64,000 nucleotides of DNA. It comes from Oscillospiraceae bacterium. Its GTDB lineage: Bacteria; Bacillota; Clostridia; Oscillospirales; Oscillospiraceae. Both the position numbers and the translations under genes were made by a program. Positions 1-64,000 of the stretch are shown here, piece by piece (within the stretch, counting starts at the first letter, position 1; each line of letters begins with the position of its first letter). The DNA is taken from NCBI GenBank assembly GCA_017538965.1, contig JAFYHU010000062.1, forward strand, positions 38,472 to 102,471, given 5' to 3'. The notes below the pieces were generated by a model. That model made no database searches, had not been told where the DNA came from, and saw nothing but the letters and a program-made list of their open reading frames with translations.

Positions 1-348
1 ACGATCAACGACCAGAACGGGCACGACAAGGGCAACGTCTATCTCCAGGCGGCGAGCCGCCTGATCTGCCGCATCTTCCAGCACAGCCCCGTTTTCCGTG
101 TCGGCGGAGACGAGTTCATGGTCGTGCTGCGTAACGAAGATCTGGAGAACCGGGAAGAGTTGGTCAGGCAGTTTGAAAGCACCCGGGAAGAGATCTGCGC
201 GAAGGCGGAGAACAAGTGGGAAGAAGTGCATGTCTCGCTGGGAATTGCGGTGTATGATCCGGAGGTCGACAGTTCCGCCAACGACACGGTACGGCGCGCG
301 GACAAGATCATGTACGAGAACAAACGCTCGGGGAGAAACACCATCTGA
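1..348 (+). CDS. Diguanylate cyclase, C-terminal part of GGDEF domain (5' truncated by window)
   Basis: The frame is open from base 1 and reads in from outside the window, so only the last 115 residues are visible. They contain an intact GGDEF signature (VGGDEFMVVLR, about residues 36-46 of the visible part) and the usual GGDEF-domain ending (SLGIAVYD, then RADKIMYENKRSGRN). This family condenses two GTP into cyclic di-GMP. The canonical GGDEF residues suggest an active cyclase, unlike the two EAL proteins further along. The N-terminal sensor and any RxxD inhibitory site are off the edge, so the input signal is unknown. The gene converges on the leftward gene that ends at 411. Confidence 0.93.
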   Translation, partial: TINDQNGHDKGNVYLQAASRLICRIFQHSPVFRVGGDEFMVVLRNEDLENREELVRQFESTREEICAKAENKWEEVHVSLGIAVYDPEVDSSANDTVRRADKIMYENKRSGRNTI

Positions 349-410
349 GCAGACAGAGTATAAACGGACAGCCGGCTCCTTTCGGAGCCGGCTGCCTGTT
401 TGTGTGCGGG

Positions 411-2114
411 TTAACTGTTGATGGGGACGCCGCCGTAGATGTCGACGGAATTGTCGCCGCCCTGGTAGGTCACGCCGCCGATGAAGGGACCCGGGTCATC
501 ATCGTCGTCATCGTTGTCGGGAATGATCAGGCCCTGGTTGCCGTAGATATCTACGCGGTAGATATTGTCGCTGCTGGGATAGTTGTGGTAATAGACCACC
601 GCGGAGCAGCCGTCGTAGAACTGGCCTTCCACGTTGCAGATTCCGGCATCGACATAGACCTGGCTGCCGTCGTCCAGATTGATGGCATAGCCGCCGCCGG
701 CATTATAGGCAAGACCATTCTCGCTGCCGTCGGTGAGGAGACCCTGATTGCCCCACATATCCACGCGGTAGATGTTGTCGCTGGTGGGAGAGTCGGTGTA
801 ATAGACCATCGCGGAGCAGCCGTCGTAGAACTGGCCTTCAATGTTGCAGATTCCGGCATCGACATAGACGTTGCCGCCGTTCTGCAGATAGATAGAATAG
901 CCGCCGCCGGCATTATAGGCGGAACCGCTCATGGTTCCGTAGTACGGCGTGGGAGGAACCGGGGGTACAGGAGGCGTAGGAGTATCCTGAACGTACATGT
1001 AAGCGGTGCTGGTGCGGGCGGTCTGACCCTGGAAATAGAAGGTGCAGTAAGCGCCCCAGCCGTTCATCCAGGACTCCAGCTTGCAGACGGTGATGGTCGT
1101 GCTGTACTCGCCGGTGACATAGGCATTGGAGCCGGAAACGAAGTTCGCGGGCGAATATTCGCCGCCGTTCGGGGAGACGAAGGTCCAGTTCAGGGACTCG
1201 TAGGCGTTGGCGCAGGCGACGAAGATGGCGTTTTCGCCAACTTTCCGGTTCTCATTGGTCGGGTTCTTCGTGATCAGGAGATAGGTCGGCTTGGGCTGGG
1301 GCTGGGGAGTGGGCACAGGGGTCGGAGCCGGAGTCGGGTTTGTTCCGGTACCGCCCAGGGCGACCGGCTTCGGGACCGGGAAGACCTCGGTCGGCTCTCT
1401 GGTGCCGAGGAAGACCTCATAGCTCTCGGTCAGATGGTTCAGGTCCGTCACCTTGTCGGCGGTCAGCCACTCGAAGGCCGTGTTGCTTCTGTCGGCGCCG
1501 GCAAAGGCGTCATTGCCCGCGGCGTTGTACTGGTCGGCCGAAATGGAAAGACCTTTCATATCCGTGTGCGTGACGTTCTTCTGACCGTTCTGGATCACGG
1601 TGTGCTCAAGGGCATAGGGGTCATAGCCCAGGATGCCGTTTTTCAGGTTGACGGCGGTTTTGATGGTGTAGACTTCGGTGTCGGACATGACAATGTTGTC
1701 ATAGACCATGTAGTACCAGGTGTCGGTGTCCTTGACATGATAGGTGTCGACCGTGTCGGTCATGATGTCGGGGAAGGACTCCTCGTCATTCTTGTCCAGG
1801 CGGACCTCATTCAGGGCCGTGCCGTCCTGGCTGACCGTCCAGATTTTCAGGTTGGTCGAACGATCCGTCGGATGCAGCGAGGCCGCAAGGAATTCCAGGC
1901 AGCCGTCGTGATCCAGGTCCGTGACGCAGTAGTACCAGGGGTTCACGGTGTTTTTCTGCATCAGCGTGCTGTCAACCTGGGAAGAGATCAGCTTCAGCTG
2001 ATCCTTGGGACTCAGGGCCGGGCCGTCGGCGGAGGCCGACACGCCGGCACTGAGCGCCAGCGAGAACAGCATGGCCAGCGTCAGCAGGATGCTCAGATAG
2101 CTTTTTCTTTTCAT
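411..2114 (-). CDS. Secreted protein with two C-terminal ~65-residue repeats
   Basis: The 567-residue product starts with a clear Sec signal peptide (KRKSYLSILLTLAMLFSLALSAGVSASA). The middle (about residues 30-240) resembles an exported lipoprotein-like domain of unknown family. A Pro/Thr spacer with PTPAPTPVPTPQPQPKP follows, then an Ig-like-looking segment, then two tandem repeats (about residues 395-460 and 462-530). Each repeat has AYNAGGGY, VYVDAGICN, EGQFYDGCSA and SDNIYRVD in the same order, with two cysteines that may pair. A run of six or more Asp residues follows near the C-terminus. No sortase motif or TM anchor is seen, so it is probably released or held non-covalently. A GAGAGGAG ribosome site sits just upstream of the ATG. 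Function unknown. Confidence 0.8.
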   Translation of the reverse strand: MKRKSYLSILLTLAMLFSLALSAGVSASADGPALSPKDQLKLISSQVDSTLMQKNTVNPWYYCVTDLDHDGCLEFLAASLHPTDRSTNLKIWTVSQDGTALNEVRLDKNDEESFPDIMTDTVDTYHVKDTDTWYYMVYDNIVMSDTEVYTIKTAVNLKNGILGYDPYALEHTVIQNGQKNVTHTDMKGLSISADQYNAAGNDAFAGADRSNTAFEWLTADKVTDLNHLTESYEVFLGTREPTEVFPVPKPVALGGTGTNPTPAPTPVPTPQPQPKPTYLLITKNPTNENRKVGENAIFVACANAYESLNWTFVSPNGGEYSPANFVSGSNAYVTGEYSTTITVCKLESWMNGWGAYCTFYFQGQTARTSTAYMYVQDTPTPPVPPVPPTPYYGTMSGSAYNAGGGYSIYLQNGGNVYVDAGICNIEGQFYDGCSAMVYYTDSPTSDNIYRVDMWGNQGLLTDGSENGLAYNAGGGYAINLDDGSQVYVDAGICNVEGQFYDGCSAVVYYHNYPSSDNIYRVDIYGNQGLIIPDNDDDDDDPGPFIGGVTYQGGDNSVDIYGGVPINS

Positions 2115-2158
2115 TGTTTTCTCCTCTCTCGTATATGTTTTTTAAGGATTTCCGTTTC

Positions 2159-2758
2159 TTATTCCCGGAACGCTTCGGCGCTGCGGGCGGCTTCACAGAT
2201 CAGCTTCACGCAGGCGTCATAGCCCAGAATGCCGGTGTCCAGGCAGAGATGATAGTTTTTGCTGTCGCCCCACTTTTTCCCGGTGAACGACTCGTAATAG
2301 GCACGACGGGCTGCGTCGGTCTTATGCATCTTCTTCTGAATCTCGGTGGGATTGTCGCTGCCGATCAGGCTGCCGACCCGCACCGCGCGGTGAATCTCGC
2401 TGGCATAGAGGAAGATGTTCAGAGAAAGGAGGCCTGCCTTTTCCAGAATGTCGTCGGCGGAACGGCCGAGAATGACGCAGGGGCCTTTCAGGGCAAACTC
2501 GACGATGCTGCGCTGCTCAATCGAGCGGATCGAATTCTGATGATCGACATAGGCGGCGGGCGAGATCATGCGCAGGAACATCTCCGTACGGGAGATTTCC
2601 TCTTCCACCTGCCGGATTTCTTCCATCTCCATGCCGCTTTCCCTGACGGCGGCCCGGATGATATCCTTATCGTAAAATTCGAAGCCGAGCTCTTCGGCGA
2701 CGCGTTTGCCGATGGTATGTCCGCCCGCGCCGTATTCTCTGCTGATGGTAATAATCAT
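2159..2758 (-). CDS. Cytidylate kinase-like family protein
   Basis: This 199-residue protein begins MIITISREYGAGGHTIGKRVAEELGFEFYDKDII, the pattern of the cytidylate-kinase-like family (Pfam Cytidylate_kin2). The GAGGHTIGK loop stands in for a P-loop and there is a typical central RSADDIL segment. Members look like nucleoside monophosphate kinases, but their real substrate is mostly unproven, so the Cmk role is not assumed. The start overlaps the stop of the upstream gene as ATGA (2755-2758), implying translational coupling. It is the third gene of a leftward group, behind a zinc-ribbon membrane protein and a small Cys/His protein. Confidence 0.85.
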   Translation of the reverse strand: MIITISREYGAGGHTIGKRVAEELGFEFYDKDIIRAAVRESGMEMEEIRQVEEEISRTEMFLRMISPAAYVDHQNSIRSIEQRSIVEFALKGPCVILGRSADDILEKAGLLSLNIFLYASEIHRAVRVGSLIGSDNPTEIQKKMHKTDAARRAYYESFTGKKWGDSKNYHLCLDTGILGYDACVKLICEAARSAEAFRE

Positions 2759-2964
2759 GGCTTAGATCCTCCTGCTGTTCCAATATTCGGAATCTGCGGG
2801 TGATATTTGGCGTTGTGCTCTTTCTTCGCCCGGTCGAGGGAATAGATCATGTTCAGATGAATCGTCTTTCCGCAGTACTCACAGTAGAAAGCCGAGACGA
2901 ATTTTTCCCTTTTGCCTGCGCCGCCGATGGTCCGGTTCAGGTCTTCCGCGTGAACGGATTCCAC
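2755..2964 (-). CDS. Small Cys/His protein, possible zinc finger
   Basis: The 69-residue product has a CEYCGKTIH motif (CxxC) followed by a His near residue 50 and another at residue 54 (KEHNAKYHP). Together these resemble a C2H2-like or single zinc-binding knuckle. Both neighbours are immediate: 16 bp separate it from the upstream gene ending at 2981, and its stop overlaps the next start by ATGA. That spacing supports a real gene despite its size. I do not recognise the family, and the role is unknown. Confidence 0.65.
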   Translation of the reverse strand: MESVHAEDLNRTIGGAGKREKFVSAFYCEYCGKTIHLNMIYSLDRAKKEHNAKYHPQIPNIGTAGGSKP

Positions 2965-2980
2965 AGGTCATTCCTCCTCT

Positions 2981-4159
2981 TTATGCAATGTACCAGAGAC
3001 GGGAAACGTCATAGCCCGAAGGCAGGGCGACCCAGTTGCCCTGGGTGGCCTCGATGAACCAGCCGTCGTCGTAATGTTCCATCCAGCCGTAATCGCCGTA
3101 GTCGGAAGAGATTCCCTCGTACCAGTACTGCCAGATGCGGGCATCGTTATTGTAGCCGAGATAACAGTCGCTCGCGGCGTCGTAATAACAGTCATAGTCG
3201 TTGTACCACTGCAGAACCTTGTCGCCGCTTTTGGCGCCGGAAGGCGCATAGGTGTAGACGTTTCCGCCGGCGCTGTTGAGATAGAGCGTGTCGCCGAGAA
3301 GCACGGGGGCCGAAGCGTTGGTGCCGGAGGACTCGGTGATCGTGAGCGGCTCGACCGTACCGGTCTGATGCTGGGGTTTCTGCGAAGGGCCGGATCCGAT
3401 GCTTCGGAACAGAATGATCGCCGCGAGCGCGCCGACGACCCAGGGCCAGGTCTTTTTCTTCTTTTTCGTGGCCTGGTTCCCGTTCCGGAACGCGTGTTCC
3501 AGAGATTCGGCCGAGTTGTAAACATGGGTGTTTTCGGCCTGCTGATTCAGAACATCGTCCAGCTCCGAGCGGATTTCCATGGTGCCGCCGCAGTGGGGGC
3601 ATTCCAGGTTCTTCATGGCCTCGTCGCCGGCGTCCAGATTCAGAATCGTCTCACGGTCGCAGTAGGGGCAGTGGCAGACGACGTTTTCGTAGCGGCCGTT
3701 TTTCTCAAAGGCGACATTTTCGTAGTACTGCCCGTTTTCGTCGTAATAGCCTTTCTCATAGCTGGTGCCGGTCGATTCGTCCACCCAGGATTCGGGATAG
3801 TAGACATAGTCATGCCGGCGTCCGTAATAATAGGTCGGGCGTCTGGTACCGGCGATGAGAAAACCGAGAGGCTGGTTGATGCGCGGCCGATGTTGGATCG
3901 GCTGCGGGGCCGGAGCGGGCATCGGGCGGGAAGCCCGGAAAGACGGCGTTGTGCTGCGGCTGGTGGTCGAGCGCTTCGAAGGGCCGCGGGAAGAAGAGGA
4001 GGACATCCAGCCTGAACCCGAACTCGAAGAGCGGGAAGAGGAGGAACGGCTGCTCGAGGAGGAACGCGAAGACGAGGAACGGAAAGAGGACGAGGAATGC
4101 GAACTCGACGACCGCGAACTCGAGGAGCGGGAAGAGGAAGAACGGGATGACGGGGGCAT
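2981..4159 (-). CDS. Ser/Arg-rich, zinc-ribbon, single-TM protein
   Basis: The 392-residue product has an extreme N-terminus: about 50 residues made almost wholly of Ser runs spaced by Arg (RSSSSRSSSS repeats), then a basic, Pro-rich stretch. In the middle is a zinc ribbon (CHCPYCDRE near residues 158-166 and CPHCGG near residue 185). After a Lys-rich stretch comes one TM helix (WPWVVGALAAIILF, about residues 238-251). The C-terminal ~140 residues, probably on the other side of the membrane, are rich in Tyr, Trp and Asp. The Ser/Arg tract lies in highly repetitive DNA (about 4000-4155). AAAGGGTGA is the likely ribosome site for the ATG at 4159. First gene of the leftward group; function unknown. 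Confidence 0.72.
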   Translation of the reverse strand: MPPSSRSSSSRSSSSRSSSSHSSSSFRSSSSRSSSSSRSSSSRSSSSGSGWMSSSSSRGPSKRSTTSRSTTPSFRASRPMPAPAPQPIQHRPRINQPLGFLIAGTRRPTYYYGRRHDYVYYPESWVDESTGTSYEKGYYDENGQYYENVAFEKNGRYENVVCHCPYCDRETILNLDAGDEAMKNLECPHCGGTMEIRSELDDVLNQQAENTHVYNSAESLEHAFRNGNQATKKKKKTWPWVVGALAAIILFRSIGSGPSQKPQHQTGTVEPLTITESSGTNASAPVLLGDTLYLNSAGGNVYTYAPSGAKSGDKVLQWYNDYDCYYDAASDCYLGYNNDARIWQYWYEGISSDYGDYGWMEHYDDGWFIEATQGNWVALPSGYDVSRLWYIA

Positions 4160-4246
4160 GGAATCACCCTTTCGTTGGAGAACAGTTTTCTACTTTATAT
4201 TTTATGCGGTTTTGGAGGAAAAGTAAAGAAAATTCTATGGGAGAGT

Positions 4247-4272
4247 GAAACGAGGAACCGTCCCCTGTTTCA
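4247..4272. repeat. 26-bp dispersed REP-like hairpin, copy 1
   Basis: The core reads GAGGAACCGTCCCC, flanked by GAAAC on the left and GTTTC on the right, giving an imperfect hairpin. An identical 26-base copy is at 45961-45986. This copy's last three bases supply the stop codon of the leftward TraX gene, so the element lies directly against that gene's 3' end. Elements with this GGGACGGTTCC core are, from memory, scattered in many draft genomes of anaerobes and may be REP-type sequences mobilised by Y1-type transposases. No such transposase is in the window. Confidence 0.75.
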
Positions 4273-4974
4273 TTTGAGAAGCCAGAGGAGGAAGAGGTGG
4301 GCAGGGTAGAAGAGATAAAAAAGCCATTTGAGGGGGCGGCCGGGTTCACCGTTGTACAGGGAGAGGAAGGGGAGAAAGAGAAACATGCCGAGCTGCCAGA
4401 TCTCGCCGTACCAGGGCAGGCCGATTCTGAGAAAATGCAGGCAGGGGGCGGCGACCATGATCAAGCTGATCAGCGCGTAGAAGCGGCGCTGCAGGGGGCG
4501 GTTATCGGCATTGCGGAAGAAAAACCAGGCCAGCAGCGGGCCGACCAGGCCCCAGTCAAAGCGGATAGTCAGGAGAATCAGGGCGAAAACGACCGCGAAA
4601 TTCAGACCGCGGTTTTCGATTTTCTCGCTCGCGCTCAGGACCAGGAAAGAGACAAAGAGGGTCAGAATGACGTTGTAATCCGGGTAGAGGAGACTGTGGC
4701 CGCGGACGAGGGCATAGGGGATCTGGGAGATCAGACCGAAAAGCAGCAGGCGCAGGCCGTATCTTTCCCGGGAGGAGGTACGCCGAAAGCCCTCGGAGAG
4801 GAAAAAGAACATGGTTGGCCCGGTCAGGCGGCCGAAGAAACGCATCAGAGCAAAGAGACCGAAGAGATCCGGCCGGCGGCCCGGGGAAAGCAGGAACAGG
4901 GCGACATGATCGACGGCCATGGCGAAAATGGCGATCAGCTTCATTTCTGTTCGGTTCAGGCCCCGTGCTTCCAT
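4270..4974 (-). CDS. TraX family membrane protein
   Basis: The 234 residues match the TraX family. The N-terminus has LNRTEMKLIAIFAMAVDHVALF, then RFFGRLTGPTMFFFLSEGFRRTSSRERYGLRLLLFGLISQIPYAL, followed by several more hydrophobic helices, for about six to seven TM segments. TraX was first described as the F-pilin N-acetylation factor. Chromosomal copies in Firmicutes have no pilus and probably act as membrane acyltransferases or are of unknown role. It stands alone, divergent from the lipoprotein at 5092. Its stop codon lies inside the REP-like repeat at 4247-4272. Confidence 0.88.
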   Translation of the reverse strand: MEARGLNRTEMKLIAIFAMAVDHVALFLLSPGRRPDLFGLFALMRFFGRLTGPTMFFFLSEGFRRTSSRERYGLRLLLFGLISQIPYALVRGHSLLYPDYNVILTLFVSFLVLSASEKIENRGLNFAVVFALILLTIRFDWGLVGPLLAWFFFRNADNRPLQRRFYALISLIMVAAPCLHFLRIGLPWYGEIWQLGMFLFLPFLSLYNGEPGRPLKWLFYLFYPAHLFLLWLLK

Positions 4975-5009
4975 GCGGCATCTCCATTTGTAAAAACTGT
5001 GCGGAACGG

Positions 5010-5038
5010 TTGACGAATTTCCGGTTTTAAGGTATAGT
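5010..5038 (+). promoter_or_regulatory. Sigma-70-type promoter for the 5092-11779 operon
   Basis: TTGACG (5010-5015) and TATAGT (5033-5038) are separated by 17 bases. The start of transcription would be near 5045, giving a leader of about 47 bases before the GTG at 5092. Confidence 0.75.
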
Positions 5039-5091
5039 TATCATAGCGTAATTATACACAGATTTCAAGCTGCAAGGACGGAAGAACCGCT

Positions 5092-6750
5092 GTGAAAACA
5101 AGGCTGCAGGCAAAAAGGATCGCGTGTCTGGCGCTGGCGCTGGTGCTGGCGGCAGGCGGGCTTTCCGCGTGCGCTTACGGCGGAACGGCCGAACTCGGGG
5201 CCGGATTTGCGGCGGATGAGGACGAGAACACGCAGCGCATCCTGGTTACGGTGGACGACGAACCGGACACGGTGGACTTCCAGTGCACGACGATTCACTA
5301 TACCGTGGCGCTGAACGTGTTTGACCGTCTGGTCGAATCAAAGACAGGAGAGGACGGCACGGTGACCATCGTCCCGTCGCTGGCGGAGTCATGGGAGGTT
5401 TCCGACGACGGCCTGACCTACACCTTCCATCTGCGTGAAGGCGTCAAATTCAGCAACGGCGAGGATCTGACGGCTTCGGACGTCTATTATACCTTCAAGC
5501 GGCTGCTGACCTATCAGGCAGCCTGCAACCGGGACATCGCGGAAGACATTCTGGGAGCCAAAGCCCTGGAAAACCACGAAACCGACCGCCTGGAGGGATT
5601 TCAGGTTCTGAACGACCGGGACTTTACGATCACGCTCGAAAAACCCTCCGCTGTCTTCCTGCCCCGCCTTTCCATGCCGGGCGCGTCGATTCTCGATGAA
5701 ACAACCACGATGAAAGCAGGCGTGCGCTTCGGCGAGTCGGCCTATCACACGGTCGGCACCGGACCCTTTGTCTTCTACAGCTGGCTGCCGGAGCAGGGCA
5801 TTATCCTGATGGCCAATCCCGACCACTGGGCGGGGCCGCCGGAATATGACGGGGTGGAGCTGCGCTTTGTCACCGATCCCGTCGCCGAGCGGATGCTGTT
5901 CGAGAACGGGGAACTCGACATTCTGGATCTGGACAATCTGAACGATGCCGCCGAGTATTTCATCCACGGCGACATCTACCGGGACAAGCTCGTCACGGTG
6001 CGGCAGATCGGCATATCGTACATCGCGCTGAACGAGGCGGTAAAGCCGCTGAACAACCTGAAGGTCCGCAAGGCGCTGCAGCTCTCCCTGAACCGCCAGA
6101 TGCTGCTGGATGCCGTGTACAGCGGACGCGGCGATCTGGAAAACGGTATTTTCCCGAGGGGCCTGATCGGCTATAACCCCGACCTGGAGGAGATTCCCTA
6201 CGATCCGGAAGCGGCGAAGGAGCTGCTCAGAGAAGCCGGATACGGAGACGGCTTTGATCTGACCTTCAGCGTGAAGTCGTCCTCGACGCCGCTTGAGCGC
6301 GAGATGGTCGAGATGGCCGCTTCCATGTGGAGAAAAATCGGCGTACGCGCGGAGGTTGACGTTCTGGACGAAAAAACCTTCCTGGAGCGCCGCAAGGCCG
6401 GCAGACTCGCCTGCTACACGGCGACCTGGTCCGCGGACTATGACGACCCGGACAACTTTATCCATACCTTCTTCGGGAGCGCGGAGAACACACGCTTCCG
6501 CAGTCTGAACTATCAGAATGAAGCGATTATGCAGCGCGTGCGCGACGCACGCAGCATCCCGGACGAAGAAGCCCGGATGCAGGAATACCAGAAACTGGAA
6601 AAACGGATCGTGCAGGACGACGCAGCGTGGATCCCGCTGTACTCGCGGCAGCATTTCTATGTGGTCGGCGACCGGGTGAAGAAATTCTGCGTGTCCTGGA
6701 ACGGCTGGTATACGACCAGCTTCCGCGATATGATCATGAAGGAAAACTGA
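5092..6750 (+). CDS. Oligopeptide/dipeptide-type substrate-binding lipoprotein (SBP_bac_5)
   Basis: The 552-residue protein starts at a GTG and has a lipoprotein signal peptide with lipobox LSAC (Cys about residue 24). The rest is a family 5 extracellular solute-binding protein: [80 protein letters not shown] and the [15 protein letters not shown] region are all typical. Such proteins bind peptides, nickel chelates or other small solutes outside the membrane. No permease or ATPase lies nearby. The next gene, only 19 bases on, is a membrane-bound EAL phosphodiesterase with an extracellular dCache domain. The protein may therefore feed a receptor rather than a transporter (inference). Confidence 0.9.
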
Positions 6751-6769
6751 GGACGCGAGAGGAGACAGG

Positions 6770-9706
6770 ATGCATTCCATCCGATTCAAACTCTCCGCCA
6801 TCACCCTCGCGGCGATTCTCGTCAGCATTCTGACGGTGGTTCTCACGGTGGTCTTTACGGTACGGGACGAGAGCGACCGGAGCGCGACCGAGAATCTGAC
6901 GCTGCTGTGTGAAAACCAGCGGCAGTTGCTGGACGACTATTTCGACAGTATCGAGCAGTCGGTGGAGATGGCGGCCAATATTACGGTGGATTCGCTGGAC
7001 AGCGTCGCCCTGGTCGAGGGCGGCGTGGCCGGGGAATATGCCAGAAAGCACGGACATACGCCGGAACAGGCGAAGGCGCTGGACGCATATCTTGCTGCGC
7101 ACTGCGAGGAAGTACAGGAGGCTTTCGGCAGCGTCGCCAACCATACCAACGGCGTAGTGACCTACTATTACTGCATCAGCCCCGATATCAGCAATAACGA
7201 ACACGGCTTCTTCTATTCCAAGGTCGGCAAGACGGGGTTTGAAGAGCGGGAACCGCTGGATGCGCGCAAGCTGGATCCGAAGGACTTCGAGCATACCACC
7301 TGGTACTTTACGACCCTTCAGCGCGGCAGACCCTCGTGGATCGGCCCCTATCTGGCGCACTTCCTCGACGAGATGCTGACGGTCTCCTATACCACCCCGA
7401 TCTACAAGGCGGGGGTGGCAGTCGGCGTGCTGGGCATGGACATCCCCTTCGAAACGATGGTCACGCAGATCAGTTCGCTGAAAGTCTATGACAGCGGCTT
7501 TTACGCGCTGTTTGATTCTTCGGGGGCGGTGCTGTACCATCCCGAACTGCCGATGGGCAGCGTGCCGGAAGTATTCTCCGGCGAAGAGGGAAGAGCGCTC
7601 TTCCAGCAGAAAAGCAGCGAGGGCCGCGAGATCCGCTACAACTACGAGGGCGAGGAGCGGCAGATGGCTTTCTCGACTCTCTCCAACGGCACAAAGCTGG
7701 TCGTGACGGCGCCGGTCAAGGAGATCACGGCCTCGTGGTCACAGCTCAGCCGCTCGATCCTGTTTGAGACGGGGATCGTTGTTCTGCTTTTCGGCATCGT
7801 ATTTCTGCTTGCTCTGGGGCTTCTCATCACGCCGCTGCAGCGCCTGACCGCCGCTTCGGGCAGACTGGCGGACGGCGATTACGACGTGGAACTGGATTAT
7901 GAAGGCAAGGACGAGGTCGGCAGACTGACCGGCGCCTTCAAACAGATGCGCGATCATCTGAAACAGTATATCGGCGACCTGAACCGACGCATCAACACCG
8001 ACGAGCTGACGGGCCTGCCGAGCGTGAGCCGCTTTTACGAGCAGGCCGAGAACGTGCGCTTCCGCATCGTCGAGGCGGGAGGAAAACCGGTCATCCTGTT
8101 CTTCAACCTCAACGGCATGAAGGACTTCAACCGCCAGCATGGTCTGAAGGAAGGCGACCGTCTGCTCTGCGCGGTTGCGGAAATCCTGGCGAAGCATTTC
8201 GGAAAAGACAACTGCTGCCGCATGGGGCAGGATCAGTTTGCCGCAATCGTCGACGACGAGCGCCTGGACGAGCGTCTGAAAGCTGTGTTCGAAGACGTTC
8301 TGAACGCCAATGACGGCAAAACCCTCCCGGTGCGCGTGGGCGTGTATGAAGACCGGATGAGGTCGGTGGACACCAGCACGGCCTGCGACCGCGCCAAGTA
8401 TGCCTGCGACCTGCTGCGCGGCGCCTACGTGTCCGATTACCGCCGCTTTGACGAGACTATGCTGACCGGCATCGAGAGCTACCGCTATGTTGTCAACACG
8501 CTGGAAACGGCACTGGAGGAGCGCTGGATCAAGGTCTACTTCCAGCCGATTATACGCGCGGCCAACGGCAAGGTCTGCGATGAGGAAGCGCTTTCGCGCT
8601 GGATCGATCCGGACCGCGGGATAATCTCGCCGGGCGAGTTTATTCCGATTCTGGAAGACGCGCGCCTGATCTACAAGCTGGACCTTTACGTGCTGGATCA
8701 GATCCTGCTGAAGATCAAGGCACTGGAGGAGGAAGGCCTGTACGTCGTGCCGCAGTCGCTGAATCTGTCCCGCATCGACTTTGAGGCCTGCGACATTGTC
8801 GAAGAGGTTCGCAAGCGCGTCGACGAGGCCGGCATTTCCCGCGACAAGCTGACCATCGAGGTCACGGAAAGCGCGGTCGGACGCGATTTTGAATTCATGA
8901 AGTCACAGATTCTGCGCCTGCAGGAGATGGGCTTCCAGGTTTGGATGGACGACTTCGGCAGCGGCTATTCCGCGCTGGACGTGCTGCAGGATATCCATTT
9001 CGACCTGATCAAGTTCGACATGCGCTTCATGCATCGCTTCGGAGAGGGGAACGAGAGCCGCATCATCATGACGGAACTCGTGAAAATGGCTCTGGCCCTG
9101 GACGTTGAGACCGTGACCGAAGGCGTGGAGACGCAGGAGCAGGTCGAGTTCCTGCGGGAGGTGGGCTGCACCAAGCTGCAGGGATACTATTTCTGCAAGC
9201 CGATCCCGCTGGAAGAGATCGTCATGCGCTACCGGAAAGGCATCCAGATCGGATTCGAGAATCCGGAAGAGACGGACTACTATACAGCCATCGGACGCAT
9301 CAATCTCTACGACCTGACCGCGGTCTCGAACGCCGGCAGCGAGACGCTCGGCGATTTCTTCGATACGCTTCCGATGGCGGTGGTGGAATCGGATACCGAA
9401 GTCTTCCGAACGACCCGCAGCAACGACGCCTACCGCAGATTCATGGAGCGCTGGTTCCGCATCTCTGATCTGACAGCGCCGCGCCGCTTTGATTCGCTGA
9501 CGGACGGAGTGGACACCCCCTTTGCCGACGCCGTCATCCGCTGCCGCGAAGAGGGCGTACGCATGTTCTTTGACGCAAAGCTCCCGGACGGCTCGACCGT
9601 GCACAGCATGGCGCGCTTTGTCGCCAGGAACCCCGTGACCGGCATCTGTGCCAGCGCGGTCGCCGTACTCGGCATCTCAGACTCCTCAGCGGAAGAAAAG
9701 GAATAG
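6770..9706 (+). CDS. dCache-HAMP-degenerate GGDEF-EAL phosphodiesterase
   Basis: The 978-residue membrane receptor has TM1 at about residues 7-29, an extracellular dCache-like domain (about 30-325), TM2 at about 328-352, and HAMP (about 352-405). The GGDEF domain has its active motif replaced by GQDQF (about residue 485), so it is unlikely to make c-di-GMP. The EAL domain (about 565-825) keeps EALSRW (about 605), NLSRIDF, VTES, DDFGSGYS (about 726), K in DLIKFD, and EGVETQEQ, so c-di-GMP hydrolysis is expected. A further ~150 residues after the EAL domain look PAS-like but are weakly conserved. The binding lipoprotein encoded just upstream is a plausible ligand partner, and 5 bases separate this gene from the next. 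Confidence 0.92.
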   Translation: MHSIRFKLSAITLAAILVSILTVVLTVVFTVRDESDRSATENLTLLCENQRQLLDDYFDSIEQSVEMAANITVDSLDSVALVEGGVAGEYARKHGHTPEQAKALDAYLAAHCEEVQEAFGSVANHTNGVVTYYYCISPDISNNEHGFFYSKVGKTGFEEREPLDARKLDPKDFEHTTWYFTTLQRGRPSWIGPYLAHFLDEMLTVSYTTPIYKAGVAVGVLGMDIPFETMVTQISSLKVYDSGFYALFDSSGAVLYHPELPMGSVPEVFSGEEGRALFQQKSSEGREIRYNYEGEERQMAFSTLSNGTKLVVTAPVKEITASWSQLSRSILFETGIVVLLFGIVFLLALGLLITPLQRLTAASGRLADGDYDVELDYEGKDEVGRLTGAFKQMRDHLKQYIGDLNRRINTDELTGLPSVSRFYEQAENVRFRIVEAGGKPVILFFNLNGMKDFNRQHGLKEGDRLLCAVAEILAKHFGKDNCCRMGQDQFAAIVDDERLDERLKAVFEDVLNANDGKTLPVRVGVYEDRMRSVDTSTACDRAKYACDLLRGAYVSDYRRFDETMLTGIESYRYVVNTLETALEERWIKVYFQPIIRAANGKVCDEEALSRWIDPDRGIISPGEFIPILEDARLIYKLDLYVLDQILLKIKALEEEGLYVVPQSLNLSRIDFEACDIVEEVRKRVDEAGISRDKLTIEVTESAVGRDFEFMKSQILRLQEMGFQVWMDDFGSGYSALDVLQDIHFDLIKFDMRFMHRFGEGNESRIIMTELVKMALALDVETVTEGVETQEQVEFLREVGCTKLQGYYFCKPIPLEEIVMRYRKGIQIGFENPEETDYYTAIGRINLYDLTAVSNAGSETLGDFFDTLPMAVVESDTEVFRTTRSNDAYRRFMERWFRISDLTAPRRFDSLTDGVDTPFADAVIRCREEGVRMFFDAKLPDGSTVHSMARFVARNPVTGICASAVAVLGISDSSAEEKE

Positions 9707-9711
9707 AAGCG

Positions 9712-10950
9712 ATGATTCTGGATACTTCGAAATATCTCGGGCCCTGCTCCTGCGGGCGTGATCACGAGCTGCGCACCAAGCTGGTGGTATGCGAGCACGG
9801 CGCGCTGAAGAAATTTGACAGCTACATGGACGATGCGGGGCTCTCGGGCTTCCGCACCGTGCTCTATGACACCAACACCTACAACCTGCCGTCCGTTACC
9901 CGCGTGCGCGCGGATCAGGAGATCGTTCTCGAAGCGCAGGGCCTGCACAGCGAGAAGGGCCTGATCGAGGACTGCATGACCCGCTTCGTGCGAAAACCCG
10001 ATTACGTGGTCGCGGTCGGCGGCGGCACGCTGATGGACTTCGCGCGCTATTCCGCCTGGAAGCTCGGCATCCCCTTTGTCTCGGTTCCGACGATCGTCTC
10101 GGCCGACGGCTTCACGGCAGACATCTGCTCGATCATCATCGACGGACAGAAAAAATCGATTCCCATGCAGGCGGCGGACGCCGTGATCTGCGACATCGAC
10201 GTGGTGGCCGGGGCGCCGCGTTTCCTGACCATCGCGGGACTACAGGACATTATGGCCAAGTGCGTTTCCATCGCGGACTGGAAGATCGCCCACCTGGTTT
10301 CGGGGGAATACTTCTGCGAGCGCGTATGCGGCATGGCTCAGGAAGCGCTGGACCTGATGACAAAGTGTGCTTATGACCTCAAGGCCGGCAAGGAGCCGGA
10401 CATCGAGACCATGGCCTATACGCAGATGCTGTCCGGGCTTACGATGCAGATTCTCTCCAATTCCCGCGCGGCCTCCGGTGCCGAGCACCTGGTCGCCCAC
10501 CTGGTCGAGATGAAGCCGCGGGGCTTTGAAAACGCCCACGGCCTGCACGGCGAGTGCGTCGGCGTGGGAACCCTTCTGGTGGCGCAGGCCTATCATAAGC
10601 TGGCGGAGCGCGAGAGCATCGAGGTCAAACCCTTCACGCCCATCGACGAAGAATGGGTTCGCTGGGAATTCGGCGAGCTCGCCGACGGCATTCTGAAGGA
10701 AAACGAAAACGATGTGCTGGCGACCTTCCCGCCCGAAAATATCAAACTGCACTGGCAGGAGATCCGCGGCATCATCGCCGAGATTCCGTCCTATGAGGAG
10801 CTCGACAGCCTCTACGCCGCCATCGGGGCCAAGCACACCCTCGAAGAGCTGGGCATCGACCCGGTGGTGAAGGACAGCTTCCTGGACATCTCCTCCGCGA
10901 TCCGCAACCGCCTGACGCTGGCCAGAATGACCCGGCTGATCGCCGACTGA
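9712..10950 (+). CDS. egsA: sn-glycerol-1-phosphate dehydrogenase (EgsA/AraM family)
   Basis: The 412 residues belong to the iron-containing alcohol-dehydrogenase-like fold used by glycerol-1-phosphate dehydrogenases. Seen here are CSCGRDHEL at the N-terminus, GGGTLMDFARYSAWK (about 102), VPTIVSADGF (about 125), and metal-ligand regions SGAEHLVAHL (about 257) and HGLHGECVGVG (about 277). The enzyme reduces dihydroxyacetone phosphate to sn-glycerol-1-phosphate with NAD(P)H. In Bacillus subtilis this feeds heptaprenylglyceryl phosphate, and the gene (araM/egsA) lies beside araL, a HAD phosphatase, as it does here. The protein is slightly longer than Bacillus EgsA. It is third in the operon. Confidence 0.88.
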   Translation: MILDTSKYLGPCSCGRDHELRTKLVVCEHGALKKFDSYMDDAGLSGFRTVLYDTNTYNLPSVTRVRADQEIVLEAQGLHSEKGLIEDCMTRFVRKPDYVVAVGGGTLMDFARYSAWKLGIPFVSVPTIVSADGFTADICSIIIDGQKKSIPMQAADAVICDIDVVAGAPRFLTIAGLQDIMAKCVSIADWKIAHLVSGEYFCERVCGMAQEALDLMTKCAYDLKAGKEPDIETMAYTQMLSGLTMQILSNSRAASGAEHLVAHLVEMKPRGFENAHGLHGECVGVGTLLVAQAYHKLAERESIEVKPFTPIDEEWVRWEFGELADGILKENENDVLATFPPENIKLHWQEIRGIIAEIPSYEELDSLYAAIGAKHTLEELGIDPVVKDSFLDISSAIRNRLTLARMTRLIAD

Positions 10951-10957
10951 GGAGCCT

Positions 10958-11779
10958 ATGGACGACTACAGAAAACTGAGAGACTGCGAGCTCTTCCTCT
11001 TCGACATGGACGGCACACTCTACCTCGGCGACGAGGTCTATGACGGTGCCGTTGCCCTGATGGAAGGCATGCCGGAGCTCGGAAAGCGGTATATTTATCT
11101 CACGAACAACTCCTCCCGCGCCGGGACGGATTATATCACGCGGCTCAGAAGGCTCGGCTTCCCCTGCGAGGCGGAGAACGTCTTCACCTCGGGCATGGCC
11201 ACGGGCATGTACCTGAATCAGAACTGCCCCGGGGCCAGCGTATACCTCGCGGGAACAAAGGCTTTTTACCGTGAGCTTCAGTCCTACGGCATCCGGCTTG
11301 TCAACGACGAAAACGGACATACCGAAGCGGACACGGTCGACGTGGTCGTCCAGGGCTTCGACCGCGAGCTGACTTATGAAAAGCTGGACAGGGCGGTGCA
11401 CTTTCTGCGCCGGGGATCCAGGTTCATCGCCGCGAACCCGGACTGGGTCTGCCCGATGCCGGCCGGCGAGGTTCTGCCCGATTGCGGGAGCATCTGCGCG
11501 CTGCTCACGGCCTCGAGCGGAGTAAAGCCCGAGTACATCGGCAAGCCCAACCGGAACATGATCGACGTGATCAGCAGAATGACCGGCATTCCGAACGAAA
11601 AGATCTGCGCCGTCGGCGACCGGCTCTATACCGATATTGCCGTGGCGCAGAACGCCGGGGCGGTCTCGGTGCTGGTGATGTCCGGAGAGACGGACGAAGC
11701 CATGCTCGCCGCCGCCGAGCGCAAACCCGACTACGTCCTGCCGTCGGTGAAGGAACTGCACGAAGTGCTGCGCAGCTGA
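10958..11779 (+). CDS. HAD-IIA family phosphatase (NagD/AraL-like)
   Basis: The 273 residues carry all four HAD motifs: FDMDGTLYLG (motif I), TNNSSR (motif II), the Lys in IGKPN (motif III) and GDRLYTDIAVAQNAG (motif IV). The C2-type cap between motifs II and III fits the NagD/AraL group, which removes phosphate from small sugar or nucleotide phosphates. It follows egsA by 7 bases and ends the operon before a strong terminator. The egsA-HAD pairing repeats the araM-araL pairing of Bacillus. The substrate may be glycerol phosphate or another triose or pentose phosphate (inference). Confidence 0.87.
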   Translation: MDDYRKLRDCELFLFDMDGTLYLGDEVYDGAVALMEGMPELGKRYIYLTNNSSRAGTDYITRLRRLGFPCEAENVFTSGMATGMYLNQNCPGASVYLAGTKAFYRELQSYGIRLVNDENGHTEADTVDVVVQGFDRELTYEKLDRAVHFLRRGSRFIAANPDWVCPMPAGEVLPDCGSICALLTASSGVKPEYIGKPNRNMIDVISRMTGIPNEKICAVGDRLYTDIAVAQNAGAVSVLVMSGETDEAMLAAAERKPDYVLPSVKELHEVLRS

Positions 11780-11800
11780 TCGGGAGCATATCCCAAATAC

Positions 11801-11843
11801 AAAAATTCCCCGGAGGCGGTAATAAAACCTTCGGGGAATTTTG
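11801..11843 (+). terminator. Intrinsic terminator of the lipoprotein-EAL-egsA-HAD operon
   Basis: A 15-bp stem (11802-11816 with 11828-11842, one wobble pair) is built from AAAATTCCCCG and its complement, so A and T tracts flank it on both sides. It may also act leftward. Nothing else is evident in 11844-12023. Confidence 0.8.
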
Positions 11844-12023
11844 TTCGCCGGTTGCGGAGCGATCCGGGGATCGCTCCCTACGGATTTGAGGATAGTATGC
11901 ACTGCCGCGAATAATCACATAACAAAAGCGCGGCGGAGAAACTCTGGTGCGAGGTACAGGCTTCTCTTCCGCGCAATTGCACAAAGATGAGAACGGGGTT
12001 GGCCAAACATGACAACTCCGTTT

Positions 12024-12611
12024 TTATACAAATTGTCCGCTTTGGTAGTGCAGGATTGTGCAGCCGAGGGAGCGGGCTTCCTCTTCGCTGTGGGTGGCCA
12101 TGAGAAGAGCGGTCTGTCCGAGGGAATCGGCCAGCAGCTTCAGCACGCGCAAGCGCAGCTCGTCGTCCAAACCCTTGAAGGGCTCGTCCAGGACCAGCAG
12201 ATCGGGCCGATAAGCCATGGCGCGGGCAAGCGACACTCTCTGCTGCATGCCGCCCGAGAGCTCGTCCGGATACAAGGCCGCGGCATCCTTCAGCTCCAGC
12301 CGGTCCAGCCACTGCATGGCGTTTTCCCGGGCGTCCGGGTCAGCAGCCAGCGGGAGCAGGACATTCTCCAGGGCAGTGCGCCAGGGGAGAAGGCGCGGCT
12401 CCTGAAAGACGGCGGAGACGCGGCCAAAATCGCAGCGGACAGCGCCGCTGTCGGGCATCTGCAGGCCGAGCGCGACGCGCAGCAGGGTCGTCTTCCCGCT
12501 GCCGGAGGGGCCCATCAGAGCCAGACGCCCGCCGGAGGCGAGGGAAAGACTGCAGTCCCGCAGCACGGCTTTATCGCCGAAGGAAAGGACAACATCGCGC
12601 AGTTCAAGCAT
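12024..12611 (-). CDS. ABC importer ATP-binding protein (SsuB/TauB-like)
   Basis: The 195 residues hold Walker A GPSGSGKTT, Q-loop VSAVFQEPRLLPW, signature LSGGMQQRVSLARAM, Walker B LLVLDEPF and H-loop ATHSEEEA. The short length and the FQEPRLLPWRTALENV segment match ATPases of nitrate/sulfonate/taurine-type importers. The start overlaps the permease gene by 8 bases. It is the last gene of the TM1266-SBP-permease-ATPase group. Confidence 0.9.
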   Translation of the reverse strand: MLELRDVVLSFGDKAVLRDCSLSLASGGRLALMGPSGSGKTTLLRVALGLQMPDSGAVRCDFGRVSAVFQEPRLLPWRTALENVLLPLAADPDARENAMQWLDRLELKDAAALYPDELSGGMQQRVSLARAMAYRPDLLVLDEPFKGLDDELRLRVLKLLADSLGQTALLMATHSEEEARSLGCTILHYQSGQFV

Positions 12612-13368
12612 GTCTGCCGCCTCCTTTCCGGAAGTCCGTGCGGACCAGGCGCAGGAGAACGCGCTCGATCAGCAGACTGAGCAGGATGACCGTCAGCGTC
12701 CAGGCGAAGAGCTCGGTCGTTTCGAGATAGAGCTTCGATTCGTAGATCTGTCTGCCGATTGAAAGCGGCGGCACGGTGAGAACCTCCGCCGCGATCCCGG
12801 CGCGCCAGCCGAGCCCCAGCGCCGAGGACAGCGCCGAGCGGAAGAAGGGGAGCACCGAGGGAATCGTAATATGGCGCAGGACGGCGCCGCGGCCGAGGCG
12901 GTAGACGGCAGCCATCTCCAGAAGCTTCGGGTCCTGCCCGGCGATGCCGGCCGAGACATTGGCCCAGACGACGGGGAGAACCATCAGCCCCGTGATGACG
13001 ACCGGCAGGATATCCCGCCCGAGCCAGATCAGGGCGAGAATGATGAAGGAGGCGACGGGCGTGCTCTTGACCAGCGTCATCAGGGGCGCAAGCAGCTGTT
13101 TGCACAGGCGGCTGCGCTCCGTCAGGGCGGCCAGCAGAATCCCGAGCACGACGGCGGCCAGGATACCCGAGAGCACCCGCAGGATACTGCGGAAAACCGT
13201 TATCCAGAACCCGGCACCGCCGGCGAGGCGGATCAGGCAGCGCAGCACCTGCGCCGGAGAGGGAAGCAGCAGCTCCTTATTCACCAGCGCGGCCGCCAGG
13301 AACCAGACCGCCAGCCAGAACAGCGTCACGCCGAGCGCCGGAAGCAGTTTCCGGAGAGAGGCTTTCAT
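12604..13368 (-). CDS. ABC importer permease (SsuC/TauC-like)
   Basis: This 254-residue BPD-type permease has about six TM helices and the cytoplasmic EAA-like loop (EMAAVYRLGRGAVLRHITIPSVLPFFRSALSSALGLGWRAGIAAEVL) typical of the nitrate/sulfonate/taurine group. Its ATG overlaps the TGA of the binding-protein gene as ATGA (13365-13368). It should pair with the ATPase at 12024 as a homodimeric channel. Confidence 0.9.
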   Translation of the reverse strand: MKASLRKLLPALGVTLFWLAVWFLAAALVNKELLLPSPAQVLRCLIRLAGGAGFWITVFRSILRVLSGILAAVVLGILLAALTERSRLCKQLLAPLMTLVKSTPVASFIILALIWLGRDILPVVITGLMVLPVVWANVSAGIAGQDPKLLEMAAVYRLGRGAVLRHITIPSVLPFFRSALSSALGLGWRAGIAAEVLTVPPLSIGRQIYESKLYLETTELFAWTLTVILLSLLIERVLLRLVRTDFRKGGGRHA

Positions 13369-14333
13369 TTCAGAATGCAGTAGAAATCATCCCCCGGGAC
13401 GGCGCCGCCGATGGACTGGGGCGCGACCTTCAGCAGAATGTCATAGAAGGCGGAAAGTTGGGTCTGCATCTCTTCTCCCGTGATGAAGCAGATGTTGCAG
13501 CGGGGGATGGCCTTCTCGGCGACGGCGGCCTTCTGGAAGATGCCGGCGGCTTCGATGCATTCGGCGGCTTTCGCGGCATCGTCGGTCAGCAGCTGAACCG
13601 AGGCGGCATAATCCTTAAGGAAAGCGGCGACGGCATCCGGATGCTCTTTCGCAAACTCGGTGCGGACCACGGCACAGCCCTGGACGAGACTGCCGGGAGT
13701 GAAGACCTTGTCCCATTCTTCGGTGAGGTCGAGCACCACCTGCAGGTCCTTGTTCTGGGCGCGGGCGACCGTGAGAAGCGGCTCAGGCAGAACGGCGATT
13801 GCGACTTCGCCGGCGGTGACGGCGGTGTTCAGCTCGGCCGGCTGGGCATAGCTGTTGTCAATGGTGACTTTCACGCCGTTGGCGTCACAGAGCGCCTGAA
13901 ACAGGAAGCTCGGGTTCTGGGCAGGGGCATAGACGGTCTGACCGTCCAGATCGGCAAAGGATTTCACTTCGACCGAGCCGTCCGTGACCACATAGAGGAC
14001 GCCCAGCGTGTTCAGCGCGAGTACCTGGACTTTTCCTTCGGTCTTGTTGTAGAGCGCGGCGGCCGCGTTGGTCGGCAGGGCGGCAATGTCGCAGTCGCCG
14101 TTGACGAGGGCGGCGGTGACGTTTGAGGCATCGGTCTCCACCGAGAAGCTGTAATCCAGATCGGTATTGCCGGCATCCGCCTCGGCGATCAGGCCGGCGA
14201 GGCCGAAACCGGTGGTGCCGTTGAGCGTGAGCACGCGGACGGCTTCCTTCGGGGCATCCGCCGCCTGGGCGGCGCCGCAGAGAGCAAGACTGCATACAAG
14301 CAGAAGGGCAAGCAGAACAGAAAGTTTTTTCAT
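13365..14333 (-). CDS. NMT1/THI5-like ABC substrate-binding protein
   Basis: The 322-residue exported protein begins with a signal peptide (KKLSVLLALLLVCSLALCGAAQAADA). The LALCGAA stretch could be a lipobox, which would make it a lipoprotein. The body fits the NMT1/THI5-like/SsuA class: RVLTLNGTTGFGLAGLI, then GDCDIAALPTNAAAALYNKTEGKVQVLALNTLGVLYV and FADLDGQTVYAPAQNPSFLF. Relatives bind sulfonates, nitrate or formylaminopyrimidine, but no residue here settles the ligand. It lies 17 bases after a TM1266-type hydrogenase regulator and diverges from hydCBA, so a ligand linked to hydrogenase metabolism is possible (inference). Confidence 0.87.
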   Translation of the reverse strand: MKKLSVLLALLLVCSLALCGAAQAADAPKEAVRVLTLNGTTGFGLAGLIAEADAGNTDLDYSFSVETDASNVTAALVNGDCDIAALPTNAAAALYNKTEGKVQVLALNTLGVLYVVTDGSVEVKSFADLDGQTVYAPAQNPSFLFQALCDANGVKVTIDNSYAQPAELNTAVTAGEVAIAVLPEPLLTVARAQNKDLQVVLDLTEEWDKVFTPGSLVQGCAVVRTEFAKEHPDAVAAFLKDYAASVQLLTDDAAKAAECIEAAGIFQKAAVAEKAIPRCNICFITGEEMQTQLSAFYDILLKVAPQSIGGAVPGDDFYCILK

Positions 14334-14350
14334 GGTTTTTGACTCCTTTT

Positions 14351-14596
14351 TTATTTCTGAGAATAAATCGCGCGGGCGGTGACGCCGCTGAGGCGGCCGA
14401 GCTTGCCGGTGAGGGCGTTGACGGTGTCCGTCGGGGCATCCAGAACCAGGCAGATAACGCTGACCCCTTTTTCTCGGTAGGGGATGCCCATACGGCCGAT
14501 GACGCAGGCGGAATAGTCATGGAGGATGCCGTTGAGGGCTTCCACGGATTCCGGCGCTTCAACAATGACCGAGACGGCAGCAATGCGGGTTTCCAT
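14351..14596 (-). CDS. TM1266-family iron-only hydrogenase system putative regulator
   Basis: The 81-residue protein METRIAAVSVIVEAPESVEALNGILHDYSACVIGRMGIPYREKGVSVICLVLDAPTDTVNALTGKLGRL matches the small ACT-like TM1266 family, which travels with [FeFe] hydrogenase genes. The start at 14596 is chosen because AAAGGAG precedes it by a normal distance. A longer frame to 14641 runs back into the leader terminator. It heads a leftward group with an ABC importer and is divergent from hydCBA. Its mechanism is unproven in the family. ACT-like folds commonly bind small ligands, so it may sense the imported molecule (inference). Confidence 0.85.
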   Translation of the reverse strand: METRIAAVSVIVEAPESVEALNGILHDYSACVIGRMGIPYREKGVSVICLVLDAPTDTVNALTGKLGRLSGVTARAIYSQK

Positions 14597-14758
14597 CGGA
14601 TCTCCTTTCCCGCCGAACAAAAAAGCCATGCCGGAAGGCATGACACTTTTTCGCCGCGCGCGCAGGCACAGCGGTTATTCACGGCCTTCCGCCTCAAGCA
14701 GAGTTTCGGCGTCAGAAATGTTTCAAAGCCTCGCTGCAAGCGCCGCTCACAGTTCGGG
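14597..14758 (-). promoter_or_regulatory. Long leader with intrinsic terminator upstream of the TM1266-ABC genes; candidate riboswitch or attenuator
   Basis: From the predicted start of transcription near 14758, about 160 bases of GC-rich, structure-prone leader precede the ATG at 14596. The leader ends with a hairpin (CATGCC, loop TTCC, GGCATG; 14627-14642) followed by six U residues (14619-14624) and then the ribosome site. This is the usual layout of transcription attenuation. The upstream part shows no consensus boxes I recognise for TPP, SAM, cobalamin, Moco or glycine riboswitches. Confidence 0.55.
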
Positions 14759-14765
14759 TGGCGCT

Positions 14766-14794
14766 ATTGTAAGCCAGGAAAGCGGATTTGTCAA
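14766..14794 (-). promoter_or_regulatory. Promoter of the TM1266-ABC operon
   Basis: On the minus strand, TTGACA (14789-14794) and TACAAT (14766-14771) are separated by 17 bases, a near-consensus housekeeping promoter. It points away from the hydCBA promoter about 115 bases away. Confidence 0.78.
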
Positions 14795-14885
14795 TGGGAA
14801 TTGAGCACGCTCTGTTATTTTTTTGGCATAATATACAAAAATGATATTTTTTTCACGACAAACTGCCGAATCGCCGGACTTGGGC

Positions 14886-14914
14886 TTGTCATTTTGCCCT
14901 ACTTATTGTAAAAT
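14886..14914 (+). promoter_or_regulatory. Promoter of hydCBA
   Basis: TTGTCA (14886-14891) and TAAAAT (14909-14914) lie 17 bases apart. The leader to the hydC start is about 40-50 bases. Confidence 0.75.
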
Positions 14915-14960
14915 AGCACCATGGGTCATTCTGCGACCGCAACATCAGTGAAAAGAAAGG

Positions 14961-15446
14961 GTGTATGTAGCGTTGGAAAATGTTGAGCAGAAATTCGTAG
15001 ACTCGGTACTGGAGAAATATGACTGCGACAAAGCCAAGATCATCGCCATCATGCAGGACATTCAGGAGAAATACCGTTACCTCCCGAAGGAGGCGCTCGA
15101 GTATGTCGCCAAGAAGGTCGGAATGAGTGAGTCGAAGCTTTACGGCGTGGCCACGTTCTACGGCAACTTCTCGCTGGATGCCAAGGGCAAGTATGTGATG
15201 AAGGTCTGCCGCGGCACGGCCTGCCACGTGCGCAAGAGCAGCAATATTCTGCAGGCCCTCTATGAGGCGACCGGGACGGACGAGCACAATCCGACTTCGA
15301 CGGACGGCCTGTTCACGCTCGAGATCGTGTCGTGCCTGGGTGCCTGCGGCCTGAGCCCCGTTGTCATGGTCAATGATACTGTGCATGCGGCCATGACGCC
15401 GGACAAGGCAAAGGCACTGGTCGAACAACTGAGAGGGGAGGCCTGA
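14961..15446 (+). CDS. hydC: [FeFe] hydrogenase subunit HydC (NuoE-like, 2Fe-2S)
   Basis: This is a 161-residue NuoE-like thioredoxin-fold subunit. Residues KIIAIMQDIQEKYRYLPKEALEYVAKK and SKLYGVATFYGNFSL are family hallmarks. The 2Fe-2S ligands are CRGTAC (CxxxxC) and CLGAC (CxxxC). In HydABC it relays electrons between NADH chemistry on HydB and the clusters of HydA. Two starts are possible: GTG at 14961, which almost touches the AGAAAGG site, and TTG at 14973 (MENVEQKF), which has better spacing. Five bases separate it from hydB. Confidence 0.9.
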   Translation: MYVALENVEQKFVDSVLEKYDCDKAKIIAIMQDIQEKYRYLPKEALEYVAKKVGMSESKLYGVATFYGNFSLDAKGKYVMKVCRGTACHVRKSSNILQALYEATGTDEHNPTSTDGLFTLEIVSCLGACGLSPVVMVNDTVHAAMTPDKAKALVEQLRGEA

Positions 15447-15450
15447 GAAC

Positions 15451-17337
15451 ATGCGTGAGAAACTTTTAAACCTTGATCAGTTCAAGGCACTGCAGGAGAA
15501 ATGCATCAAGGCGCGCGAGAATGAGAAGCGCAAGGTTCTGGTATGCTGCGGCACCGGCTGCGCGGCCGGCGGAAACCTGAAGGTTTACGAAGAGCTGAAG
15601 AACCAGATGGCCGCGCACGGCGTCAAGTGCGAAGTGGCGCTGAACCTGACGGACTGCGCCGGGGAAGCGACGGGCCTCAAGATGTCCGGCTGCCACGGCT
15701 TCTGCGAGATGGGACCGCTGGTCCGCATCGAGCCGGAAGGATGGCTTTACACCAAGGTCAAGACGGACGACGTGCCCGAGATCGTCGAGAAGACGCTTGT
15801 GGGCGGCGAGTTCATCGAGCGCCTCGGCTATCACCAGAACGGCGAGCTTTACAAGCGCCAGGAGGACATCCCCTTCTATAAGAAGCAGACCCGGCGCGTG
15901 CTTGAGCACTGCGGCCATATCGATGCCGAGAGCATCGAGGAATATCTCTCCATCGGCGGCTACTCGGCCCTGGCCAAGTGCCTGTTCGAGCTGAGCGGTG
16001 ACGAGATTATTCAGGAAGTCAGCGATTCCGGCCTCCGCGGCCGCGGCGGCGCCGGCTTCCCGACCGGCAAGAAGTGGGCCCAGGTGGCCGCGCACAAGGA
16101 AGAGCCGGTCAAGTTCATCGTCTGCAACGGCGACGAAGGCGACCCCGGTGCCTTCATGGACCGTTCCTGCATGGAAGGCGACCCGCATAAGATTCTCGAA
16201 GGCATGATCATCGCGGGTGTCGCGACCGACTCGACCGAGGGCTATATCTATGTCCGTGCGGAGTATCCGCTGGCGGTGCACCGTCTGACCGTGGCCATTG
16301 CGCAGGCGGAAGAGCTCGGCATCCTGGGCGACAACATCCTCGGCAGCGGCAAGAGCTTCCACATGCACATCAACCGCGGCGCAGGCGCCTTCGTCTGCGG
16401 CGAAGGTTCGGCCATGACGGCCTCGATTGAGGGCAACCGCGGCATGCCGCGCACCAAGCCCCCGCGCAGCGTCGACAAGGGCCTCTTCGGCAAGCCGACC
16501 TGCCTGAACAACGTCGAGACCTTTGCCAACGTCCCCGACATCATCAAGAAGGGCGCCGCCTGGTTCCGCTCGGTCGGTACCGAAGGCAGCCCCGGCACCA
16601 AGGCCTTCGCCCTGACCGGCAACGTCGTGAACACCGGCCTCATCGAAGTCCCGATGGGCACCACCCTGCGTGAGGTCGTCTACGACATCGGCGGCGGCAT
16701 CAAGAACGGCAAGAAGTTCAAGGCTGTCCAGATCGGCGGACCTTCCGGCGGCTGCCTGACAGAGGCGCATCTGGATCTTCCGATGGACTTCGACTCGCTG
16801 AAGAAGGTCGGCGCGATCATCGGCTCCGGCGGTCTGGTCGTCATGGACGAGGACAGCTGCATGGTCAACATCGCGCAGTTCTTCATGAACTTCATCTGTG
16901 AAGAGTCCTGCGGAAAGTGCACGCCCTGCCGCGAAGGCACGACCCGCATGAACGAGATCCTGACCCGCATCACCAAGGGCAACGGCAAGATGAGCGACAT
17001 CGACGAACTGAAGACTCTGGGCAAGATGATTCAGACCTCTTCGCTCTGCGGCCTCGGCAAGACGGCCCCGAACCCGGTGCTGTCCACGCTGCAGAACTTC
17101 GAGGACGAGTATATCGAGCACATCCGCGACAAGCGCTGCCACTGCGGCACCTGCAAGTCGCTGGCTCAGTTCGTAATTACCGACAAGTGCATCGGCTGCA
17201 CCAAGTGCGCCCGCAACTGTCCGGTCAACGCCATCTCGGGAACCGTACGGCATAAGCATGAAATCGATCCGGCCAAGTGCATCAAGTGCGGTACCTGCAA
17301 GGCCAACTGCCCGGTTGGCGCCATCAAGGAGGGTTAA
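15451..17337 (+). CDS. hydB: [FeFe] hydrogenase subunit HydB (NuoF-like flavoprotein with ferredoxin tail)
   Basis: The 628 residues comprise an N-terminal thioredoxin-like 2Fe-2S domain (CCGTGCAAGG to CHGFCEMGP), a NuoF domain with NAD/FMN loops (RGRGGAGFPTGKKW, GDEGDPGAFMDR), the 4Fe-4S motif ESCGKCTPCREGTTRM (about 484-499), and two C-terminal 4Fe-4S motifs (CIGCTKCARNC about 580, CIKCGTCKANC about 610). It binds NAD(H) and FMN and is the flavin site of HydABC. The arrangement matches electron-bifurcating HydB of Thermotoga and acetogens, though the mode cannot be proved from sequence. Only 3 bases separate it from hydA. Confidence 0.94.
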   Translation: MREKLLNLDQFKALQEKCIKARENEKRKVLVCCGTGCAAGGNLKVYEELKNQMAAHGVKCEVALNLTDCAGEATGLKMSGCHGFCEMGPLVRIEPEGWLYTKVKTDDVPEIVEKTLVGGEFIERLGYHQNGELYKRQEDIPFYKKQTRRVLEHCGHIDAESIEEYLSIGGYSALAKCLFELSGDEIIQEVSDSGLRGRGGAGFPTGKKWAQVAAHKEEPVKFIVCNGDEGDPGAFMDRSCMEGDPHKILEGMIIAGVATDSTEGYIYVRAEYPLAVHRLTVAIAQAEELGILGDNILGSGKSFHMHINRGAGAFVCGEGSAMTASIEGNRGMPRTKPPRSVDKGLFGKPTCLNNVETFANVPDIIKKGAAWFRSVGTEGSPGTKAFALTGNVVNTGLIEVPMGTTLREVVYDIGGGIKNGKKFKAVQIGGPSGGCLTEAHLDLPMDFDSLKKVGAIIGSGGLVVMDEDSCMVNIAQFFMNFICEESCGKCTPCREGTTRMNEILTRITKGNGKMSDIDELKTLGKMIQTSSLCGLGKTAPNPVLSTLQNFEDEYIEHIRDKRCHCGTCKSLAQFVITDKCIGCTKCARNCPVNAISGTVRHKHEIDPAKCIKCGTCKANCPVGAIKEG

Positions 17338-17340
17338 GCC

Positions 17341-19032
17341 ATGGCTGAAAAGAAAATGATCATTGACGATATCGAATGCACGTTTACCAACGAGCGCAAC
17401 GTGCTCGAGGTTGCCCGCAACAACGGTATCGATATCCCGTCCCTTTGCTACTGCGAAAACCTTTCCATCTATGGCGGATGCCGCCTGTGCCTGGTCGAGA
17501 ACGAGCGCGGCGCCATGGATGCAGCCTGCTCGATGCAGCCGCGCAACGGCATGGTGGTTCACACCCATACCCAGAAGGTCCTGGACAGCCGCCGCATGAC
17601 GCTGCAGCTGCTCATGAGCAGCCACCGCGCGGAGTGCCTGACCTGCGACCAGAGCGGAAACTGCAAGCTGCAGGAGTATGCCCACCGCTACAACGTGTCC
17701 GAGCCGCGCTTTGAAGAGAACACCTATACCCGCCTTCCACTGGACGTCTCTTCCCCCTGCATCACGCGCGACCCGTCCAAGTGCATCCTCTGCGGCCTCT
17801 GCGTCCGTATGTGCTCCGAGGTGCAGAACATCGGCGCGATTGACTTTACCAAGCGCGGCAAGAGAGCCGTCGTCGCCCCCGGCTTCGGCAAGATGCTGAG
17901 CGAGACGGGCTGCGTCGGCTGCGGTCAGTGCGCTGCGGTCTGCCCGACCGGCGCCATCACCATCAACCGCCAGATCACCGAGATGTGGAAGATGCTGAAC
18001 GATCCGAACAAGAAGCTCGTCGTCCAGTTCGCGCCCAGCGTGCGCGTCGGTCTGGCCGAGCAGTTCGGCATGCCCGCCGATGAGCCCGTTACCGGCAAGC
18101 TGGTCACGGCGCTGCGCCGTCTCGGCGCCGAGGTCGTTTATGACACCAACCTCTCCGCCGACCTGACCATCCTGGAAGAGGCCGCCGAGTTCTTTGAGAA
18201 GGTGAAGAACGGCGACAAGCTGCCGATGTTCACCTCCTGCTGCCCCGGCTGGATCCAGCATGCCGAGAAGGCACACCCGAACATCGTGCCTCAGATCTCG
18301 ACCGCCGGCAGCCCGATGGAGATGCTCGGCGCCCTGATCCGCCAGCAGTTCAAGGATGAGGACGTCTACTCCGTCGCCATCATGCCCTGCACGGCCAAAA
18401 AGTTTGAGGCACAGCGTCCCGAGCTCGTGAAGGACGGCAAGCGCCTGATCGACCTGGTTCTGACCACCGATGAGCTGGGCAAGCTGATCAAGGCGGCCGG
18501 TATCGACTTTAAGAACCTGCCCGATTCAGAGCCCGACGATCCCCTCGGCGACTGGACCGGCGCCGGCGTCATCTTCGGTGTCACGGGCGGCGTGACCGAG
18601 GCGGTCATCCGCCATGTGCTGAACAGCGCTGCGCCCGACACCCTGCAGACCATCGCCGAGTGCGGCGTGCGCGGCCTCGAGGGCATCAAGGCCTTCAGCG
18701 TGACCGCCGGCGACCTGACCCTGAAAATCGCCGTGGCCAACGGCCTCGGCAATGCCGATAAGCTGATCGAAAAGGTCGAGAGCGGTGAAGAGTACTTTGA
18801 CTTCATCGAGGTCATGGCCTGCCCGAACGGCTGCATCGGCGGCGGCGGCCAGCCGCCCGCCTCCAACGCTCGCAAGAGAGAGCGTATGGAAGCCATCTTC
18901 AAGGAAGACGAAGCCTGCGAGCTGAGGATTCCGAGCCAGAACCCGGCCATGAAGTACGTGTACGACGAGCTGCTGAAGGGCCGCGCACACGAACTGCTGC
19001 ACATCCACTATCCGCTTCACGGACATCACTAA
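17341..19032 (+). CDS. hydA: [FeFe] hydrogenase catalytic subunit HydA
   Basis: The 563 residues comprise an N-terminal 2Fe-2S ferredoxin domain (CYCENLSIYGGCRLC), a His-ligated 4Fe-4S site (HRAECLTCDQSGNC, about 95-108), two 4Fe-4S motifs (CILCGLCVRMCSE, CVGCGQCAAVCP) and all H-cluster motifs: TSCCPGW (about 298), MPCTAKKFE (about 348) and EVMACPNGCIGGGGQP (about 489). It makes or consumes H2 at the H-cluster. It is shorter than Thermotoga HydA because it lacks that protein's extra C-terminal 2Fe-2S domain, as in several clostridial enzymes. HydE, HydF and HydG, needed to build the H-cluster, must be encoded elsewhere. Confidence 0.96.
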   Translation: MAEKKMIIDDIECTFTNERNVLEVARNNGIDIPSLCYCENLSIYGGCRLCLVENERGAMDAACSMQPRNGMVVHTHTQKVLDSRRMTLQLLMSSHRAECLTCDQSGNCKLQEYAHRYNVSEPRFEENTYTRLPLDVSSPCITRDPSKCILCGLCVRMCSEVQNIGAIDFTKRGKRAVVAPGFGKMLSETGCVGCGQCAAVCPTGAITINRQITEMWKMLNDPNKKLVVQFAPSVRVGLAEQFGMPADEPVTGKLVTALRRLGAEVVYDTNLSADLTILEEAAEFFEKVKNGDKLPMFTSCCPGWIQHAEKAHPNIVPQISTAGSPMEMLGALIRQQFKDEDVYSVAIMPCTAKKFEAQRPELVKDGKRLIDLVLTTDELGKLIKAAGIDFKNLPDSEPDDPLGDWTGAGVIFGVTGGVTEAVIRHVLNSAAPDTLQTIAECGVRGLEGIKAFSVTAGDLTLKIAVANGLGNADKLIEKVESGEEYFDFIEVMACPNGCIGGGGQPPASNARKRERMEAIFKEDEACELRIPSQNPAMKYVYDELLKGRAHELLHIHYPLHGHH

Positions 19033-19048
19033 ACCCGCAAGATAAGAG

Positions 19049-19079
19049 AATCCCCGCCGTTTGTTCGGCGGGGATTTTT
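19049..19079 (+). terminator. Terminator of hydCBA
   Basis: Stem AATCCCCGCCG (19049-19059) pairs with CGGCGGGGATT (19066-19076) around a six-base loop, followed by a short T tract. Confidence 0.85.
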
Positions 19080-19093
19080 CAACGCGCCGGGGT

Positions 19094-20029
19094 CTATGCA
19101 GCCAGCGCTTTATACCAGTCGAGCATGACCTCGCCGGCTTTGGTTGTACCGTCAGCGTATTCGGCCTTCCAGAGAGACTCGCTTCCGTCGTCGGTCACAA
19201 TTCGGATGAGGTTCTCATTGCCTTCGTCGAGGAAGAAATCCAGACGCAGCCGCTCCTCCGGCATGTTCAGGGAGACAAATTCGCCGTCCGGGGCCGTTCC
19301 TTCGTCCAGTTCTTCAAGATAGACATTTGTCGTCAGTTTCTCGACAAAGGGAACCGGGTCTGTCTTTCCCGGCTCCCGCGGGCCGTCTTCGAGTGTGCTG
19401 ACGGTATAGTTTTCCCCGTCCATCCAGGCGGCGCGGGAGAGATAAATCTCGGGATCCGAGTTGCTGCGGCTTTCCGGCCGGAGGCCGTCATTGGCAGAGA
19501 GAAAGTCATCCTTCGCGGACCAGGCCCACTGGTTCAGTTCGCTCCAGATCTGAATATCCTCGTCCATGCTGTCATAGCTTTCCCGGACGATGCGAACATC
19601 GGTGGGATGGTCGAAGAGGTAGTACATGCCCTGCTCGTCTCTTGCGATGACCTCGGAGCCGAACATGTAATAACAAAGGATCTGATGAAGCTCGTCTTCC
19701 GTGACGCGGGAGATGCTGAACAGCCAGCCTGCGCCGTCATAATCCAGCCCGGTCGCCTCCGCCGCCTCAATCGAGGCTGTTTCGGAAACCGAGAACAGCT
19801 CGCCGTATTCGTCGTCCCTGGGAGTCATGACGGTCAGCAGTGCGGAATAGGAATCCGGAACCGGAAGGATCAGGCCTTCATTCTCAAAAAGAATGCAGTC
19901 CGGAAACGCGGCCTGTTTGGAATCGGCTTTCTCTTTCTTATCCGCGACGGGGACGCCTTCCGCGAAGGCGGCGCCGCAGACGGAGAGCAGCATCAGGACG
20001 GCCAGCAGGATGCAGAGTTGCTTTTTCAT
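19094..20029 (-). CDS. Secreted protein of unknown function
   Basis: The 311-residue product starts at 20029, where GGAGGAGATAT precedes an ATG and a clean signal peptide (KKQLCILLAVLMLLSVCGAAFA) begins. The frame continues upstream without a ribosome site and is not counted. The mature part is acidic and includes FENEGLILPVPDSYSALLTVMTP, a long central helical-looking segment and RIVTDDGSESLWKAEYADG near the end. No TM anchor or sorting motif is present. I do not recognise a family. It stands alone, converging on hydA. Confidence 0.75.
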   Translation of the reverse strand: MKKQLCILLAVLMLLSVCGAAFAEGVPVADKKEKADSKQAAFPDCILFENEGLILPVPDSYSALLTVMTPRDDEYGELFSVSETASIEAAEATGLDYDGAGWLFSISRVTEDELHQILCYYMFGSEVIARDEQGMYYLFDHPTDVRIVRESYDSMDEDIQIWSELNQWAWSAKDDFLSANDGLRPESRSNSDPEIYLSRAAWMDGENYTVSTLEDGPREPGKTDPVPFVEKLTTNVYLEELDEGTAPDGEFVSLNMPEERLRLDFFLDEGNENLIRIVTDDGSESLWKAEYADGTTKAGEVMLDWYKALAA

Positions 20030-20120
20030 ATATCTCCTCCGATTGTATATTTTTGTTGTGTGTACAAAAGGATAGCATGCTTCCCCAAAAAAATGAATAC
20101 GGAAGACAGAATAATAAGAA

Positions 20121-20627
20121 TTATGGGGAAAGCGGAAGATGAGCCCAGACCAGCTTTTCGGAGCGGGACACCGATGGACCGAAGGAATCTTCAAAAAAGG
20201 AATCATGTTCGGCACCGAGCTTTCGATACAGCGAGCGCGCTTTTTCATTGCCTCTTACGAGGCAGACGCTCATCCGGGAAAACCCGTTTTCCGCCGCGTA
20301 CAAAGCGTTCACGCGGATCAGCGCGGTTCCTGTCCCTTTTCCGCGGGCGTCTTCCGCGACATGGAGCGAGTCCAGAAGCCAGGTGTTCGGCAGTTCTTTG
20401 TCCGCCGTTCCTGCGGCAAAGCCGAGAAAACACTCTCCCTCGCAGGCAACCCAGATTCTGTTCCCGGGATTCTGCAGACAGCGTGCCCACTTTTCCCGGG
20501 CATCCGCCTGCGAAAGCGAGTCAAGATAGGAATCCGCCAGCAGTCCTTTATAAGTTTTCCTGTGGTTATGAACATACAGATCCGCGATTTTCTCAAGATC
20601 AGACGCTTCGGCAGCACGGATCAACAT
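20121..20627 (-). CDS. GNAT family N-acetyltransferase
   Basis: The 168 residues from the ATG at 20627 follow an AGGTGATTGC ribosome site. The sequence MLIRAAEASDLEKIADLYVHNHRKTYKGLL, LDSLHVAEDARGKGTGTALI (acetyl-CoA pyrophosphate loop, R/Q-x-x-G-x-G/A pattern) and NEKARSLYRKLGAEHDSFFED mark a standard GNAT acetyltransferase. The acceptor substrate cannot be told. The in-frame extension to 20729 lacks a start signal and looks non-coding. Confidence 0.88.
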   Translation of the reverse strand: MLIRAAEASDLEKIADLYVHNHRKTYKGLLADSYLDSLSQADAREKWARCLQNPGNRIWVACEGECFLGFAAGTADKELPNTWLLDSLHVAEDARGKGTGTALIRVNALYAAENGFSRMSVCLVRGNEKARSLYRKLGAEHDSFFEDSFGPSVSRSEKLVWAHLPLSP

Positions 20628-20810
20628 GCAATCACCTCGTTCATGGGTTTCATCCCTGCAGCTTCCTATTGTATCATGACAATACCCGATTGACAATCTT
20701 CTGCGGGAAAACAAAAAAAGAAAGAACAACAGAAATATTTATAGCTTTTTCTCCGGAGCTATGATAAAATAGAAAAAATAGAAAAGAAGACCAGGAGGTG
20801 ATACCGCACC

Positions 20811-23003
20811 ATGAAAGACGCTTTCAATGCTTTTATGCATATTTTCGGCTTTGAAAAGCTGAGCAAATATGAAAGCGACTATCTGCACGACTCGAATATT
20901 CGAACCAGCAGCTACATGGGAGTTATCGTCATCTTTCTGGAAATCTGGATGCTGCTCCGGCAGACGCGTTCCAAGATTATTCCCAAATATCAGGCCGGCG
21001 AAGACCTGTTCGGACTGATTGTAAAATACACGTCCAAATACTGGCTGTTCCTGTTAATCGGTCTGGGCATCATGCTGTTCTGTCTCTATCAGAAAAACAG
21101 GAAACTGACCAAAGGACAGTTTGTTTCGCTGCTCGCGGTCGGCTGCGCCTGCATCTTATACACCGGTGTTCTGAGCCTTGAAACGTTCACAAAGGCAAGC
21201 GATTCGATCACCCCGGTCATGGCAAACATCATGAATGCCATGCTGATCTCCATTTACGTTCTGCTGTTTGTAACCGGCGTGACGATCGTCGCCTATGCGC
21301 TGCTGAACTATCTGAAGAACAAGAGAGTCGTATTCCTGGAGCATCTGGTTATCATCTTCTTCACGCTGATCTGCCTTGCCTTCGGTATCTTCGTATCCTA
21401 CAGCGATTTCTGGGGCGGGAAGGAAATCATCTGCTTCCTGACGATGGTTATCTACGTGGGCTGCCTGCTGATCTACCGGCCGTATGTGACAGCCTTGATT
21501 CTCGGAGCCAGCTTCTTCGCGTTTTATAAAATCCTGCTGACCTTCCAGAACGGACTGACCTTCCAGGATACGGAGGTCGTCATCAACGGCATCACGCAGA
21601 AAATCATCTCCGGGGACTCCGTCAACTACGTCACCTTCTTTATCTCCCTGACCACGATCTGCTTTGCCATCTTCCACGGACGGCTGAATGAAGCCAACAA
21701 ATCAAAAGCTCTGGAAAAGAGCGCCCGGGAAGACGGCCTTACCGGCATGCATAACTACAGCTATTTTGCCGAGCTCGCGAAAGAGAGCATTCAGAATCTG
21801 GAAGATCACTATGAAGATTATGTCTTCCTGTTTCTCGACATTCACAACTTCAAGGCTCTGAACGATCAGAGAGGCTTTGAAGAGGGCGACAAGTTTCTGA
21901 TCGCCGTCGGAAAATATGTTTCCGATGTCTTTCGGGATGCCCTGTGCGCGAGACAGGCCGACGATCATTTTGTCGTTTTCACAAAAAAGGAAAACCTGAA
22001 AGAAAAACTGAACGCGTTAAACGACCTGGTCCATGATTACGACGATGAAATCCTGCTGGGCATCAACTGCGGCGGGTATCAGTTAAGCAGCAATAAGGAT
22101 GATCCGCGCATGGCGATCGACAGAGCGCGTTATGCTGCCCACCTGATCAAGAACCGCTTCCAGACCATCTATGCCGAATACGACAAAAAGATGAGCGAGG
22201 AGTATCACAAGAGGCTGTACGTTGTCAACAATATTGACAACGCTGTGAGCAACGGATGGATCGTTCCTTTCTATCAGCCGGTCGTGTGGTCGGATACGGA
22301 AGAGCTTTGCGGCTGTGAGGCGCTGGCCCGCTGGAAGGACCCGGTATACGGGCAGCTGTTCCCCAATGAGTTTATTCCGGTTCTGGAAGAATACCGTCTG
22401 ATCCATAAACTGGATAAAGCCATCTTCGAATCCGTGTGCAGAGACATGAGAACCTCTCTGGACGCCGGCAGGCCGGTTGTTCCGGTGTCGCTGAACTTCT
22501 CGAGACTCGATTTCGAACTGATGGATGCGGTTCAGGAACTGGAAGATCTTGTTAAGAAATACAACATTCCCAAAGAACTGATCCATGTTGAGGTGACGGA
22601 GAGCGCCCTTACGGATGATATCATCAAGCTGGATGATTCGATCAAACGCATCAAGGAACTTGGCTATTCCCTCTGGCTGGATGACTTCGGAAGCGGGTAT
22701 TCCTCTCTCAACGTCCTGAAGGATTACCAGTTCGACGTGGTCAAGATCGATATGCGCTTCCTGTCCAACTTTGAAAAAAGCGAGAAGTCGAGAACGCTGA
22801 TCGACTGCATTGTCAAAATGGCGAACAGGATCAACATGCTGACCCTGACGGAAGGCGTAGAAACGGAAGATCAGGCGGAATTCCTGAACGGCATCGGCTG
22901 CGAGCGCCTTCAGGGCTACCTGTTCGGCAAGCCGATCCCCAAGGAGGAGTTCTATCAGCGCATCGACAAAGGCGAACTGGTGGTTTCCGGCAGACAGATC
23001 TGA
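20811..23003 (+). CDS. Multi-TM degenerate GGDEF-EAL phosphodiesterase
   Basis: The 730-residue membrane protein has about six to seven predicted TM helices in the first ~285 residues with no large extracellular loop. A GGDEF domain follows whose signature is replaced by ADDHF (about 382). The EAL domain (about 485-725) keeps GCEALARW (about 500), VTES, DDFGSGYSSL, K in FDVVKIDM and EGVETEDQ, so c-di-GMP hydrolysis is likely. It is the second EAL protein here with an inactive GGDEF domain. A perfect AGGAGGTGATA ribosome site precedes the ATG. It stands alone between a divergent GNAT gene and a terminator. Confidence 0.92.
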   Translation: MKDAFNAFMHIFGFEKLSKYESDYLHDSNIRTSSYMGVIVIFLEIWMLLRQTRSKIIPKYQAGEDLFGLIVKYTSKYWLFLLIGLGIMLFCLYQKNRKLTKGQFVSLLAVGCACILYTGVLSLETFTKASDSITPVMANIMNAMLISIYVLLFVTGVTIVAYALLNYLKNKRVVFLEHLVIIFFTLICLAFGIFVSYSDFWGGKEIICFLTMVIYVGCLLIYRPYVTALILGASFFAFYKILLTFQNGLTFQDTEVVINGITQKIISGDSVNYVTFFISLTTICFAIFHGRLNEANKSKALEKSAREDGLTGMHNYSYFAELAKESIQNLEDHYEDYVFLFLDIHNFKALNDQRGFEEGDKFLIAVGKYVSDVFRDALCARQADDHFVVFTKKENLKEKLNALNDLVHDYDDEILLGINCGGYQLSSNKDDPRMAIDRARYAAHLIKNRFQTIYAEYDKKMSEEYHKRLYVVNNIDNAVSNGWIVPFYQPVVWSDTEELCGCEALARWKDPVYGQLFPNEFIPVLEEYRLIHKLDKAIFESVCRDMRTSLDAGRPVVPVSLNFSRLDFELMDAVQELEDLVKKYNIPKELIHVEVTESALTDDIIKLDDSIKRIKELGYSLWLDDFGSGYSSLNVLKDYQFDVVKIDMRFLSNFEKSEKSRTLIDCIVKMANRINMLTLTEGVETEDQAEFLNGIGCERLQGYLFGKPIPKEEFYQRIDKGELVVSGRQI

Positions 23004-23020
23004 AGCGATCGTCAACCTAT

Positions 23021-23060
23021 CAAACAGAAATCCCGCCCATCGGGCGGGATTTCTGTTTGG
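23021..23060 (+). terminator. Terminator after the EAL gene
   Basis: An 18-bp perfect stem (CAAACAGAAATCCCGCCC with its complement) sits on a short ATC-type loop, about 23021-23059. A/T flanks on both arms would let it work in either direction. Confidence 0.85.
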
Positions 23061-23084
23061 CAAATAACCCTGATTTTGATACAG

Positions 23085-23151
23085 TGACCCCCTTCCGGAA
23101 AAGGGGGTCAGCTTTTTGCCAAAAGGGGGTCAAAAAAAGGTAGGGGGGTCA
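23085..23151. mobile_element. Orphan IS21-like terminal region
   Basis: TGACCCCCTT (23085-23094) forms a perfect inverted repeat with AAGGGGGTCA (23101-23110). The motif GGGGGTCA then recurs in direct orientation at 23125-23132 and 23144-23151. Several direct repeats of such a motif near the tip are characteristic of IS21-family ends, where IstA binds. No istA or istB gene and no second end are seen, so this would be a remnant. Family assignment rests on pattern only. Confidence 0.4.
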
Positions 23152-23185
23152 GATATGGAATTATGTAAACTATATGGCCCATGAG

Positions 23186-23212
23186 AAAACCCGCAGGCGT
23201 CAACCTGCGGGT
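23186..23212 (-). terminator. Terminator of the 107-residue gene
   Basis: Stem ACCCGCAGG (23189-23197) pairs with CCTGCGGGT (23204-23212). On the minus strand it is followed by TTTTC, right after the stop at 23230. Confidence 0.7.
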
Positions 23213-23229
23213 ATTTCGTTGTTTGTTGT

Positions 23230-23553
23230 TTAGTAACCGGCCTTCTTGATCCTGGCCTCGCAGCGGGCCATCAGCCACTCTTTTCCGCAAAAGCGGATGT
23301 CCTTCAGGTAGCTCGCTGCGGCCTGGCTGAAGCAGCAGCTCCCGTCGTCGTAAACATCGGTCGTTGCCATGTTGTAAAGCTCGGCGACCAGTCCCTCGTG
23401 GTTCGCAAGGGCTGCCTTTGCATTTTCGTACTCTTCGCTCCCCTCAGGGTTGTCGAGCATGGTATTCTCAAGGCCGCCAAGGAGCCAGTTGCTGGCGTGG
23501 TAAATGTTTCTGAAAGCCTTCTTCTGCCGGGCGTTGCATTCTGCGAATTTCAT
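23230..23553 (-). CDS. Small conserved protein of conjugative-element type
   Basis: The 107 residues start at 23553 behind a strong AGGAGG. The sequence MKFAECNARQKKAFRNIYHASNWLLGGLENTMLDNP, then ALANHEGLVAELYNMATTDVYDDG and AASYLKDIRFCGKEWLMARCEARIKKAGY, resembles (from memory) an uncharacterised protein common in integrative conjugative elements of gut Firmicutes. No conjugation, integrase or relaxase gene lies nearby, so this is probably a relic of such an element. It lies between an IS21-like end and an Abi gene. Function unknown. Confidence 0.72.
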   Translation of the reverse strand: MKFAECNARQKKAFRNIYHASNWLLGGLENTMLDNPEGSEEYENAKAALANHEGLVAELYNMATTDVYDDGSCCFSQAAASYLKDIRFCGKEWLMARCEARIKKAGY

Positions 23554-23761
23554 GTTTGTTCCTCCTAAATCCGGGCTCCCTAGCCCTTTGTTGTGTACAT
23601 ATATCACTCTACCCGGCCAAAATAGCAAGTTATAATCGAACTATAATACTGACAAACTTTCTGGTGGAAAACTGTATAGTATTCTTGTACATGTAAAAGA
23701 CTTTTCAGATGAATGGAAAGGTGATATAATCGAAAAAAATGCAAAGGCAGGAGTTCAAAGC

Positions 23762-24745
23762 GTGAGTTATAAAACTACTGATGGCTTGATGCGCCACTTG
23801 CGTGACAATGGGATAGGAATCAGCGGGAGTCTTCAAAAACGCCAGCTCATGAACACCGGGTACTTCCATGGTTACAAAGGATACCGCTTTTTTAATTCAC
23901 CAAACAACCGCCTGCCCTTTTCTTCCTATGATGAGGTATATGCTACAGTACAATTTGACGCAAAGCTGAAGGCCTTATTCTACGAGAAAATCATGTTCAT
24001 TGAGACTGCTGTTAAGAACTATGCACTTGAGTGCATTTTGGGGATCGATAATTCAGAAAGCATCCAGGCGATGTATGATAAAGCAGTCTGTGGTTTTCAT
24101 TCAGCACCTGCCGGGGCATCTTCAAAAGAGAAGAAAAAGCATCAAGCTGATAAGCTGACCCTTCAAAGCAAAATACAAGCTTATTTATCAAGAGCATACA
24201 AAGAGAGCAACCCCAAAATCACTCACTTTTACAACAATTTGGGCTACAGTGGTGTTCCCATTTGGGCACTGTTTGAGATAATGACTCTTGGTGATTTTGC
24301 CTTCCTTCTCTCGTGCTTAACATTTGATGCTCGTGACTCCATTTCAAAAAAGCTTGGAATGCATAATGGGGCAATAGATACAAACAGAGAGTTAATATAC
24401 AATTATCTTTACACACTTAAGGATCTTCGGAATGCTATTGCTCATAACTCGGTCGTATTTGATACTCGGTTCCGAAAAATCGATCCTTCCAAAGCAATGA
24501 GGCTTAACCTTCAGCATGAAATCAAACTACCATATGTGAACTTCAAAACTCTGACCGATTACCTTATTCTTGTATGCTATTATCTGAAAAACATGAAAGT
24601 TTCCAAAACAGAGATAAAAGCTTTCATTAGGGAGTATGAGAGAATTCTTAGTGAGTACCAAGCTTCTGTAAGCCCGGCAGTATCCGCTATAGTTATTCAC
24701 CCAGATACCGCGAATAGGTTAACTGCTCTGAAGAACTACATCTAG
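23762..24745 (+). CDS. Abi_2/AbiF-like HEPN abortive-infection protein
   Basis: The 327-residue protein starts at GTG (23762) behind AGGAG. It matches the Abi_2 family (AbiD/AbiF of Lactococcus): KTTDGLMRHLRDNGIGISG, KRQLMNTGYFHGYKGYRFF, VQFDAKLKALFYEKIMFIETAVKNYALE and GVPIWALFEIMTLGDFAFLLSCL. Near residue 225 DLRNAIAHNSVVFDTRF supplies the R-x4-H motif of HEPN ribonucleases. Such proteins stop growth of phage-infected cells, probably by RNA cleavage (family knowledge and inference). The gene is clearly AT-richer than its neighbours and lies next to mobile-element relics, pointing to horizontal gain. A small transcription unit follows directly. Confidence 0.87.
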   Translation: MSYKTTDGLMRHLRDNGIGISGSLQKRQLMNTGYFHGYKGYRFFNSPNNRLPFSSYDEVYATVQFDAKLKALFYEKIMFIETAVKNYALECILGIDNSESIQAMYDKAVCGFHSAPAGASSKEKKKHQADKLTLQSKIQAYLSRAYKESNPKITHFYNNLGYSGVPIWALFEIMTLGDFAFLLSCLTFDARDSISKKLGMHNGAIDTNRELIYNYLYTLKDLRNAIAHNSVVFDTRFRKIDPSKAMRLNLQHEIKLPYVNFKTLTDYLILVCYYLKNMKVSKTEIKAFIREYERILSEYQASVSPAVSAIVIHPDTANRLTALKNYI

Positions 24746-24795
24746 CATTAACTCTGTCAAGTCGAAGAATTGTACAAATTTTCTGCGATCAAATA

Positions 24796-24898
24796 TTGCA
24801 TATTTGCAGAGATGTGCTATAATATAATTACTAATTGGGGTATGCGTTTGCGGATGCATACTTAAGGAAGTCGGATTATTCCGGCTTTCTTTTTTTCC
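24796..24898 (+). ncRNA. Candidate small RNA downstream of the Abi gene (abiF-RNA-like)
   Basis: A promoter (TTGCAT 24796-24801, 16-base spacer, TATAAT 24818-24823) would start a transcript near 24830. That transcript contains one hairpin (GTATGC 24840-24845 with GCATAC 24856-24861). It ends in a terminator stem (about 24865-24889, GAAGTCGG with CCGGCTTTC) followed by seven T residues. There is no reading frame of note. A conserved abiF RNA motif has been described beside Abi_2-type genes. Whether this one fits its covariance model needs a search. Confidence 0.55.
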
Positions 24899-24901
24899 TC
24901 A

Positions 24902-25114
24902 AACCCGGCAATAAAGGAACACCATAACAATCCAAAAGCATATATCTCAGCAAGATCAAGGTTCATTGCCGAGACATATGCTTTGAAAATGGCTAAAGAT
25001 TGCTATTTTAACAAAAAGGATGCAATCGTTAGTTTTTGTAATACAGAAAAGTCAGATTCACAAACTGGAATCTGTCGCTCACTTGTCAAGAATCATGGAG
25101 ATCAGCTTTGTTGA
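24902..25114 (+). other. Open 70-codon stretch without a start codon (possible gene relic)
   Basis: This frame stays open through the otherwise AT-rich gap between the Abi-linked RNA and the LysR gene and ends in TGA at 25112-25114. It has no ATG, GTG or TTG with a ribosome site near its 5' end. The translated stretch (for example FIAETYALKMAKDCYFNKKDAIVSF) is protein-like but unrecognised. It may be a degraded gene or chance. I see nothing else in 24900-25223. Confidence 0.25.
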
Positions 25115-25223
25115 ATTGTGAACCTTGCTGATGTATCTAATATATTCCTCGACCGTTCCGGGTAATGGGGGAAGGCGCTATGCTTTGGCAGAAAAACTGC
25201 ATAGAGCACTGCGCTATCACAAT

Positions 25224-26105
25224 TCAGCCTTCTGACCGTTTCGCCATCGTTTTTCTGGCATAGGCCACGAATCTTTTGGCTGCCGGAGAAAGCGAGTCTT
25301 TATTCGGGATCATGATGCCGAAATGGATATGCTGAGGCGGATCCAGCGGCAACTTGACCACATCGGCCTGAAAGCCCTCTGTGATCAGCTGGTTGGTGAT
25401 GGTCATGCCGAGCCCGTTTTCGATCATGGCAAAGGCCGAAAACGACTCGATAGTGGAATAAACGATTGTCGGATGGAGATCAAAGCGCGCCAGCAGGTCC
25501 ACAACATCGGAATCCTTTCCCAGCGCGGGCATGATGAAGCGCTCGTGCTCACATTCCGCGAGGGGATATACATCGGCATTCGCATAGGGATGGTTCCTGG
25601 GGAGGATGGCAATCATTGGGTCATCGCTCAGGGGGATCCATTCATAGCTGCAGTCTTTGACCCAGCTGAGGAACCCGATATCCGCCTTGGATTCACCGAG
25701 CCACCGAAGAACCTCTTGGCTGATCCCCTCCATCAGATGCAGCCTAACGTTTGGGTGATCCTGCTGGAACGCCTTGATGACTTTGGGAAGCCACCGGAAG
25801 GAAACGCTGGAATAACTGGCGATATTGAGTTCCCCGGTCATGAGGCCGTTTATTTCCGAAGAGAGCTGGAACACCCGCTCCTCCTGCTGCAGAAGAGCCC
25901 GGACCGCGGGGAGCAGTGTCTCACCGGCGGGAGAGAGCGAGACCCCGCGGCTAGTGCGACGCAGTAGCGTTACCCCAAGGTCGGCCTCCAGAGCGTTGAT
26001 CAGCTGGCTTACGCCGGACGGAGAATAGCTGAGCACTTCTGCAGCCCGGGAAAAACTTCCGGTTTCCGCCGCAGCGGCAAATGCTTTGTATCGAGAAGTA
26101 TCCAT
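25224..26105 (-). CDS. LysR-family transcriptional regulator
   Basis: The 293 residues carry an N-terminal winged HTH (AFAAAAETGSFSRAAEVLSYSPSGVSQLINALEADLGVTLLRRTSRGVSLSPAGE, about 9-62) and a LysR substrate-binding domain. It is divergent from the small membrane protein and TRIC-family gene at 26231 and probably controls them. A GTTTA-A-TAAAC palindrome lies between them at 26136-26146. Effector unknown. Confidence 0.92.
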   Translation of the reverse strand: MDTSRYKAFAAAAETGSFSRAAEVLSYSPSGVSQLINALEADLGVTLLRRTSRGVSLSPAGETLLPAVRALLQQEERVFQLSSEINGLMTGELNIASYSSVSFRWLPKVIKAFQQDHPNVRLHLMEGISQEVLRWLGESKADIGFLSWVKDCSYEWIPLSDDPMIAILPRNHPYANADVYPLAECEHERFIMPALGKDSDVVDLLARFDLHPTIVYSTIESFSAFAMIENGLGMTITNQLITEGFQADVVKLPLDPPQHIHFGIMIPNKDSLSPAAKRFVAYARKTMAKRSEG

Positions 26106-26135
26106 ACCTTTACCCTTCAGTTTTACTTAAAACCA

Positions 26136-26146
26136 GTTTAATAAAC
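26136..26146. promoter_or_regulatory. Candidate LysR operator in the 26.1-kb divergent region
   Basis: A perfect 5-bp inverted repeat (GTTTA, one base, TAAAC) lies in the 125-base gap between the divergent LysR and membrane-protein genes. A rightward -10 box TATAAT is at 26164-26169, so a regulator bound here would sit near the -35 region. Confidence 0.4.
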
Positions 26147-26230
26147 TATCGCTTCACTTCATTATAATCTTGTGCTACCATACAGTCAAGGAAGAAAAAA
26201 CAAAAACAAAACAGAAAGGAGAACAACAAA

Positions 26231-26452
26231 ATGAGAATCAACGGAGCCTTTATTCTCGGAGCAACAATGATCGCGGTGACGATTCTGATGGAAGTATTCT
26301 GGATCAATACCGGAGCATCTGCACTTGGCATTCTCTCTCTTCTTGCAGCTCTTGTAGCATCCGGTGCCCTGGCGCGGTACATTCGCCTGGATTATGCATC
26401 TTCCAATATCCGTCTCCGTAAGTTCCTGACGGTAACAGGACTGGAAACCTGA
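26231..26452 (+). CDS. Small two-TM membrane protein
   Basis: The 73 residues form two hydrophobic helices (INGAFILGATMIAVTILMEVFWI and ALGILSLLAALVASGALARYI) and a short basic tail. GAAAGGAG precedes the ATG. Its TGA overlaps the next start by one base (TGATG), so it is translationally coupled to the TRIC-family gene. Its role is unknown; it may be an accessory of that channel. Confidence 0.7.
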   Translation: MRINGAFILGATMIAVTILMEVFWINTGASALGILSLLAALVASGALARYIRLDYASSNIRLRKFLTVTGLET

Positions 26453-27096
26453 TGGTCTTTCTATTTGAACTCATCGGCACAACGGCCTTTGCCATATCCG
26501 GTGCAGTTGTCGGAATCCGGAAGAAAATGGATCTTTTCGGTGTGGCCATACTTGCCATGACCACAGCTGTCGGCGGCGGTATCCTCCGGGATATCATCCT
26601 GAATATCACGCCGCCGTCAGCTTTCCGGGAACCAGTTTTCACACTCACTTCGATTGGTGTCGGGATTACTGCCTTCGTCACGGTCAGATACCATATTCCC
26701 CTGCGTCGGAAAGCATTCTGTGATGCCCTGCTCCACGCAATGGATTCGATCGGCCTGGGTTTATTCACAGTGATCGGCGTCGAAGCGGCGTTTGTTCACG
26801 TTCAGGATTCCAACATCTATCTTGCGGTCTTCGTGGGGGTAGTCACCGGTGTCGGCGGCGGGGTCATGCGGGATATATTGTCCTGCAGCACACCCTATAT
26901 CCTTATGAAGCACTTCTATGCATGTGCATCGCTGGTTGGCGCAGTTGTCTGCGCAGCTCTCTGGTTCAGGATCGGTTCAATCCCATCTATGCTGATCGGT
27001 GCCGTTATTGTCGTATTTTTAAGAAATATGGCTGCTCATTACCGGTGGAGCCTTCCGAAGATAAGGCCAAACGAACAGCCATTGAAATCATCTTGA
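26452..27096 (+). CDS. TRIC (UPF0126/YadS-like) cation channel family protein
   Basis: The 214 residues show the duplicated three-helix architecture of the family: VFLFELIGTTAFAISGAVVGIRKKMDLFGVAILAMTTAVGGGILRDIIL, and the second half AVFVGVVTGVGGGVMRDIL. The repeated GGGxxRD motifs are the family signature. Members include trimeric intracellular cation channels and putative glycine transporters. It follows a coupled small membrane protein and is divergent from a LysR gene. Confidence 0.9.
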   Translation: MVFLFELIGTTAFAISGAVVGIRKKMDLFGVAILAMTTAVGGGILRDIILNITPPSAFREPVFTLTSIGVGITAFVTVRYHIPLRRKAFCDALLHAMDSIGLGLFTVIGVEAAFVHVQDSNIYLAVFVGVVTGVGGGVMRDILSCSTPYILMKHFYACASLVGAVVCAALWFRIGSIPSMLIGAVIVVFLRNMAAHYRWSLPKIRPNEQPLKSS

Positions 27097-27118
27097 TAAC
27101 AGAAAGGAAGAGAACAAA

Positions 27119-27298
27119 ATGCAGACAATCAGAATTCATTTTCAAGATTTATCCTTTATCGATGTGAGACTTTCCGAGACCCAGACGGAAGAGTTTGAAC
27201 GCTGGATGAGGTTTGCAAACCAGAGTTGGACGTATTCAATCCCAGGACAGGAGAAAGAGATCAAACGGAAAGATATTTCCAGAACGGAAAAAATCTGA
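27119..27298 (+). CDS. Small 59-residue protein downstream of the TRIC-family gene
   Basis: An AAAGGAAG ribosome site sits at normal distance before the ATG, and 22 bases separate it from the TRIC-family stop. The product MQTIRIHFQDLSFIDVRL continues with a Glu-rich and then basic hydrophilic stretch and has no TM helix. A terminator follows at 27420. I do not recognise a family. Good initiation signals and operon spacing support expression. Confidence 0.5.
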   Translation: MQTIRIHFQDLSFIDVRLSETQTEEFERWMRFANQSWTYSIPGQEKEIKRKDISRTEKI

Positions 27299-27419
27299 AA
27301 AAGAAGTGCAGCCGGTCGACCAAGGATCAGTCGCATACAAATTCCGATTTTTCTGAAAGTTAATCGTCTTGCACGTGAATTCATACTGATAAATGCTGAA
27401 AAGGCATGAGAATAAAGAA

Positions 27420-27455
27420 ATCCCCGGCAGAAGCTCTCTGACGGGGATCTTGCTT
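27420..27455 (+). terminator. Terminator of the 26.2-27.3 kb operon
   Basis: Stem ATCCCCG (27420-27426) pairs with CGGGGAT (27442-27448), followed by CTTGCTTT, a poor T tract. Confidence 0.6.
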
Positions 27456-27563
27456 TGGCTTATATGAATAATTCAGAATGAATGTTTTGGTAGCTTATCT
27501 CTTAATATCATAGAGTAATCATTAATTCTTACTCAAAAATCGTGGCAATTGACACATAAATGC

Positions 27564-27606
27564 AAGAATCCTGAGCCGAGACAGACGCGGTTCAGGATTC
27601 TTTTTT
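27564..27606 (+). terminator. Strong hairpin plus T tract, isolated
   Basis: AAGAATCCTGAGCCG (27564-27578) pairs with CGGTTCAGGATTCTT (27588-27602) with one wobble, followed by T residues. No gene ends here. It may close a short untranslated transcript from 27.45 kb, or be a relic. The rest of 27299-27841 holds only an inverted repeat (GTACAAACAA 27751-27760, TTGTTTGTAC 27806-27815). Confidence 0.6.
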
Positions 27607-27841
27607 AACCATATAGCGGAGAAGTCCCAAAAACAGCCGTATTTCAAGGCTTTATTAGGACTTTTAGGGCAAAAAGGTAGGATTGCCATTTTGTTAAAAT
27701 AGCAATCCTAAAATGTCTAAGTACGCCCAAAAGATACGAAACAAAGCTAAGTACAAACAAAAGTACACCAGAGTTGAGAATTATGTAAACCTTTGCCGAT
27801 ACCCCTTGTTTGTACCGTCGTGTGCCCACTGCTTGAGAGGA

Positions 27842-28831
27842 CTACTCTATGGTTTTACGATACTCACTGATTGGTTTTCCCGTCCAGAACATGAAAGCCC
27901 GCAGGAAGGAATTGATCTCCTGATACCCCAGCAAAAAGGCGATGTCGCTGCTACTGATGTCGGTATTGCGGATGTAGTGAATCGCAAGCAATTCGCGTGT
28001 GCTGTTGAGCTGCTGGTGAAAGGTCGTATTCTCTTCATTCAATCTGCGTTGAAGAGTCCGTTTAGAAAGACCCAGCTTTTCCGCCACGTCCTCAATCTCA
28101 CAAGCACCGCCTGGAAGTAGCTCTGCGAGGGCGCTGCGGACGCGTGCACTGACGGACGCGTCCACATCCAGTTCCGCCAGGCGTTTGGCCAGCTCTGGCT
28201 CGAAGTAGGCCCACATGGCCTCGTCGTAGCTGATGAAGGGCAGCAGAAGATCAGCTTTGCGAAATACGACGCAGTCAGTCTTGCCTTCTGTGACAGCGAC
28301 GCCGAGGAAATCGGAAAAGGCCTCCTCACAGACAGGCTCCCGCATCACGACAGCTGTTGGTACGATCCGTTCCTTCGTGGCTTTTCGGAGGATACCCACA
28401 AGAAACGCGAATTCCGTTTCAACCAGAAACTGTGGCAGCGAAGTCTCTCCGCTGGCCGTGGTCAGCATTACGATGAGCGTATCTTCCATTTCCTGCAGTT
28501 GTAGCATCAGCGGCCCGATCAGCCGTTTGTGCCGCGAGAGACGCTCAATGCAGACCGCGCCGTTTTTGCTGCAGTACGAGGCAAAGATCGGCGGCGCAAA
28601 GTTCTCGATCTGATCCGCGCAGGCGATCCGGATCGGCAGCTCCGGGTTGGTGATTTGCGCACCCACCGCAGAAAGAAAGCTGAAATACTGCTTTTCCGAC
28701 ATCATCGGCGGCTTTCGTGAGAACACATTGAGCGGCAGATGCGCTTTTTGTAATGCCGCTTCCACGTCGATCCCGAAGGCGGAGAGCAGGTCACCGTAGC
28801 GGCCGTCAAGAATAAAGCGCTGCAAGCTCAT
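27842..28831 (-). CDS. AraC-family regulator with Arabinose_bd-like domain
   Basis: The 329 residues start at 28831, where the ATG overlaps the TGA of the EFR1 gene (ATGA). The N-terminal ~190 residues fit the Arabinose_bd-type domain of OruR/AraC-like regulators (YGDLLSAFGIDVEAALQKAHLPLNVFSRKPPMMSEKQYFSFLSA). The C-terminal double HTH includes EIEDVAEKLGLSKRTLQRRLNEENTTFHQQLNSTRELLAIHYI and DIAFLLGYQEINSFLRAFMFWTGKP. It is co-transcribed with the ferredoxin gene, a pairing common in Clostridia, and probably acts on the repeated operator at 29629-29663. Confidence 0.9.
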   Translation of the reverse strand: MSLQRFILDGRYGDLLSAFGIDVEAALQKAHLPLNVFSRKPPMMSEKQYFSFLSAVGAQITNPELPIRIACADQIENFAPPIFASYCSKNGAVCIERLSRHKRLIGPLMLQLQEMEDTLIVMLTTASGETSLPQFLVETEFAFLVGILRKATKERIVPTAVVMREPVCEEAFSDFLGVAVTEGKTDCVVFRKADLLLPFISYDEAMWAYFEPELAKRLAELDVDASVSARVRSALAELLPGGACEIEDVAEKLGLSKRTLQRRLNEENTTFHQQLNSTRELLAIHYIRNTDISSSDIAFLLGYQEINSFLRAFMFWTGKPISEYRKTIE

Positions 28832-29583
28832 TGGTTTGCCTTGATGAGCTCGGTCAGCTTCACGTCGGGATTGCGGAAGCGGGCGTTGCTCCGTTCCCCC
28901 TTCACGTGGATGGCGTTCTTCGGGCAGTTGTGAACACAGCCGAGGCAGCCCTCGCAGTGATCTAGAAACTCCACATGATCCGTGACGCGGATGTTGTCGC
29001 TGGGGCAGATCTTGGCGCAGGTGCCGCAGAGCACGCACTGGTCGTTGACGATATGGGCCTTGGCTTTGTCCGGAGCAATCTGAGACGCACCGGCAGCATG
29101 ATACAGCCAGTCCACCGCCTTGTCGCCCAGCGTGACCTTGGGGATGCTGTGCTTTCTCGCCTCAATATCCGTGCGGACGGTCTCGATCTGCTCGTCCACG
29201 TGTTTTTCAGGCAGGGTGTCGATCTGCTTCTGAGACTCGAAGCGCGTCAGCGCCGTGTCCGCCATGATGATCTTGGCCACATAATCCGCATGACCGGCCG
29301 CGGCTTTCAGATACTTCTCGGCATGATCCGTCGCTGCTCCAGCCATGTAGCCGTAGGTGCAGATCATGAAGGTATAGTCGGCCTTGAGTTTCGCCTTCGC
29401 CAGATACTGCTGGACCATGCGCGGTGCGTCTGCGCAGTAGGTGGGGCAGATGACGCCGATCACGTCGTCCTCGATTTCATATTGCTCATGCTTCACAAGC
29501 TGCGGGATAGACAGAAGATTGCCGCCCAGCTTTTTTGCGACGGACAGGCAGTTGCCGGTTGCGCTGAAATACAGAATGGTCAT
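28828..29583 (-). CDS. EFR1-type flavodoxin-ferredoxin fusion
   Basis: The 251 residues start at 29583 behind a GGGAGG site. The N-terminal flavodoxin-like domain has the FMN phosphate loop YFSATGNCLSVAKKL and TYGYMAGAA. The C-terminal domain carries two 4Fe-4S motifs (CVLCGTCAKICP and CEGCLGCVHNCP). These EFRO-type proteins carry low-potential electrons in anaerobes, but partners are rarely known. The AraC regulator gene overlaps its stop. Longer in-frame starts up to 29664 would run into the promoter and operator. Confidence 0.93.
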   Translation of the reverse strand: MTILYFSATGNCLSVAKKLGGNLLSIPQLVKHEQYEIEDDVIGVICPTYCADAPRMVQQYLAKAKLKADYTFMICTYGYMAGAATDHAEKYLKAAAGHADYVAKIIMADTALTRFESQKQIDTLPEKHVDEQIETVRTDIEARKHSIPKVTLGDKAVDWLYHAAGASQIAPDKAKAHIVNDQCVLCGTCAKICPSDNIRVTDHVEFLDHCEGCLGCVHNCPKNAIHVKGERSNARFRNPDVKLTELIKANQ

Positions 29584-29618
29584 ATTGTTTTCCTCCCGGT
29601 ATTCTTTCATGATAAGAG

Positions 29619-29663
29619 GATTATACTTCATTTCGCGCCACAAAGGAACATCATTTCGCGCCA
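29619..29663 (-). promoter_or_regulatory. Promoter with two 12-bp direct repeats, likely AraC operator
   Basis: On the minus strand a perfect -10 box (TATAAT, 29619-29624) has a poor -35 region. Overlapping and preceding it are two exact direct repeats of CATTTCGCGCCA (plus-strand reading), at 29629-29640 and 29652-29663, 23 bases apart. Direct repeats about two helical turns apart next to a weak -35 are the usual layout for activation by AraC proteins. The AraC gene is in the controlled operon. Confidence 0.7.
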
Positions 29664-29780
29664 AATGCGTTCTTTTTCTATAATGCGGAGAACCGAGAGG
29701 TATTATGTGCCTCTCGGTTCTTTGTTGTCGGTGCTTTTTTCTTCAAGTAGACTTCCATCCTTCGATTCTGTTGTGCCCTT

Positions 29781-31349
29781 TCAACTGCCCAGCGTTATCG
29801 TGACCGTCACGTTTCCGTTCCCTAGGAGCTCCGCCATCCCCGCCGCGTCCTGATCGGCGATGCGGCCGAGTCTCGTGTAGGCCCAGGAATTGGAGCCGTA
29901 AAAGATGACGATCTGGCTGCCGGAATAGAGCACGATATCTCCTTCCTCTGTGACGGTTTGCACGTCGTTTCTCGGCAGACTTTGGCCGATGGAACCAACC
30001 TGCTCAAAGCCGCCGTACATGGACATGCTGATCGTCAGCGGCCCAGACCGGACAAGCTCTCGAAGCGCGTCGACCGATTCGTTGTCCTCCCAGACAACAC
30101 TTACTTCCTGATCGCCGATCATCAGCTTCAATTCCTGACCCATCCCTTCTGTTTCCTGTTCCTCCGTTTGGAGCGTTGTATCTGAGGAAGGACCAGCGTT
30201 CACAGGCAGTTCATCCGTACTGTCCGGATCCTTGTACTGCTCCCACCAGTGTTCATTGAAAGATCCTATCTCCTCATAGTCTGCCGTCTGTCCGATCCTC
30301 GGCGTAGCAAGGGAAAGGCCCGCAGCCTCCGCCGCGGCGGCAACTCGTTCCGGAGGATCATACCAGGCGTGGTTCGAGAGAGAATAGGCGCCCCAGTGAA
30401 CGGGGAGCAGGACCTTCGCGTGGGCGTCCAACGCAGCCTGAACCGCTTCTTCCGGGAACATGTGCGTCTGTGCCCAGGCTGGATCGTACTGCCCGGCGTC
30501 CGCCAGCATCAGATCTGTCTCACCAAAGCGCTCGAAGACGCGCGCAAACACATCATAGTATCCTGTATCGCCGGTGTAATAGACGCTGTGCGCCGCGTCC
30601 TGCATGTACAGCCCGCCCCACAGCGCCGCGTTCGCCTTCAGGGGATTCCGGCCGGTATAGTGCTGCGCGGGAATGAGCGTATAGGTCACACCCTTCAGCT
30701 CCAGGCTTTCCCACCAGGCAAGCGGATGCAGCTTCGCTTCCTCAACGCCCCAGCCCTTCAGGATCACCTCAACGCCCAACGGCACGATATAGTGATCGAC
30801 TCTGCCATCAATAGCCCTGATTACGTCGTAGTCCAGGTGGTCATAGTGATCATGGGAAATGAACAGCACGTCGATCTCGGGGACGTTCTCCGCCGATAGA
30901 GCGACTTCCGAGAAGCGTTTCGGTCCGGCAAAGCTGACGGGCGATGAACGCTTGCCCATCACCGGATCGATCAGGATGTTCTGCTCACCCAGCTGAATGA
31001 GTGAAGACGAGTGACCAAGCCAAGTGACGCGGAGCTCTCCCTCAGCGGCACGCCCCACATTTTCGAGCTTCTCTGTCGGGATCGTTTCCCGCGGCACGCT
31101 CATATCGCTCTTCTCCGCCTGGGTGCCGGTCATGACGCTAAAGTCGTTTTCATTGTGAAACTGGCCGTCATAATAGGATGTAGTCCTGACCGCGTAGCTT
31201 TCCCTCTCTGCTTTTCCGGGCGTCCTTCCGACAGTCGGATAGAATTTTAGGAAGAGAAAAGCAATGGCGATGACAACAGCTATGATAACAATGACCATCA
31301 AAAGAACCTTACCGCAAGTTTTTATTATCCTCATGAAGATACCTTTCAA
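29781..31349 (-). CDS. Membrane-anchored MBL-fold hydrolase fused to a cyclophilin-like domain
   Basis: The 522 residues comprise an N-terminal membrane anchor (VLLMVIVIIAVVIAIAFLFL), an MBL-fold domain of the NAPE-PLD/UlaG type (LGHSSSLIQLGEQNILIDPVMG, SHDHYDHLD, HYTGRNPLKANAALWGG, YYTGDTGYYD and PVHWGAY; about 105-365), an acidic linker, and a C-terminal cyclophilin-like domain (about 405-522, LKLMIGDQEVSVVWEDNESVDAL, SMSMYGGFEQVGSIGQSLPRND, LYSGSQIVIFYGSNSWAYTRLG). Both domains usually occur as separate proteins. The predicted zinc hydrolase would face outside. Its ATG overlaps the upstream stop by ATGA. Substrate unknown. Confidence 0.88.
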   Translation of the reverse strand: MKGIFMRIIKTCGKVLLMVIVIIAVVIAIAFLFLKFYPTVGRTPGKAERESYAVRTTSYYDGQFHNENDFSVMTGTQAEKSDMSVPRETIPTEKLENVGRAAEGELRVTWLGHSSSLIQLGEQNILIDPVMGKRSSPVSFAGPKRFSEVALSAENVPEIDVLFISHDHYDHLDYDVIRAIDGRVDHYIVPLGVEVILKGWGVEEAKLHPLAWWESLELKGVTYTLIPAQHYTGRNPLKANAALWGGLYMQDAAHSVYYTGDTGYYDVFARVFERFGETDLMLADAGQYDPAWAQTHMFPEEAVQAALDAHAKVLLPVHWGAYSLSNHAWYDPPERVAAAAEAAGLSLATPRIGQTADYEEIGSFNEHWWEQYKDPDSTDELPVNAGPSSDTTLQTEEQETEGMGQELKLMIGDQEVSVVWEDNESVDALRELVRSGPLTISMSMYGGFEQVGSIGQSLPRNDVQTVTEEGDIVLYSGSQIVIFYGSNSWAYTRLGRIADQDAAGMAELLGNGNVTVTITLGS

Positions 31350-31888
31350 AGAATCGCCTTGCCCATCTCATAGGCCATCGCCAGAGCGGGATGGCCAGCG
31401 ATCTCTCCGACCTCTGTCACGCCGCCGCCAAAGACGGCGCCTGCCAGCCTCGCCTTTTCAAAGCATTCGATCCAGCCTTCCAGACCGCTCTGCGCCCGCT
31501 GCGGGACAAAGGCTTCGTCCTCCGCGGCGGAGGACAAAAAATACACGTCACGAAAACGGTAATCCGCCACAAACAAGGGATTGGCCCGGTCCAGCAGCGT
31601 TTTCATCTGCCCGCTCATCTCGTAATAGTAAATGGGCGTAGCAAAGGCCAGCGCGTCCGCCTGCTCCATCTTTGGAATGATTTCGGACATGTCGTCCTTG
31701 ACGACGCATTTGCCCGTTTTCTGGCAGGCAAAGCAGCCTGTGCAGAAGCGGATTATCTTTTCACGCATCCGGATAATCTCCACATTGTTCCCGGCGTCCA
31801 TCGCCCCTTTGGCAAAAGCCTCGGCCAGCGCTTCGGAATTGCTGTTCCGGCGCGGACTGGTGGAGAGGATCAGTACTTTTTTACTCAT
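31346..31888 (-). CDS. NADPH-dependent FMN reductase / flavodoxin-fold oxidoreductase
   Basis: The 180 residues start [27 protein letters not shown], the FMN-binding loop of the iron-sulfur flavoprotein/FMN reductase family. They include [20 protein letters not shown], a Cys cluster often holding a 4Fe-4S or a disulfide, and [15 protein letters not shown]. It probably reduces quinones or other small electrophiles. It overlaps the acetyltransferase gene by 8 bases and the MBL gene by 4, within a five-gene leftward operon. Confidence 0.88.
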
Positions 31889-32465
31889 TTATTTCTGCCC
31901 TTTCAATCGTTTTGATGATCTTTGCCGGGATGCCCGCGGCAACGGTGTTGGCCGGGACATCCTTTGTTACGACCGCTCCCGCCGCGATGACCGCGCCGTC
32001 TCCGATGCTCACGCCGGGCAGCACGGTCACGTTCGCGCCAAGCCAGACCCTTTTGCCGATATGGATCGGCGCGGGATGAAGGTCTCCGCGCTTGTCCGGA
32101 TCGAGATCATGATTGAGCGTCACCAGCGTGGCGTGGTGACCGATCAGCGCGCCGTCGTCGATATAGACGCCGCCCTGATCCTGCATGGTACAGCCGGCGT
32201 TGATGAACACACGCTGTCCGATGTGAATGTTCTTCCCACAGTCGGTATAGAACGGCGGGATCAACCCCAGTGTGGGATCGGCGGGCTTCCCGGTGAGTTC
32301 GGCAAACAAGGCCTGCAGTTGGTCTGGGGTATGGTATCCGTTGTTGATCTGCGCTGTGATCTTCAGCGCCTCCTGCGTGAGATGGCCGCTGAATGCGATT
32401 TCTTCCGAGGACTGACGGATGGTCTTTCCAGCGTTAACATAGTCAAGAAATACCCGCAACTCCAT
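31881..32465 (-). CDS. Sugar O-acetyltransferase (Maa/LacA type, left-handed beta-helix)
   Basis: The 194 residues match maltose/galactoside acetyltransferases: [77 protein letters not shown] with hexapeptide repeats, and ending [43 protein letters not shown]. It moves acetyl from acetyl-CoA to sugars. The His in TLNHD is the usual catalytic base. It is one base from the small protein gene upstream. Confidence 0.9.
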
Positions 32466-32466
32466 G

Positions 32467-32682
32467 TCATGTCCCCCGATTCATCTGAAACACCAGATAA
32501 TCCAGACAGTCGATCTTGCGTTCCTCCTTGTGGATGCCGTCCAGAAGCTCTCTCCTGTGCCGGGAGAGGATCTTCTGCGCTTTTGCGCTCTCACCACTCT
32601 CAAAGAGGCCGAGGAAGGACGAGACGGTCTCCTCGCCGCAGCCCGCGTCCCGGAGGTTCTGGATCAGCTCTTCCCGATTCAT
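32467..32682 (-). CDS. Small conserved clostridial protein
   Basis: The 71 residues [30 protein letters not shown] and [29 protein letters not shown] are helical and charged. They look like a family often seen next to regulators and hydrolases in Clostridia, with no known function (from memory). Its ATG overlaps the alpha/beta hydrolase stop (ATGA) and one base separates it from the acetyltransferase gene, so it is firmly in the operon. Confidence 0.75.
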
Positions 32683-33632
32683 TTCAGATTCTCCTTGAAG
32701 AAGGCCTCCAGCTTGTCAAAGGGAATGCGGTCTACCCGATCATAGAGGTCGATGTGCTCGGCGTCCTCCACGATGTACAGTTCCTTCGGCTCGGCGGCCA
32801 TGTCGTAGGCCCGCTGGCTGAAGCCGAGAGAATGGGCGCGGTCACCCGCGATGAAGAGGATCGGTCGGGGGCTGATCTCCTGGATATAATCCAGCGCGAA
32901 GAAGTTCATCATGGAGAGCATGGAAGTGGTCGTAAAGCCGCCGCTCGCGTTGGGATGATGGCCGCGCGGCACCGCGTAGAAGCGGTTCCACTCGTCGGTC
33001 AGCGGATCGACCTGCGGGCGCTTGTCAAACTCGTAGGGTTCCTCCGGGAAAGTGGGATTGTATTCAGGAACGCCGTTTTCAAAATCTGCCCAGCGCTGGG
33101 CGGAGATCTGCTGCTTCATGCCCTCGATCATGGCCTTGTCGCCGCCGAACATGAACCGCCCGTCGGTAATGTTGTACATGCTGGTGGTGGCGATGGCTTT
33201 GATGCGGGTATCAACCTGCGCCGCGCTGATGGCAAAGCCGCCGGAACCGCAAATGCCGATCACGCCGATCTTTCCCCGGTCAACATAGGGCAGCTTCACG
33301 CCGAGGAAATCCACCGCGGCGGAAAAGCTTTCGGCAAACAGATCGGGAGAGGAGACGTGGCGGGGCTCGCCCCCGGATTCTCCCATGTAAACCTGATCGA
33401 AGGTCAGCACGACAAAACCGCGCTGCGCCAGTTCGTTAGCATAAACACATGGGCCTTGCTCCTTGACGCCGCCGTAGGGGGCGCCCACGATCAGCGCCGG
33501 GTGCTTCTGCGATTTGTCCAGATTCTTCGCGGTGTAGATATCTGCGGCGATCGCGATGCCGTAGCGGTTGTTGTAGCGCACATGGCTGCGCTCGACGTTT
33601 TCATTCAGTTTGGTGATGTAGCCGTAAGACAT
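32679..33632 (-). CDS. Alpha/beta hydrolase with Cys nucleophile (dienelactone-hydrolase-like)
   Basis: The 317 residues start at 33632 (MSYGYITKL) behind AATGGAGGGGATA. The upstream in-frame ATG at 33647 overlaps that ribosome site and is less likely. The core is an alpha/beta hydrolase (HPALIVGAPYGGVKEQGPCVYANELAQRGFVVLTFDQ, then GKIGVIGICGSGGFAISAAQVD). The nucleophile elbow reads G-I-C-G-S-G, putting Cys where Ser is usual, as in dienelactone hydrolases. The His/Asp region is ILFIAGDRAHSLGFSQRAYD and ELYIVEDAEHIDLYD. It is the first gene of the LysR-controlled operon. Confidence 0.86.
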   Translation of the reverse strand: MSYGYITKLNENVERSHVRYNNRYGIAIAADIYTAKNLDKSQKHPALIVGAPYGGVKEQGPCVYANELAQRGFVVLTFDQVYMGESGGEPRHVSSPDLFAESFSAAVDFLGVKLPYVDRGKIGVIGICGSGGFAISAAQVDTRIKAIATTSMYNITDGRFMFGGDKAMIEGMKQQISAQRWADFENGVPEYNPTFPEEPYEFDKRPQVDPLTDEWNRFYAVPRGHHPNASGGFTTTSMLSMMNFFALDYIQEISPRPILFIAGDRAHSLGFSQRAYDMAAEPKELYIVEDAEHIDLYDRVDRIPFDKLEAFFKENLK

Positions 33633-33691
33633 AAGTATCCCCTCCATTATTTCTTGGTTGACACCAGTATAACGGAGGGATATGATATATG

Positions 33692-33707
33692 CAAATACTT
33701 ATATTTG
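33692..33707. promoter_or_regulatory. Candidate LysR operator between divergent genes
   Basis: A perfect inverted repeat CAAATA-CTTA-TATTTG lies in the 116-base gap between the leftward hydrolase operon (start 33632) and the rightward LysR gene (start 33749). Its position and AT-rich dyad fit LysR autoregulatory sites. Confidence 0.55.
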
Positions 33708-33748
33708 ATAGTATAGTATGTTGATCTTGCATAGAAGGAGAAGGAACC

Positions 33749-34621
33749 TTGGATATTCGACTGATGCAATACTATCTCGCAGTTGTACGCGAGGGCACGA
33801 TTTCTGCCGCGGCGGAGGCGCTGCACGTCTCGCAGCCAGCCCTCTCCCGGCAAATGAAGGATCTGGAGGACGAGTTAGGCGTCACATTATTTCAGCGCGG
33901 CAGCCGGAGGATTACCTTGACTGAGGAAGGCATGATCCTCCGGAAAAGAGCCGAGGAGATGGTGCGCCTGATGCAGATGACGGAGGAGGAAATCTCACAG
34001 GTCAAAAACCACATCTCCGGGTCCGTGCGGATCGGCGCCGGAGAATCCATTTCGTTCCACTATCTGTCCCGCGCCGCCGCCAGTCTCGCCGGGGAACACC
34101 CGGATATCCGCTTTCATATCACCAGCGGCGACACACAGGACCTGATGGACGAACTGAATAATGGGCTGATCGACTTCGCCGTGATCTTCACGGACGTGGA
34201 TCACACGCTCTATCAGTCGCTGCCTCTGCCGGCGGAGGACAGCTTCGGTCTGCTGATGCCGAAGGATTGCCCGCTGGCACAAAAGGAGGAGATCCACTTC
34301 TCGGACTTGGAAGGTCTTCCGATCATCGTCTCCCGGGCGTCCGTACCATATTTTTCCGGTACGGCTGATCTGTCCCGGCTCAATATCGTCGCGACATATA
34401 ACCTCATCTACAACGCCTCGCTGCTGGTTGAGGACGGACTGGGCTACGCCCTCTGCTTCGACCGGCTGATCAACACCACCGGCGACAGCCCCCTCTGCGT
34501 CCGGCCGCTGGTCCCGCGCATGAAAAACGCGGGCAATCTGATCTGGAAAAAGTACCAGGTCTTCTCGCCCGCCGTTCAGCTATTCATCGACCGTATCCGG
34601 GAGATGACCTCCGGGGCGTGA
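33749..34621 (+). CDS. LysR-family transcriptional regulator (CynR/CysL-like)
   Basis: The 290 residues start at TTG (33749) behind AGAAGGAGAAGG. The winged HTH is MQYYLAVVREGTISAAAEALHVSQPALSRQMKDLEDELGVTLFQRGSRRITLTEEG. The substrate-binding domain has IGAGESISFHYLSRAAASLAGEHPDIRFHITSGDTQDLMDEL. It is divergent from the five-gene operon of hydrolase, acetyltransferase, FMN reductase and MBL-cyclophilin protein and very likely regulates it. The ligand is unknown. Confidence 0.92.
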   Translation: MDIRLMQYYLAVVREGTISAAAEALHVSQPALSRQMKDLEDELGVTLFQRGSRRITLTEEGMILRKRAEEMVRLMQMTEEEISQVKNHISGSVRIGAGESISFHYLSRAAASLAGEHPDIRFHITSGDTQDLMDELNNGLIDFAVIFTDVDHTLYQSLPLPAEDSFGLLMPKDCPLAQKEEIHFSDLEGLPIIVSRASVPYFSGTADLSRLNIVATYNLIYNASLLVEDGLGYALCFDRLINTTGDSPLCVRPLVPRMKNAGNLIWKKYQVFSPAVQLFIDRIREMTSGA

Positions 34622-34685
34622 TCGCGCAACGCCTCTGTACCGGCAACAGCTCAGAGACGTAATATTATTCCAAGAGTTGGGTGGT

Positions 34686-34883
34686 TCAAAAGTGGGGATG
34701 CTTGACCTCACTGCAATCTTCCCAATCTTCATGATAGCCGCATCGCCGAAGATAGTCTTTCCCGCCATCGACGGCGCACGCGCCGCAAGAGCAATACCGA
34801 AAATCGTGGACCGTCTCGCTCTCGATCACGTCTCCGCATTTTAGGCAACGGATTCTATTATGGATTATTATACTCTTCATCAT
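34686..34883 (-). CDS. Small zinc-ribbon-like protein
   Basis: The 65-residue product has CLKCGDVIES and a second CSCGACAVDGG motif, so four or five cysteines fit a zinc ribbon, followed by DYLRRCGYHEDWEDCSEV. Similar short proteins are common in Clostridia as an uncharacterised family. Its start (34883 or the Met at 34880) overlaps the 3' end of the truncated gene 34858-35247 by about 25 bases in another frame. Confidence 0.65.
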   Translation of the reverse strand: MMKSIIIHNRIRCLKCGDVIESETVHDFRYCSCGACAVDGGKDYLRRCGYHEDWEDCSEVKHPHF

Positions 34884-35247
34884 AATCTAAAAAATGAGCT
34901 TTTGATAAATCAATTGAGACCGCACGGTCCATTACGAGCTGCCCTTCAAAGACATAGGCAGCTCCGTTTCTATAACCCGGAATAAAGGCACTAAGCGCTT
35001 TGAGCGCTGCTCCGCAATCTCTGATACAGAAGCCGCCAGCGGTCTGCTCCGTGTTTTTTGATAGAACGCAGGAACTGATCGTCTGTGGCTTTCTCCGGTG
35101 CTTTCCAAGACTATCCACCATGACCCCGCCGCGCCAAATCAGAAACTGTTTCTTCTCCTGATTGAGAAGGAAGCTGATTTCATCCGGATTGCTGATTGCT
35201 TCAATCGTCTCCCGTGAAATGTGAAAGCTATTATCCCGATAGCCTAA
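34858..35247 (-). pseudogene. 5'-truncated gene of unknown family
   Basis: The reading frame is open from 35247 (just after an in-frame TAA at 35248-35250) to the stop at 34858. It encodes a continuous protein-like sequence (YRDNSFHISRETIEAI, NPDEISFLLNQEKKQF, LIWRGGVMVDSLGKHRRKPQ, ending ALSAFIPGYRNGAAYVFEGQL and FLDYDEEYNNP). No start codon is available before the internal ATG at 35121, which lies mid-domain and lacks a ribosome site. The simplest reading is a gene that lost its 5' end at a junction near 35.25 kb. An 87-residue product from 35121 is possible but unlikely. Confidence 0.55.
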
Positions 35248-35376
35248 TTATATATAGAAATCGATAGCATGTTGATTAGGCATAGATCCAAATCCTTCCG
35301 CCTATGCGTTTTTGTTAGTACTTAAACTCCGCAAAGTACAAACAAAAAATACGTCGTATTTTGCCTTGAAAAAGGA

Positions 35377-35425
35377 AAAATCGGGCCTCCGAACAGCCGC
35401 GAAGCCGCTCGGAAGCCCGATTTTC
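35377..35425. terminator. Large inverted repeat, probable bidirectional terminator
   Basis: AAAATCGGGC at 35377-35386 begins a roughly 21-bp imperfect stem whose other arm ends at 35424 (GCCCGATTTT), with A and T tracts outside. It lies between the truncated gene and tRNA-Ser. Apart from this hairpin and the one at 35464-35495, I see nothing in 35250-35502. Confidence 0.55.
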
Positions 35426-35463
35426 ATCGAAAAAGCCGTATTTTTGCTCAAAAAGCACGAAAT

Positions 35464-35495
35464 AGCCGCTTTTGTTCTGGTAGACAAAAGCGGCT
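35464..35495 (-). terminator. Hairpin directly downstream of tRNA-Ser
   Basis: A perfect 12-bp stem (AGCCGCTTTTGT with ACAAAAGCGGCT) on an 8-base loop lies 7 bases beyond the 3' end of the tRNA on the minus strand. It may end tRNA transcription, although the following bases (ATTTCGTGCTTTTT) give a delayed T tract. Confidence 0.5.
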
Positions 35496-35502
35496 ACTTT
35501 TA

Positions 35503-35594
35503 TGGCGGAGAAGGAGGGATTCGAACCCTCGAAGAGCTTTTGACCCTTACACGATTTCCAATCGTGCGCGCTCGACCAACTACGCGACTTCTCC
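35503..35594 (-). tRNA. tRNA-Ser(GGA), CCA encoded
   Basis: Read on the minus strand, the acceptor arm GGAGAAG (5') pairs with CTTCTCC, followed by discriminator G and an encoded CCA (35503-35505). The anticodon stem CACGA/TCGTG holds the loop TTGGAAA, anticodon GGA. A long variable arm and a T loop TTCGAAT are present, as expected for serine. It sits at the right edge of the accessory zone, so it could be an integration site. Confidence 0.95.
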
Positions 35595-35694
35595 GTAACT
35601 GCTCTGAAAACACAATATTCGGTTTTGCTCAAGCTTTTGCATTATAATTCAGAAGCAGAAGAAAGTCAAGAAAAGAATTTTCTTCTTCGGGAAC

Positions 35695-36600
35695 TCAGAC
35701 AACGCTGCCCGCGGAATCGGCAAGCATTTCGCCAATCACGGTCTGGGCACAGCGGATAAAGCGGCGGATCACCTTGTCGTTCTGCTGCCGGTCGCTGGCG
35801 GCAATCCCGAGCTTGCGGAAAATCGGCGGGTCCAGAGGCAAAGTGCGCACGGAACTGTGGATGTCTTCCATGATCAGCTCGGAGAGAAGGCTGATTCCGA
35901 GATTGTGCTCCACCATCGAGACGATCGCACTGTCAGACAGGTTGGTATAGCGAATGCGGGGATGGTCCTTGCCGAGATAGCGGCTGAAGAGAGGCAGGAT
36001 ATCGATATCAAAACCGTCAGACGGCATGAGGAATTCCTGCTCGGAAAAGTCGGAAATGGGGAAAACGCCCTCATGGCTGTCCGTTTCGGGCAGAATGGCG
36101 ATGAGAGGATCGTCCGCCAGATGGAAATAATGCAGACCGGTGCAGAGAGATTCCTGATAGCTGACAAACGCGCAGTCAAGCTGGTCGGTCTTCAGCTTTT
36201 CATAGATGTCCGGAATGCCGCCGACATCGATGATGACATCGGTGTTGGGGTCCACTTTCCGGAAGGAGGCGACAATGGCCGGAAGCCAGGTGCTGGCAAT
36301 GCTGGAATAGGAACCGAGCCGGAGCGTGGAACTGCTGCGCTGGCGCAGATGGGCGGCCTCTTCCTCCAGATCGAGAGAGGCATCCAGAAACGCCTGCATT
36401 TTTGGCTTGAGAGCCTGACCGGCAGGGGAAAGACGGACGCCGTTCTTACTGCGAACCAGGAGATTCAGACCGACTTCCTCCTCCAGCGCGTTCATCATAT
36501 GGGTAAGGCCCGACTGGGTATAGCCAAGCTCTGCGGCGGCGGATGTCAGACTGCCCCGCTCTACCGCCAGAAGCAATGCGTGAACTTTCTTGCTGTCCAT
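35695..36600 (-). CDS. LysR-family transcriptional regulator
   Basis: The 301 residues start at 36600 (MDSKKVHALLLAVERGSLTSAAAELGYTQSGLTHMMNALEEEVGLNLLVRSKNGVRLSPAGQ), a typical LysR HTH. The C-terminal effector domain follows (LRLGSYSSIASTWLPAIVASFRKVDPNTDVIIDVGG). It is divergent from the sodium-dependent transporter at 36848 and may control it. The 16-codon upstream extension has no ribosome site. Confidence 0.92.
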   Translation of the reverse strand: MDSKKVHALLLAVERGSLTSAAAELGYTQSGLTHMMNALEEEVGLNLLVRSKNGVRLSPAGQALKPKMQAFLDASLDLEEEAAHLRQRSSSTLRLGSYSSIASTWLPAIVASFRKVDPNTDVIIDVGGIPDIYEKLKTDQLDCAFVSYQESLCTGLHYFHLADDPLIAILPETDSHEGVFPISDFSEQEFLMPSDGFDIDILPLFSRYLGKDHPRIRYTNLSDSAIVSMVEHNLGISLLSELIMEDIHSSVRTLPLDPPIFRKLGIAASDRQQNDKVIRRFIRCAQTVIGEMLADSAGSVV

Positions 36601-36666
36601 GGTTATTGATTTGCCTTTCTTATTGTATCCATGACGTTTTGTTATCACATATATAATAATATAGAG

Positions 36667-36696
36667 TTACAAAAAAATCAATAAAAATGTTATAAT
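36667..36696 (+). promoter_or_regulatory. Promoter of the sodium-symporter gene
   Basis: TTACAA (36667-36672) and TATAAT (36691-36696) are 18 bases apart. The ~145-base leader that follows contains a hairpin (GGCCTCTCCGC 36750-36760 with GCGGAGGCC 36778-36786). Confidence 0.6.
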
Positions 36697-36847
36697 TTGT
36701 TCACAAATACGCCGGGAGAAAAGAGAGTTTCGCAATCGGAAGAGAATCCGGCCTCTCCGCGCCTCTGACGCATCGGTGCGGAGGCCTCCGGGGCTTCCGA
36801 ACGGGCTTGCTTTTCAATATTCAATCCGGCGAAGAGAGGAGAAAACT

Positions 36848-38383
36848 ATGGAAAACAATCGCAGTTCATGGGGCAGCAACTTAGGCTTCCTGCTTGCTGC
36901 CATCGGTTCCGCGGTCGGTCTCGGCAACATCTGGGGCTTCCCCTATAAGATGGGCAAGAGCGGCGGCTTTACCTTCCTGATTGTTTACCTGCTGCTGGCA
37001 GTTTTTGTCGGTATGATCATCATGGTCTCCGAGCTGGCTGTCGGCCGCAAAACCAAGCTCAGCCCGATTGATGCCTACAAGAAGGTGTCCAAAAAGTTCG
37101 GCTGGATCGGCTGGCTTGCCACGATCGCACCGTTCCTCATCATGAGCTTCTACACCGTTCTCGGCGGCTACTGCCTGCAGTACATTGCCCTGAACATGAC
37201 GAAGCTGAGCTTCGGCAATGACTCTGTCGCCATGAGCGGCGGCGAAGTCTTCGGCGCCATGCTGACGACCCCGCTCGGCTGCGTGGTCTTCACGATTCTG
37301 TTCATCATCATCTGCATGCTGATCGTGCAGGGCGGTGTCTCCGGCGGTATCGAGAAGTTCAACAAGATCGGTATGCCGGCTCTGTTCGTGATGCTGCTCG
37401 TCATCATCGTCCGTTCGCTGACCCTCCCCAATGCCGCAGAAGGCCTGAAGTTCATGTTTGTTCCCGGCTATGCGGTCAAGGCAGGGTTTATTGAGAAAGC
37501 GCCCGACCTGATCACGGTTCTCGGTACTGCCGGCGGCCAGATGTTCTTCTCACTGTCGCTGGCCATGGGCGCCATCCTGACCTACGGTTCTTACCTGGGC
37601 AAGGAAGAGAACCTTGTCAAGAACTCCGTCATCATCGTCGCGGCCGATACCCTCATCGCCCTGATGGCCGGTATTGCCGTTATCCCCGCCGCCGTTTCCT
37701 ACGGCCTCAGCCAGGGCATGGCCCCCGGTGAGATCACCCTCCGCGGCCCGGGCCTGCTGTTCATCACGCTGCAGGACGTGTTCACCAACATGGGTGCCAT
37801 CGGCCCCCTGTTCGGCGTCATCTTCTATGTTCTCGTTCTGATCGCGGCCATCTCCTCCGCCATCTCGCTGATGGAGACCATCGCGGCTCACTGGATTGAC
37901 AAAGACCTTGCCAAGGGCGAGGGCGACACCCGTCAGCGCAACGTGCTGATCGTGTCCCTGCTCATCCTCCTTCTGGCTGTCATCGTCGCCTGGGACGGCC
38001 TGGGCTCCAACTTCAGCCCGGCCAGCCTGCTCGGCATCTCCACGGTCCCGACCTTCCTGGATTGCTTCCTTGACTTCAATGACTGCTGGTCCGAAGGTAT
38101 TGCCATGCCGCTCGGCGCCATGCTGATGGCTCTGATGATCGGCTGGGAGACCAGCCCTGACTTGGTGCTGGACGAGGTTGCCCACGGCGATCCTTCCCAG
38201 GGCTTCAAGTCCTTCTACAAAGCCTGCATCCGCTTTGTCGTTCCCATCGTCATGGCCTTCGTTCTGGCCGGTCAGATGATCGACTTCTTCGGCGGCAACC
38301 AGCTGATCTGGTACGTCGTGGCGGTGGCCTGCCTGGTGGTGTTCTGGATCTTTGCGGCATCGGGCAGCAAGAAATCTGAGTAA
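36848..38383 (+). CDS. Sodium-dependent transporter, SNF/NSS family
   Basis: The 511 residues start at 36848 behind GAGAGGAG. The sequence RSSWGSNLGFLLAAIGSAVGLGNIWGFPYKMGKSGGFTFLIVYLL holds the Na+ and substrate-binding TM1 of LeuT-fold symporters (SAVGLGNIWGFPY). TM6 and TM8 regions (FFSLSLAMGAILTYGSYL and ISSAISLMETIAAHW) also match. About eleven to twelve TM helices are expected. Bacterial members co-transport amino acids with Na+; which amino acid cannot be read. A Na+ gradient user fits an organism with an Mrp-linked hydrogenase. The GC-terminator at 38422 follows. Confidence 0.94.
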   Translation: MENNRSSWGSNLGFLLAAIGSAVGLGNIWGFPYKMGKSGGFTFLIVYLLLAVFVGMIIMVSELAVGRKTKLSPIDAYKKVSKKFGWIGWLATIAPFLIMSFYTVLGGYCLQYIALNMTKLSFGNDSVAMSGGEVFGAMLTTPLGCVVFTILFIIICMLIVQGGVSGGIEKFNKIGMPALFVMLLVIIVRSLTLPNAAEGLKFMFVPGYAVKAGFIEKAPDLITVLGTAGGQMFFSLSLAMGAILTYGSYLGKEENLVKNSVIIVAADTLIALMAGIAVIPAAVSYGLSQGMAPGEITLRGPGLLFITLQDVFTNMGAIGPLFGVIFYVLVLIAAISSAISLMETIAAHWIDKDLAKGEGDTRQRNVLIVSLLILLLAVIVAWDGLGSNFSPASLLGISTVPTFLDCFLDFNDCWSEGIAMPLGAMLMALMIGWETSPDLVLDEVAHGDPSQGFKSFYKACIRFVVPIVMAFVLAGQMIDFFGGNQLIWYVVAVACLVVFWIFAASGSKKSE

Positions 38384-38421
38384 TCCTTTCAAGATGCGTC
38401 ATACAGATTCCTGAGAGGGGC

Positions 38422-38449
38422 GCCCGCAGGCTTCGGCCTGCGGGCGTTT
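38422..38449 (+). terminator. Terminator after the symporter (copy 1 of a repeated terminator)
   Basis: GCCCGCAGGC-TTCG-GCCTGCGGGC (38422-38445) is followed by GTTTC. The same hairpin core recurs at 39375-39398. Confidence 0.8.
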
Positions 38450-38479
38450 CCAACAAATCGAAAACAGGGGGAGTGACCG

Positions 38480-39358
38480 ATGTTTGAACTGATACAGATT
38501 TCCGAGCGGGATTATTACATCCAAAGCCCGGCAAAAATCGGGCTGATCCGGCTGAATGACAGCGATATCTGCCTGATTGACAGCGGGAATGACAAGGACG
38601 CGGGACGAAAGGTCCGCCAGATCCTCGACGCCAACAAATGGCATCTGACTGCGATTTACAACACGCATTCCAATGCCGACCATATCGGCGGCAATCAGTA
38701 CCTGCAGAGGCAGACCGGGTGCAGCGTCTATGCCCCCGGTATCGACTGCGCCTTTACCCGCCATCCCATCCTTGAGCCTTCCTTCCTGTACGGCGCCTAT
38801 CCGCCGAAGGATCTGCGCCATAAGTTCCTCATGGCGCAGGAAAGCGATGCCCGGGAACTGACGCCGGATGTTTTGCCGGACGGGTTTCAGATCATTCCTC
38901 TGCCGGGGCATTTCTTCGACATGGTGGGCTTCCGGACGCCGGATGACACGGTCTTTCTGGCTGACTGTCTGTCCAGCCGTCAGACGCTTGAGAAGTACCA
39001 GATCGGCTTTATTTACGATGTTGCGGCCTACCTGAAGACCCTGGAAACGGTCAAGACCATGCAGGCAAAGATGTTCGTTCCGTCACATGCTCCGGCCTGC
39101 CCGGAGATCGCTGCGCTGGCGCAGATCAACATCGACAAGGTGCTGGAAATTGCCGAGCGGATCGTCGAGCTCTGCCGGCAGCCGCTCTGCTTTGAGGCGA
39201 TCCTGCAGAAACTCTTTGCCGTTTATTCTCTGGAGATGAGCTTTGAACAGTATGTTCTGGTCGGAAGCACGGTTCGGTCCTATCTCGCGTGGCTGAAGGA
39301 TACCGGCAGAATGAATGTCCTGTTTGAGGACAACATGCTGCTCTGGCAGCGTGCATAG
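38480..39358 (+). CDS. MBL-fold metallo-hydrolase
   Basis: The 292 residues have an MBL fold with THSNADHIGG, a variant in which Ser replaces the second His of HxHxDH (THSNADH). Other elements are IPLPGHFFDMVGF (third metal His), DDTVFLADCLS (bridging Asp) and PSHAPA (last His). Such variants still bind at least one zinc. The C-terminal ~90 residues are helical and may form a winged-helix-like lid. An AGGGGGAGTGACCG ribosome site precedes the ATG. Substrate unknown. It forms a single-gene unit between two nearly identical terminators. Confidence 0.85.
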   Translation: MFELIQISERDYYIQSPAKIGLIRLNDSDICLIDSGNDKDAGRKVRQILDANKWHLTAIYNTHSNADHIGGNQYLQRQTGCSVYAPGIDCAFTRHPILEPSFLYGAYPPKDLRHKFLMAQESDARELTPDVLPDGFQIIPLPGHFFDMVGFRTPDDTVFLADCLSSRQTLEKYQIGFIYDVAAYLKTLETVKTMQAKMFVPSHAPACPEIAALAQINIDKVLEIAERIVELCRQPLCFEAILQKLFAVYSLEMSFEQYVLVGSTVRSYLAWLKDTGRMNVLFEDNMLLWQRA

Positions 39359-39374
39359 GAAACTCTTTTGCGGC

Positions 39375-39403
39375 GCCCGCAGGCTTCGGCCTGCGGGCAT
39401 TTT
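39375..39403 (+). terminator. Terminator after the MBL gene (copy 2)
   Basis: A perfect 10-bp stem with a TTCG loop (39375-39398) is followed by ATTTTC. It shares the 24-base hairpin with 38422-38445. Confidence 0.85.
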
Positions 39404-39442
39404 CTGATTGTACCTCAGACACATGTTCTTTTCTATTTTATG

Positions 39443-39471
39443 TTGACCTTTCCGGTATTCCGGGCTATAAT
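39443..39471 (+). promoter_or_regulatory. Promoter of the AAA ATPase gene
   Basis: TTGACC (39443-39448) and TATAAT (39466-39471), 17-base spacer. Transcription would start at or just inside the tandem repeat that follows. Confidence 0.78.
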
Positions 39472-39475
39472 TTAT

Positions 39476-39550
39476 AAAGAAAGTGAAAAATGTAAAAGAA
39501 AGTGAAAAATGTAAAAGAAAGTGAAAGATGTAAAAGAAAGTAAAAAGTGA
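39476..39550 (+). repeat. 19-bp tandem repeat, four units, in the ATPase leader
   Basis: Units read AAAAGAAAGTGAAAAATGT with small changes: 39476-39493 (first base missing), 39494-39512, 39513-39531 (A to G), 39532-39550 (diverged). The array begins about five bases after the -10 box and ends about ten bases before the AAAGGAGG ribosome site, so it makes up almost the whole leader. Confidence 0.9.
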
Positions 39551-39573
39551 CCCGGAAAGAAAAGGAGGCTGAG

Positions 39574-40674
39574 ATGGAGGATCGTTTTTTTTCACCGTCT
39601 TTCGGAAACAAACCGCAGGTATTGGTCGGGCGTAGCAATGAACTGCGGGAATTGACAGAAGGGTTGGATTCAAAACCCGGATCCAAAGAGCGAGCCAGAC
39701 TGATCATCGGTCAGCGTGGGCTGGGAAAAACAGTCCTTATGCTGGAAGTGGCGGACTATGCAAAGAGCCACGGTTATATCGTTGCTTCACCGACGATTGC
39801 CAAAAAGGGAATGGAACAGAAAATAATTGAGAAGCTGCTCAGCAGCGGCAATAATATTTTTGAACATTCCAGGCGACGCATTTCCGGCGGTGCTTTTGGC
39901 GCGCTCGGTTTCAGTGTTGGTATTGAAACCGAAAAACCTTCAAAAGAGTCTGGAAGCTTTCAAGCAAAACTTTCGGAGATTTGTGATGAGGCGGCAAAAC
40001 ACGGGAAAGGTGTGGTCATAATGCTGGATGAAGTTCAGAATAATGCCTACACCGAAGAAGTGGCAGTAGCATATCAGGAATTGGTCGGAGAAGAGAAAAA
40101 TATAGCCATGATTATGGCGGGTTTACCGGCAACCATATCCGGCGTACTGAATAATCGTGTTTTGACTTTCCTGACAAGATCATCAAAACTGTATCTGGAG
40201 CCCATCAATTATACAGAGATTGATACGTACTATTACAAATGCTTCCGGGAGATGGGAATCACTCTAAGCGAGGAGCAGATTATGGATGCGGCAGTTCAGA
40301 CAGAGGGGTCTCCGTATTTGATGCAGTTGATCGGCCACTATATTACCGTGCTTGCCGGCGATGACGGATTTATGGATGACACCTTGTACAGTCGTGCCAT
40401 ATCCACTGCAAAAAAAGAGTACATGAACGATCTGTGCGAGGTAGCCTTACACGGAATCTCTGGCGGCGACATGGCCTTTCTCCGGGCTATGACGGATGAT
40501 CCGGGAAGCAGCAAAATCCAGCATGTTGCCGAACGTATGGGCGTATCTCCAGCCTATGCTCAAACATATAAAAAGCGGATGATGGAAGCCGGACTGATCG
40601 AGAAAGTGTCCAGAGGAGAAATACGGTTTGCTGTTCCTATGCTCAGGGAGTACCTTATATCACTCGGAGCATGA
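39574..40674 (+). CDS. AAA ATPase, ORC/STAND-like (AAA_16 type)
   Basis: The 366 residues from the ATG at 39574 follow AAAGGAGG; the frame extends upstream to a GTG at 39547 inside the repeat, which is unlikely. Visible are a leading VGRSNELRELTEGL box, Walker A IGQRGLGKTVLML (about 46-58), Walker B VVIMLDEVQNN (about 150-160), a sensor-like LPATISG, and a C-terminal winged helix (IQHVAERMGVSPAYAQTYKKRMMEAGLIEKV). Such proteins are often linked to toxin-antitoxin or defence functions or to DNA handling, but a role cannot be assigned. It stands alone with its own promoter. Confidence 0.82.
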   Translation: MEDRFFSPSFGNKPQVLVGRSNELRELTEGLDSKPGSKERARLIIGQRGLGKTVLMLEVADYAKSHGYIVASPTIAKKGMEQKIIEKLLSSGNNIFEHSRRRISGGAFGALGFSVGIETEKPSKESGSFQAKLSEICDEAAKHGKGVVIMLDEVQNNAYTEEVAVAYQELVGEEKNIAMIMAGLPATISGVLNNRVLTFLTRSSKLYLEPINYTEIDTYYYKCFREMGITLSEEQIMDAAVQTEGSPYLMQLIGHYITVLAGDDGFMDDTLYSRAISTAKKEYMNDLCEVALHGISGGDMAFLRAMTDDPGSSKIQHVAERMGVSPAYAQTYKKRMMEAGLIEKVSRGEIRFAVPMLREYLISLGA

Positions 40675-40752
40675 AACGGACAAAACAGCATGTGAGCAAA
40701 AACATAGAAAGAAATCGATTGCACTGATCAATTTTTAAACGGGGAGAGGCGG

Positions 40753-42993
40753 ATGCAGACGCTGGAAATCAAAATCAGAGGGATTGTCCAGGGGGTGGGC
40801 TTTCGGCCGTTTATCCACCGCCTGGTGCGCGAGCATGCCCTGAACGGCAGCATCCGCAACACCTCGTCCGGCGTGACGCTGAACCTGGAGGGGGAGGAAG
40901 AACAGCTGGCGGCCTTTCTGAGGGAGCTGCCGGAGAAGGCTCCGCCGCTGGCCGTGATTGAAGAGATTCATACGGAAGAAACCCCGTTTCAGGGCTTCTC
41001 CTGCTTTCAGATCATCGACAGCGAGCGGCAGGCCGAACGGAACACGCTCATCTCGCCGGATATCGGCATCTGCCCGGACTGCCTGCGGGAAATGAGCGAC
41101 CCGAAAGACCGGCGGTACCGCTTTCCGTTCATCAACTGCACCAACTGCGGGCCGCGCTTTACGATCATCGAGGATGTCCCCTATGACCGGGCGAAGACCT
41201 CGATGAAAGCGTTCCCGATGTGCCCGGATTGCGACCGTGAGTATCACGACATCGAGAACCGGCGCTATCATGCCCAGCCGGACTGCTGCCCCGTATGCGG
41301 ACCTTCGCTGCAGTATTATGACGCGGCCGGACTGCCGGCTGCGGGCGATGTGGCGGCGCTTGCGAGAGCGGCGCTGACAGAGGGGAAGATTGTCGCCGTG
41401 AAAGGCCTCGGCGGCTTTCACCTGGCCTGCCGCTGCGATGATGCTTCTATTGCGGAGAGACTGCGGAAACGGAAGCAGCGGGATGAAAAGCCCTTTGCGG
41501 TCATGTGCCGGGACACGGAAACGGCAAGAGTCATCTGCCATGTCTCCCGGGAAGAAGAGAGAATCCTGAACGGCGCCCGGAAGCCGATCGTCCTGCTGAA
41601 GAAAAAACGTCAGGGAATGGAGCATCTCAGCGAAAACGGGCGGATCGGGGTCATGCTGCCCTATACTCCGCTGCATCATCTGCTGTTCGGGGACGGCCTT
41701 GACATGCTGATCATGACCAGCGCGAATCTGTCCGATACGCCGATCGTCAAGGACAACGAAGCGGCGGTCGAGGCGCTGCGGGGTATCGCGGACGGCTTTC
41801 TGATGCACAACCGCCGGATCCAGACGCGCTGCGACGACTCGCTCTGCTGGGTGCTGGACGGGCACGAGTATTTTGCCCGCCGCTCCCGCGGCTATGTGCC
41901 GCAGCCGGTGACCGTGCCGGAGCAGAAACGGCAGATTCTGGCCTGCGGGGCCGAGCAGAAGGCAAGCTTCTGCCTCGGAAAGGGCGAACACGCCTTCCTG
42001 AGCCAGCACATCGGCGATCTGAAAAACCTCGAGACGCTGGAACACTACGAGCGGCAGATCCGCCATTTTGAGCGCCTTTTTGACATTCATCCGCAGGCAC
42101 TGGTCTGCGATCTGCACCCGGACTATCTCTCGACCCGCTATGCGCAGGAGCGGGCGGAGGAGGAAGGACTTCCGCTGCTGCAGGTGCAGCACCACCATGC
42201 CCACATGGCTGCCTGCATGGCCGACAACGGCCTGGACGGAAGATGCCTCGGCCTCGTCTGGGACGGGACCGGCCTCGGAACGGACGGAACGAGCTGGGGC
42301 GGGGAACTGCTGGCCGGGGATTATCAGGGCTTTGAACGGCTCGGCAGCATCCGGCCGATTGTCCTGCCGGGCGGGGACCGCGCCGTAAAGGAACCCTACC
42401 GGGTCGCCTTCTCCCTGCTGCGGGAGGCCGGCTGCCGCACCGAAGGCATCCGGGACGCCGAACAGCTGGCACGGCAGACGGACGCAGGGCTGAACTGCCC
42501 GCTCTCGACCGGGATGGGGCGCCTGTTTGACGGCGTTTCGGCCATTCTCGGCATCCGGGAACGCTGCAGCTATGAAGGACAGGCGGCGATCCTACTCGAG
42601 GCCGCGGCGGGGGAGGACGAAGGAGCATATCCGGTGATCCTCGAAGACGACGGCGGCATCCTGCGCTTTGACTGGCGCGAGATGATCCGGGCGATCGTGA
42701 AGGAGAAGGAAACCGGGACGGACACGGCCGTGTCGGCGGCGCGGTTCATGAACACGCTGATCGAAGCGGCAGCTCTGCAGCTGGAAGCGGCGGCGAAAGA
42801 GACGGGCCTGAAGCGCGTCGTTCTGAGCGGCGGAACCTTCCAGAACCAGGTTCTGATGCATCGGCTGCCGGCAAGGCTGGAGGCCTGCGGACTGACGGTA
42901 TATCACCACAGAAGGGTCTCCTGCAATGACGAGGGGCTCAGCCTCGGCCAGCTGCGCATTGCGGCGGCAAGGGGAGAAATGCCCTTGTCATGA
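40753..42993 (+). CDS. hypF: HypF carbamoyltransferase ([NiFe] hydrogenase maturation)
   Basis: The 746-residue HypF has an N-terminal acylphosphatase domain (RGIVQGVGFRPFIHRLV), two zinc-finger pairs (CPDCLREMSDPKDRRYRFPFINCTNCGPRF and CPDCDREYHDIENRRYHAQPDCCPVCGP), a YrdC-like domain (KGLGGFHLACRCDD) and a Kae1-like domain (QVQHHHAHMAACMADNGL, GLVWDGTGLGTDGTSWGGELL, VVLSGGTFQNQVLMHRL). It loads carbamoyl phosphate onto HypE to make the CN ligands of the NiFe centre. It heads the hypFCDE group. Length and motifs are complete. Confidence 0.96.
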   Translation: MQTLEIKIRGIVQGVGFRPFIHRLVREHALNGSIRNTSSGVTLNLEGEEEQLAAFLRELPEKAPPLAVIEEIHTEETPFQGFSCFQIIDSERQAERNTLISPDIGICPDCLREMSDPKDRRYRFPFINCTNCGPRFTIIEDVPYDRAKTSMKAFPMCPDCDREYHDIENRRYHAQPDCCPVCGPSLQYYDAAGLPAAGDVAALARAALTEGKIVAVKGLGGFHLACRCDDASIAERLRKRKQRDEKPFAVMCRDTETARVICHVSREEERILNGARKPIVLLKKKRQGMEHLSENGRIGVMLPYTPLHHLLFGDGLDMLIMTSANLSDTPIVKDNEAAVEALRGIADGFLMHNRRIQTRCDDSLCWVLDGHEYFARRSRGYVPQPVTVPEQKRQILACGAEQKASFCLGKGEHAFLSQHIGDLKNLETLEHYERQIRHFERLFDIHPQALVCDLHPDYLSTRYAQERAEEEGLPLLQVQHHHAHMAACMADNGLDGRCLGLVWDGTGLGTDGTSWGGELLAGDYQGFERLGSIRPIVLPGGDRAVKEPYRVAFSLLREAGCRTEGIRDAEQLARQTDAGLNCPLSTGMGRLFDGVSAILGIRERCSYEGQAAILLEAAAGEDEGAYPVILEDDGGILRFDWREMIRAIVKEKETGTDTAVSAARFMNTLIEAAALQLEAAAKETGLKRVVLSGGTFQNQVLMHRLPARLEACGLTVYHHRRVSCNDEGLSLGQLRIAAARGEMPLS

Positions 42994-43060
42994 ATACCAA
43001 ACGGGTGTATGATACCTGCACGGAAAAGAATCTGACAAAGGAAATGCGAAGGATAGAATC

Positions 43061-43282
43061 ATGTGTCTGGCAGTACCTCTGAGACTGATTGCAATCAACG
43101 GGAATGACGCCGTCGGCGAAGCGATGGGCATGCAGCGCAAGCTGCGCGTTGACCTGATTCCCGAGCCGAAAATCGGCGATTATGTGATGGTGCACGCGGG
43201 CTTTGCCATCGAGCGCCTGGCGGAAGAGCAGGCCCTGGAGGACCTCGCGACCTGGGAGGAGCTGCAGGATGCGCTCTCCTGA
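43061..43282 (+). CDS. hypC: HypC/HybG/HupF hydrogenase maturation chaperone
   Basis: The 73 residues start MCLAVPLRLIAINGNDAVGEAMGMQRKLRVDLIPEPKIGDYVMVHAGFAIERLAEEQA. The N-terminal MCLAVP motif holds the essential Cys that carries the Fe(CN)2CO moiety between HypD and the large subunit. GAAGGATAG precedes the ATG. It overlaps hypD by 14 bases. Confidence 0.96.
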   Translation: MCLAVPLRLIAINGNDAVGEAMGMQRKLRVDLIPEPKIGDYVMVHAGFAIERLAEEQALEDLATWEELQDALS

Positions 43283-44339
43283 ACGCTGCCGAAAGCTGGT
43301 CGCGGCGATCGCGGAGCTGAATCTCCCCGAAACCCGGATCATGGAGGTCTGCGGGACCCACACCATGGCCATCGCCGAGGCGGGCATCCGCAGCCTGCTG
43401 CCCGAAAAGGTGCACCTTCTCTCGGGGCCCGGCTGTCCGGTTTGCGTGACACCGCCCGAGGATATCGACGCGGTGCTGGAGCTGAGCGGCGAGAAGGACC
43501 TCATTCTGACGAGCTACGGCGACATGCTGCGTGTGCCGGGAAGCAGACGAGGCGACAGCCTGCTGCGCAGACGCGCGCTGGGTGCGGATGTACGGATCGT
43601 CTATTCCCCGATGGACGCGCTGGACATCGCGGCCGAAGAGCCGAAGAAGCAGGTCGTCTTTCTCGGCATCGGCTTCGAGACCACGGCCCCCGGAACCGCC
43701 GCCGCGGCGCTGCAGGCACGGGCGCGGGGACTGAAGAACTTCAGCGTGCTTTCCATGCTGAAGTCCGTTGAGCCCGCCCTGCGTGCCCTGATGGCAATGG
43801 ACGATTTCGCCGTGAACGGCTTTCTCTGCCCGGGGCATGTCGCGACGATCATCGGGGAAGAGGGCTTTCGATTCCTGCCCGGGGAATACCGGATGCCGGC
43901 GGTGATCGGCGGCTTTGAGGCGGACGAGATCCTGCTGGCAGTATATCTGCTGCTGAAGCAGATCGCGGAAGGAAAGCCGCAGATTCAGAACGCCTATCCG
44001 CGCGCGGTCCGGCCGGAGGGAAACCCGACGGCAAGGCGCATGATGGAAAACTGCTTCACGCTGACGAACGCGCGCTGGCGCGGCCTGGGCGAGATTCCGG
44101 GGAGCGGCTTTGCACTGCGGGAGGAGCTCGGAGAGATGGATGCCGGGAGGCGATTCGGAATCGAGCCGGGCGAAGCAGCGATACAGAGCGGCTGCCGCTG
44201 CGGCGACGTGATCTGCGGAAAGCTGCGGCCGGGCGAATGCCCGCTGTTCGGGAAAGTCTGCACACCCGAGGACCCGGTGGGACCCTGCATGGTCTCGTCC
44301 GAAGGTGCCTGCGCTGCTGCTTATAAATATGAGGAATAG
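43269..44339 (+). CDS. hypD: HypD hydrogenase formation protein
   Basis: The 356 residues from the ATG at 43269 overlap hypC. Conserved motifs are VCGTHTMAIAEAGIRSLLP, LLSGPGCPVCVTP, FETTAPGTAAA and GFLCPGHVATIIG, and near the end a 4Fe-4S Cys set (GCRCGDVICGKLRPGECPLFGKVCTPEDPVGPC). HypD with HypC assembles the Fe(CN)2CO unit on its redox cluster. The frame also reads upstream through hypC to 43203, but those codons are not coding. Confidence 0.95.
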   Translation: MRSPERCRKLVAAIAELNLPETRIMEVCGTHTMAIAEAGIRSLLPEKVHLLSGPGCPVCVTPPEDIDAVLELSGEKDLILTSYGDMLRVPGSRRGDSLLRRRALGADVRIVYSPMDALDIAAEEPKKQVVFLGIGFETTAPGTAAAALQARARGLKNFSVLSMLKSVEPALRALMAMDDFAVNGFLCPGHVATIIGEEGFRFLPGEYRMPAVIGGFEADEILLAVYLLLKQIAEGKPQIQNAYPRAVRPEGNPTARRMMENCFTLTNARWRGLGEIPGSGFALREELGEMDAGRRFGIEPGEAAIQSGCRCGDVICGKLRPGECPLFGKVCTPEDPVGPCMVSSEGACAAAYKYEE

Positions 44340-44342
44340 AGA

Positions 44343-45341
44343 ATGGAAGAAATCATTACGCTTGATTACGGCAGCGGGGGGAAGAAGACCTCGCGGCTGA
44401 TCGAAAAGTATATCGTTCCGCGCTTCGACAACGCCGCGCTGAAAAGCCTTGGCGACGGCGCGGTGATTCCCGGGGGAGAGACGCTGGCTTTCTCGACCGA
44501 CAGCTTTGTGGTCGACCCGCTGTTCTTCCCGGGCGGGGACATCGGCAAGCTCGCCGTCTGCGGGACGGTGAACGACATTGCCATGTGCGGCGCCGAGCCG
44601 AGGTATCTGAGCTGCAGCCTGATCCTCGAGGAGGGGCTGGAGATGGAAACCCTCGAGCGGGTGCTGCAGTCGATGTCGGCCGCGGCGGAAGCGGCCGGGG
44701 TGCAAATCGTCACCGGCGATACCAAGGTGGTGGACCGGGGCCGGGGCGACAAACTGTACATCAATACCGCCGGCATCGGCGTCATGCGGCACGCACTTGG
44801 CGGCCTGCAGGCAGTAAAGCCCGGAGACGCGGTTCTGGTCTCGGGCACCGTCGGGGATCACGGCACGGCCGTAATGCTGGCGAGAAGCGGGATGATGCAG
44901 GGCGAGGTCAAGTCCGACTGCGCAGCCCTGAACCGCCTGACCGAAGCGATGCTCGCATCCGTCGGCGGCATCCGCATCCTGCGGGACCCGACACGGGGCG
45001 GCCTTGCCACTACGCTGAACGAGTTCACCGAAGGGCAGCTCTTCGGCATCGAACTGGAGGAAGCGGCGATTCCGGTACGGCCGGAGGTGCAGGCTTCCTG
45101 CGACATGCTGGGCCTCGAACCGATCTACTGCGCCAACGAGGGGAAGCTCACCTGTATCTGCGCATCCGAGGACGCGGAAATGCTTCTCAGGGTGATGCAC
45201 GCGCTGCCGGAGGGGGAGAACGCGGCCGTCATCGGGCGCGTGACGGAGGAAGCCGCTGGAAAAGTCGTCATGAAAACGGATCTCGGCGGAAGAAGAATCC
45301 TGCAGAAACTCGCCGGCGCCCAGCTCCCGCGAATCTGCTAG
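44343..45341 (+). CDS. hypE: HypE hydrogenase expression/formation protein
   Basis: The 332 residues of the AIR-synthase/PurM fold (ITLDYGSGGKKTSRLIEKYI, then LAFSTDSFVVDPLFFPGGDIGKLAVCGTVNDIAMCGAEPRYLS) end in the required PRIC tail, whose Cys is converted to thiocyanate by HypF and dehydrated with ATP. It follows hypD by 3 bases. HypB, the nickel GTPase, is not in the window. Confidence 0.96.
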   Translation: MEEIITLDYGSGGKKTSRLIEKYIVPRFDNAALKSLGDGAVIPGGETLAFSTDSFVVDPLFFPGGDIGKLAVCGTVNDIAMCGAEPRYLSCSLILEEGLEMETLERVLQSMSAAAEAAGVQIVTGDTKVVDRGRGDKLYINTAGIGVMRHALGGLQAVKPGDAVLVSGTVGDHGTAVMLARSGMMQGEVKSDCAALNRLTEAMLASVGGIRILRDPTRGGLATTLNEFTEGQLFGIELEEAAIPVRPEVQASCDMLGLEPIYCANEGKLTCICASEDAEMLLRVMHALPEGENAAVIGRVTEEAAGKVVMKTDLGGRRILQKLAGAQLPRIC

Positions 45342-45383
45342 TGAAATAGAAAACCGGTCCCGGTTTCAAAAGGAGAAATCATT

Positions 45384-45917
45384 ATGAAAAAAGTGCTGTT
45401 TGTCGTTGGGTCGCTGCGAAAGAATTCTTTCAACCGGCAGCTTGCGGAAGAAGCGGCGAAATCTTTCCGCGGAATTGAGTATTCTTTCCTTGACTATTCC
45501 GATGTCCCGTTTATGAATCAGGATATTGAAAACCCGGTTCCGGAAGCTGTCCAGAGGGTCCGGGATGAGGTCGCCGCGGCGGATCTGCTCTGGATCTTCA
45601 CCCCGGAATACAACTTCAGCTATCCGGGAGTTCTGAAGAACCTTCTCGACTGGCTGTCGCGTCCGGTTGATCCGACAAACCGGAAATCATCGAGTGTTAT
45701 GAAGGGAAAACCTGTCATGTTCAGCAGTGTGGCAGGGCAGTCCGGCGGCAGGAATGCGCAGGCGAAACTGCTTGCCCTGTTGCGGGATATCGCCGCTGTC
45801 CCTGTATCCGATACCGGTTTCGGTCACGCATTGGGAAAAGAAGAGTTCATGACGGATGAACTGAAACTGACGGCAGAAGAGAAAACGATGCTGGCAGCGG
45901 AAGTAAGCAGAATATGA
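45384..45917 (+). CDS. NADPH-dependent FMN reductase
   Basis: The 177 residues KKVLFVVGSLRKNSFNRQLAEEAAKSF, PEYNFSYPGVLKNLLDWLSRP and GKPVMFSSVAGQSGGRNAQAKL are typical of the ChrR/YieF/SsuE-like FMN reductase family, which reduces quinones, chromate or flavin with NAD(P)H. AAAGGAGAAATCATT precedes the ATG, 42 bases after hypE, so it may be co-transcribed, though a link to hydrogenase maturation is not evident. Confidence 0.88.
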   Translation: MKKVLFVVGSLRKNSFNRQLAEEAAKSFRGIEYSFLDYSDVPFMNQDIENPVPEAVQRVRDEVAAADLLWIFTPEYNFSYPGVLKNLLDWLSRPVDPTNRKSSSVMKGKPVMFSSVAGQSGGRNAQAKLLALLRDIAAVPVSDTGFGHALGKEEFMTDELKLTAEEKTMLAAEVSRI

Positions 45918-45960
45918 TTTTGAATGAAACAAAGGGCGGCTTCTCGGTTTGCCGGCGGGC

Positions 45961-45986
45961 GAAACGAGGAACCGTCCCCTGTTTCA
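45961..45986. repeat. 26-bp dispersed REP-like hairpin, copy 2
   Basis: Base-for-base identical to 4247-4272, in the same orientation on the plus strand. It lies in the gap between the FMN reductase and the hydrogenase promoter. It is a GC-rich island in very AT-rich DNA (45987-46160), which suggests insertion. Confidence 0.8.
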
Positions 45987-46067
45987 AAGCGACGTGCAAA
46001 GGAATATTATATGAAAAAAGCGAGGATCACTATATATGGAATATTTTCTGAAAAGGCGCAAAAGATA

Positions 46068-46096
46068 TTGTAAAAAACGGGGATTTGGAGTATGAT
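46068..46096 (+). promoter_or_regulatory. Promoter of the Mbh-Mrp hydrogenase operon
   Basis: TTGTAA (46068-46073), 17-base spacer, TATGAT (46091-46096). The leader contains a small perfect hairpin AACAGG-TCAG-CCTGTT (46120-46135). Confidence 0.65.
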
Positions 46097-46183
46097 AATA
46101 TGAAGTATTTTTTGGAGATAACAGGTCAGCCTGTTCTCATAAATTTTCTTCTCATTCACTGAATGCAATTTTACAGAGAGGTG

Positions 46184-46609
46184 ATGAACTTGCAGGAGTA
46201 CAAGCGGATTGACATCAGCAAAGATGAAATCCTGCCGCTCGCAGAGAGAATGAAGAAGGAAGGCCGATTCCTTGTGATGATCCATGCCCTGATCAACCAG
46301 GACGGGCAGCCGGACATCTCATGGGACTATGCCGTTGACCCGGTCGTGGAGAGCTACCACGTGGTCGGGGAAACGGTTGTGCCCTCCATCGGAGAGATCT
46401 ATGCCGAAGCGGCGACCTGGCCCGAGCGGGAGCTGAACGAGCTGTTCGGTTTTACCTTCGAAGGCCTGGATGTTTCCAAGCGGCTCTTCCTGCCGGAAGA
46501 CATGCTCGAAACGCAGGGCAAGGGGCAGATCATGGTGACGCCTCTGAAAGAGCTGGTTGAGAAAAACGTCGGGAGCGCACAGGCTCCGGAAGGTGAGGTG
46601 GAAGCATGA
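46184..46609 (+). CDS. mbhK: Membrane-bound hydrogenase NuoC-like subunit (MbhK/EchD)
   Basis: This is a NuoC/EchD-like subunit of about 140 residues. WPERELNELFGFTFEGLDVSKRLFLPED is the family signature and the N-terminal half forms the usual alpha/beta fold. It packs against the large subunit in complex I-like hydrogenases. Starts are uncertain: ATG 46163, ATG 46184 and TTG 46190 are in frame, and the AGAGAGGTG site best suits 46184 or 46190. Its stop overlaps the next ATG by ATGA. Confidence 0.85.
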   Translation: MNLQEYKRIDISKDEILPLAERMKKEGRFLVMIHALINQDGQPDISWDYAVDPVVESYHVVGETVVPSIGEIYAEAATWPERELNELFGFTFEGLDVSKRLFLPEDMLETQGKGQIMVTPLKELVEKNVGSAQAPEGEVEA

Positions 46610-47688
46610 GCTACATTATCCCGATCGGCCCCTACCATCCCGCTCTGGAAGAGCCGGTACACGCCAGGCTCTATACCGAGGGCGAGGTGATCAAGGACGC
46701 CGAGGTGTTCGTCGGTTACAACCACCGCGGCATTGAGAAGCTTGCCACCGAGCGCAACGCCATTCAGACTCTGGTTCTGGTCGAGCGCGTCTGCGGCATC
46801 TGCTCCCATTCCCACGCCTTCACCTATGCGCTGTGCGTGGAGGATCTCAACGGGCTGGAAGTGCCGAAGCGCGGCGACTATATCCGCGTGATCACGGCGG
46901 AGCTTGAGAGGCTGCACTCGCACTTCCTGTGGCTGGGCATTGCCTGCCACATCATCGGGCATGACAGCATGTTCATGCACATCTGGGACGAGCGCGAACT
47001 GGTCATGGATCTGCTGGAAGAGCTGACCGGCAACCGCGTCAACTATGCCATGTGCACCATCGGCGGCGCGAGAAGGGACATTTCGGACGATCTCCGGCGT
47101 CGGATTCTGGAAGCCTGCGATGCCCTGAAGGGACCGCTGGACCGCATCACCGAGATCGCCCTGACCGACAAGACCATCGCCATGCGCACCAAGGGCGTCG
47201 GCATTCTGACCAGAGAAGACGCTCTGTACCTGGGCGCCGTCGGCCCCCATGCGAGAGCTTCGGGCGTGGACATCGACGTGCGGCGTGACGCTCCCTACAG
47301 CGCCTACGGCGACTTCGAGTTCGACGTACCGGTCGTGGACAGCGGCGACGTGTTCGCCCGCGTGGTGGTTCGTGCCCTCGAGTGCTACGAGAGCATCAAG
47401 ATTCTCCGCCAGGCCCTGGAGAACCTGCCGGAAGGCCCCATCAACCTCGGCAACAAGCTGCCCAAGATCAAAGCCGGCCAGACCGTCAAGCGCCACGAGG
47501 CGCCGCGCGGCCAGCTGAGCTATATGCTGGCGGGCAACGACAGCCTGACGAACTACCGCATCAGCATTCACGTGCCGAGCTTTAAGAATACCCCGACCGT
47601 ACCGCACATGCTGCGGGGCAACACGGTGGCGGACGCCGGCCTGATCATCGCCAGCATCGACCCCTGCTTCAGCTGCCTTGACCGCTGA
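46606..47688 (+). CDS. mbhL: Group 4 [NiFe] hydrogenase large (catalytic) subunit (MbhL/EchE)
   Basis: The 360 residues include the N-terminal ligand motif ERVCGICSHSH (about 62-72) and the C-terminal motif DPCFSCLDR at the very end, so all four Cys ligands of the NiFe site are present. This separates it from NuoD, which lacks them. The protein stops three residues after the last Cys, so no cleavable C-terminal peptide is needed, as in EchE and CooH. It should evolve H2 from ferredoxin electrons. It overlaps mbhK by ATGA and hypA begins one base after its stop. Confidence 0.94.
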   Translation: MSYIIPIGPYHPALEEPVHARLYTEGEVIKDAEVFVGYNHRGIEKLATERNAIQTLVLVERVCGICSHSHAFTYALCVEDLNGLEVPKRGDYIRVITAELERLHSHFLWLGIACHIIGHDSMFMHIWDERELVMDLLEELTGNRVNYAMCTIGGARRDISDDLRRRILEACDALKGPLDRITEIALTDKTIAMRTKGVGILTREDALYLGAVGPHARASGVDIDVRRDAPYSAYGDFEFDVPVVDSGDVFARVVVRALECYESIKILRQALENLPEGPINLGNKLPKIKAGQTVKRHEAPRGQLSYMLAGNDSLTNYRISIHVPSFKNTPTVPHMLRGNTVADAGLIIASIDPCFSCLDR

Positions 47689-48030
47689 ATGCACGAGCTG
47701 GCACTGACCGAAGGAATTCTCAAAATCGTCGCTTCCGAGCAGAAGAAGAGCGGCTTTGCCCGCGTGCTTGAAATCGGCATGAGCATCGGAGAGTACTCGG
47801 GGATTGTCCCGAGCTGCATTGAGGAGTACTTTCCGCTTGTTTCGAAGGGCACGGCGGCGGAAGGCGCCGCACTCCGGATGGAGATGCTTCCGGCGGAGTT
47901 CAAATGCACGGACTGCGGCTGGTCCGGAGCGCTGCCGAAGCACGAGGCCTGCTGTCCGAACTGCCGAAGCACGGCTCTCCGGATGACCAAGGGAAGAGAA
48001 TTCTTCGTAAACAATCTTGTTGTGGAATAG
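47689..48030 (+). CDS. hypA: HypA nickel-insertion zinc metallochaperone
   Basis: The 113 residues begin MHELALTEGILKIV, where the MHE N-terminus binds nickel. A zinc ribbon follows (CTDCGWSGALPKHEACCPNCRS). The ATG follows the large-subunit TGA with no gap, placing the nickel chaperone directly after its target and before the antiporter genes. Its usual partner HypB is not in the window. Confidence 0.95.
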   Translation: MHELALTEGILKIVASEQKKSGFARVLEIGMSIGEYSGIVPSCIEEYFPLVSKGTAAEGAALRMEMLPAEFKCTDCGWSGALPKHEACCPNCRSTALRMTKGREFFVNNLVVE

Positions 48031-48053
48031 AAAAAAGAATGGAGTGATAAAAC

Positions 48054-48578
48054 TTGCAGAAAACAAAATTTCCCGCAGTTGTCGCGACCTTTCTTGTCTG
48101 TTATGCCTTCTGGGTGCTGCTGACCTGGTCCTTCAAGGCCCAGGAACTGGCAGTCGGCGCCGGGGTCAGCTTCCTGGTGGCGCTGTTCGCCGCACGCTTC
48201 TTCATCCATGAGGATGCCGGCTGGCTCTTCAATCCGGCCCGCTTCCTGAAATGTATCGGCTACTGGCTGGTCATCTTCCCGGGTGAACTGATCAAGGCCA
48301 ATCTGAACATGGCGAAGATCTGCTTCGGCGGCTGCACCAACATCAACCCCGGCATCGTGAAGGTACCGACGGCGATGAAATCGGACTACGGCCTGGCCGC
48401 GGTGTCCAATTCCATCACGCTGACGCCGGGCACCATCACCATGGAGACCGCGGAAGACGAGAACGGTCAGAATTACCTGTATGTTCACTGGATCGACGTC
48501 AAGGAGACCGACCCCGAAAAGGCCGGCGAAGCGATCAAGGGGACGATGGAGAAAGCACTGAAGGAGGTATGGCAATGA
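48054..48578 (+). CDS. mrpE: Na+/H+ antiporter MrpE/MnhE-like subunit (MbhA)
   Basis: The 174 residues start at TTG (48054) behind GGAGTG. There are two to three N-terminal TM helices (FPAVVATFLVCYAFWVLLTWSF, VGAGVSFLVALFAARFF, YWLVIFPGELIKANLNMAKICF). The conserved soluble tail is INPGIVKVPTAMKSDYGLAAVSNSITLTPGTITMETAED, diagnostic of MnhE. In P. furiosus Mbh this is subunit A. It overlaps mrpF by ATGA. Confidence 0.92.
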   Translation: MQKTKFPAVVATFLVCYAFWVLLTWSFKAQELAVGAGVSFLVALFAARFFIHEDAGWLFNPARFLKCIGYWLVIFPGELIKANLNMAKICFGGCTNINPGIVKVPTAMKSDYGLAAVSNSITLTPGTITMETAEDENGQNYLYVHWIDVKETDPEKAGEAIKGTMEKALKEVWQ

Positions 48579-48835
48579 CAGACCTGATGATTATTGCGGT
48601 TTGCTTTGCGGTTCTGGCGGCCATGAACCTCTACCGTCTGGCCAAGGGACCGACGGCTGCCGACCGAATGGTAGCCGGAGATGCCATGGACAACCTTATC
48701 TGCTGCGTGCTGATTCTGTTCTCGCTGTTCAGCGGAAGAGGAATCTATCTGGATATTGCCCTGCTGAGCGCGCTGTTCGGAATTGTCGATACGATTCTGG
48801 TCGGCCGCTATCTGGAAAAGGGAAGGGGGCTTTGA
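48575..48835 (+). CDS. mrpF: MrpF/MnhF-like subunit (MbhB)
   Basis: The 86 residues form three TM helices: LMIIAVCFAVLAAMNLYRLAKGPTAADRMVAGDAMDNLICCVLILFSLFSGRGIYLDIALLSALFGIVDTILVGRYLEKG. The GPTAADRMVAGD segment is the MnhF signature. The ATG at 48575 is preferred over 48569 because the AAGGAGG site is too close to the latter. It overlaps mrpE by ATGA. Confidence 0.92.
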   Translation: MTDLMIIAVCFAVLAAMNLYRLAKGPTAADRMVAGDAMDNLICCVLILFSLFSGRGIYLDIALLSALFGIVDTILVGRYLEKGRGL

Positions 48836-48836
48836 G

Positions 48837-49175
48837 ATGCGCATCGTGATTGACATCTTTCTCGTGATCGGCCTGTACTTTGCCCTCGCGGGAACCATCG
48901 GCATCATCAAAATGCCCGACGTCTTCAGCCGTATGCAGGCCTCGACCTGCGTGGCGACGCTGGGGATGCTCTGCATCGCGATCGCCGGTATTCTGTATGC
49001 CGCCTTCTACATGCACAACGCGGGCGCCGCAATAAAAATCGCGGTGATCGGCCTGATGGTCATGGTCACGAACCCGATCGGGTCCCACGTGCTGGCAAGA
49101 GGCGCCTACAAAGCCGGAATCCGCCCGGAGCAGAAAATGGAAGTTGACGAGCTGGGGAGGGATTTCGATGAGTAA
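48837..49175 (+). CDS. mrpG: MrpG/MnhG-like subunit (MbhC)
   Basis: The 112 residues carry three TM helices and the family motif FALAGTIGIIKMPDVFSRMQASTCVATLGMLCIAIAG, followed by MVTNPIGSHVLARGAYKAG. The start at 48837 is one base after the mrpF stop, behind GAAGGGGG. The stop lies 8 bases inside the next gene. Confidence 0.92.
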   Translation: MRIVIDIFLVIGLYFALAGTIGIIKMPDVFSRMQASTCVATLGMLCIAIAGILYAAFYMHNAGAAIKIAVIGLMVMVTNPIGSHVLARGAYKAGIRPEQKMEVDELGRDFDE

Positions 49176-49422
49176 TCTGATGATGATTCTGGATATTCTC
49201 GTGATTCTGGGCCTGGTGGTCTCGGCCATTCTGGCGGTCCACTTTGAAAAGCTGCTGAGCGCGGTCATCGCGCTGTGCGTGACGGGTCTTTTCGCCGCGG
49301 CGGCCTTCCTGATCATGCATGCCCCGGACGTCGCCATTTCCGAGGCGGCGGTCGGCGCAGCCCTGTGCCCGCTGATCTTCATCGTGGCCCTGAAAAAAAT
49401 ACGGGGAGGCGATGACAAATGA
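49168..49422 (+). CDS. mbhD: MbhD-like hydrogenase subunit (DUF4040)
   Basis: The 84 residues with three TM helices include SAILAVHFEKLLSAVIALCVTGLFAAAAFLIMHAPDVAISEAAVGAALCPLIFIVALKKI. The APDVAxxEAAVG motif marks the MbhD/MrpA C-terminal segment. In P. furiosus Mbh it follows the MrpG-like subunit, as here. The start at 49168 is supported by GGGGAGGGATTTCG. Confidence 0.9.
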   Translation: MSNLMMILDILVILGLVVSAILAVHFEKLLSAVIALCVTGLFAAAAFLIMHAPDVAISEAAVGAALCPLIFIVALKKIRGGDDK

Positions 49423-49775
49423 AGAAGTTTCTGACCTTTGTTTCTCTCGCCGTTGTTCTGTTTGCCTGCCTGACGGCTGCAATCCGCATGGCAGATATGC
49501 CCCGGACCTATGAAGGGCAGAACGCGACCAGACCCGTGTTGGTTCTGCAGCAGGACCCCGAATCCTATAACGACTCGGAGGCTGACGGCGCGGCGGCCGC
49601 CATTGTCCAGCAGAACCTCGCGAAAAGCCATGCCGTGAACGACGTGACCTCGATCGTCTTCGACTTCCGTGGTTATGATACCATGGGCGAGGCCTTCATC
49701 CTGATCACGGCGGTAGCGGGCTCGGCGGTGATCCTCTTTACCAAGAGAAAGGAGGACAAGGATGATGAAGACTAA
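49419..49775 (+). CDS. mbhE: MbhE-like hydrogenase subunit
   Basis: The 118 residues form one N-terminal TM helix, an extracytoplasmic loop, then VNDVTSIVFDFRGYDTMGEAFILITAVAGSAVILFTKRKED. The VTAIVxDFRGYDTxGE motif is typical of the MbhE/MrpA-C-terminal family. It is coupled at both ends (ATGA with mbhD, 14-base overlap with mrpB). Confidence 0.9.
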   Translation: MKKFLTFVSLAVVLFACLTAAIRMADMPRTYEGQNATRPVLVLQQDPESYNDSEADGAAAAIVQQNLAKSHAVNDVTSIVFDFRGYDTMGEAFILITAVAGSAVILFTKRKEDKDDED

Positions 49776-50220
49776 GGACTATGACGTGATCCTGCGCAGC
49801 GGCGGCGATTCTCTACTGCCCTTCGTGCTGGTCTACATGCTGTATATCATCCTGCACGGCCACCTTTCCCCCGGCGGCGGCTTCCAGGGCGGCGTCCTGT
49901 TTGTGGCTGCGGTGCTGTTCCTCTACTTCGGACGCGGCTATGACGAGACGGCCAAAGCCATCAGCTTCAACCTGCTGCATGAGACCGAAGGCGTGGCCTC
50001 GGTTGCCTATGTCGCGCTGGCCCTGATGGGCGTGGCAGCCGGTGCCCAGTTCTGCGAGAACATTCTCTATCAGAACGGGAACATCGGTGATCTGTACAGC
50101 AGCGGAACGATTTTCTGGATGAACCTGACCGTCGGCCTGAAGGTTATCACGGGCATCGGCTCCATTTCGCTGCTGATGCTGGCGCTTGTCGCCGACAGAC
50201 AAGGAGGCGAAGTGAAATGA
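49762..50220 (+). CDS. mrpB: MrpB/MnhB-like subunit (MbhF)
   Basis: The 152 residues, with four TM helices, include SLLPFVLVYMLYIILHGHLSPGGGFQGGVLFVAAVLFLYFGRGYD. The GHxSPGGGFQGG motif is the MnhB signature. Either ATG (49762 or 49765) could start it, behind AAAGGAGGACAAGG. Overlaps mrpC by ATGA. Confidence 0.94.
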   Translation: MMKTKDYDVILRSGGDSLLPFVLVYMLYIILHGHLSPGGGFQGGVLFVAAVLFLYFGRGYDETAKAISFNLLHETEGVASVAYVALALMGVAAGAQFCENILYQNGNIGDLYSSGTIFWMNLTVGLKVITGIGSISLLMLALVADRQGGEVK

Positions 50221-50567
50221 TTCTGCTGAACTATATGGCTTCCTTCTTCCTGATCGTTCTGGGTCTGTACTGCATCGTGTGCAAGTATGACCTGATGAAG
50301 AGCGTCATCGGCCTGAGCATCATGGACTACGGCGTGAACCTGCTCATCATCACGATCGGCTTCAACCCGGGCGGCACGGCGCCGATCTATACTTTCGGCG
50401 AACTGAAACCCGAAAGCTTCTTTGTAGATCCGATCCCGCAGGCTTTGACCCTGACGAGCATCGTCATCGGCGCCTGCGTGACGGCTATGAGCCTGTCTCT
50501 GGTGATCAAGCTCAAGGAGATGTACGGCACGACCGATACGCATGAGATAAGGAGGCTGAGAGGATGA
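50217..50567 (+). CDS. mrpC: MrpC/NuoK-like subunit (MbhG)
   Basis: The 116 residues, three TM helices, with YMASFFLIVLGLYCIVCKYDLMKSVIGLSIMDYGVNLLIITIGFNPGGTAPI and DPIPQALTLTSIVIGACVTAMSLSLVIKL. The DPxPQALTLTxIVI motif is the MnhC/NuoK signature. Overlaps mrpD by ATGA. Confidence 0.94.
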   Translation: MILLNYMASFFLIVLGLYCIVCKYDLMKSVIGLSIMDYGVNLLIITIGFNPGGTAPIYTFGELKPESFFVDPIPQALTLTSIVIGACVTAMSLSLVIKLKEMYGTTDTHEIRRLRG

Positions 50568-52525
50568 TGATGCAGCACTATCCGATCCTTGCGATCATGA
50601 CCTACTTCCTCGGCGCCTTCCTGATCGTCATCTTCGGCAAAGCCCGTGCGATTCGCAACGCGGTCGGCTTCCTGGCGACGGCAGTTCCTCTCTGTCTGCT
50701 GATCATGTTGGTGAAGCCCGTGATGATGAACGGCGAGATCATCGCCTACTGGATGGGCGGCCGAGTTCCCGCCGGCGGTTATGCGATCGGCATCGCGCTG
50801 GAAGTGGATGCGCTGAGCCTCTTCTTCGGCTTGCTGATAGCGACGGCGGTCTTCGCCGCAATGCTCTATTCCTTCAGCTATATGAGCCATGACGACAACG
50901 AACCGCAGTACTACACCCTGTTCCTGATGCTCTGCGGCGGCGTAATGGGTCTGGTCCTATCGGGCGACCTGTTCAACATGTTCATCATGGTCGAGATTCT
51001 GACCTTCGCGGCGGTTGCACTGACGGCCTTCCGCAACACCGTGTTCGGTGCGCTGGAAGCAGCCTTCAAGTACCTGGTTGTCGGCAGCATCGGTTCCAGC
51101 TGCATCCTGGCCGGCACCATCATGCTCTATGCCCAGGCGCACACCCTGAACTTCGCGCAGCTGTCGGCGATGATCCCCGGCAACCTGAATGTGGCGACCA
51201 TGGTGGCCTACGCGCTGCTGTTCATCGGCTTCTGCACCAAGGCCTTCCTGGTACCCTTCCATCCGCTGGCGGCGGATGCCCACGGCGCCGCGCCGGCTCC
51301 GGTCTCGGTGCTCATCTCGGGCGTCCTGACCAAGAGCGGTCTGTACGGAATCATCCGTCTGACCTATATCCTCTTCCGCACCATGAACCTGGGCTCTGTC
51401 CAGTTCTGGCTGGTCTTCCTCGGCTCGGTCAGCATGTTCGTCTGCGTGACGATGGCCCTGGCCCAGCACGACTTCAAGCGTCTGCTGGCCTTCCACTCGA
51501 TCTCGCAGATCGGCTATGTTCTGACGGCGGCGGGGCTGGCCACCGCGCTCGGCGTGTCGGCCGGTCTGTACCACGCAATGAACCACACCCTGTTCAAGGG
51601 CCTCCTGTTCCTCTGCGCCGGTGCCGTGCTGCATGAGACGGGCACCACCGACCTGGACAAGCTGGGCGGCCTGTCCAAAAAAATGCCGCAAACGACGGTG
51701 CTGTTCCTGGTCGGCGCCTTCTCGATCAGCGGCATCCCGCCCTTCAACGGCTTTGCCTCGAAGTGGCTGATCTATCAGGCAACCTATCAGAAAGCCGTCG
51801 AGAGCGGCAACATCGGCTTTGTGCTGGTGACGATCTGCTGCCTGGTCACAAGTACCCTGACCCTGGCCTCCTTCGTCAAGGTCACCCAGTCGGTCTTCTT
51901 CGGACAGCTTCCGAAGGAGTATGAGAACGTCAGAGAAGTTTCCTTCGGCATGCGCCTGGCCATGGGCCTGCTGGCACTGCTGTGCATCGTGACCGGTCTC
52001 TTCCCGGGTCTGGTGACGTCCTTCCTGACCGAGCCCGCGGCCCGTGCCGTGTTCGGCGCCAATACCTATATTAACGCCATGATGGGCGCCGGCTATGCGG
52101 AAGGCTTCGGCCTTGTCGATGCGCTGCCGGTGAGCTTCCTGTCGGTCGGTGTCTGGAGCCCGATCTCCTGGCTGTGCCTGCTGATGATCATGCTGCTGGC
52201 CGTGGCCATCGTCGCGGTGAGCACGAAGTACGATCAGGTCTCCGCCCTTGCCAGGACCGCTGCGGCGGAAGAAGCAGCTGCAGCGGCCGGTCCCCGCTAC
52301 GGCAGCGGCTCGCTTGCCGAGGGCAAGTATGAGCTGTTCTTCGGCGGCGAGGAGACGGTCTTCTCGCAGGTCGGCGGCGATGACATGTTCTGGGGCTTCA
52401 AGCACAACTGGCGGCATTACTTCAGCTTCATGCACAATCTGCACAGCGGCATTGTCAACGATTACTCCCTCTGGGCCGTAATCGCGCTGGCGCTTGCCAT
52501 GCTGTATGCCATTATCGTACTGTAA
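50564..52525 (+). CDS. mrpD: MrpD/NuoL/N-like antiporter subunit (MbhH) with C-terminal extension
   Basis: The 653-residue, roughly 14-16-TM proton-translocating subunit has the antiporter core EVDALSLFFGLLIATAVFAAMLYSFSYM, FNMFIMVEILTFAAVALTAF (conserved Glu), GFCTKAFLVPFHPLAADAHGAAPAPVSVLISGVLTKSGLYGIIRL (conserved Lys and His) and HAMNHTLFKGLLFLCAG. It is about 130-150 residues longer than typical MrpD. The extra C-terminus (AAAEEAAAAAGPRYGSG to NDYSLWAVIALALAMLYAIIVL) includes a soluble segment and a last TM helix and may stand in for the separate MbhI subunit, which is missing here (inference). Confidence 0.93.
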   Translation: MMMQHYPILAIMTYFLGAFLIVIFGKARAIRNAVGFLATAVPLCLLIMLVKPVMMNGEIIAYWMGGRVPAGGYAIGIALEVDALSLFFGLLIATAVFAAMLYSFSYMSHDDNEPQYYTLFLMLCGGVMGLVLSGDLFNMFIMVEILTFAAVALTAFRNTVFGALEAAFKYLVVGSIGSSCILAGTIMLYAQAHTLNFAQLSAMIPGNLNVATMVAYALLFIGFCTKAFLVPFHPLAADAHGAAPAPVSVLISGVLTKSGLYGIIRLTYILFRTMNLGSVQFWLVFLGSVSMFVCVTMALAQHDFKRLLAFHSISQIGYVLTAAGLATALGVSAGLYHAMNHTLFKGLLFLCAGAVLHETGTTDLDKLGGLSKKMPQTTVLFLVGAFSISGIPPFNGFASKWLIYQATYQKAVESGNIGFVLVTICCLVTSTLTLASFVKVTQSVFFGQLPKEYENVREVSFGMRLAMGLLALLCIVTGLFPGLVTSFLTEPAARAVFGANTYINAMMGAGYAEGFGLVDALPVSFLSVGVWSPISWLCLLMIMLLAVAIVAVSTKYDQVSALARTAAAEEAAAAAGPRYGSGSLAEGKYELFFGGEETVFSQVGGDDMFWGFKHNWRHYFSFMHNLHSGIVNDYSLWAVIALALAMLYAIIVL

Positions 52526-52538
52526 GGGAGGCGGGACT

Positions 52539-53558
52539 ATGACGATTATAATCGACGGCCTCAGATATCTGGCCTATATCCTGATTTTCCCCGGGTTCCT
52601 GTTCTGCTTCCTGACGGGGCTTCTGCTCTGCGGTATCGACCGCAAGCTGGTTGCCCGGATGCAGAAGCGCATCGGGCCTCCGATCCTGCAGCCCTTCTAT
52701 GATTTCTTCAAGCTGCTGGGCAAAGAAACCATCGTCCCCGCCGCGGCAAACAAGACCGTGTTCCTGCTTGCCCCGCTGGTGGGCCTGGCCGCCCAGGTAG
52801 TGCTGCAGCTGTTCATCCCGGTCTTCCAGTTCAACGCCTTCCACGGCGTGGCGGACGTGATCGTCATTCTGTACCTGCTGCTGATCCCGGCTCTGTCGGT
52901 GATTCTGGGCGCGGCCTCCTCGGGCTCGCCCTATGCGGGCGTCGGCCTCTCGCGTGAGATGGTGACGGTCCTGTCGGTCGAGCTGCCGCTGGTGCTGGTT
53001 CTGCTCGCGGTTGCCAAAACCGTCGGCAACGCCATCGGCACCGGCCTCTGCTTCAGCCTGACGGATATCGTGAACTATCAGATCGCAAACGGCAGCCTGA
53101 TCACCCGCCTGAGCATGCTTCCCGCCGTAGCGGCCATGCTGCTGATCATCCCCGGCGAAACTGGCAGCCATCCCTTTGACGCGGCGGAAGCCGAGACCGA
53201 GATCTGCGAAGGCATGCTGGCCGAGTACAGCGGCGCCCCGCTCGCGGTTTACAAGCTGAGCCACGCGATAAAGCTGCTGACCCTGACAAGCATGTTTGTG
53301 GCGCTCTTTCTGGGCGGCATCGGCGGCGGTGTCATGGCAATGTTCACGGGGGTTTCCCCGGTCGTTGCCGGCTCCGTAGGCCTGCTGCTCGAGATCCTGA
53401 TCCTCTTCGTGCTCTGTGTGGTGCTGGTTGCGATCTGCGTTTCCCTGATCCATGCCGTCACCGCCAGACTGCGGATTGAGCAGCTCTTCAAATACTACTG
53501 GACCGTGGTCACGGGACTGGCTGCCATCAGCGTAGTCCTTGCATGGTACGGGCTGTAA
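52539..53558 (+). CDS. mbhM: NuoH-like membrane subunit (MbhM/EchB)
   Basis: The 339 residues from the ATG at 52539 (GGGAGG upstream) form about eight TM helices with MQKRIGPPILQPFYDFFKLLGKE, the quinone-site-region signature of NuoH/HyfC, and IPGETGSHPFDAAEAETEICEGMLAEYSGAPLAVYKLSHAIKL. It anchors the peripheral arm to the membrane and links redox to ion pumping. It is placed after the antiporter genes and before the small subunit. Confidence 0.94.
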   Translation: MTIIIDGLRYLAYILIFPGFLFCFLTGLLLCGIDRKLVARMQKRIGPPILQPFYDFFKLLGKETIVPAAANKTVFLLAPLVGLAAQVVLQLFIPVFQFNAFHGVADVIVILYLLLIPALSVILGAASSGSPYAGVGLSREMVTVLSVELPLVLVLLAVAKTVGNAIGTGLCFSLTDIVNYQIANGSLITRLSMLPAVAAMLLIIPGETGSHPFDAAEAETEICEGMLAEYSGAPLAVYKLSHAIKLLTLTSMFVALFLGGIGGGVMAMFTGVSPVVAGSVGLLLEILILFVLCVVLVAICVSLIHAVTARLRIEQLFKYYWTVVTGLAAISVVLAWYGL

Positions 53559-53573
53559 GAAAGGAGTGGGCAA

Positions 53574-54017
53574 ATGTTTCAGAAACTGATTACCGAAAGC
53601 ACCGGAAAGTCTCCGTGGCTGTTCCACATCAACGCCGGCTCCTGCAACGGCTGCGACATCGAACTCGTGGCGGTTCTGACGCCGCGCTATGACGCCGAGC
53701 GTCTGGGCTTCAAGCTCACGGGCTCTCCCCGTCAGGCCGATATCGTGGTTGTGACGGGCCCCGTGACCAAGCAGTCGCTTCCGCGTGTGCTGCGCGCCAT
53801 TTCGCAGGTTCCGGAACCGCGCTGCATCGTGACGATGGGCTCCTGCCCGCAGAGCGGCAACGTCTTCCGCGGCAGCTATTCCATCGTCGGTCCGCTGAGC
53901 AAGTATGTGGACGTGGACGTGGATGTGGCCGGCTGTGCGCCGAAGCCCGAGGCAGTCATCGACGGCCTCGCGCTGGCGACCAAAATTCTGATGGAAAAGA
54001 GGGGGCAGAAGAAGTAA
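53574..54017 (+). CDS. mbhJ: [NiFe] hydrogenase small subunit (MbhJ/EchC, NuoB-like)
   Basis: The 147 residues carry the proximal 4Fe-4S ligands: NAGSCNGCDIELVAVLTPRYD (CxxC), GSCPQSG and VDVAGCAPKPEAVIDGL. It transfers electrons from the ferredoxin-like subunit to the NiFe site. Its TAA overlaps the next ATG by one base (TAATG). Confidence 0.95.
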   Translation: MFQKLITESTGKSPWLFHINAGSCNGCDIELVAVLTPRYDAERLGFKLTGSPRQADIVVVTGPVTKQSLPRVLRAISQVPEPRCIVTMGSCPQSGNVFRGSYSIVGPLSKYVDVDVDVAGCAPKPEAVIDGLALATKILMEKRGQKK

Positions 54018-54892
54018 TGGATTTCCCGTTTGTAAAAGAAGCTCTGGCCCAGCTCTTCTCAAAGCCGAGCACGGTACCCTATCCGTTTGTGCCGGCGCCG
54101 GCAAAGCCGAATTACCGCGGCCGCATCATCTTCCACCCGGACAAGTGCATCAGCTGCAACATGTGCGAGCGCGTTTGCGCCGGACAGGCGATCAGCCACG
54201 TGTCCGAACCCTGTGAAGAGGGCGAAAGAATCACCCGCTCCTTCTACCTCGGCTCCTGCACCTTCTGCTCGCACTGCGCCAGCTTCTGCACCCACGGCGC
54301 GATCGAACTCTCCGACGACTATCACATGACAGCCGACTACTATCACGCGGAAAGCTTTGAAGAAGGGGAGAAAGCGCTCATCGTCTCCGGCACCTATATC
54401 AAGAAGGCGCCGGTAAAGAAGCCCGCCCCGGCTCCCGCCGCCGCAGCTGCTCCCGCACCGGCGGTCAAGGTCGAGGAGAAACCGGCCGAGAAACCCGCCG
54501 AAGAGCCGAAGGAAGAGAAAGAGAAAAAGCCCAAGGCAAAAAAAGCCGCCAAGACGGCGGACGCCAAGGCGGAAGAGGCCGTCGTGACCGAGGAAGCCCC
54601 TAAGAAAAAGACGACCAGAAAGAAAAAGACCGAGGAAGCCGCGCCTGCTGAGGCCGAAGCTCCCAAGGCCGAGGAAGCGGCTCCCGCGCCTGCGGCACCG
54701 CAGCCTCGCGATGACGGCAAGCCCGTTCAGGACCCGAGCAAGTGCGTTTACTGCACGCTGTGCGCGCGCAACTGCCCGGCCGGAGCGCTGACGGTTGACC
54801 GCAAGGAAAAGACCTGGACCCTCGATGAGGATCTCTGCGTCGCCTGCGGCACCTGCCAGAGTACCTGCCCGAAAGACGCCATCATCATGTAA
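54017..54892 (+). CDS. mbhN: Four-cluster ferredoxin subunit with Ala/Lys/Glu-rich linker (MbhN/EchF-like)
   Basis: The 291 residues have a NuoI/EchF-like domain with two 4Fe-4S motifs (CISCNMCERVC about 43-53, CTFCSHCASFC about 81-91). A ~105-residue low-complexity linker of Ala, Pro, Lys and Glu follows (about 133-238; for example KPAPAPAAAAAPAPAVKVEE and KKKTTRKKKTEEAAPAEAEA). A second ferredoxin domain has two more motifs (CVYCTLCARNCP about 243, CVACGTCQSTCP about 274). Normal MbhN and EchF stop after the first domain. The tail could act as a tethered ferredoxin. It is the last gene of the operon. Confidence 0.92.
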   Translation: MDFPFVKEALAQLFSKPSTVPYPFVPAPAKPNYRGRIIFHPDKCISCNMCERVCAGQAISHVSEPCEEGERITRSFYLGSCTFCSHCASFCTHGAIELSDDYHMTADYYHAESFEEGEKALIVSGTYIKKAPVKKPAPAPAAAAAPAPAVKVEEKPAEKPAEEPKEEKEKKPKAKKAAKTADAKAEEAVVTEEAPKKKTTRKKKTEEAAPAEAEAPKAEEAAPAPAAPQPRDDGKPVQDPSKCVYCTLCARNCPAGALTVDRKEKTWTLDEDLCVACGTCQSTCPKDAIIM

Positions 54893-54910
54893 GCACACCC
54901 CCAAAGATCA

Positions 54911-54942
54911 ACATCCCCGCCGTTCATCCGGCGGGGATGTCC
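54911..54942. terminator. Terminator shared by the hydrogenase operon and the convergent gene
   Basis: ACATCCCCGCC (54911-54921) pairs with GGCGGGGATGT (54930-54940) around an 8-base loop between two convergent genes. T tracts are short on both sides. Confidence 0.75.
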
Positions 54943-54943
54943 T

Positions 54944-55252
54944 TTACAGCAGACCTTTGTTCAGAATCAGCGATATGATCGTCACGGCGAGCACGATGAT
55001 GACCACAAAGACGATGAGAGCCTTTTTGCGCATGGCCTTCCGCTGAACCTGCCGCTCTTCCTGCCGGCGTTTCTGCACGGCCTTTTTTTGTTTCGCCTGC
55101 GCCTGGGCATCATCGATGCTGCGCTTCATTTTCCGCGCCTGCGCGGTGTAAAACTTTTTCGCGTCACCGACGGTATCGCTGTGGACCTCCTCCACAAAGC
55201 TCTTCACCGGATCGACAAGATCCCGCAGCAGACTGTCTTTTTCCGTATTCAT
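54944..55252 (-). CDS. Small coiled-coil, C-terminal TM protein
   Basis: The 102 residues start at 55252 (MNTEKDSLLRDLVDPVKSFVEEV) behind GGGAGG. A highly charged, probably coiled-coil middle follows (KKFYTAQARKMKRSIDDAQAQAKQKKAVQKRRQEERQVQRKAMRKK), then a single C-terminal TM helix (ALIVFVVIIVLAVTIISLIL). This is a tail-anchored layout. Family not recognised. Convergent with the hydrogenase operon. Confidence 0.72.
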   Translation of the reverse strand: MNTEKDSLLRDLVDPVKSFVEEVHSDTVGDAKKFYTAQARKMKRSIDDAQAQAKQKKAVQKRRQEERQVQRKAMRKKALIVFVVIIVLAVTIISLILNKGLL

Positions 55253-55342
55253 CCGCAAACCTCCCGGGCACAACAGTTCCTGCCCCGATTATAGAAGACT
55301 TCGGGCAATCATGCAAGAACAAACTCGTGAATTAAGAATGAT

Positions 55343-55375
55343 TAAGTAGTTTTTTTCCGTTCGATGTGCTATAGT
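55343..55375 (+). promoter_or_regulatory. Promoter element shared by the two surface-protein genes, copy 1
   Basis: TAAGTAGT (55343-55350) lies 20 bases before TATAGT (55370-55375), with a T tract between. The same two elements at the same spacing precede the next surface-protein gene (59189-59221), and the bases up to the start codon are also alike (for example CA, TTATCC, TTC, AAAGGATGGTG). There is no standard -35 box. Confidence 0.6.
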
Positions 55376-55405
55376 AGAATCAGAACTTTATCCATTCAGT
55401 AAAGG

Positions 55406-58400
55406 ATGGTGAATCAAATGAAGAAAAGACTGTTTGCAATCCTGCTCTGCCTTGTTCTTTGCATTTCCATGATTCCCGTTTATGCCGCTGCCGTTGACGC
55501 ATGCGAACCCGGCAGGCACAACATGGAAGAAGTAAAGGCAAAAAGCCCTACCTGCGGCGCGGTCGGGAATATTCGTTATTTCCGCTGCAGGACATGCAAT
55601 CATACCTATCTGGATGCCAAAGGCGAGACCGAGATCGATAATGTTGCGGATGGGCAGATCCTTCTGCATACATCGGAACTGACTTATCATCCCGCGGCTG
55701 CCGCTACCTGTCTCCAGGGGGGAACAAAGGAATACTGGAGCTGCGCGGAATGCGGGCAGAAATTTGCTTCGAATGACAGAACGAAGCCGCTTACAGATGC
55801 GCAGGTTTTAACCGGCAAGGCTCCCCATAGCATCAGCGAGGCGGACTACCATGCGCCCGTTCCGCACAGCTGCACACAGGACGGAACGCTTGCCTATTAC
55901 GAATGCGAAGTCTGCCATAAGCTGTTTTCCGATCGGGAAGGGCAGAACGAGCTGACCAGCATTATTGATCCGGCCAGGCACACTCCGGGAGAGTATACGG
56001 CCGCGAAAGACCCGACCTGCACCGAAGACGGGAATATCGCCTATGCCAGATGTACGGTCTGCGAACAGCTTGTCGACGGAAACAATGCCGCGATCAGCGA
56101 AGCAGACATCACCATCGGCTGCCTGGGGCATGATTATATCTACCACGGACCCAATAATCCCAGCTGCACTGATGCCGGCAACTATGCCTATTACACCTGC
56201 AGCAGATGCGACAAGGTCTTTGATGCAGACAGAAACGAAACCACATGGGATGCGGTGACCATCCGAAAAGTTGACCACACGATCGCTCGTGTGCCCGCAA
56301 AGGCCGCCACCTGCACGGAACCGGGAAATATCGAGTATTACAAGTGTGACGTCTGCCAAAAGAAATTTCAGGATGCGGAAGGCAGCACAGAAATAACGGA
56401 TGTTGTGATTCCGGCTTCTCACAATCTGACAGAGACTCCGGCAAAGGCAGCCACCTGCACGGAAGCCGGGAATATCCGGTATTTCACCTGCACGGAATGC
56501 GGAGCCATTCTCGATGAAAACTACAATGTCATCAAACAGGGCGAAACGATTGTAGAAGCAACCGGCCATAAGTTAGAAAAAGTGCCGGCAAAAGCCGCCA
56601 CCTGCACGGAAACAGGAAACCTCGAATACTATCGCTGCAGCGTATGCGAAAAATTGTTCTCTGACCAGAACGGAACAGAGACGACGCTGGAAGCTGTTAC
56701 GGTCGGCAGGATTCCCCACACGCTCACCCATGTACCCGAAAAGGCAAAGACCTGCACGGAACCGGGAAATGTAGAGTATTACAAGTGTGAAGTCTGTAAA
56801 AAGTTATTCCGGGATGCAGAAGGCAGCACGGAAATAACGGAAGTTGAGATTCCGGCTTCTCATGATCTGGAAGAGACTCCGGCGAAAGCCGCTTCCTGCA
56901 CGGAAACAGGGAATATCGCCTATTCCACCTGCAAGGTCTGCGAAAAAATATTCAACGAAGACGGCGAGCAGGTCTGGCTGAACGATACCATCATTCCGGC
57001 GCTTGACCACAAGCCCGATAAGATGGAAGCCACCGCTACCTGCACCAGTCCCGGCTATGCGGAATACTACCGATGTGCCAACTGCGGAAAACTGTTCACA
57101 GATGCAGCCTGCACTGTCGAGACGAAGCCGGAAGACTTGGAAACAGAGGCGCTCGGACACGATTTTGATGAGAGCGGCTGGTGCACCCGCTGCGGCGCGG
57201 TCAGCCCGGACTCTCCTGCCTTTGACCAGTCAGCGTACACGTCCAACAACGTTATAGTCCGTGTTTCCGCTCCGCAGGGTGTCTTTCCGGGCGGGTGCCA
57301 GCTTTCCGTGACCACGGTAGCTGTGACCGAAACCAAAGATGCGGTGGATGCCGAGCGCGCAGAAGGCGCAACGGTCGTCGTCTCGTACACCTATGATATC
57401 AAGGTGCTCAAGAACGGCGAGGAAATTGAGCCTGCCGACGGCAGCTTGGTGAGCGTTTCCTTCTCCAAAATGGCAGAAGCAAACAACGGGAATCTGGATG
57501 CCCAGGTCTATCACGTGACCGATGAAGGCGCCCAGGCGCTTGACACCACTGTAGAAAACGGCGCGGTTGTTGCCGTGACCGACGGATTCTCTCTCTATAC
57601 GGTGGAGTTCACGTATTCCGAGTTACAGTATGTCCTCCCCGGCGGCGATAGTGTAGCGCTGAATGAAATTCTGGCTACTCTTAATCTGGAAGGTACCGTA
57701 GATGCCGGTGACGACGCTGTTGAAGTCAGCGACAGGACTCTGTTTGAGGCCAAAAAAGAGAATGGCGTATGGACCGTCTATTCCTACGAGCCGTTTAAAA
57801 CGAACGAATGGATGAAAGTCAGTATTGGCGGTGTGGTTTACGAAATCACGGTGACGGATACGCAACCTAATGTCTTTATCACAAATGGATTGGCATGGAT
57901 TGACGGTGGAGAAGAAGAGGATGCGTCAAGTTCAATAGTAGCTGCTGCAGGAAATAAAGTCTGGATCAAAATTGATAGTACGAAGATTTCACCTGTTGCC
58001 CTGTTTTACAAGTGGGAACAAGGTTCTGATATTCAAACAGTTGTGATCGACACACCCCAACCCACATCCACAGATAAAAAGACATTCTTTATGATGCCAG
58101 ATACTCTTGCGTCCGGGGCACAGTTTCATATTACAGCAGAAAAGAATTATATAGTAACATTTCATATGAACGACCATGGTACGCAAGTACAACCGCAATA
58201 TATACCCCCTACCAATACGAATAAAGCCAAAGAACCATCGCCTGCTCCGACAGATCCAGACACAAAAGCAGAGTTTGTCTGTTGGTATTCCCTTGAAGAA
58301 CCAACAAAAAGCTTTAGCTTTACAACTAAGAATATTACTGCAGATACAGATCTTTATGCGAAATGGACATATTTGGTTGGATTCTCAACTCTACATGTAG

Positions 58401-59029
58401 AAGATCCTGAAGATCAAACTGTAGTTGATGGAGATTATGCAACTGAACCGACACCAAAGCCAAAGTCTTCAGGACGTAAGTTCTTAGGATGGTACAAAGA
58501 TAAAGCGAAAGATAGTTTTAAGTTTACAAAGACTCCGATCACTGAGAATATGATTCTGTTTGGAAAATGGGAAAGTGACTTAGAAGTTGATTACACAGAT
58601 ACCAAGACTGCCCATTATGGCAGTGATTACTCATTCACACTCAACTGCGATTATGATGAGGTAATAGCGGGTAAGAAATTTGAATTGACACTCAACGACA
58701 AAGAAGTCTCATCCAGCAAATATGATCTGTCCAAAGAAAAGAAAACAAATTATACGATTGTCACATTGACCAAAGAGTATGTAAAATCTCTGACAGCTGG
58801 GAAAACATACAAGTTTTATGCTGACCCTCACCTCACAGATATTGATGAGGTAGAAGTGAAAATTGATGTCAGTTCATCTCCGAAAACGGGAGATGAGAGC
58901 AACATTGCCCTGTGGGCTGCCGTTGCTGCGGTTTCGGCTGTGGCTGCTGCCGTGATCGCTGTCTCTCTCCTTCGCAGGCGGAAGAAAGACAAACCGGCTC
59001 CGAAAGAAGACACGAAACCGAAAGATTAA
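55406..59029 (+). CDS. Cell-wall-anchored protein with 11 Cys-triad repeats and InlB-like repeats
   Basis: The 1207-residue protein has a signal peptide (KKRLFAILLCLVLCISMIPVYAAA), then about eleven tandem repeats (about residues 30-590) of 45-60 residues. The pattern is H, about ten residues, TC-x4-GN-x3-Y-x2-CxxC-x3-F. After a beta-rich region (about 600-830) come two InlB/Flg_new-type repeats (FHMNDHGTQVQPQYIPP to LYAKWTYLVGF, and AEPTPKP-like to FGKWES). The wall anchor is SSPKTGDES, a TM helix and RRRKKDKPAP. Each repeat's His and three Cys could bind zinc or form disulfides. From about 57650 to 58860 the DNA is markedly AT-rich. Start at 55406 or 55418. Confidence 0.88.
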   Translation: MVNQMKKRLFAILLCLVLCISMIPVYAAAVDACEPGRHNMEEVKAKSPTCGAVGNIRYFRCRTCNHTYLDAKGETEIDNVADGQILLHTSELTYHPAAAATCLQGGTKEYWSCAECGQKFASNDRTKPLTDAQVLTGKAPHSISEADYHAPVPHSCTQDGTLAYYECEVCHKLFSDREGQNELTSIIDPARHTPGEYTAAKDPTCTEDGNIAYARCTVCEQLVDGNNAAISEADITIGCLGHDYIYHGPNNPSCTDAGNYAYYTCSRCDKVFDADRNETTWDAVTIRKVDHTIARVPAKAATCTEPGNIEYYKCDVCQKKFQDAEGSTEITDVVIPASHNLTETPAKAATCTEAGNIRYFTCTECGAILDENYNVIKQGETIVEATGHKLEKVPAKAATCTETGNLEYYRCSVCEKLFSDQNGTETTLEAVTVGRIPHTLTHVPEKAKTCTEPGNVEYYKCEVCKKLFRDAEGSTEITEVEIPASHDLEETPAKAASCTETGNIAYSTCKVCEKIFNEDGEQVWLNDTIIPALDHKPDKMEATATCTSPGYAEYYRCANCGKLFTDAACTVETKPEDLETEALGHDFDESGWCTRCGAVSPDSPAFDQSAYTSNNVIVRVSAPQGVFPGGCQLSVTTVAVTETKDAVDAERAEGATVVVSYTYDIKVLKNGEEIEPADGSLVSVSFSKMAEANNGNLDAQVYHVTDEGAQALDTTVENGAVVAVTDGFSLYTVEFTYSELQYVLPGGDSVALNEILATLNLEGTVDAGDDAVEVSDRTLFEAKKENGVWTVYSYEPFKTNEWMKVSIGGVVYEITVTDTQPNVFITNGLAWIDGGEEEDASSSIVAAAGNKVWIKIDSTKISPVALFYKWEQGSDIQTVVIDTPQPTSTDKKTFFMMPDTLASGAQFHITAEKNYIVTFHMNDHGTQVQPQYIPPTNTNKAKEPSPAPTDPDTKAEFVCWYSLEEPTKSFSFTTKNITADTDLYAKWTYLVGFSTLHVEDPEDQTVVDGDYATEPTPKPKSSGRKFLGWYKDKAKDSFKFTKTPITENMILFGKWESDLEVDYTDTKTAHYGSDYSFTLNCDYDEVIAGKKFELTLNDKEVSSSKYDLSKEKKTNYTIVTLTKEYVKSLTAGKTYKFYADPHLTDIDEVEVKIDVSSSPKTGDESNIALWAAVAAVSAVAAAVIAVSLLRRRKKDKPAPKEDTKPKD

Positions 59030-59040
59030 TCCCATAGCGG

Positions 59041-59078
59041 AACAACATCCTCGCTGAAAAGCGGGGATGTTGTTTTGA
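59041..59078 (+). terminator. Terminator after the first surface protein
   Basis: A 15-bp stem (AACAACATCCTCGCT 59041-59055, partner 59060-59074, one wobble) on a GAAA loop, followed by TTTTG. Confidence 0.85.
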
Positions 59079-59188
59079 GACGATGGTTACTGCACAGAAA
59101 CAAATCAGAAACAAAATGATGAGAATTTGCGCTTTTCTCCCTGTTTCGGTGATTTTCCCGGCAAAATTGTTTGTTTTTTAAGAAATGC

Positions 59189-59221
59189 TAAGTAGTATTT
59201 TTTCGTTTGTTGTGGTATAGT
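59189..59221 (+). promoter_or_regulatory. Promoter element shared by the two surface-protein genes, copy 2
   Basis: TAAGTAGT (59189-59196) and TATAGT (59216-59221) at the same spacing as in copy 1, with the same intervening T tract and similar leader, including AAAAGGATGGTGG before the start. Confidence 0.6.
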
Positions 59222-59250
59222 ATGCTCAACAAATTATCCCTTCGAAAAGG

Positions 59251-62200
59251 ATGGTGGATTTGATGAAAAGATTTCTGGCCATAATTCTCTGCATCGTCCT
59301 CTGTGTTTCCATGCTTCCGACCTATGCATTCGCGGAGGGGGAAGAGGATAACAAAGAGGGTATTGAAGAGAATAACAATGTAACGATAAACTTTGCCAGC
59401 GGCGGCGGGTCCGGCGATCCCATGCCTGCCGTAAGCGTAGCCAGGGGCAGTTCTCTGAAGCTTCCAGGCTGCACGTATCAATTTGTCTACAAGGTTCCTG
59501 ATGAGAATGATCCCGAAAAAGAGATCGAGAAGAGCAAAGCTTTTCAGCGCTGGGTGCTGAACGATAAAGCATATGAAGCCGGTGATACTTATAAAGTGCC
59601 GGACGGTTATTCCGCGGACGAAATCACCTTTACTGCCGTATGGGATATTTTTACCGTCTCTTTCAATATGGGCGGGCATGGCTATGCACCGGAGACTCAG
59701 ACCGTGATTTCCGGATTCAAAGCGGAGGAACCCGGCTATTGGCCACAGGAAGACGGCTGGGAATTCAAAGGCTGGTATGCCGACAGCAATTTTTCGTCGG
59801 AATTTGATTTTGACGAAGCAATTGAGGCGAATACCGTTGTCTATGGCAAGTGGGCGCAGCGCTTCAGCGTAACGGTTGAAAACGGAACGACCGGCGCCGC
59901 AACCGCTGCAGCCGGCGATACGGTAACCATAACGGCAAATGAAGCCGAAGAGGGAGAGAAGTTTGTCGCATGGACGACGAACAGCGATATCACGTTCAAC
60001 GATCCAAATGCTGCCACAACGTCTTTTACCATGCCTGGAGAAGCCGTCACCGTAACGGCAACATATGATGTCGCCTATCCCGTAACCGTGACACTCGGCA
60101 GCGCAAGTCCCGAGATTGCGGCAGTCGGCGAGACCGTGACAATCACGGCAAACGCAGCCGAAGCCGGAAAGAGATTTGACGTCTGGACGACGGAAAGCAA
60201 TATCACGATTTCTGATTTGAGTGCCGCGACCGCATCCTTTACCATGCCGGAAGGAGCCGTCAGTGTAACGGCGAGCTATGTTGATACCTATCCTGTCACC
60301 GTAACGAACGGAAGTGCGAACGCTCAGAATGCGGCGGCCGGAGACACGGTAACGATCACGGCGAATCAGATCGCGAATCAGGCATTTGACAGCTGGACGG
60401 TAAACAGCGGTGACATTGAGCTTGCCAGTGAAAGCTCGTCCACGACGACGTTTACGATGCCGGCGGAAGCCGTCAGCGTATCGGCAGGGTATAAAACCTG
60501 CTATCCCATTACCGTAACATACGGAACGGCAGATCCGCAGTCTGCAGCGGCCGGAACCACGGTAACAATCACGGCGATCGATATCGATAATAAAGCGTTT
60601 GACAGCTGGACGGTCAACAGCGGCGAGATAGAACTTGCCAGCGAAACCACATCTCCGACGACATTTACAATGCCGGATAGAATGGTCACCCTGACGGCAA
60701 ATTATAAGAACACCTATAAGGTCTGGTTTAACCTGAACGGTCACGGCGATGCAATTGATGCACAGACGGTTGTCAGCGGGGAGAAGGCGGAAGAGCCGGT
60801 GCCGTATGCGGAAGGCTGGATTTTCTGCGGATGGTACGACGAAGGAACAAATACCGCGTTTGATTTCGAGACCGCTATCAACCGGGAAACCAAGTTGGCA
60901 GCCAAATGGCTGAAGGAAGCCGCTGTCAAAGAAGACAAGAGCGGAATCACCGATAATAAGGAATATGCCATCGCCCTGGATCTCAACTTCCAAGACGTAG
61001 CGGACAGTGTTGTTGTCAAGGTGGACGGCAAGTTAATCGACAAAGTCGATCAGCAGACCGGGAAGGACAATTATACCGTCACCGCCGGCAGCACGGTTGT
61101 GACGCTGACGACGGATTTCCTCGCAACGCTGAGAGACGGCAACCACACGATGCAGGTTGAGGCATCGGAAGGTGCCGCGAGCAGAATGCTCGGAATTCAG
61201 GATGGCACGCCCACGGCACCGATCGCTTTGAGAGGCATGATGAAAGCATCGGCACTCAGAAGCGGAGAGGAAGATTATAATGTTGAAGTGACTGACGGAG
61301 TGGCTTGGGACGAAGATCATTCTGAGTCTGATGCAAAAGCGAAAATTAATACAACTGCAGGAAAAACAGTATATATAAAACCTGATCCGGCTATTCAATT
61401 TGATAGTTGGTCAATAAATCCCGAAACTACTATTACTCCAGCGTCTTCAACTGAGGCTGCTCATTTTACAATGCCTAGTACGATCCCAGCTGATGGTGTA
61501 AAAGTTACAGCGCTAAAGAAGTATGTTGTCACATTTGAAATGAACGGACGCGGAGAGCAAGTTGATCCGCAGTATAAAAAACGTGATGGAACGGAAAAAG
61601 CTACTAAGCCGGATGATCCGGTAGATTCTGAAACAGATCCTGTTAAAAAAGCAGCGTTTGGCGGCTGGTGTTCCGATGAAGATCTAAAAAATGATTTCGA
61701 TTTTGATACTTTGATTACTCAAGATACAGATCTTTATGCGAGATGGACATTTAGAGTTGAATTTACAACCGCTCACGTAGATGACCCTGCCGATCAAGAA
61801 ATAGCGGCCGGACAAAAAGCTACAGAGCCGACACCAAAACCAGCATCACCTGCACGTAAGTTCTTAGGATGGTACGAAGAAGACTCGACAGAGGCATTTA
61901 AGTTTACTGAGACTCCGATTACCAAAAATATTGAGTTGTTTGGAAAATGGAAAAGCGATCTGCAGGTTACCTATCCGGACACCCGCATTGCTCATTATGG
62001 TAGTGATTACCGTTTTGTACTCAACTGCAGCTATGATGAAGTAATAAATGACGGTAATTTTGAACTGAAAATAAATGATAAAACTGTTTCAGCCAGCAAT
62101 TATAAACTGGAGAAAGAGAAGAAAACAGGAAACACGATTGTGAGATTAACAACAGCCTATGTAAAATCTCTGACAGCGAATAAAACATATCGTGTGACAT

Positions 62201-62430
62201 TTAACCCCAATCTTTTAGATATTGATGCCATACCCGGAACATTTTCTGTCAGCAAGGCGCCGAAGACGGGGGATACGAGCAATGTCGCCCTGTGGGCTGC
62301 TGTCGCAGGGGTATCGGCTGTGGCTGCCGTCGTGATCGCCGTTTCGCTGTTCCGCAGGCGGAAAAAGGACAAAACGCCTCCGGATCTGCCCGATGGGACG
62401 AAAAAGACCCATAAGACTCCGAAAGAGTAG
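59251..62430 (+). CDS. Cell-wall-anchored InlB-repeat protein, paralogue of the previous gene
   Basis: The 1059 residues start with a signal peptide nearly the same as its neighbour's (KRFLAIILCIVLCVSMLPTYAFA). An InlB-like repeat follows (VSFNMGGHGYAPETQTVISGFKAEEPGYWP to VVYGKWAQ). Then come four repeats of about 70 residues with VTVxxGxA, AAxGxTVTITANxAE, FDxWTxxS and FTMPxxAVxVTAxY. Next is another InlB repeat, a beta-rich module, two more InlB repeats in AT-rich DNA, and the anchor SKAPKTGDTSN, a TM helix and RRRKKDK. The last ~330 residues closely resemble those of the previous protein. Start at 59251, or the Met four codons on (59263). Confidence 0.88.
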   Translation: MVDLMKRFLAIILCIVLCVSMLPTYAFAEGEEDNKEGIEENNNVTINFASGGGSGDPMPAVSVARGSSLKLPGCTYQFVYKVPDENDPEKEIEKSKAFQRWVLNDKAYEAGDTYKVPDGYSADEITFTAVWDIFTVSFNMGGHGYAPETQTVISGFKAEEPGYWPQEDGWEFKGWYADSNFSSEFDFDEAIEANTVVYGKWAQRFSVTVENGTTGAATAAAGDTVTITANEAEEGEKFVAWTTNSDITFNDPNAATTSFTMPGEAVTVTATYDVAYPVTVTLGSASPEIAAVGETVTITANAAEAGKRFDVWTTESNITISDLSAATASFTMPEGAVSVTASYVDTYPVTVTNGSANAQNAAAGDTVTITANQIANQAFDSWTVNSGDIELASESSSTTTFTMPAEAVSVSAGYKTCYPITVTYGTADPQSAAAGTTVTITAIDIDNKAFDSWTVNSGEIELASETTSPTTFTMPDRMVTLTANYKNTYKVWFNLNGHGDAIDAQTVVSGEKAEEPVPYAEGWIFCGWYDEGTNTAFDFETAINRETKLAAKWLKEAAVKEDKSGITDNKEYAIALDLNFQDVADSVVVKVDGKLIDKVDQQTGKDNYTVTAGSTVVTLTTDFLATLRDGNHTMQVEASEGAASRMLGIQDGTPTAPIALRGMMKASALRSGEEDYNVEVTDGVAWDEDHSESDAKAKINTTAGKTVYIKPDPAIQFDSWSINPETTITPASSTEAAHFTMPSTIPADGVKVTALKKYVVTFEMNGRGEQVDPQYKKRDGTEKATKPDDPVDSETDPVKKAAFGGWCSDEDLKNDFDFDTLITQDTDLYARWTFRVEFTTAHVDDPADQEIAAGQKATEPTPKPASPARKFLGWYEEDSTEAFKFTETPITKNIELFGKWKSDLQVTYPDTRIAHYGSDYRFVLNCSYDEVINDGNFELKINDKTVSASNYKLEKEKKTGNTIVRLTTAYVKSLTANKTYRVTFNPNLLDIDAIPGTFSVSKAPKTGDTSNVALWAAVAGVSAVAAVVIAVSLFRRRKKDKTPPDLPDGTKKTHKTPKE

Positions 62431-62450
62431 AAACAGCATAGAATAACAGC

Positions 62451-62480
62451 AATCCCCGCCCGAGAGGGCGGGGAATTCTT
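62451..62480 (+). terminator. Terminator after the second surface protein
   Basis: AATCCCCGCC (62451-62460) pairs with GGCGGGGAATT (62467-62477), followed by CTTC. Confidence 0.7.
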
Positions 62481-62613
62481 CTGCACAACTGCGGGAGGTC
62501 GTATTCAGCAACCCGATGAAGACAGATCATTTCAGATCGATGGACTCTTGACAAGATAAAAAAATAGGTTAAAATAAAGTGAACTTTAAATTAAACTAAA
62601 ACGAGGTGCGATT

Positions 62614-63840
62614 ATGACGTATATCCATCGTTCGCTGGAAAGAAAGTTTCTCAAGATGAGCGGTGCTTTCAAAGCAGTCATGGTGATCGGAGCAAGGCAG
62701 GTCGGCAAGTCTACTATGCTGAAATATTTGGCACAGGATTCCGGCCGCACCTATGTTTCCCTGGATGATGCAGATCTCAGAGAACTGGCAGAAAGTGATC
62801 CGAAGCTTTTCTTTCAGATGTATCAGCCTCCGATCCTCATCGATGAGGCACAAAAAGCGCCGGCGCTTTTTGAACAGATCAAAATCCTCTGTGATGAGAG
62901 CGATGAACGGGGACGGTTCTGGCTGACCGGTTCCCACAGCAAGAAACTGATGAAGCAGGCTGGAGATTCCCTGGCGGGGCGGATCGGTATCCTTAAACTG
63001 CTCAGCCTGTCGGCGAAAGAACTGGAGGGAAGGCCGGAAGATATACCCGAGGACTATACTCTCTCATCTCTGCTCTCAAGAAGCCGGAATCTCCCTGAGA
63101 ATAATATTCTGGATGTTTATTCCCGCATCTGGGAAGGCGGCATGCCGGATATGATATCGATGGATGCCGAACTTCGCCGTGAATACTGGAATTCCTATAT
63201 AGAATCCTATCTCATGAGGGATGCGGTAGACGACAACGGCATTCAGAATACGGAAGGGTTCCGTAAGCTGTTAAGAGCCTGTGCTGCGTTTACCGGAGAG
63301 CTGATTAACTATAATGATCTGGGAAACGCTGCGGGTGTATCCGGCGTAACGGCAAAAGAATGGGTCAGGATCCTTCAAAACATGGGAATCATCTTTTTGC
63401 TGGAACCCTACTTCAACAACGAGCTGAAACGCATGATCAAGACACAGAAACTGTATTTCTGTGACACCGGGCTTTGTGCGTATCTGTCTTCCTGGACCAG
63501 CCGTGACGTGTTGATGAACGGAGCAGCATCCGGCCATTATCTTGAGAACTATGTTATAGCGGAGATGCTCCGAAACGCCTGTTACGGAGAGAAGAAAGTA
63601 AACCTGAACTTTTACAGGGACACGAATCAAAACGAGATCGATTTGGTTATGGAAACGGAGGGACAGCTGCATCCGTTTGAGATTAAACGTGCAGCATCAC
63701 CGGACAAGAAGACCATTAAGACTTTTTCTCTGCTCGGTAAAAGCGGAAAGGATATCGGAGCAGGAGGTATTATCTGTATGGCGGCGAAGCCGTTCCCGAT
63801 CGATGCAGAGAACAGCATGATTCCGGTGAATCTGCTGTGA
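62614..63840 (+). CDS. AAA_14/DUF4143 ATPase
   Basis: The 408 residues have N-terminal Walker A VIGARQVGKSTMLKYLA, Walker B PPILIDEAQKAP, and sensor-like FWLTGSHSKKLMKQAGDSLAGRIGILKLLSLSAKEL. The C-terminal DUF4143 part includes YFCDTGLCAYLSSWTS and the nuclease-fold-like NLNFYRDTNQNEIDLVMETEGQLHPFEIKRAASPDKK (E-x-D...ExK). These proteins are abundant in anaerobes, often in multiple copies, and their function is unproven. The DxxExK-type ending suggests a PD-(D/E)xK relic. GAGGTG precedes the ATG. A terminator follows. Confidence 0.9.
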   Translation: MTYIHRSLERKFLKMSGAFKAVMVIGARQVGKSTMLKYLAQDSGRTYVSLDDADLRELAESDPKLFFQMYQPPILIDEAQKAPALFEQIKILCDESDERGRFWLTGSHSKKLMKQAGDSLAGRIGILKLLSLSAKELEGRPEDIPEDYTLSSLLSRSRNLPENNILDVYSRIWEGGMPDMISMDAELRREYWNSYIESYLMRDAVDDNGIQNTEGFRKLLRACAAFTGELINYNDLGNAAGVSGVTAKEWVRILQNMGIIFLLEPYFNNELKRMIKTQKLYFCDTGLCAYLSSWTSRDVLMNGAASGHYLENYVIAEMLRNACYGEKKVNLNFYRDTNQNEIDLVMETEGQLHPFEIKRAASPDKKTIKTFSLLGKSGKDIGAGGIICMAAKPFPIDAENSMIPVNLL

Positions 63841-63922
63841 ACGATAAATCTGTTCAAAGGCGAATACATTGGTTCTGCAAGAATACAGAGAGACACTAGA
63901 GCTTTGACAAAACAAAAGAAAA

Positions 63923-63966
63923 ACCGGAAAGACGGAGCGGATTGGAGCTCCATCTTTCCGGTTCAG
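63923..63966 (+). terminator. Terminator after the AAA_14 gene
   Basis: A 16-bp stem (ACCGGAAAGACGGAGC 63923-63938 with 63947-63962, one wobble pair) on an 8-base loop. A-rich sequence precedes it, so it may serve both directions. Confidence 0.75.
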
Positions 63967-64000
63967 TATTGGCTCTTTAGAGACAAACTACCACCAGCTC

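Follow-up and report, generated by a model that had tools for sequence, protein, structure and literature searches.

A four-gene operon in the genome of an Oscillospiraceae bacterium, in which a gene of the TM1266 family is followed by the genes of an ABC importer, is best explained as supplying the H-cluster of [FeFe] hydrogenase by import, most likely of a ready-made diiron or Fe-CO-CN precursor, rather than by de novo maturation, and we assign this reading a probability of about 0.4. Building the H-cluster is taken to require HydE, HydF and HydG. The recurrence of the operon, the exclusion of HydG when TM1266 heads the importer, the hydrogenase motifs and the RNA shared with maturase operons can all be read from the genome sequences, and the identities of the cargo and of the RNA ligand are what we infer within this reading. 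The window, i.e., the whole stretch of DNA that was analysed, is 64,000 nucleotides long and contains the following features.

12024-12611, minus strand: ATPase gene (PF00005, 103 bits)
12604-13368, minus strand: permease gene, BPD_transp_1 (PF00528, 50.6 bits)
13365-14333, minus strand: gene of the substrate-binding protein (SBP), NMT1/SsuA fold
14351-14596, minus strand: TM1266-family gene, putative regulator of the [FeFe] hydrogenase system (TIGR03959, 106.6 bits; PF21699)
14644-14625, minus strand: predicted intrinsic terminator hairpin of the TM1266 leader, 8 pairs, tail TTTTTTGTTC
14719-14679, minus strand: conserved leader-RNA core upstream of TM1266 (model R1, 42.0 bits, E 2e-11; R1 was built from 28 sequences, the window's among them)
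14794-14766, minus strand: promoter-like site of the TM1266-importer operon, sigma-70-type, TTGACA-17-TACAAT (11/12 matches, by pattern only)
14886-14914, plus strand: promoter-like site of hydCBA, TTGTCA-17-TAAAAT (10/12 matches)
14961-15446, plus strand: HydC-like thioredoxin-type [2Fe-2S] subunit (PF01257, 160.6 bits)
15451-17337, plus strand: HydB-like subunit with Nuo51 FMN and 4Fe-4S domains (PF01512, Complex1_51K, 152.9 bits; PF10589, 116.9 bits)
17341-19032, plus strand: HydA, [FeFe] hydrogenase group A (TIGR02512, 457 bits; motifs)

The gene coordinates bear out the spacings of 17, -4 and -8 bases between the TM1266, SBP, permease and ATPase genes (minus strand, 12024-14596) given in a first-pass annotation of this DNA, and also its description of the operon as divergent from hydCBA, which lies on the opposite strand, with promoter-like sites on both. 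The scan for the promoter pattern returned five sites, when 0.4 were expected. The TM1266 product has 81 amino acids and starts at ATG 14596 (minus strand); the terminator and the conserved RNA core in its leader go beyond what that annotation had seen.

The TM1266 protein exceeds the cut-off of TIGR03959 (hyd_TM1266) of 60.8 bits and also matches PF21699. The family presumably has an ACT-like fold, and co-occurrence with maturases is usual for it but is not demanded by its model. The importer is of the NitT/TauT type, with an SBP of SsuA/NMT1 fold, one type of permease and one ATPase. In Pfam the SBP scores over cut-off for VitK2_biosynth (35.5 bits), OpuAC (33.1) and NMT1 (30.4), and it stays under the cut-offs of the NCBIfam subfamilies (55.6 vs 163.5 for SsuA_fam, 27.2 vs 304 for taurine), while the matches of the permease to NCBIfam SaoP, TauC, SsuC and NtrB, and of the ATPase to the listed NCBIfam families, are likewise all far under their cut-offs. 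The known folds closest to the SBP have sulfonates, nitrate, bicarbonate, thiamine precursors or zinc as ligands. Cys19 and Cys279 (IPxCN motif) of the SBP are invariant across 19 aligned relatives.

When TM1266 neighbourhoods were surveyed, as the first-pass annotation had proposed, the identical gene order TM1266-SBP-permease-ATPase was found in 19 of the 62 TM1266 genomes of the window's family, which rules out a pairing peculiar to the window's genome. HydG is over cut-off in none of these 19 genomes, two of which have weak HydG matches (G040 and G149, 17-20 bits) that were counted as absent, and in 27 of the 43 other TM1266 genomes (p=1e-6). In 17 of the 19, the window's own genome included, HydE and HydF are also missing at cut-off, and the window's genome lacks a match to HydE or HydG even at E<=1e-3; at least one of the three maturases is present in 37 of the 43 TM1266 genomes without the importer. 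On gene content, TM1266 thus heads either the makers of the H-cluster or the importer. Incomplete assembly alone does not account for the missing HydG: among genomes at least 90% complete, HydG occurs in 0 of 13 with the TM1266-headed importer and in 16 of 25 other TM1266 genomes, and G078, a single contig of 100% completeness, has a hydrogenase and the binding protein in its non-TM1266 form, with no HydE, HydF or HydG over cut-off. The TM1266 tree is poorly resolved, with two supported pairs, and independent origins cannot be read from it. Genome lists behind the presence and absence counts, the classes of importer by heading gene and the TM1266 tree were compiled by hand from search outputs. 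The family counts took sub-cut-off partial matches as present, which gives 31 HydG, 40 HydF, 41 HydE and 47 CODH, compared with 30, 37, 39 and 43, respectively, over cut-off in the same set. Two contigs are present under two identifiers (L113 equals L041, L123 equals L078), and one locus set consists of the best 80 of 575 loci.

The importer could also serve H-cluster supply by taking up a simple component or a metal (Fe, Zn, Ni, cysteine or a sulfonate), the cofactor being finished by diverged maturases of an unknown kind. We regard this as rather unlikely: since 17 of the 19 importer genomes are without HydE, HydF and HydG over cut-off, a simple precursor could be turned into the cofactor only by an entirely uncharacterised pathway, and the absence of HydE or HydG matches at E<=1e-3 from the window's genome argues in the same direction. 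Nor does the distribution of CODH favour such a cargo, as the binding protein is present in 22 of 47 family genomes with CODH and in 61 of 103 without it (p=0.16), and neither binding protein nor permease was matched at E<=10 in any of 30 CODH loci of the family, of whatever CODH clade and taken with 1.5-kb flanks. The same observations reject an importer linked to CODH as the sole explanation.

The window's HydA is over the TIGR02512 cut-off of 406 bits, which places it in group A; against NF040763 (group A6) it scores 683 bits, under the cut-off of 765. It holds all three H-cluster motifs tested (TSCCP, MPCTAKKFE and EVMACPNGCIGGGGQP), which are also complete in the HydA of L041, L096, L097, L098, L100 and L102, and a group A hydrogenase is over cut-off in 16 of the 19 TM1266-importer genomes. 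HydABC might instead be no working hydrogenase, lacking the [2Fe] cluster, with the maturases lost and TM1266 and the importer left as remnants. This would fit the lack of HydE, HydF and HydG together in 80 of the 125 [FeFe] hydrogenase genomes of the family, and also the HydAs of two importer genomes that miss a motif under strict patterns (L048, two of three; L050, one of three). The first of these patterns is, however, too strict, because the HydAs of the HydG-bearing genomes L085 and L247 miss it too; when, in addition, the motifs are intact in the window and the six loci named, and the gene order is kept across many genera where a remnant would be expected to decay, this explanation becomes improbable.

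Where something other than TM1266, or nothing, heads the importer, HydG is often present as well. Among the 81 classified binding-protein loci (G023 and G066 of 83 genomes were left unclassified), 27 are headed by Crp/Fnr-type regulators, three of which were verified by Pfam. Regulators of this type are usual in redox control, and the SsuA/TauA fold would suit sulfonates, so that the importer might feed or relieve a pathway served by the hydrogenase, by bringing in an electron acceptor or a sulfonate or by dealing with a toxic by-product, and be co-regulated for redox reasons rather than for maturation. Such a role appears improbable, as it would account neither for the alternation of HydE/G/F and the importer behind TM1266 and the leader RNA nor for the absence of HydG from all 19 genomes; moreover, an unsystematic look saw no catabolic gene accompanying the TM1266-headed importer. 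In a sample of the phylum the binding protein is anti-correlated with HydG (p=0.008; 157 HydG genomes counted, 156 over cut-off), and HydG is present in 24 of the 47 hydrogenase genomes having the binding protein. The negative link is gone in family [FeFe] genomes at least 90% complete (10/57 vs 8/29, p=0.40), and the general anti-correlation is weakened. A strict exchange of makers for importer is further opposed by the co-occurrence of HydG with importers under Crp/Fnr-type regulators (2 of 27 loci) or without a heading gene (9 of 35), by 29 of the family's 95 HydG-less [FeFe] genomes that carry no such binding protein, by the importer genome G002, in which no [FeFe] hydrogenase was found at E<=1e-40, and by the leader RNA, which at E<1e-3 is detected in 10 of the 19 TM1266-importer genomes and missed in nine.

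This RNA precedes many operons of the importer type and of the HydE/G/F type alike, and its core has the consensus CUGAC-GCC-RAAA..UUGA-GGC-GRAAGG. Upstream of importer-less TM1266 genes there are 16 matches, 13 of them in HydG genomes, and in 50 genomes picked by hand, not drawn at random, all 21 strong matches are at H-cluster supply loci, with no strong match in 20 of the 41 TM1266 genomes of that set. A hand pattern found 39 distinct cores in 87 leaders, of which 34 were kept after removal of five odd ones; alignment A3, with 28 sequences, resulted when L077 and the variant subtype L031, L032, L043, L047 and L091 were taken out. Model R1 was run on 200 sources (the window, L031-L176 without L042 and L089, and L278-L332). 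On the 28-sequence alignment a conserved, covarying structure of the kind looked for in a riboswitch or attenuator is seen, in that three of five covariation measures for its single 4-bp stem lie above all shuffles, the weak ones being pairs with double change (144/500 shuffles) and pair types (21/500). No Rfam 15 family matches the leader in the window at E<=5, and none exceeds its gathering score at the leader in ten loci searched at E<=1; the nearest is a weak Hrs13 match adjoining the core in L185 (23.5 vs 52 bits).

Seven bases of the terminator's 5' arm, GCCUUCC, are complementary to GGAAGGC of the core, and this pairing makes a possible attenuator. When the 34 leaders are taken together, their own core-terminator complementarity beats 500 of 500 swaps, and the arms appear to follow the cores: AAGA cores come with UCUU in 9/10 (CCUU 4/10) and AAGG cores with CCUU in 16/23 (UCUU 2/23). 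Taken singly, just 8 of 34 leaders reach p<=0.05, and single-strand folding of the window's leader gives no extra stability over shuffles (z -1.08). The first-pass annotation had suggested that the importer brings in a small molecule connected to H-cluster assembly or hydrogenase control, which TM1266 senses. This interpretation has gained partial support, and the tie to H-cluster supply is stronger than that annotation assumed, in view of the lack of HydG, the scarcity of HydE and HydF and the shared leader RNA; as the sensor, the RNA is at least as likely as TM1266.

According to the import reading, transcription would start about 160 bases upstream of TM1266, as placed by the promoter match, and RNA polymerase would then pass the leader RNA, which could stop transcription at the terminator and, with or without TM1266, may match expression to how much cofactor is available or needed. 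The SBP would capture an H-cluster precursor, likeliest a preformed diiron or Fe-CO-CN complex shed by neighbouring bacteria, which permease and ATPase would bring into the cell to complete apo-HydA. The [4Fe-4S] part of HydA is made by the ordinary iron-sulfur machinery; import would substitute for HydE, HydF and HydG in the window's genome and in similar ones. We know of no free diiron complex from nature. A wider formulation, in which many anaerobes, rather than building the H-cluster, scavenge an organometallic Fe-CO-CN precursor from HydEFG-bearing neighbours by means of a dedicated ABC importer, TM1266 and an RNA outside Rfam 15 form one regulon governing either making or importing, and a nitrogenase-like complex with a FecBCD-type importer perhaps replaces HydG as a third route, is put forward tentatively.

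Many anaerobes with an [FeFe] hydrogenase and none of HydE, HydF and HydG have this importer in their place, which suggests that such bacteria may obtain the H-cluster, or part of it, from their surroundings. If the importer does replace the makers, an organometallic iron cofactor would be shared between bacteria, akin to the sharing of vitamin B12, and hydrogen metabolism in gut and rumen would hinge on which members build the cofactor. The leader RNA is a marker of genes for H-cluster supply, and identifying its ligand would reveal the signal.

In comparison with known systems, the SBP has 14% identity to PqqT, a PQQ-binding protein with a different cofactor and, to our knowledge, no link to hydrogenase, and 23% to 3hn0 (BDI_1369, 'nitrate transport protein', Parabacteroides distasonis). 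SsuABC, TauABC, ThiXYZ and NrtABC are of the same NitT/TauT type, from whose subfamilies the window's importer, under every NCBIfam cut-off, is set apart by the IPxCN motif and the linkage to hydrogenase. Our literature search, with subscription papers and bioRxiv mostly outside its reach, found nothing describing this system of importer, TM1266 and leader RNA, and on TM1266 with hydrogenase a genome announcement only; ammonia-lyases have been linked to hyd operons in a paper in which the word 'transporter' does not occur (PMC11736057). NitT/TauT importers adjoin clade B Ni-CODH, with nickel as proposed cargo, according to two papers (Inoue 2019, PMC6344411; eLife 2026, PMC13056359), the former of which likewise pointed to 3un6. 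Those importers are likewise of a class found beside an anaerobic metalloenzyme; the SBP and permease are unmatched in the 30 CODH loci above, within their 1.5-kb flanks. In the HydE-HydG-HydF operons of the TM1266 family (TIGR03959/PF21699), TM1266 is likewise the first gene, and many of these operons share the leader RNA; they have maturases where the window's operon has an ABC importer.

The first-pass annotation, which had linked TM1266 to an ABC importer in one operon, allowed for the pairing being peculiar to the window's genome; a neighbourhood survey shows that it recurs. In a sample of 150 genomes of the window's family, TM1266 exceeds the cut-off in 62, and in 19 of these (18 and the window's own) it is followed in unchanged order by the binding protein, permease and ATPase, although the contig of L048, one of the 19 cases, stops after the binding protein. 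Among the best 80 of 575 loci from a binding-protein search, a non-random set, TM1266 lies immediately upstream of the binding protein in 25, to judge by record titles chiefly from Oscillospiraceae, Ruminococcaceae and Clostridia MAGs and many of them from animal gut, while a 26th, L117, has TM1266 after the ATPase. In 11 of these best 80 the importer diverges from the hydrogenase operon hydCBA as in the window. The binding protein also occurs with TM1266 and HydABC in a Firmicutes MAG (L160), and adjoins HydABC without TM1266 in a Chloroflexi MAG (L157).

The 150 family genomes were searched for the maturases HydG, HydF and HydE and for HydA, with association tests that treat related genomes as independent. 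HydG over the cut-off is found in none of the 19 TM1266-importer genomes, as against 27 of the 43 other TM1266 genomes, one partial match included (p = 1e-6); at 90% completeness or more the counts are 0/13 and 16/25 (p = 1e-4). HydE or HydF occurs in 2/19 and 37/43, respectively, and what is kept in those two importer genomes (G072 and G148) is HydF, the carrier of the diiron unit. From this distribution follows that TM1266 heads either the H-cluster makers or the importer, one or the other. Group A hydrogenase exceeds the cut-off in 16 of the 19 importer genomes; in another TM1266-importer genome, G002, no [FeFe] hydrogenase was found at E <= 1e-40. At that threshold just one [FeFe] hydrogenase match turns up in the window's genome; HydE and HydG give no match there at E <= 1e-3, and HydF gives none over the cut-off. 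The window's HydA retains the motifs TSCCP, MPCTAKKFE and EVMACPNGCIGGGGQP, which bind the H-cluster. One or two strict motif patterns are missing from HydA in importer genomes L048 and L050, and strict patterns are likewise missed by HydAs of genomes that do have HydG, L085 and L247 among them.

Maturase-less [FeFe] hydrogenase is the usual state in the family sample, and includes G078, a single contig rated 100% complete. HydE, HydF and HydG are all absent from 80 of the 125 [FeFe] genomes of the family, and the binding protein is present in 60 of these 80 compared with 5/23 genomes lacking hydrogenase and maturases alike (43/56 and 1/12 at 90% completeness or more). In a phylum sample of 299 genomes, 47/49 with the binding protein (at least 200 bits) have [FeFe] hydrogenase, compared with 172/250 others (p = 2e-5), and among the phylum's [FeFe] genomes HydG occurs in 24/47 with the binding protein and 124/172 without it (p = 0.008). 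In family [FeFe] genomes at least 90% complete this negative link is gone (10/57 versus 8/29, p = 0.40), and 29 of the 95 HydG-less [FeFe] family genomes lack the binding protein, which argues against strict replacement.

The importer is one system with two regulators, TM1266 and a Crp/Fnr type. When 81 family importer loci were classified, TM1266 stood at the head of 19, a Crp/Fnr-type protein at the head of 27 (identity confirmed by Pfam for three regulators) and neither at the head of 35, with HydG in 0/19, 2/27 and 9/35, respectively. HydABC lies within 6 kb of the importer in 12 of the 81; none of those 12 genomes has HydG, and G079 alone has HydE and HydF. Arrangements vary: at L325 a Crp/Fnr-headed importer diverges from HydABC, at L326 the regulator is absent from such a divergent pair, at L281 the importer follows hydCBA, and at L072 HydA, TM1266 and the importer run in one direction. 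A FastTree phylogeny of 186 binding proteins requires a minimum of 18 changes for the TM1266 label and 13 for the HydABC label; the TM1266 protein tree is poorly resolved. Crp/Fnr-type regulators head many orthologous importers (L121-L176, L279-L337). Cys279 (IPxCN) of the binding protein (window 13365-14333) is present, as a rough pattern, in 42/44 TM1266-headed, 43/59 Crp/Fnr-headed and 58/83 unheaded cases, and is a possible metal ligand. In Evtepia gabavorous (L162, 7749-11100) the binding protein precedes a HydE-like protein (157 bits, below the 254.6 cut-off) and HydF (516 bits), and no importer-type permease or ATPase was found with it.

Upstream of TM1266 lies a repeated core, CUGAC-RYY-RAAA..UUGA-RRY-GRAAGG, often with an intrinsic terminator downstream. 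In 28 aligned cores 91% of the cells in a 4-bp stem are paired, a share that falls to 22-47% in slid registers. Double-change cells number 15 versus 4.7 in shuffles that ignore relatedness (0/500 as high); two further covariation measures do not exceed shuffles (144/500 and 21/500), and at the leader every Rfam family stays below its gathering score. The GRAAGRY segment is more complementary to its own downstream part than to those of other leaders (0/500 swaps as high), with only 8/34 leaders passing p <= 0.05 singly. AAGA cores have UCUU downstream in 9/10 and CCUU in 4/10; AAGG cores have CCUU in 16/23 and UCUU in 2/23. Such a pattern would be what an antiterminator gives. An RNA model built from the cores has 52 matches at E < 1e-3 in 200 sources, the window's match included, and 28 of these matches were themselves used to build it:

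Upstream of TM1266 with the importer: 30 of 52
Upstream of TM1266 without the importer: 16 of 52, HydG being present in 13 of these genomes
Upstream of the importer with no TM1266 between: 4 of 52 (L111, L117, L326 and a second match in L119, which is weak and overlaps the TM1266 end)
Upstream of other genes: 2 of 52 (HydE in L094, a nitrogenase-like operon in L063)

In 50 hand-chosen whole genomes all 21 matches at E < 1e-5 (15 leaders in the model, 6 outside it) stand at importer- or maturase-type loci; five weaker ones have E of 0.002-0.009, and one of them (G017:C48) has a HydA match at a distance of some 1.8 kb. A strong match occurs in none of the 9 chosen genomes without TM1266 and is absent from 20 of the 41 with it. 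From the distribution of matches it follows that the leader RNA is a mark of genes for H-cluster supply, whether importer or maturase, though not of all: 10 of the 19 importer genomes have it at E < 1e-3 (the window's, L041, L048, L050, L072, L074, L075, L078, L079, L096), and no strong match was seen upstream of Crp/Fnr-headed importers in the 200 sources. Variant cores with two UGAC..GGAAGG-like halves, possibly a second form, precede TM1266 at L031, L032, L043, L047 and L091.

NifH/NifK/NifD-like genes adjoin TM1266 at L035, L045, L063, L064, L087 (NifH-like absent), L093 and L094. HydG is found in none of the seven nitrogenase-like/TM1266 genomes (G031, G130, G104, G021, G124, G101, G033), where a nitrogenase-like complex may replace it. 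L035 has in one run TM1266, a FecCD permease, an ATPase, HydE, NifH, two nitrogenase-component-1 proteins, a FecB-type binding protein and HydF. In the window, GGDEF-EAL proteins flank the hydrogenase region on each side (6770-9706 and 20811-23003), and a glycerol-1-phosphate-dehydrogenase-like protein is followed at 7 bases by a HAD-IIA phosphatase (9712-11779).

Promoter, RNA, terminator, TM1266 and importer probably form a single transcription unit. Need for the cofactor would lift termination, with TM1266 as a putative RNA-binding or ligand-binding partner and the RNA possibly binding a ligand itself; binding protein and ABC pump would then import an H-cluster precursor, the presumed cargo, to be taken up by HydA. 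PqqT exemplifies redox-cofactor binding in the binding protein's fold family. Precursor import is chemically possible, because synthetic [2Fe]adt, in the parts of the source consulted, activates apo-HydA in living E. coli and Synechocystis cells without HydEFG; those parts name no dedicated importer for it (PMC6984386).

The importer is of the NitT/TauT kind and resembles those which, in the parts of the sources consulted, are reported beside clade B Ni-CODHs, with Ni transport as their proposed role (PMC6344411; PMC13056359). Thirty CODH loci with 1.5-kb flanks gave no match to the importer, and in the family sample the binding protein has no genome-level link to CODH. In the literature searches made, no paper was found that describes a TM1266-importer system of H-cluster supply. 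We know of no such supply system other than HydEFG, and as an H-cluster supply system the importer would be unlike it.
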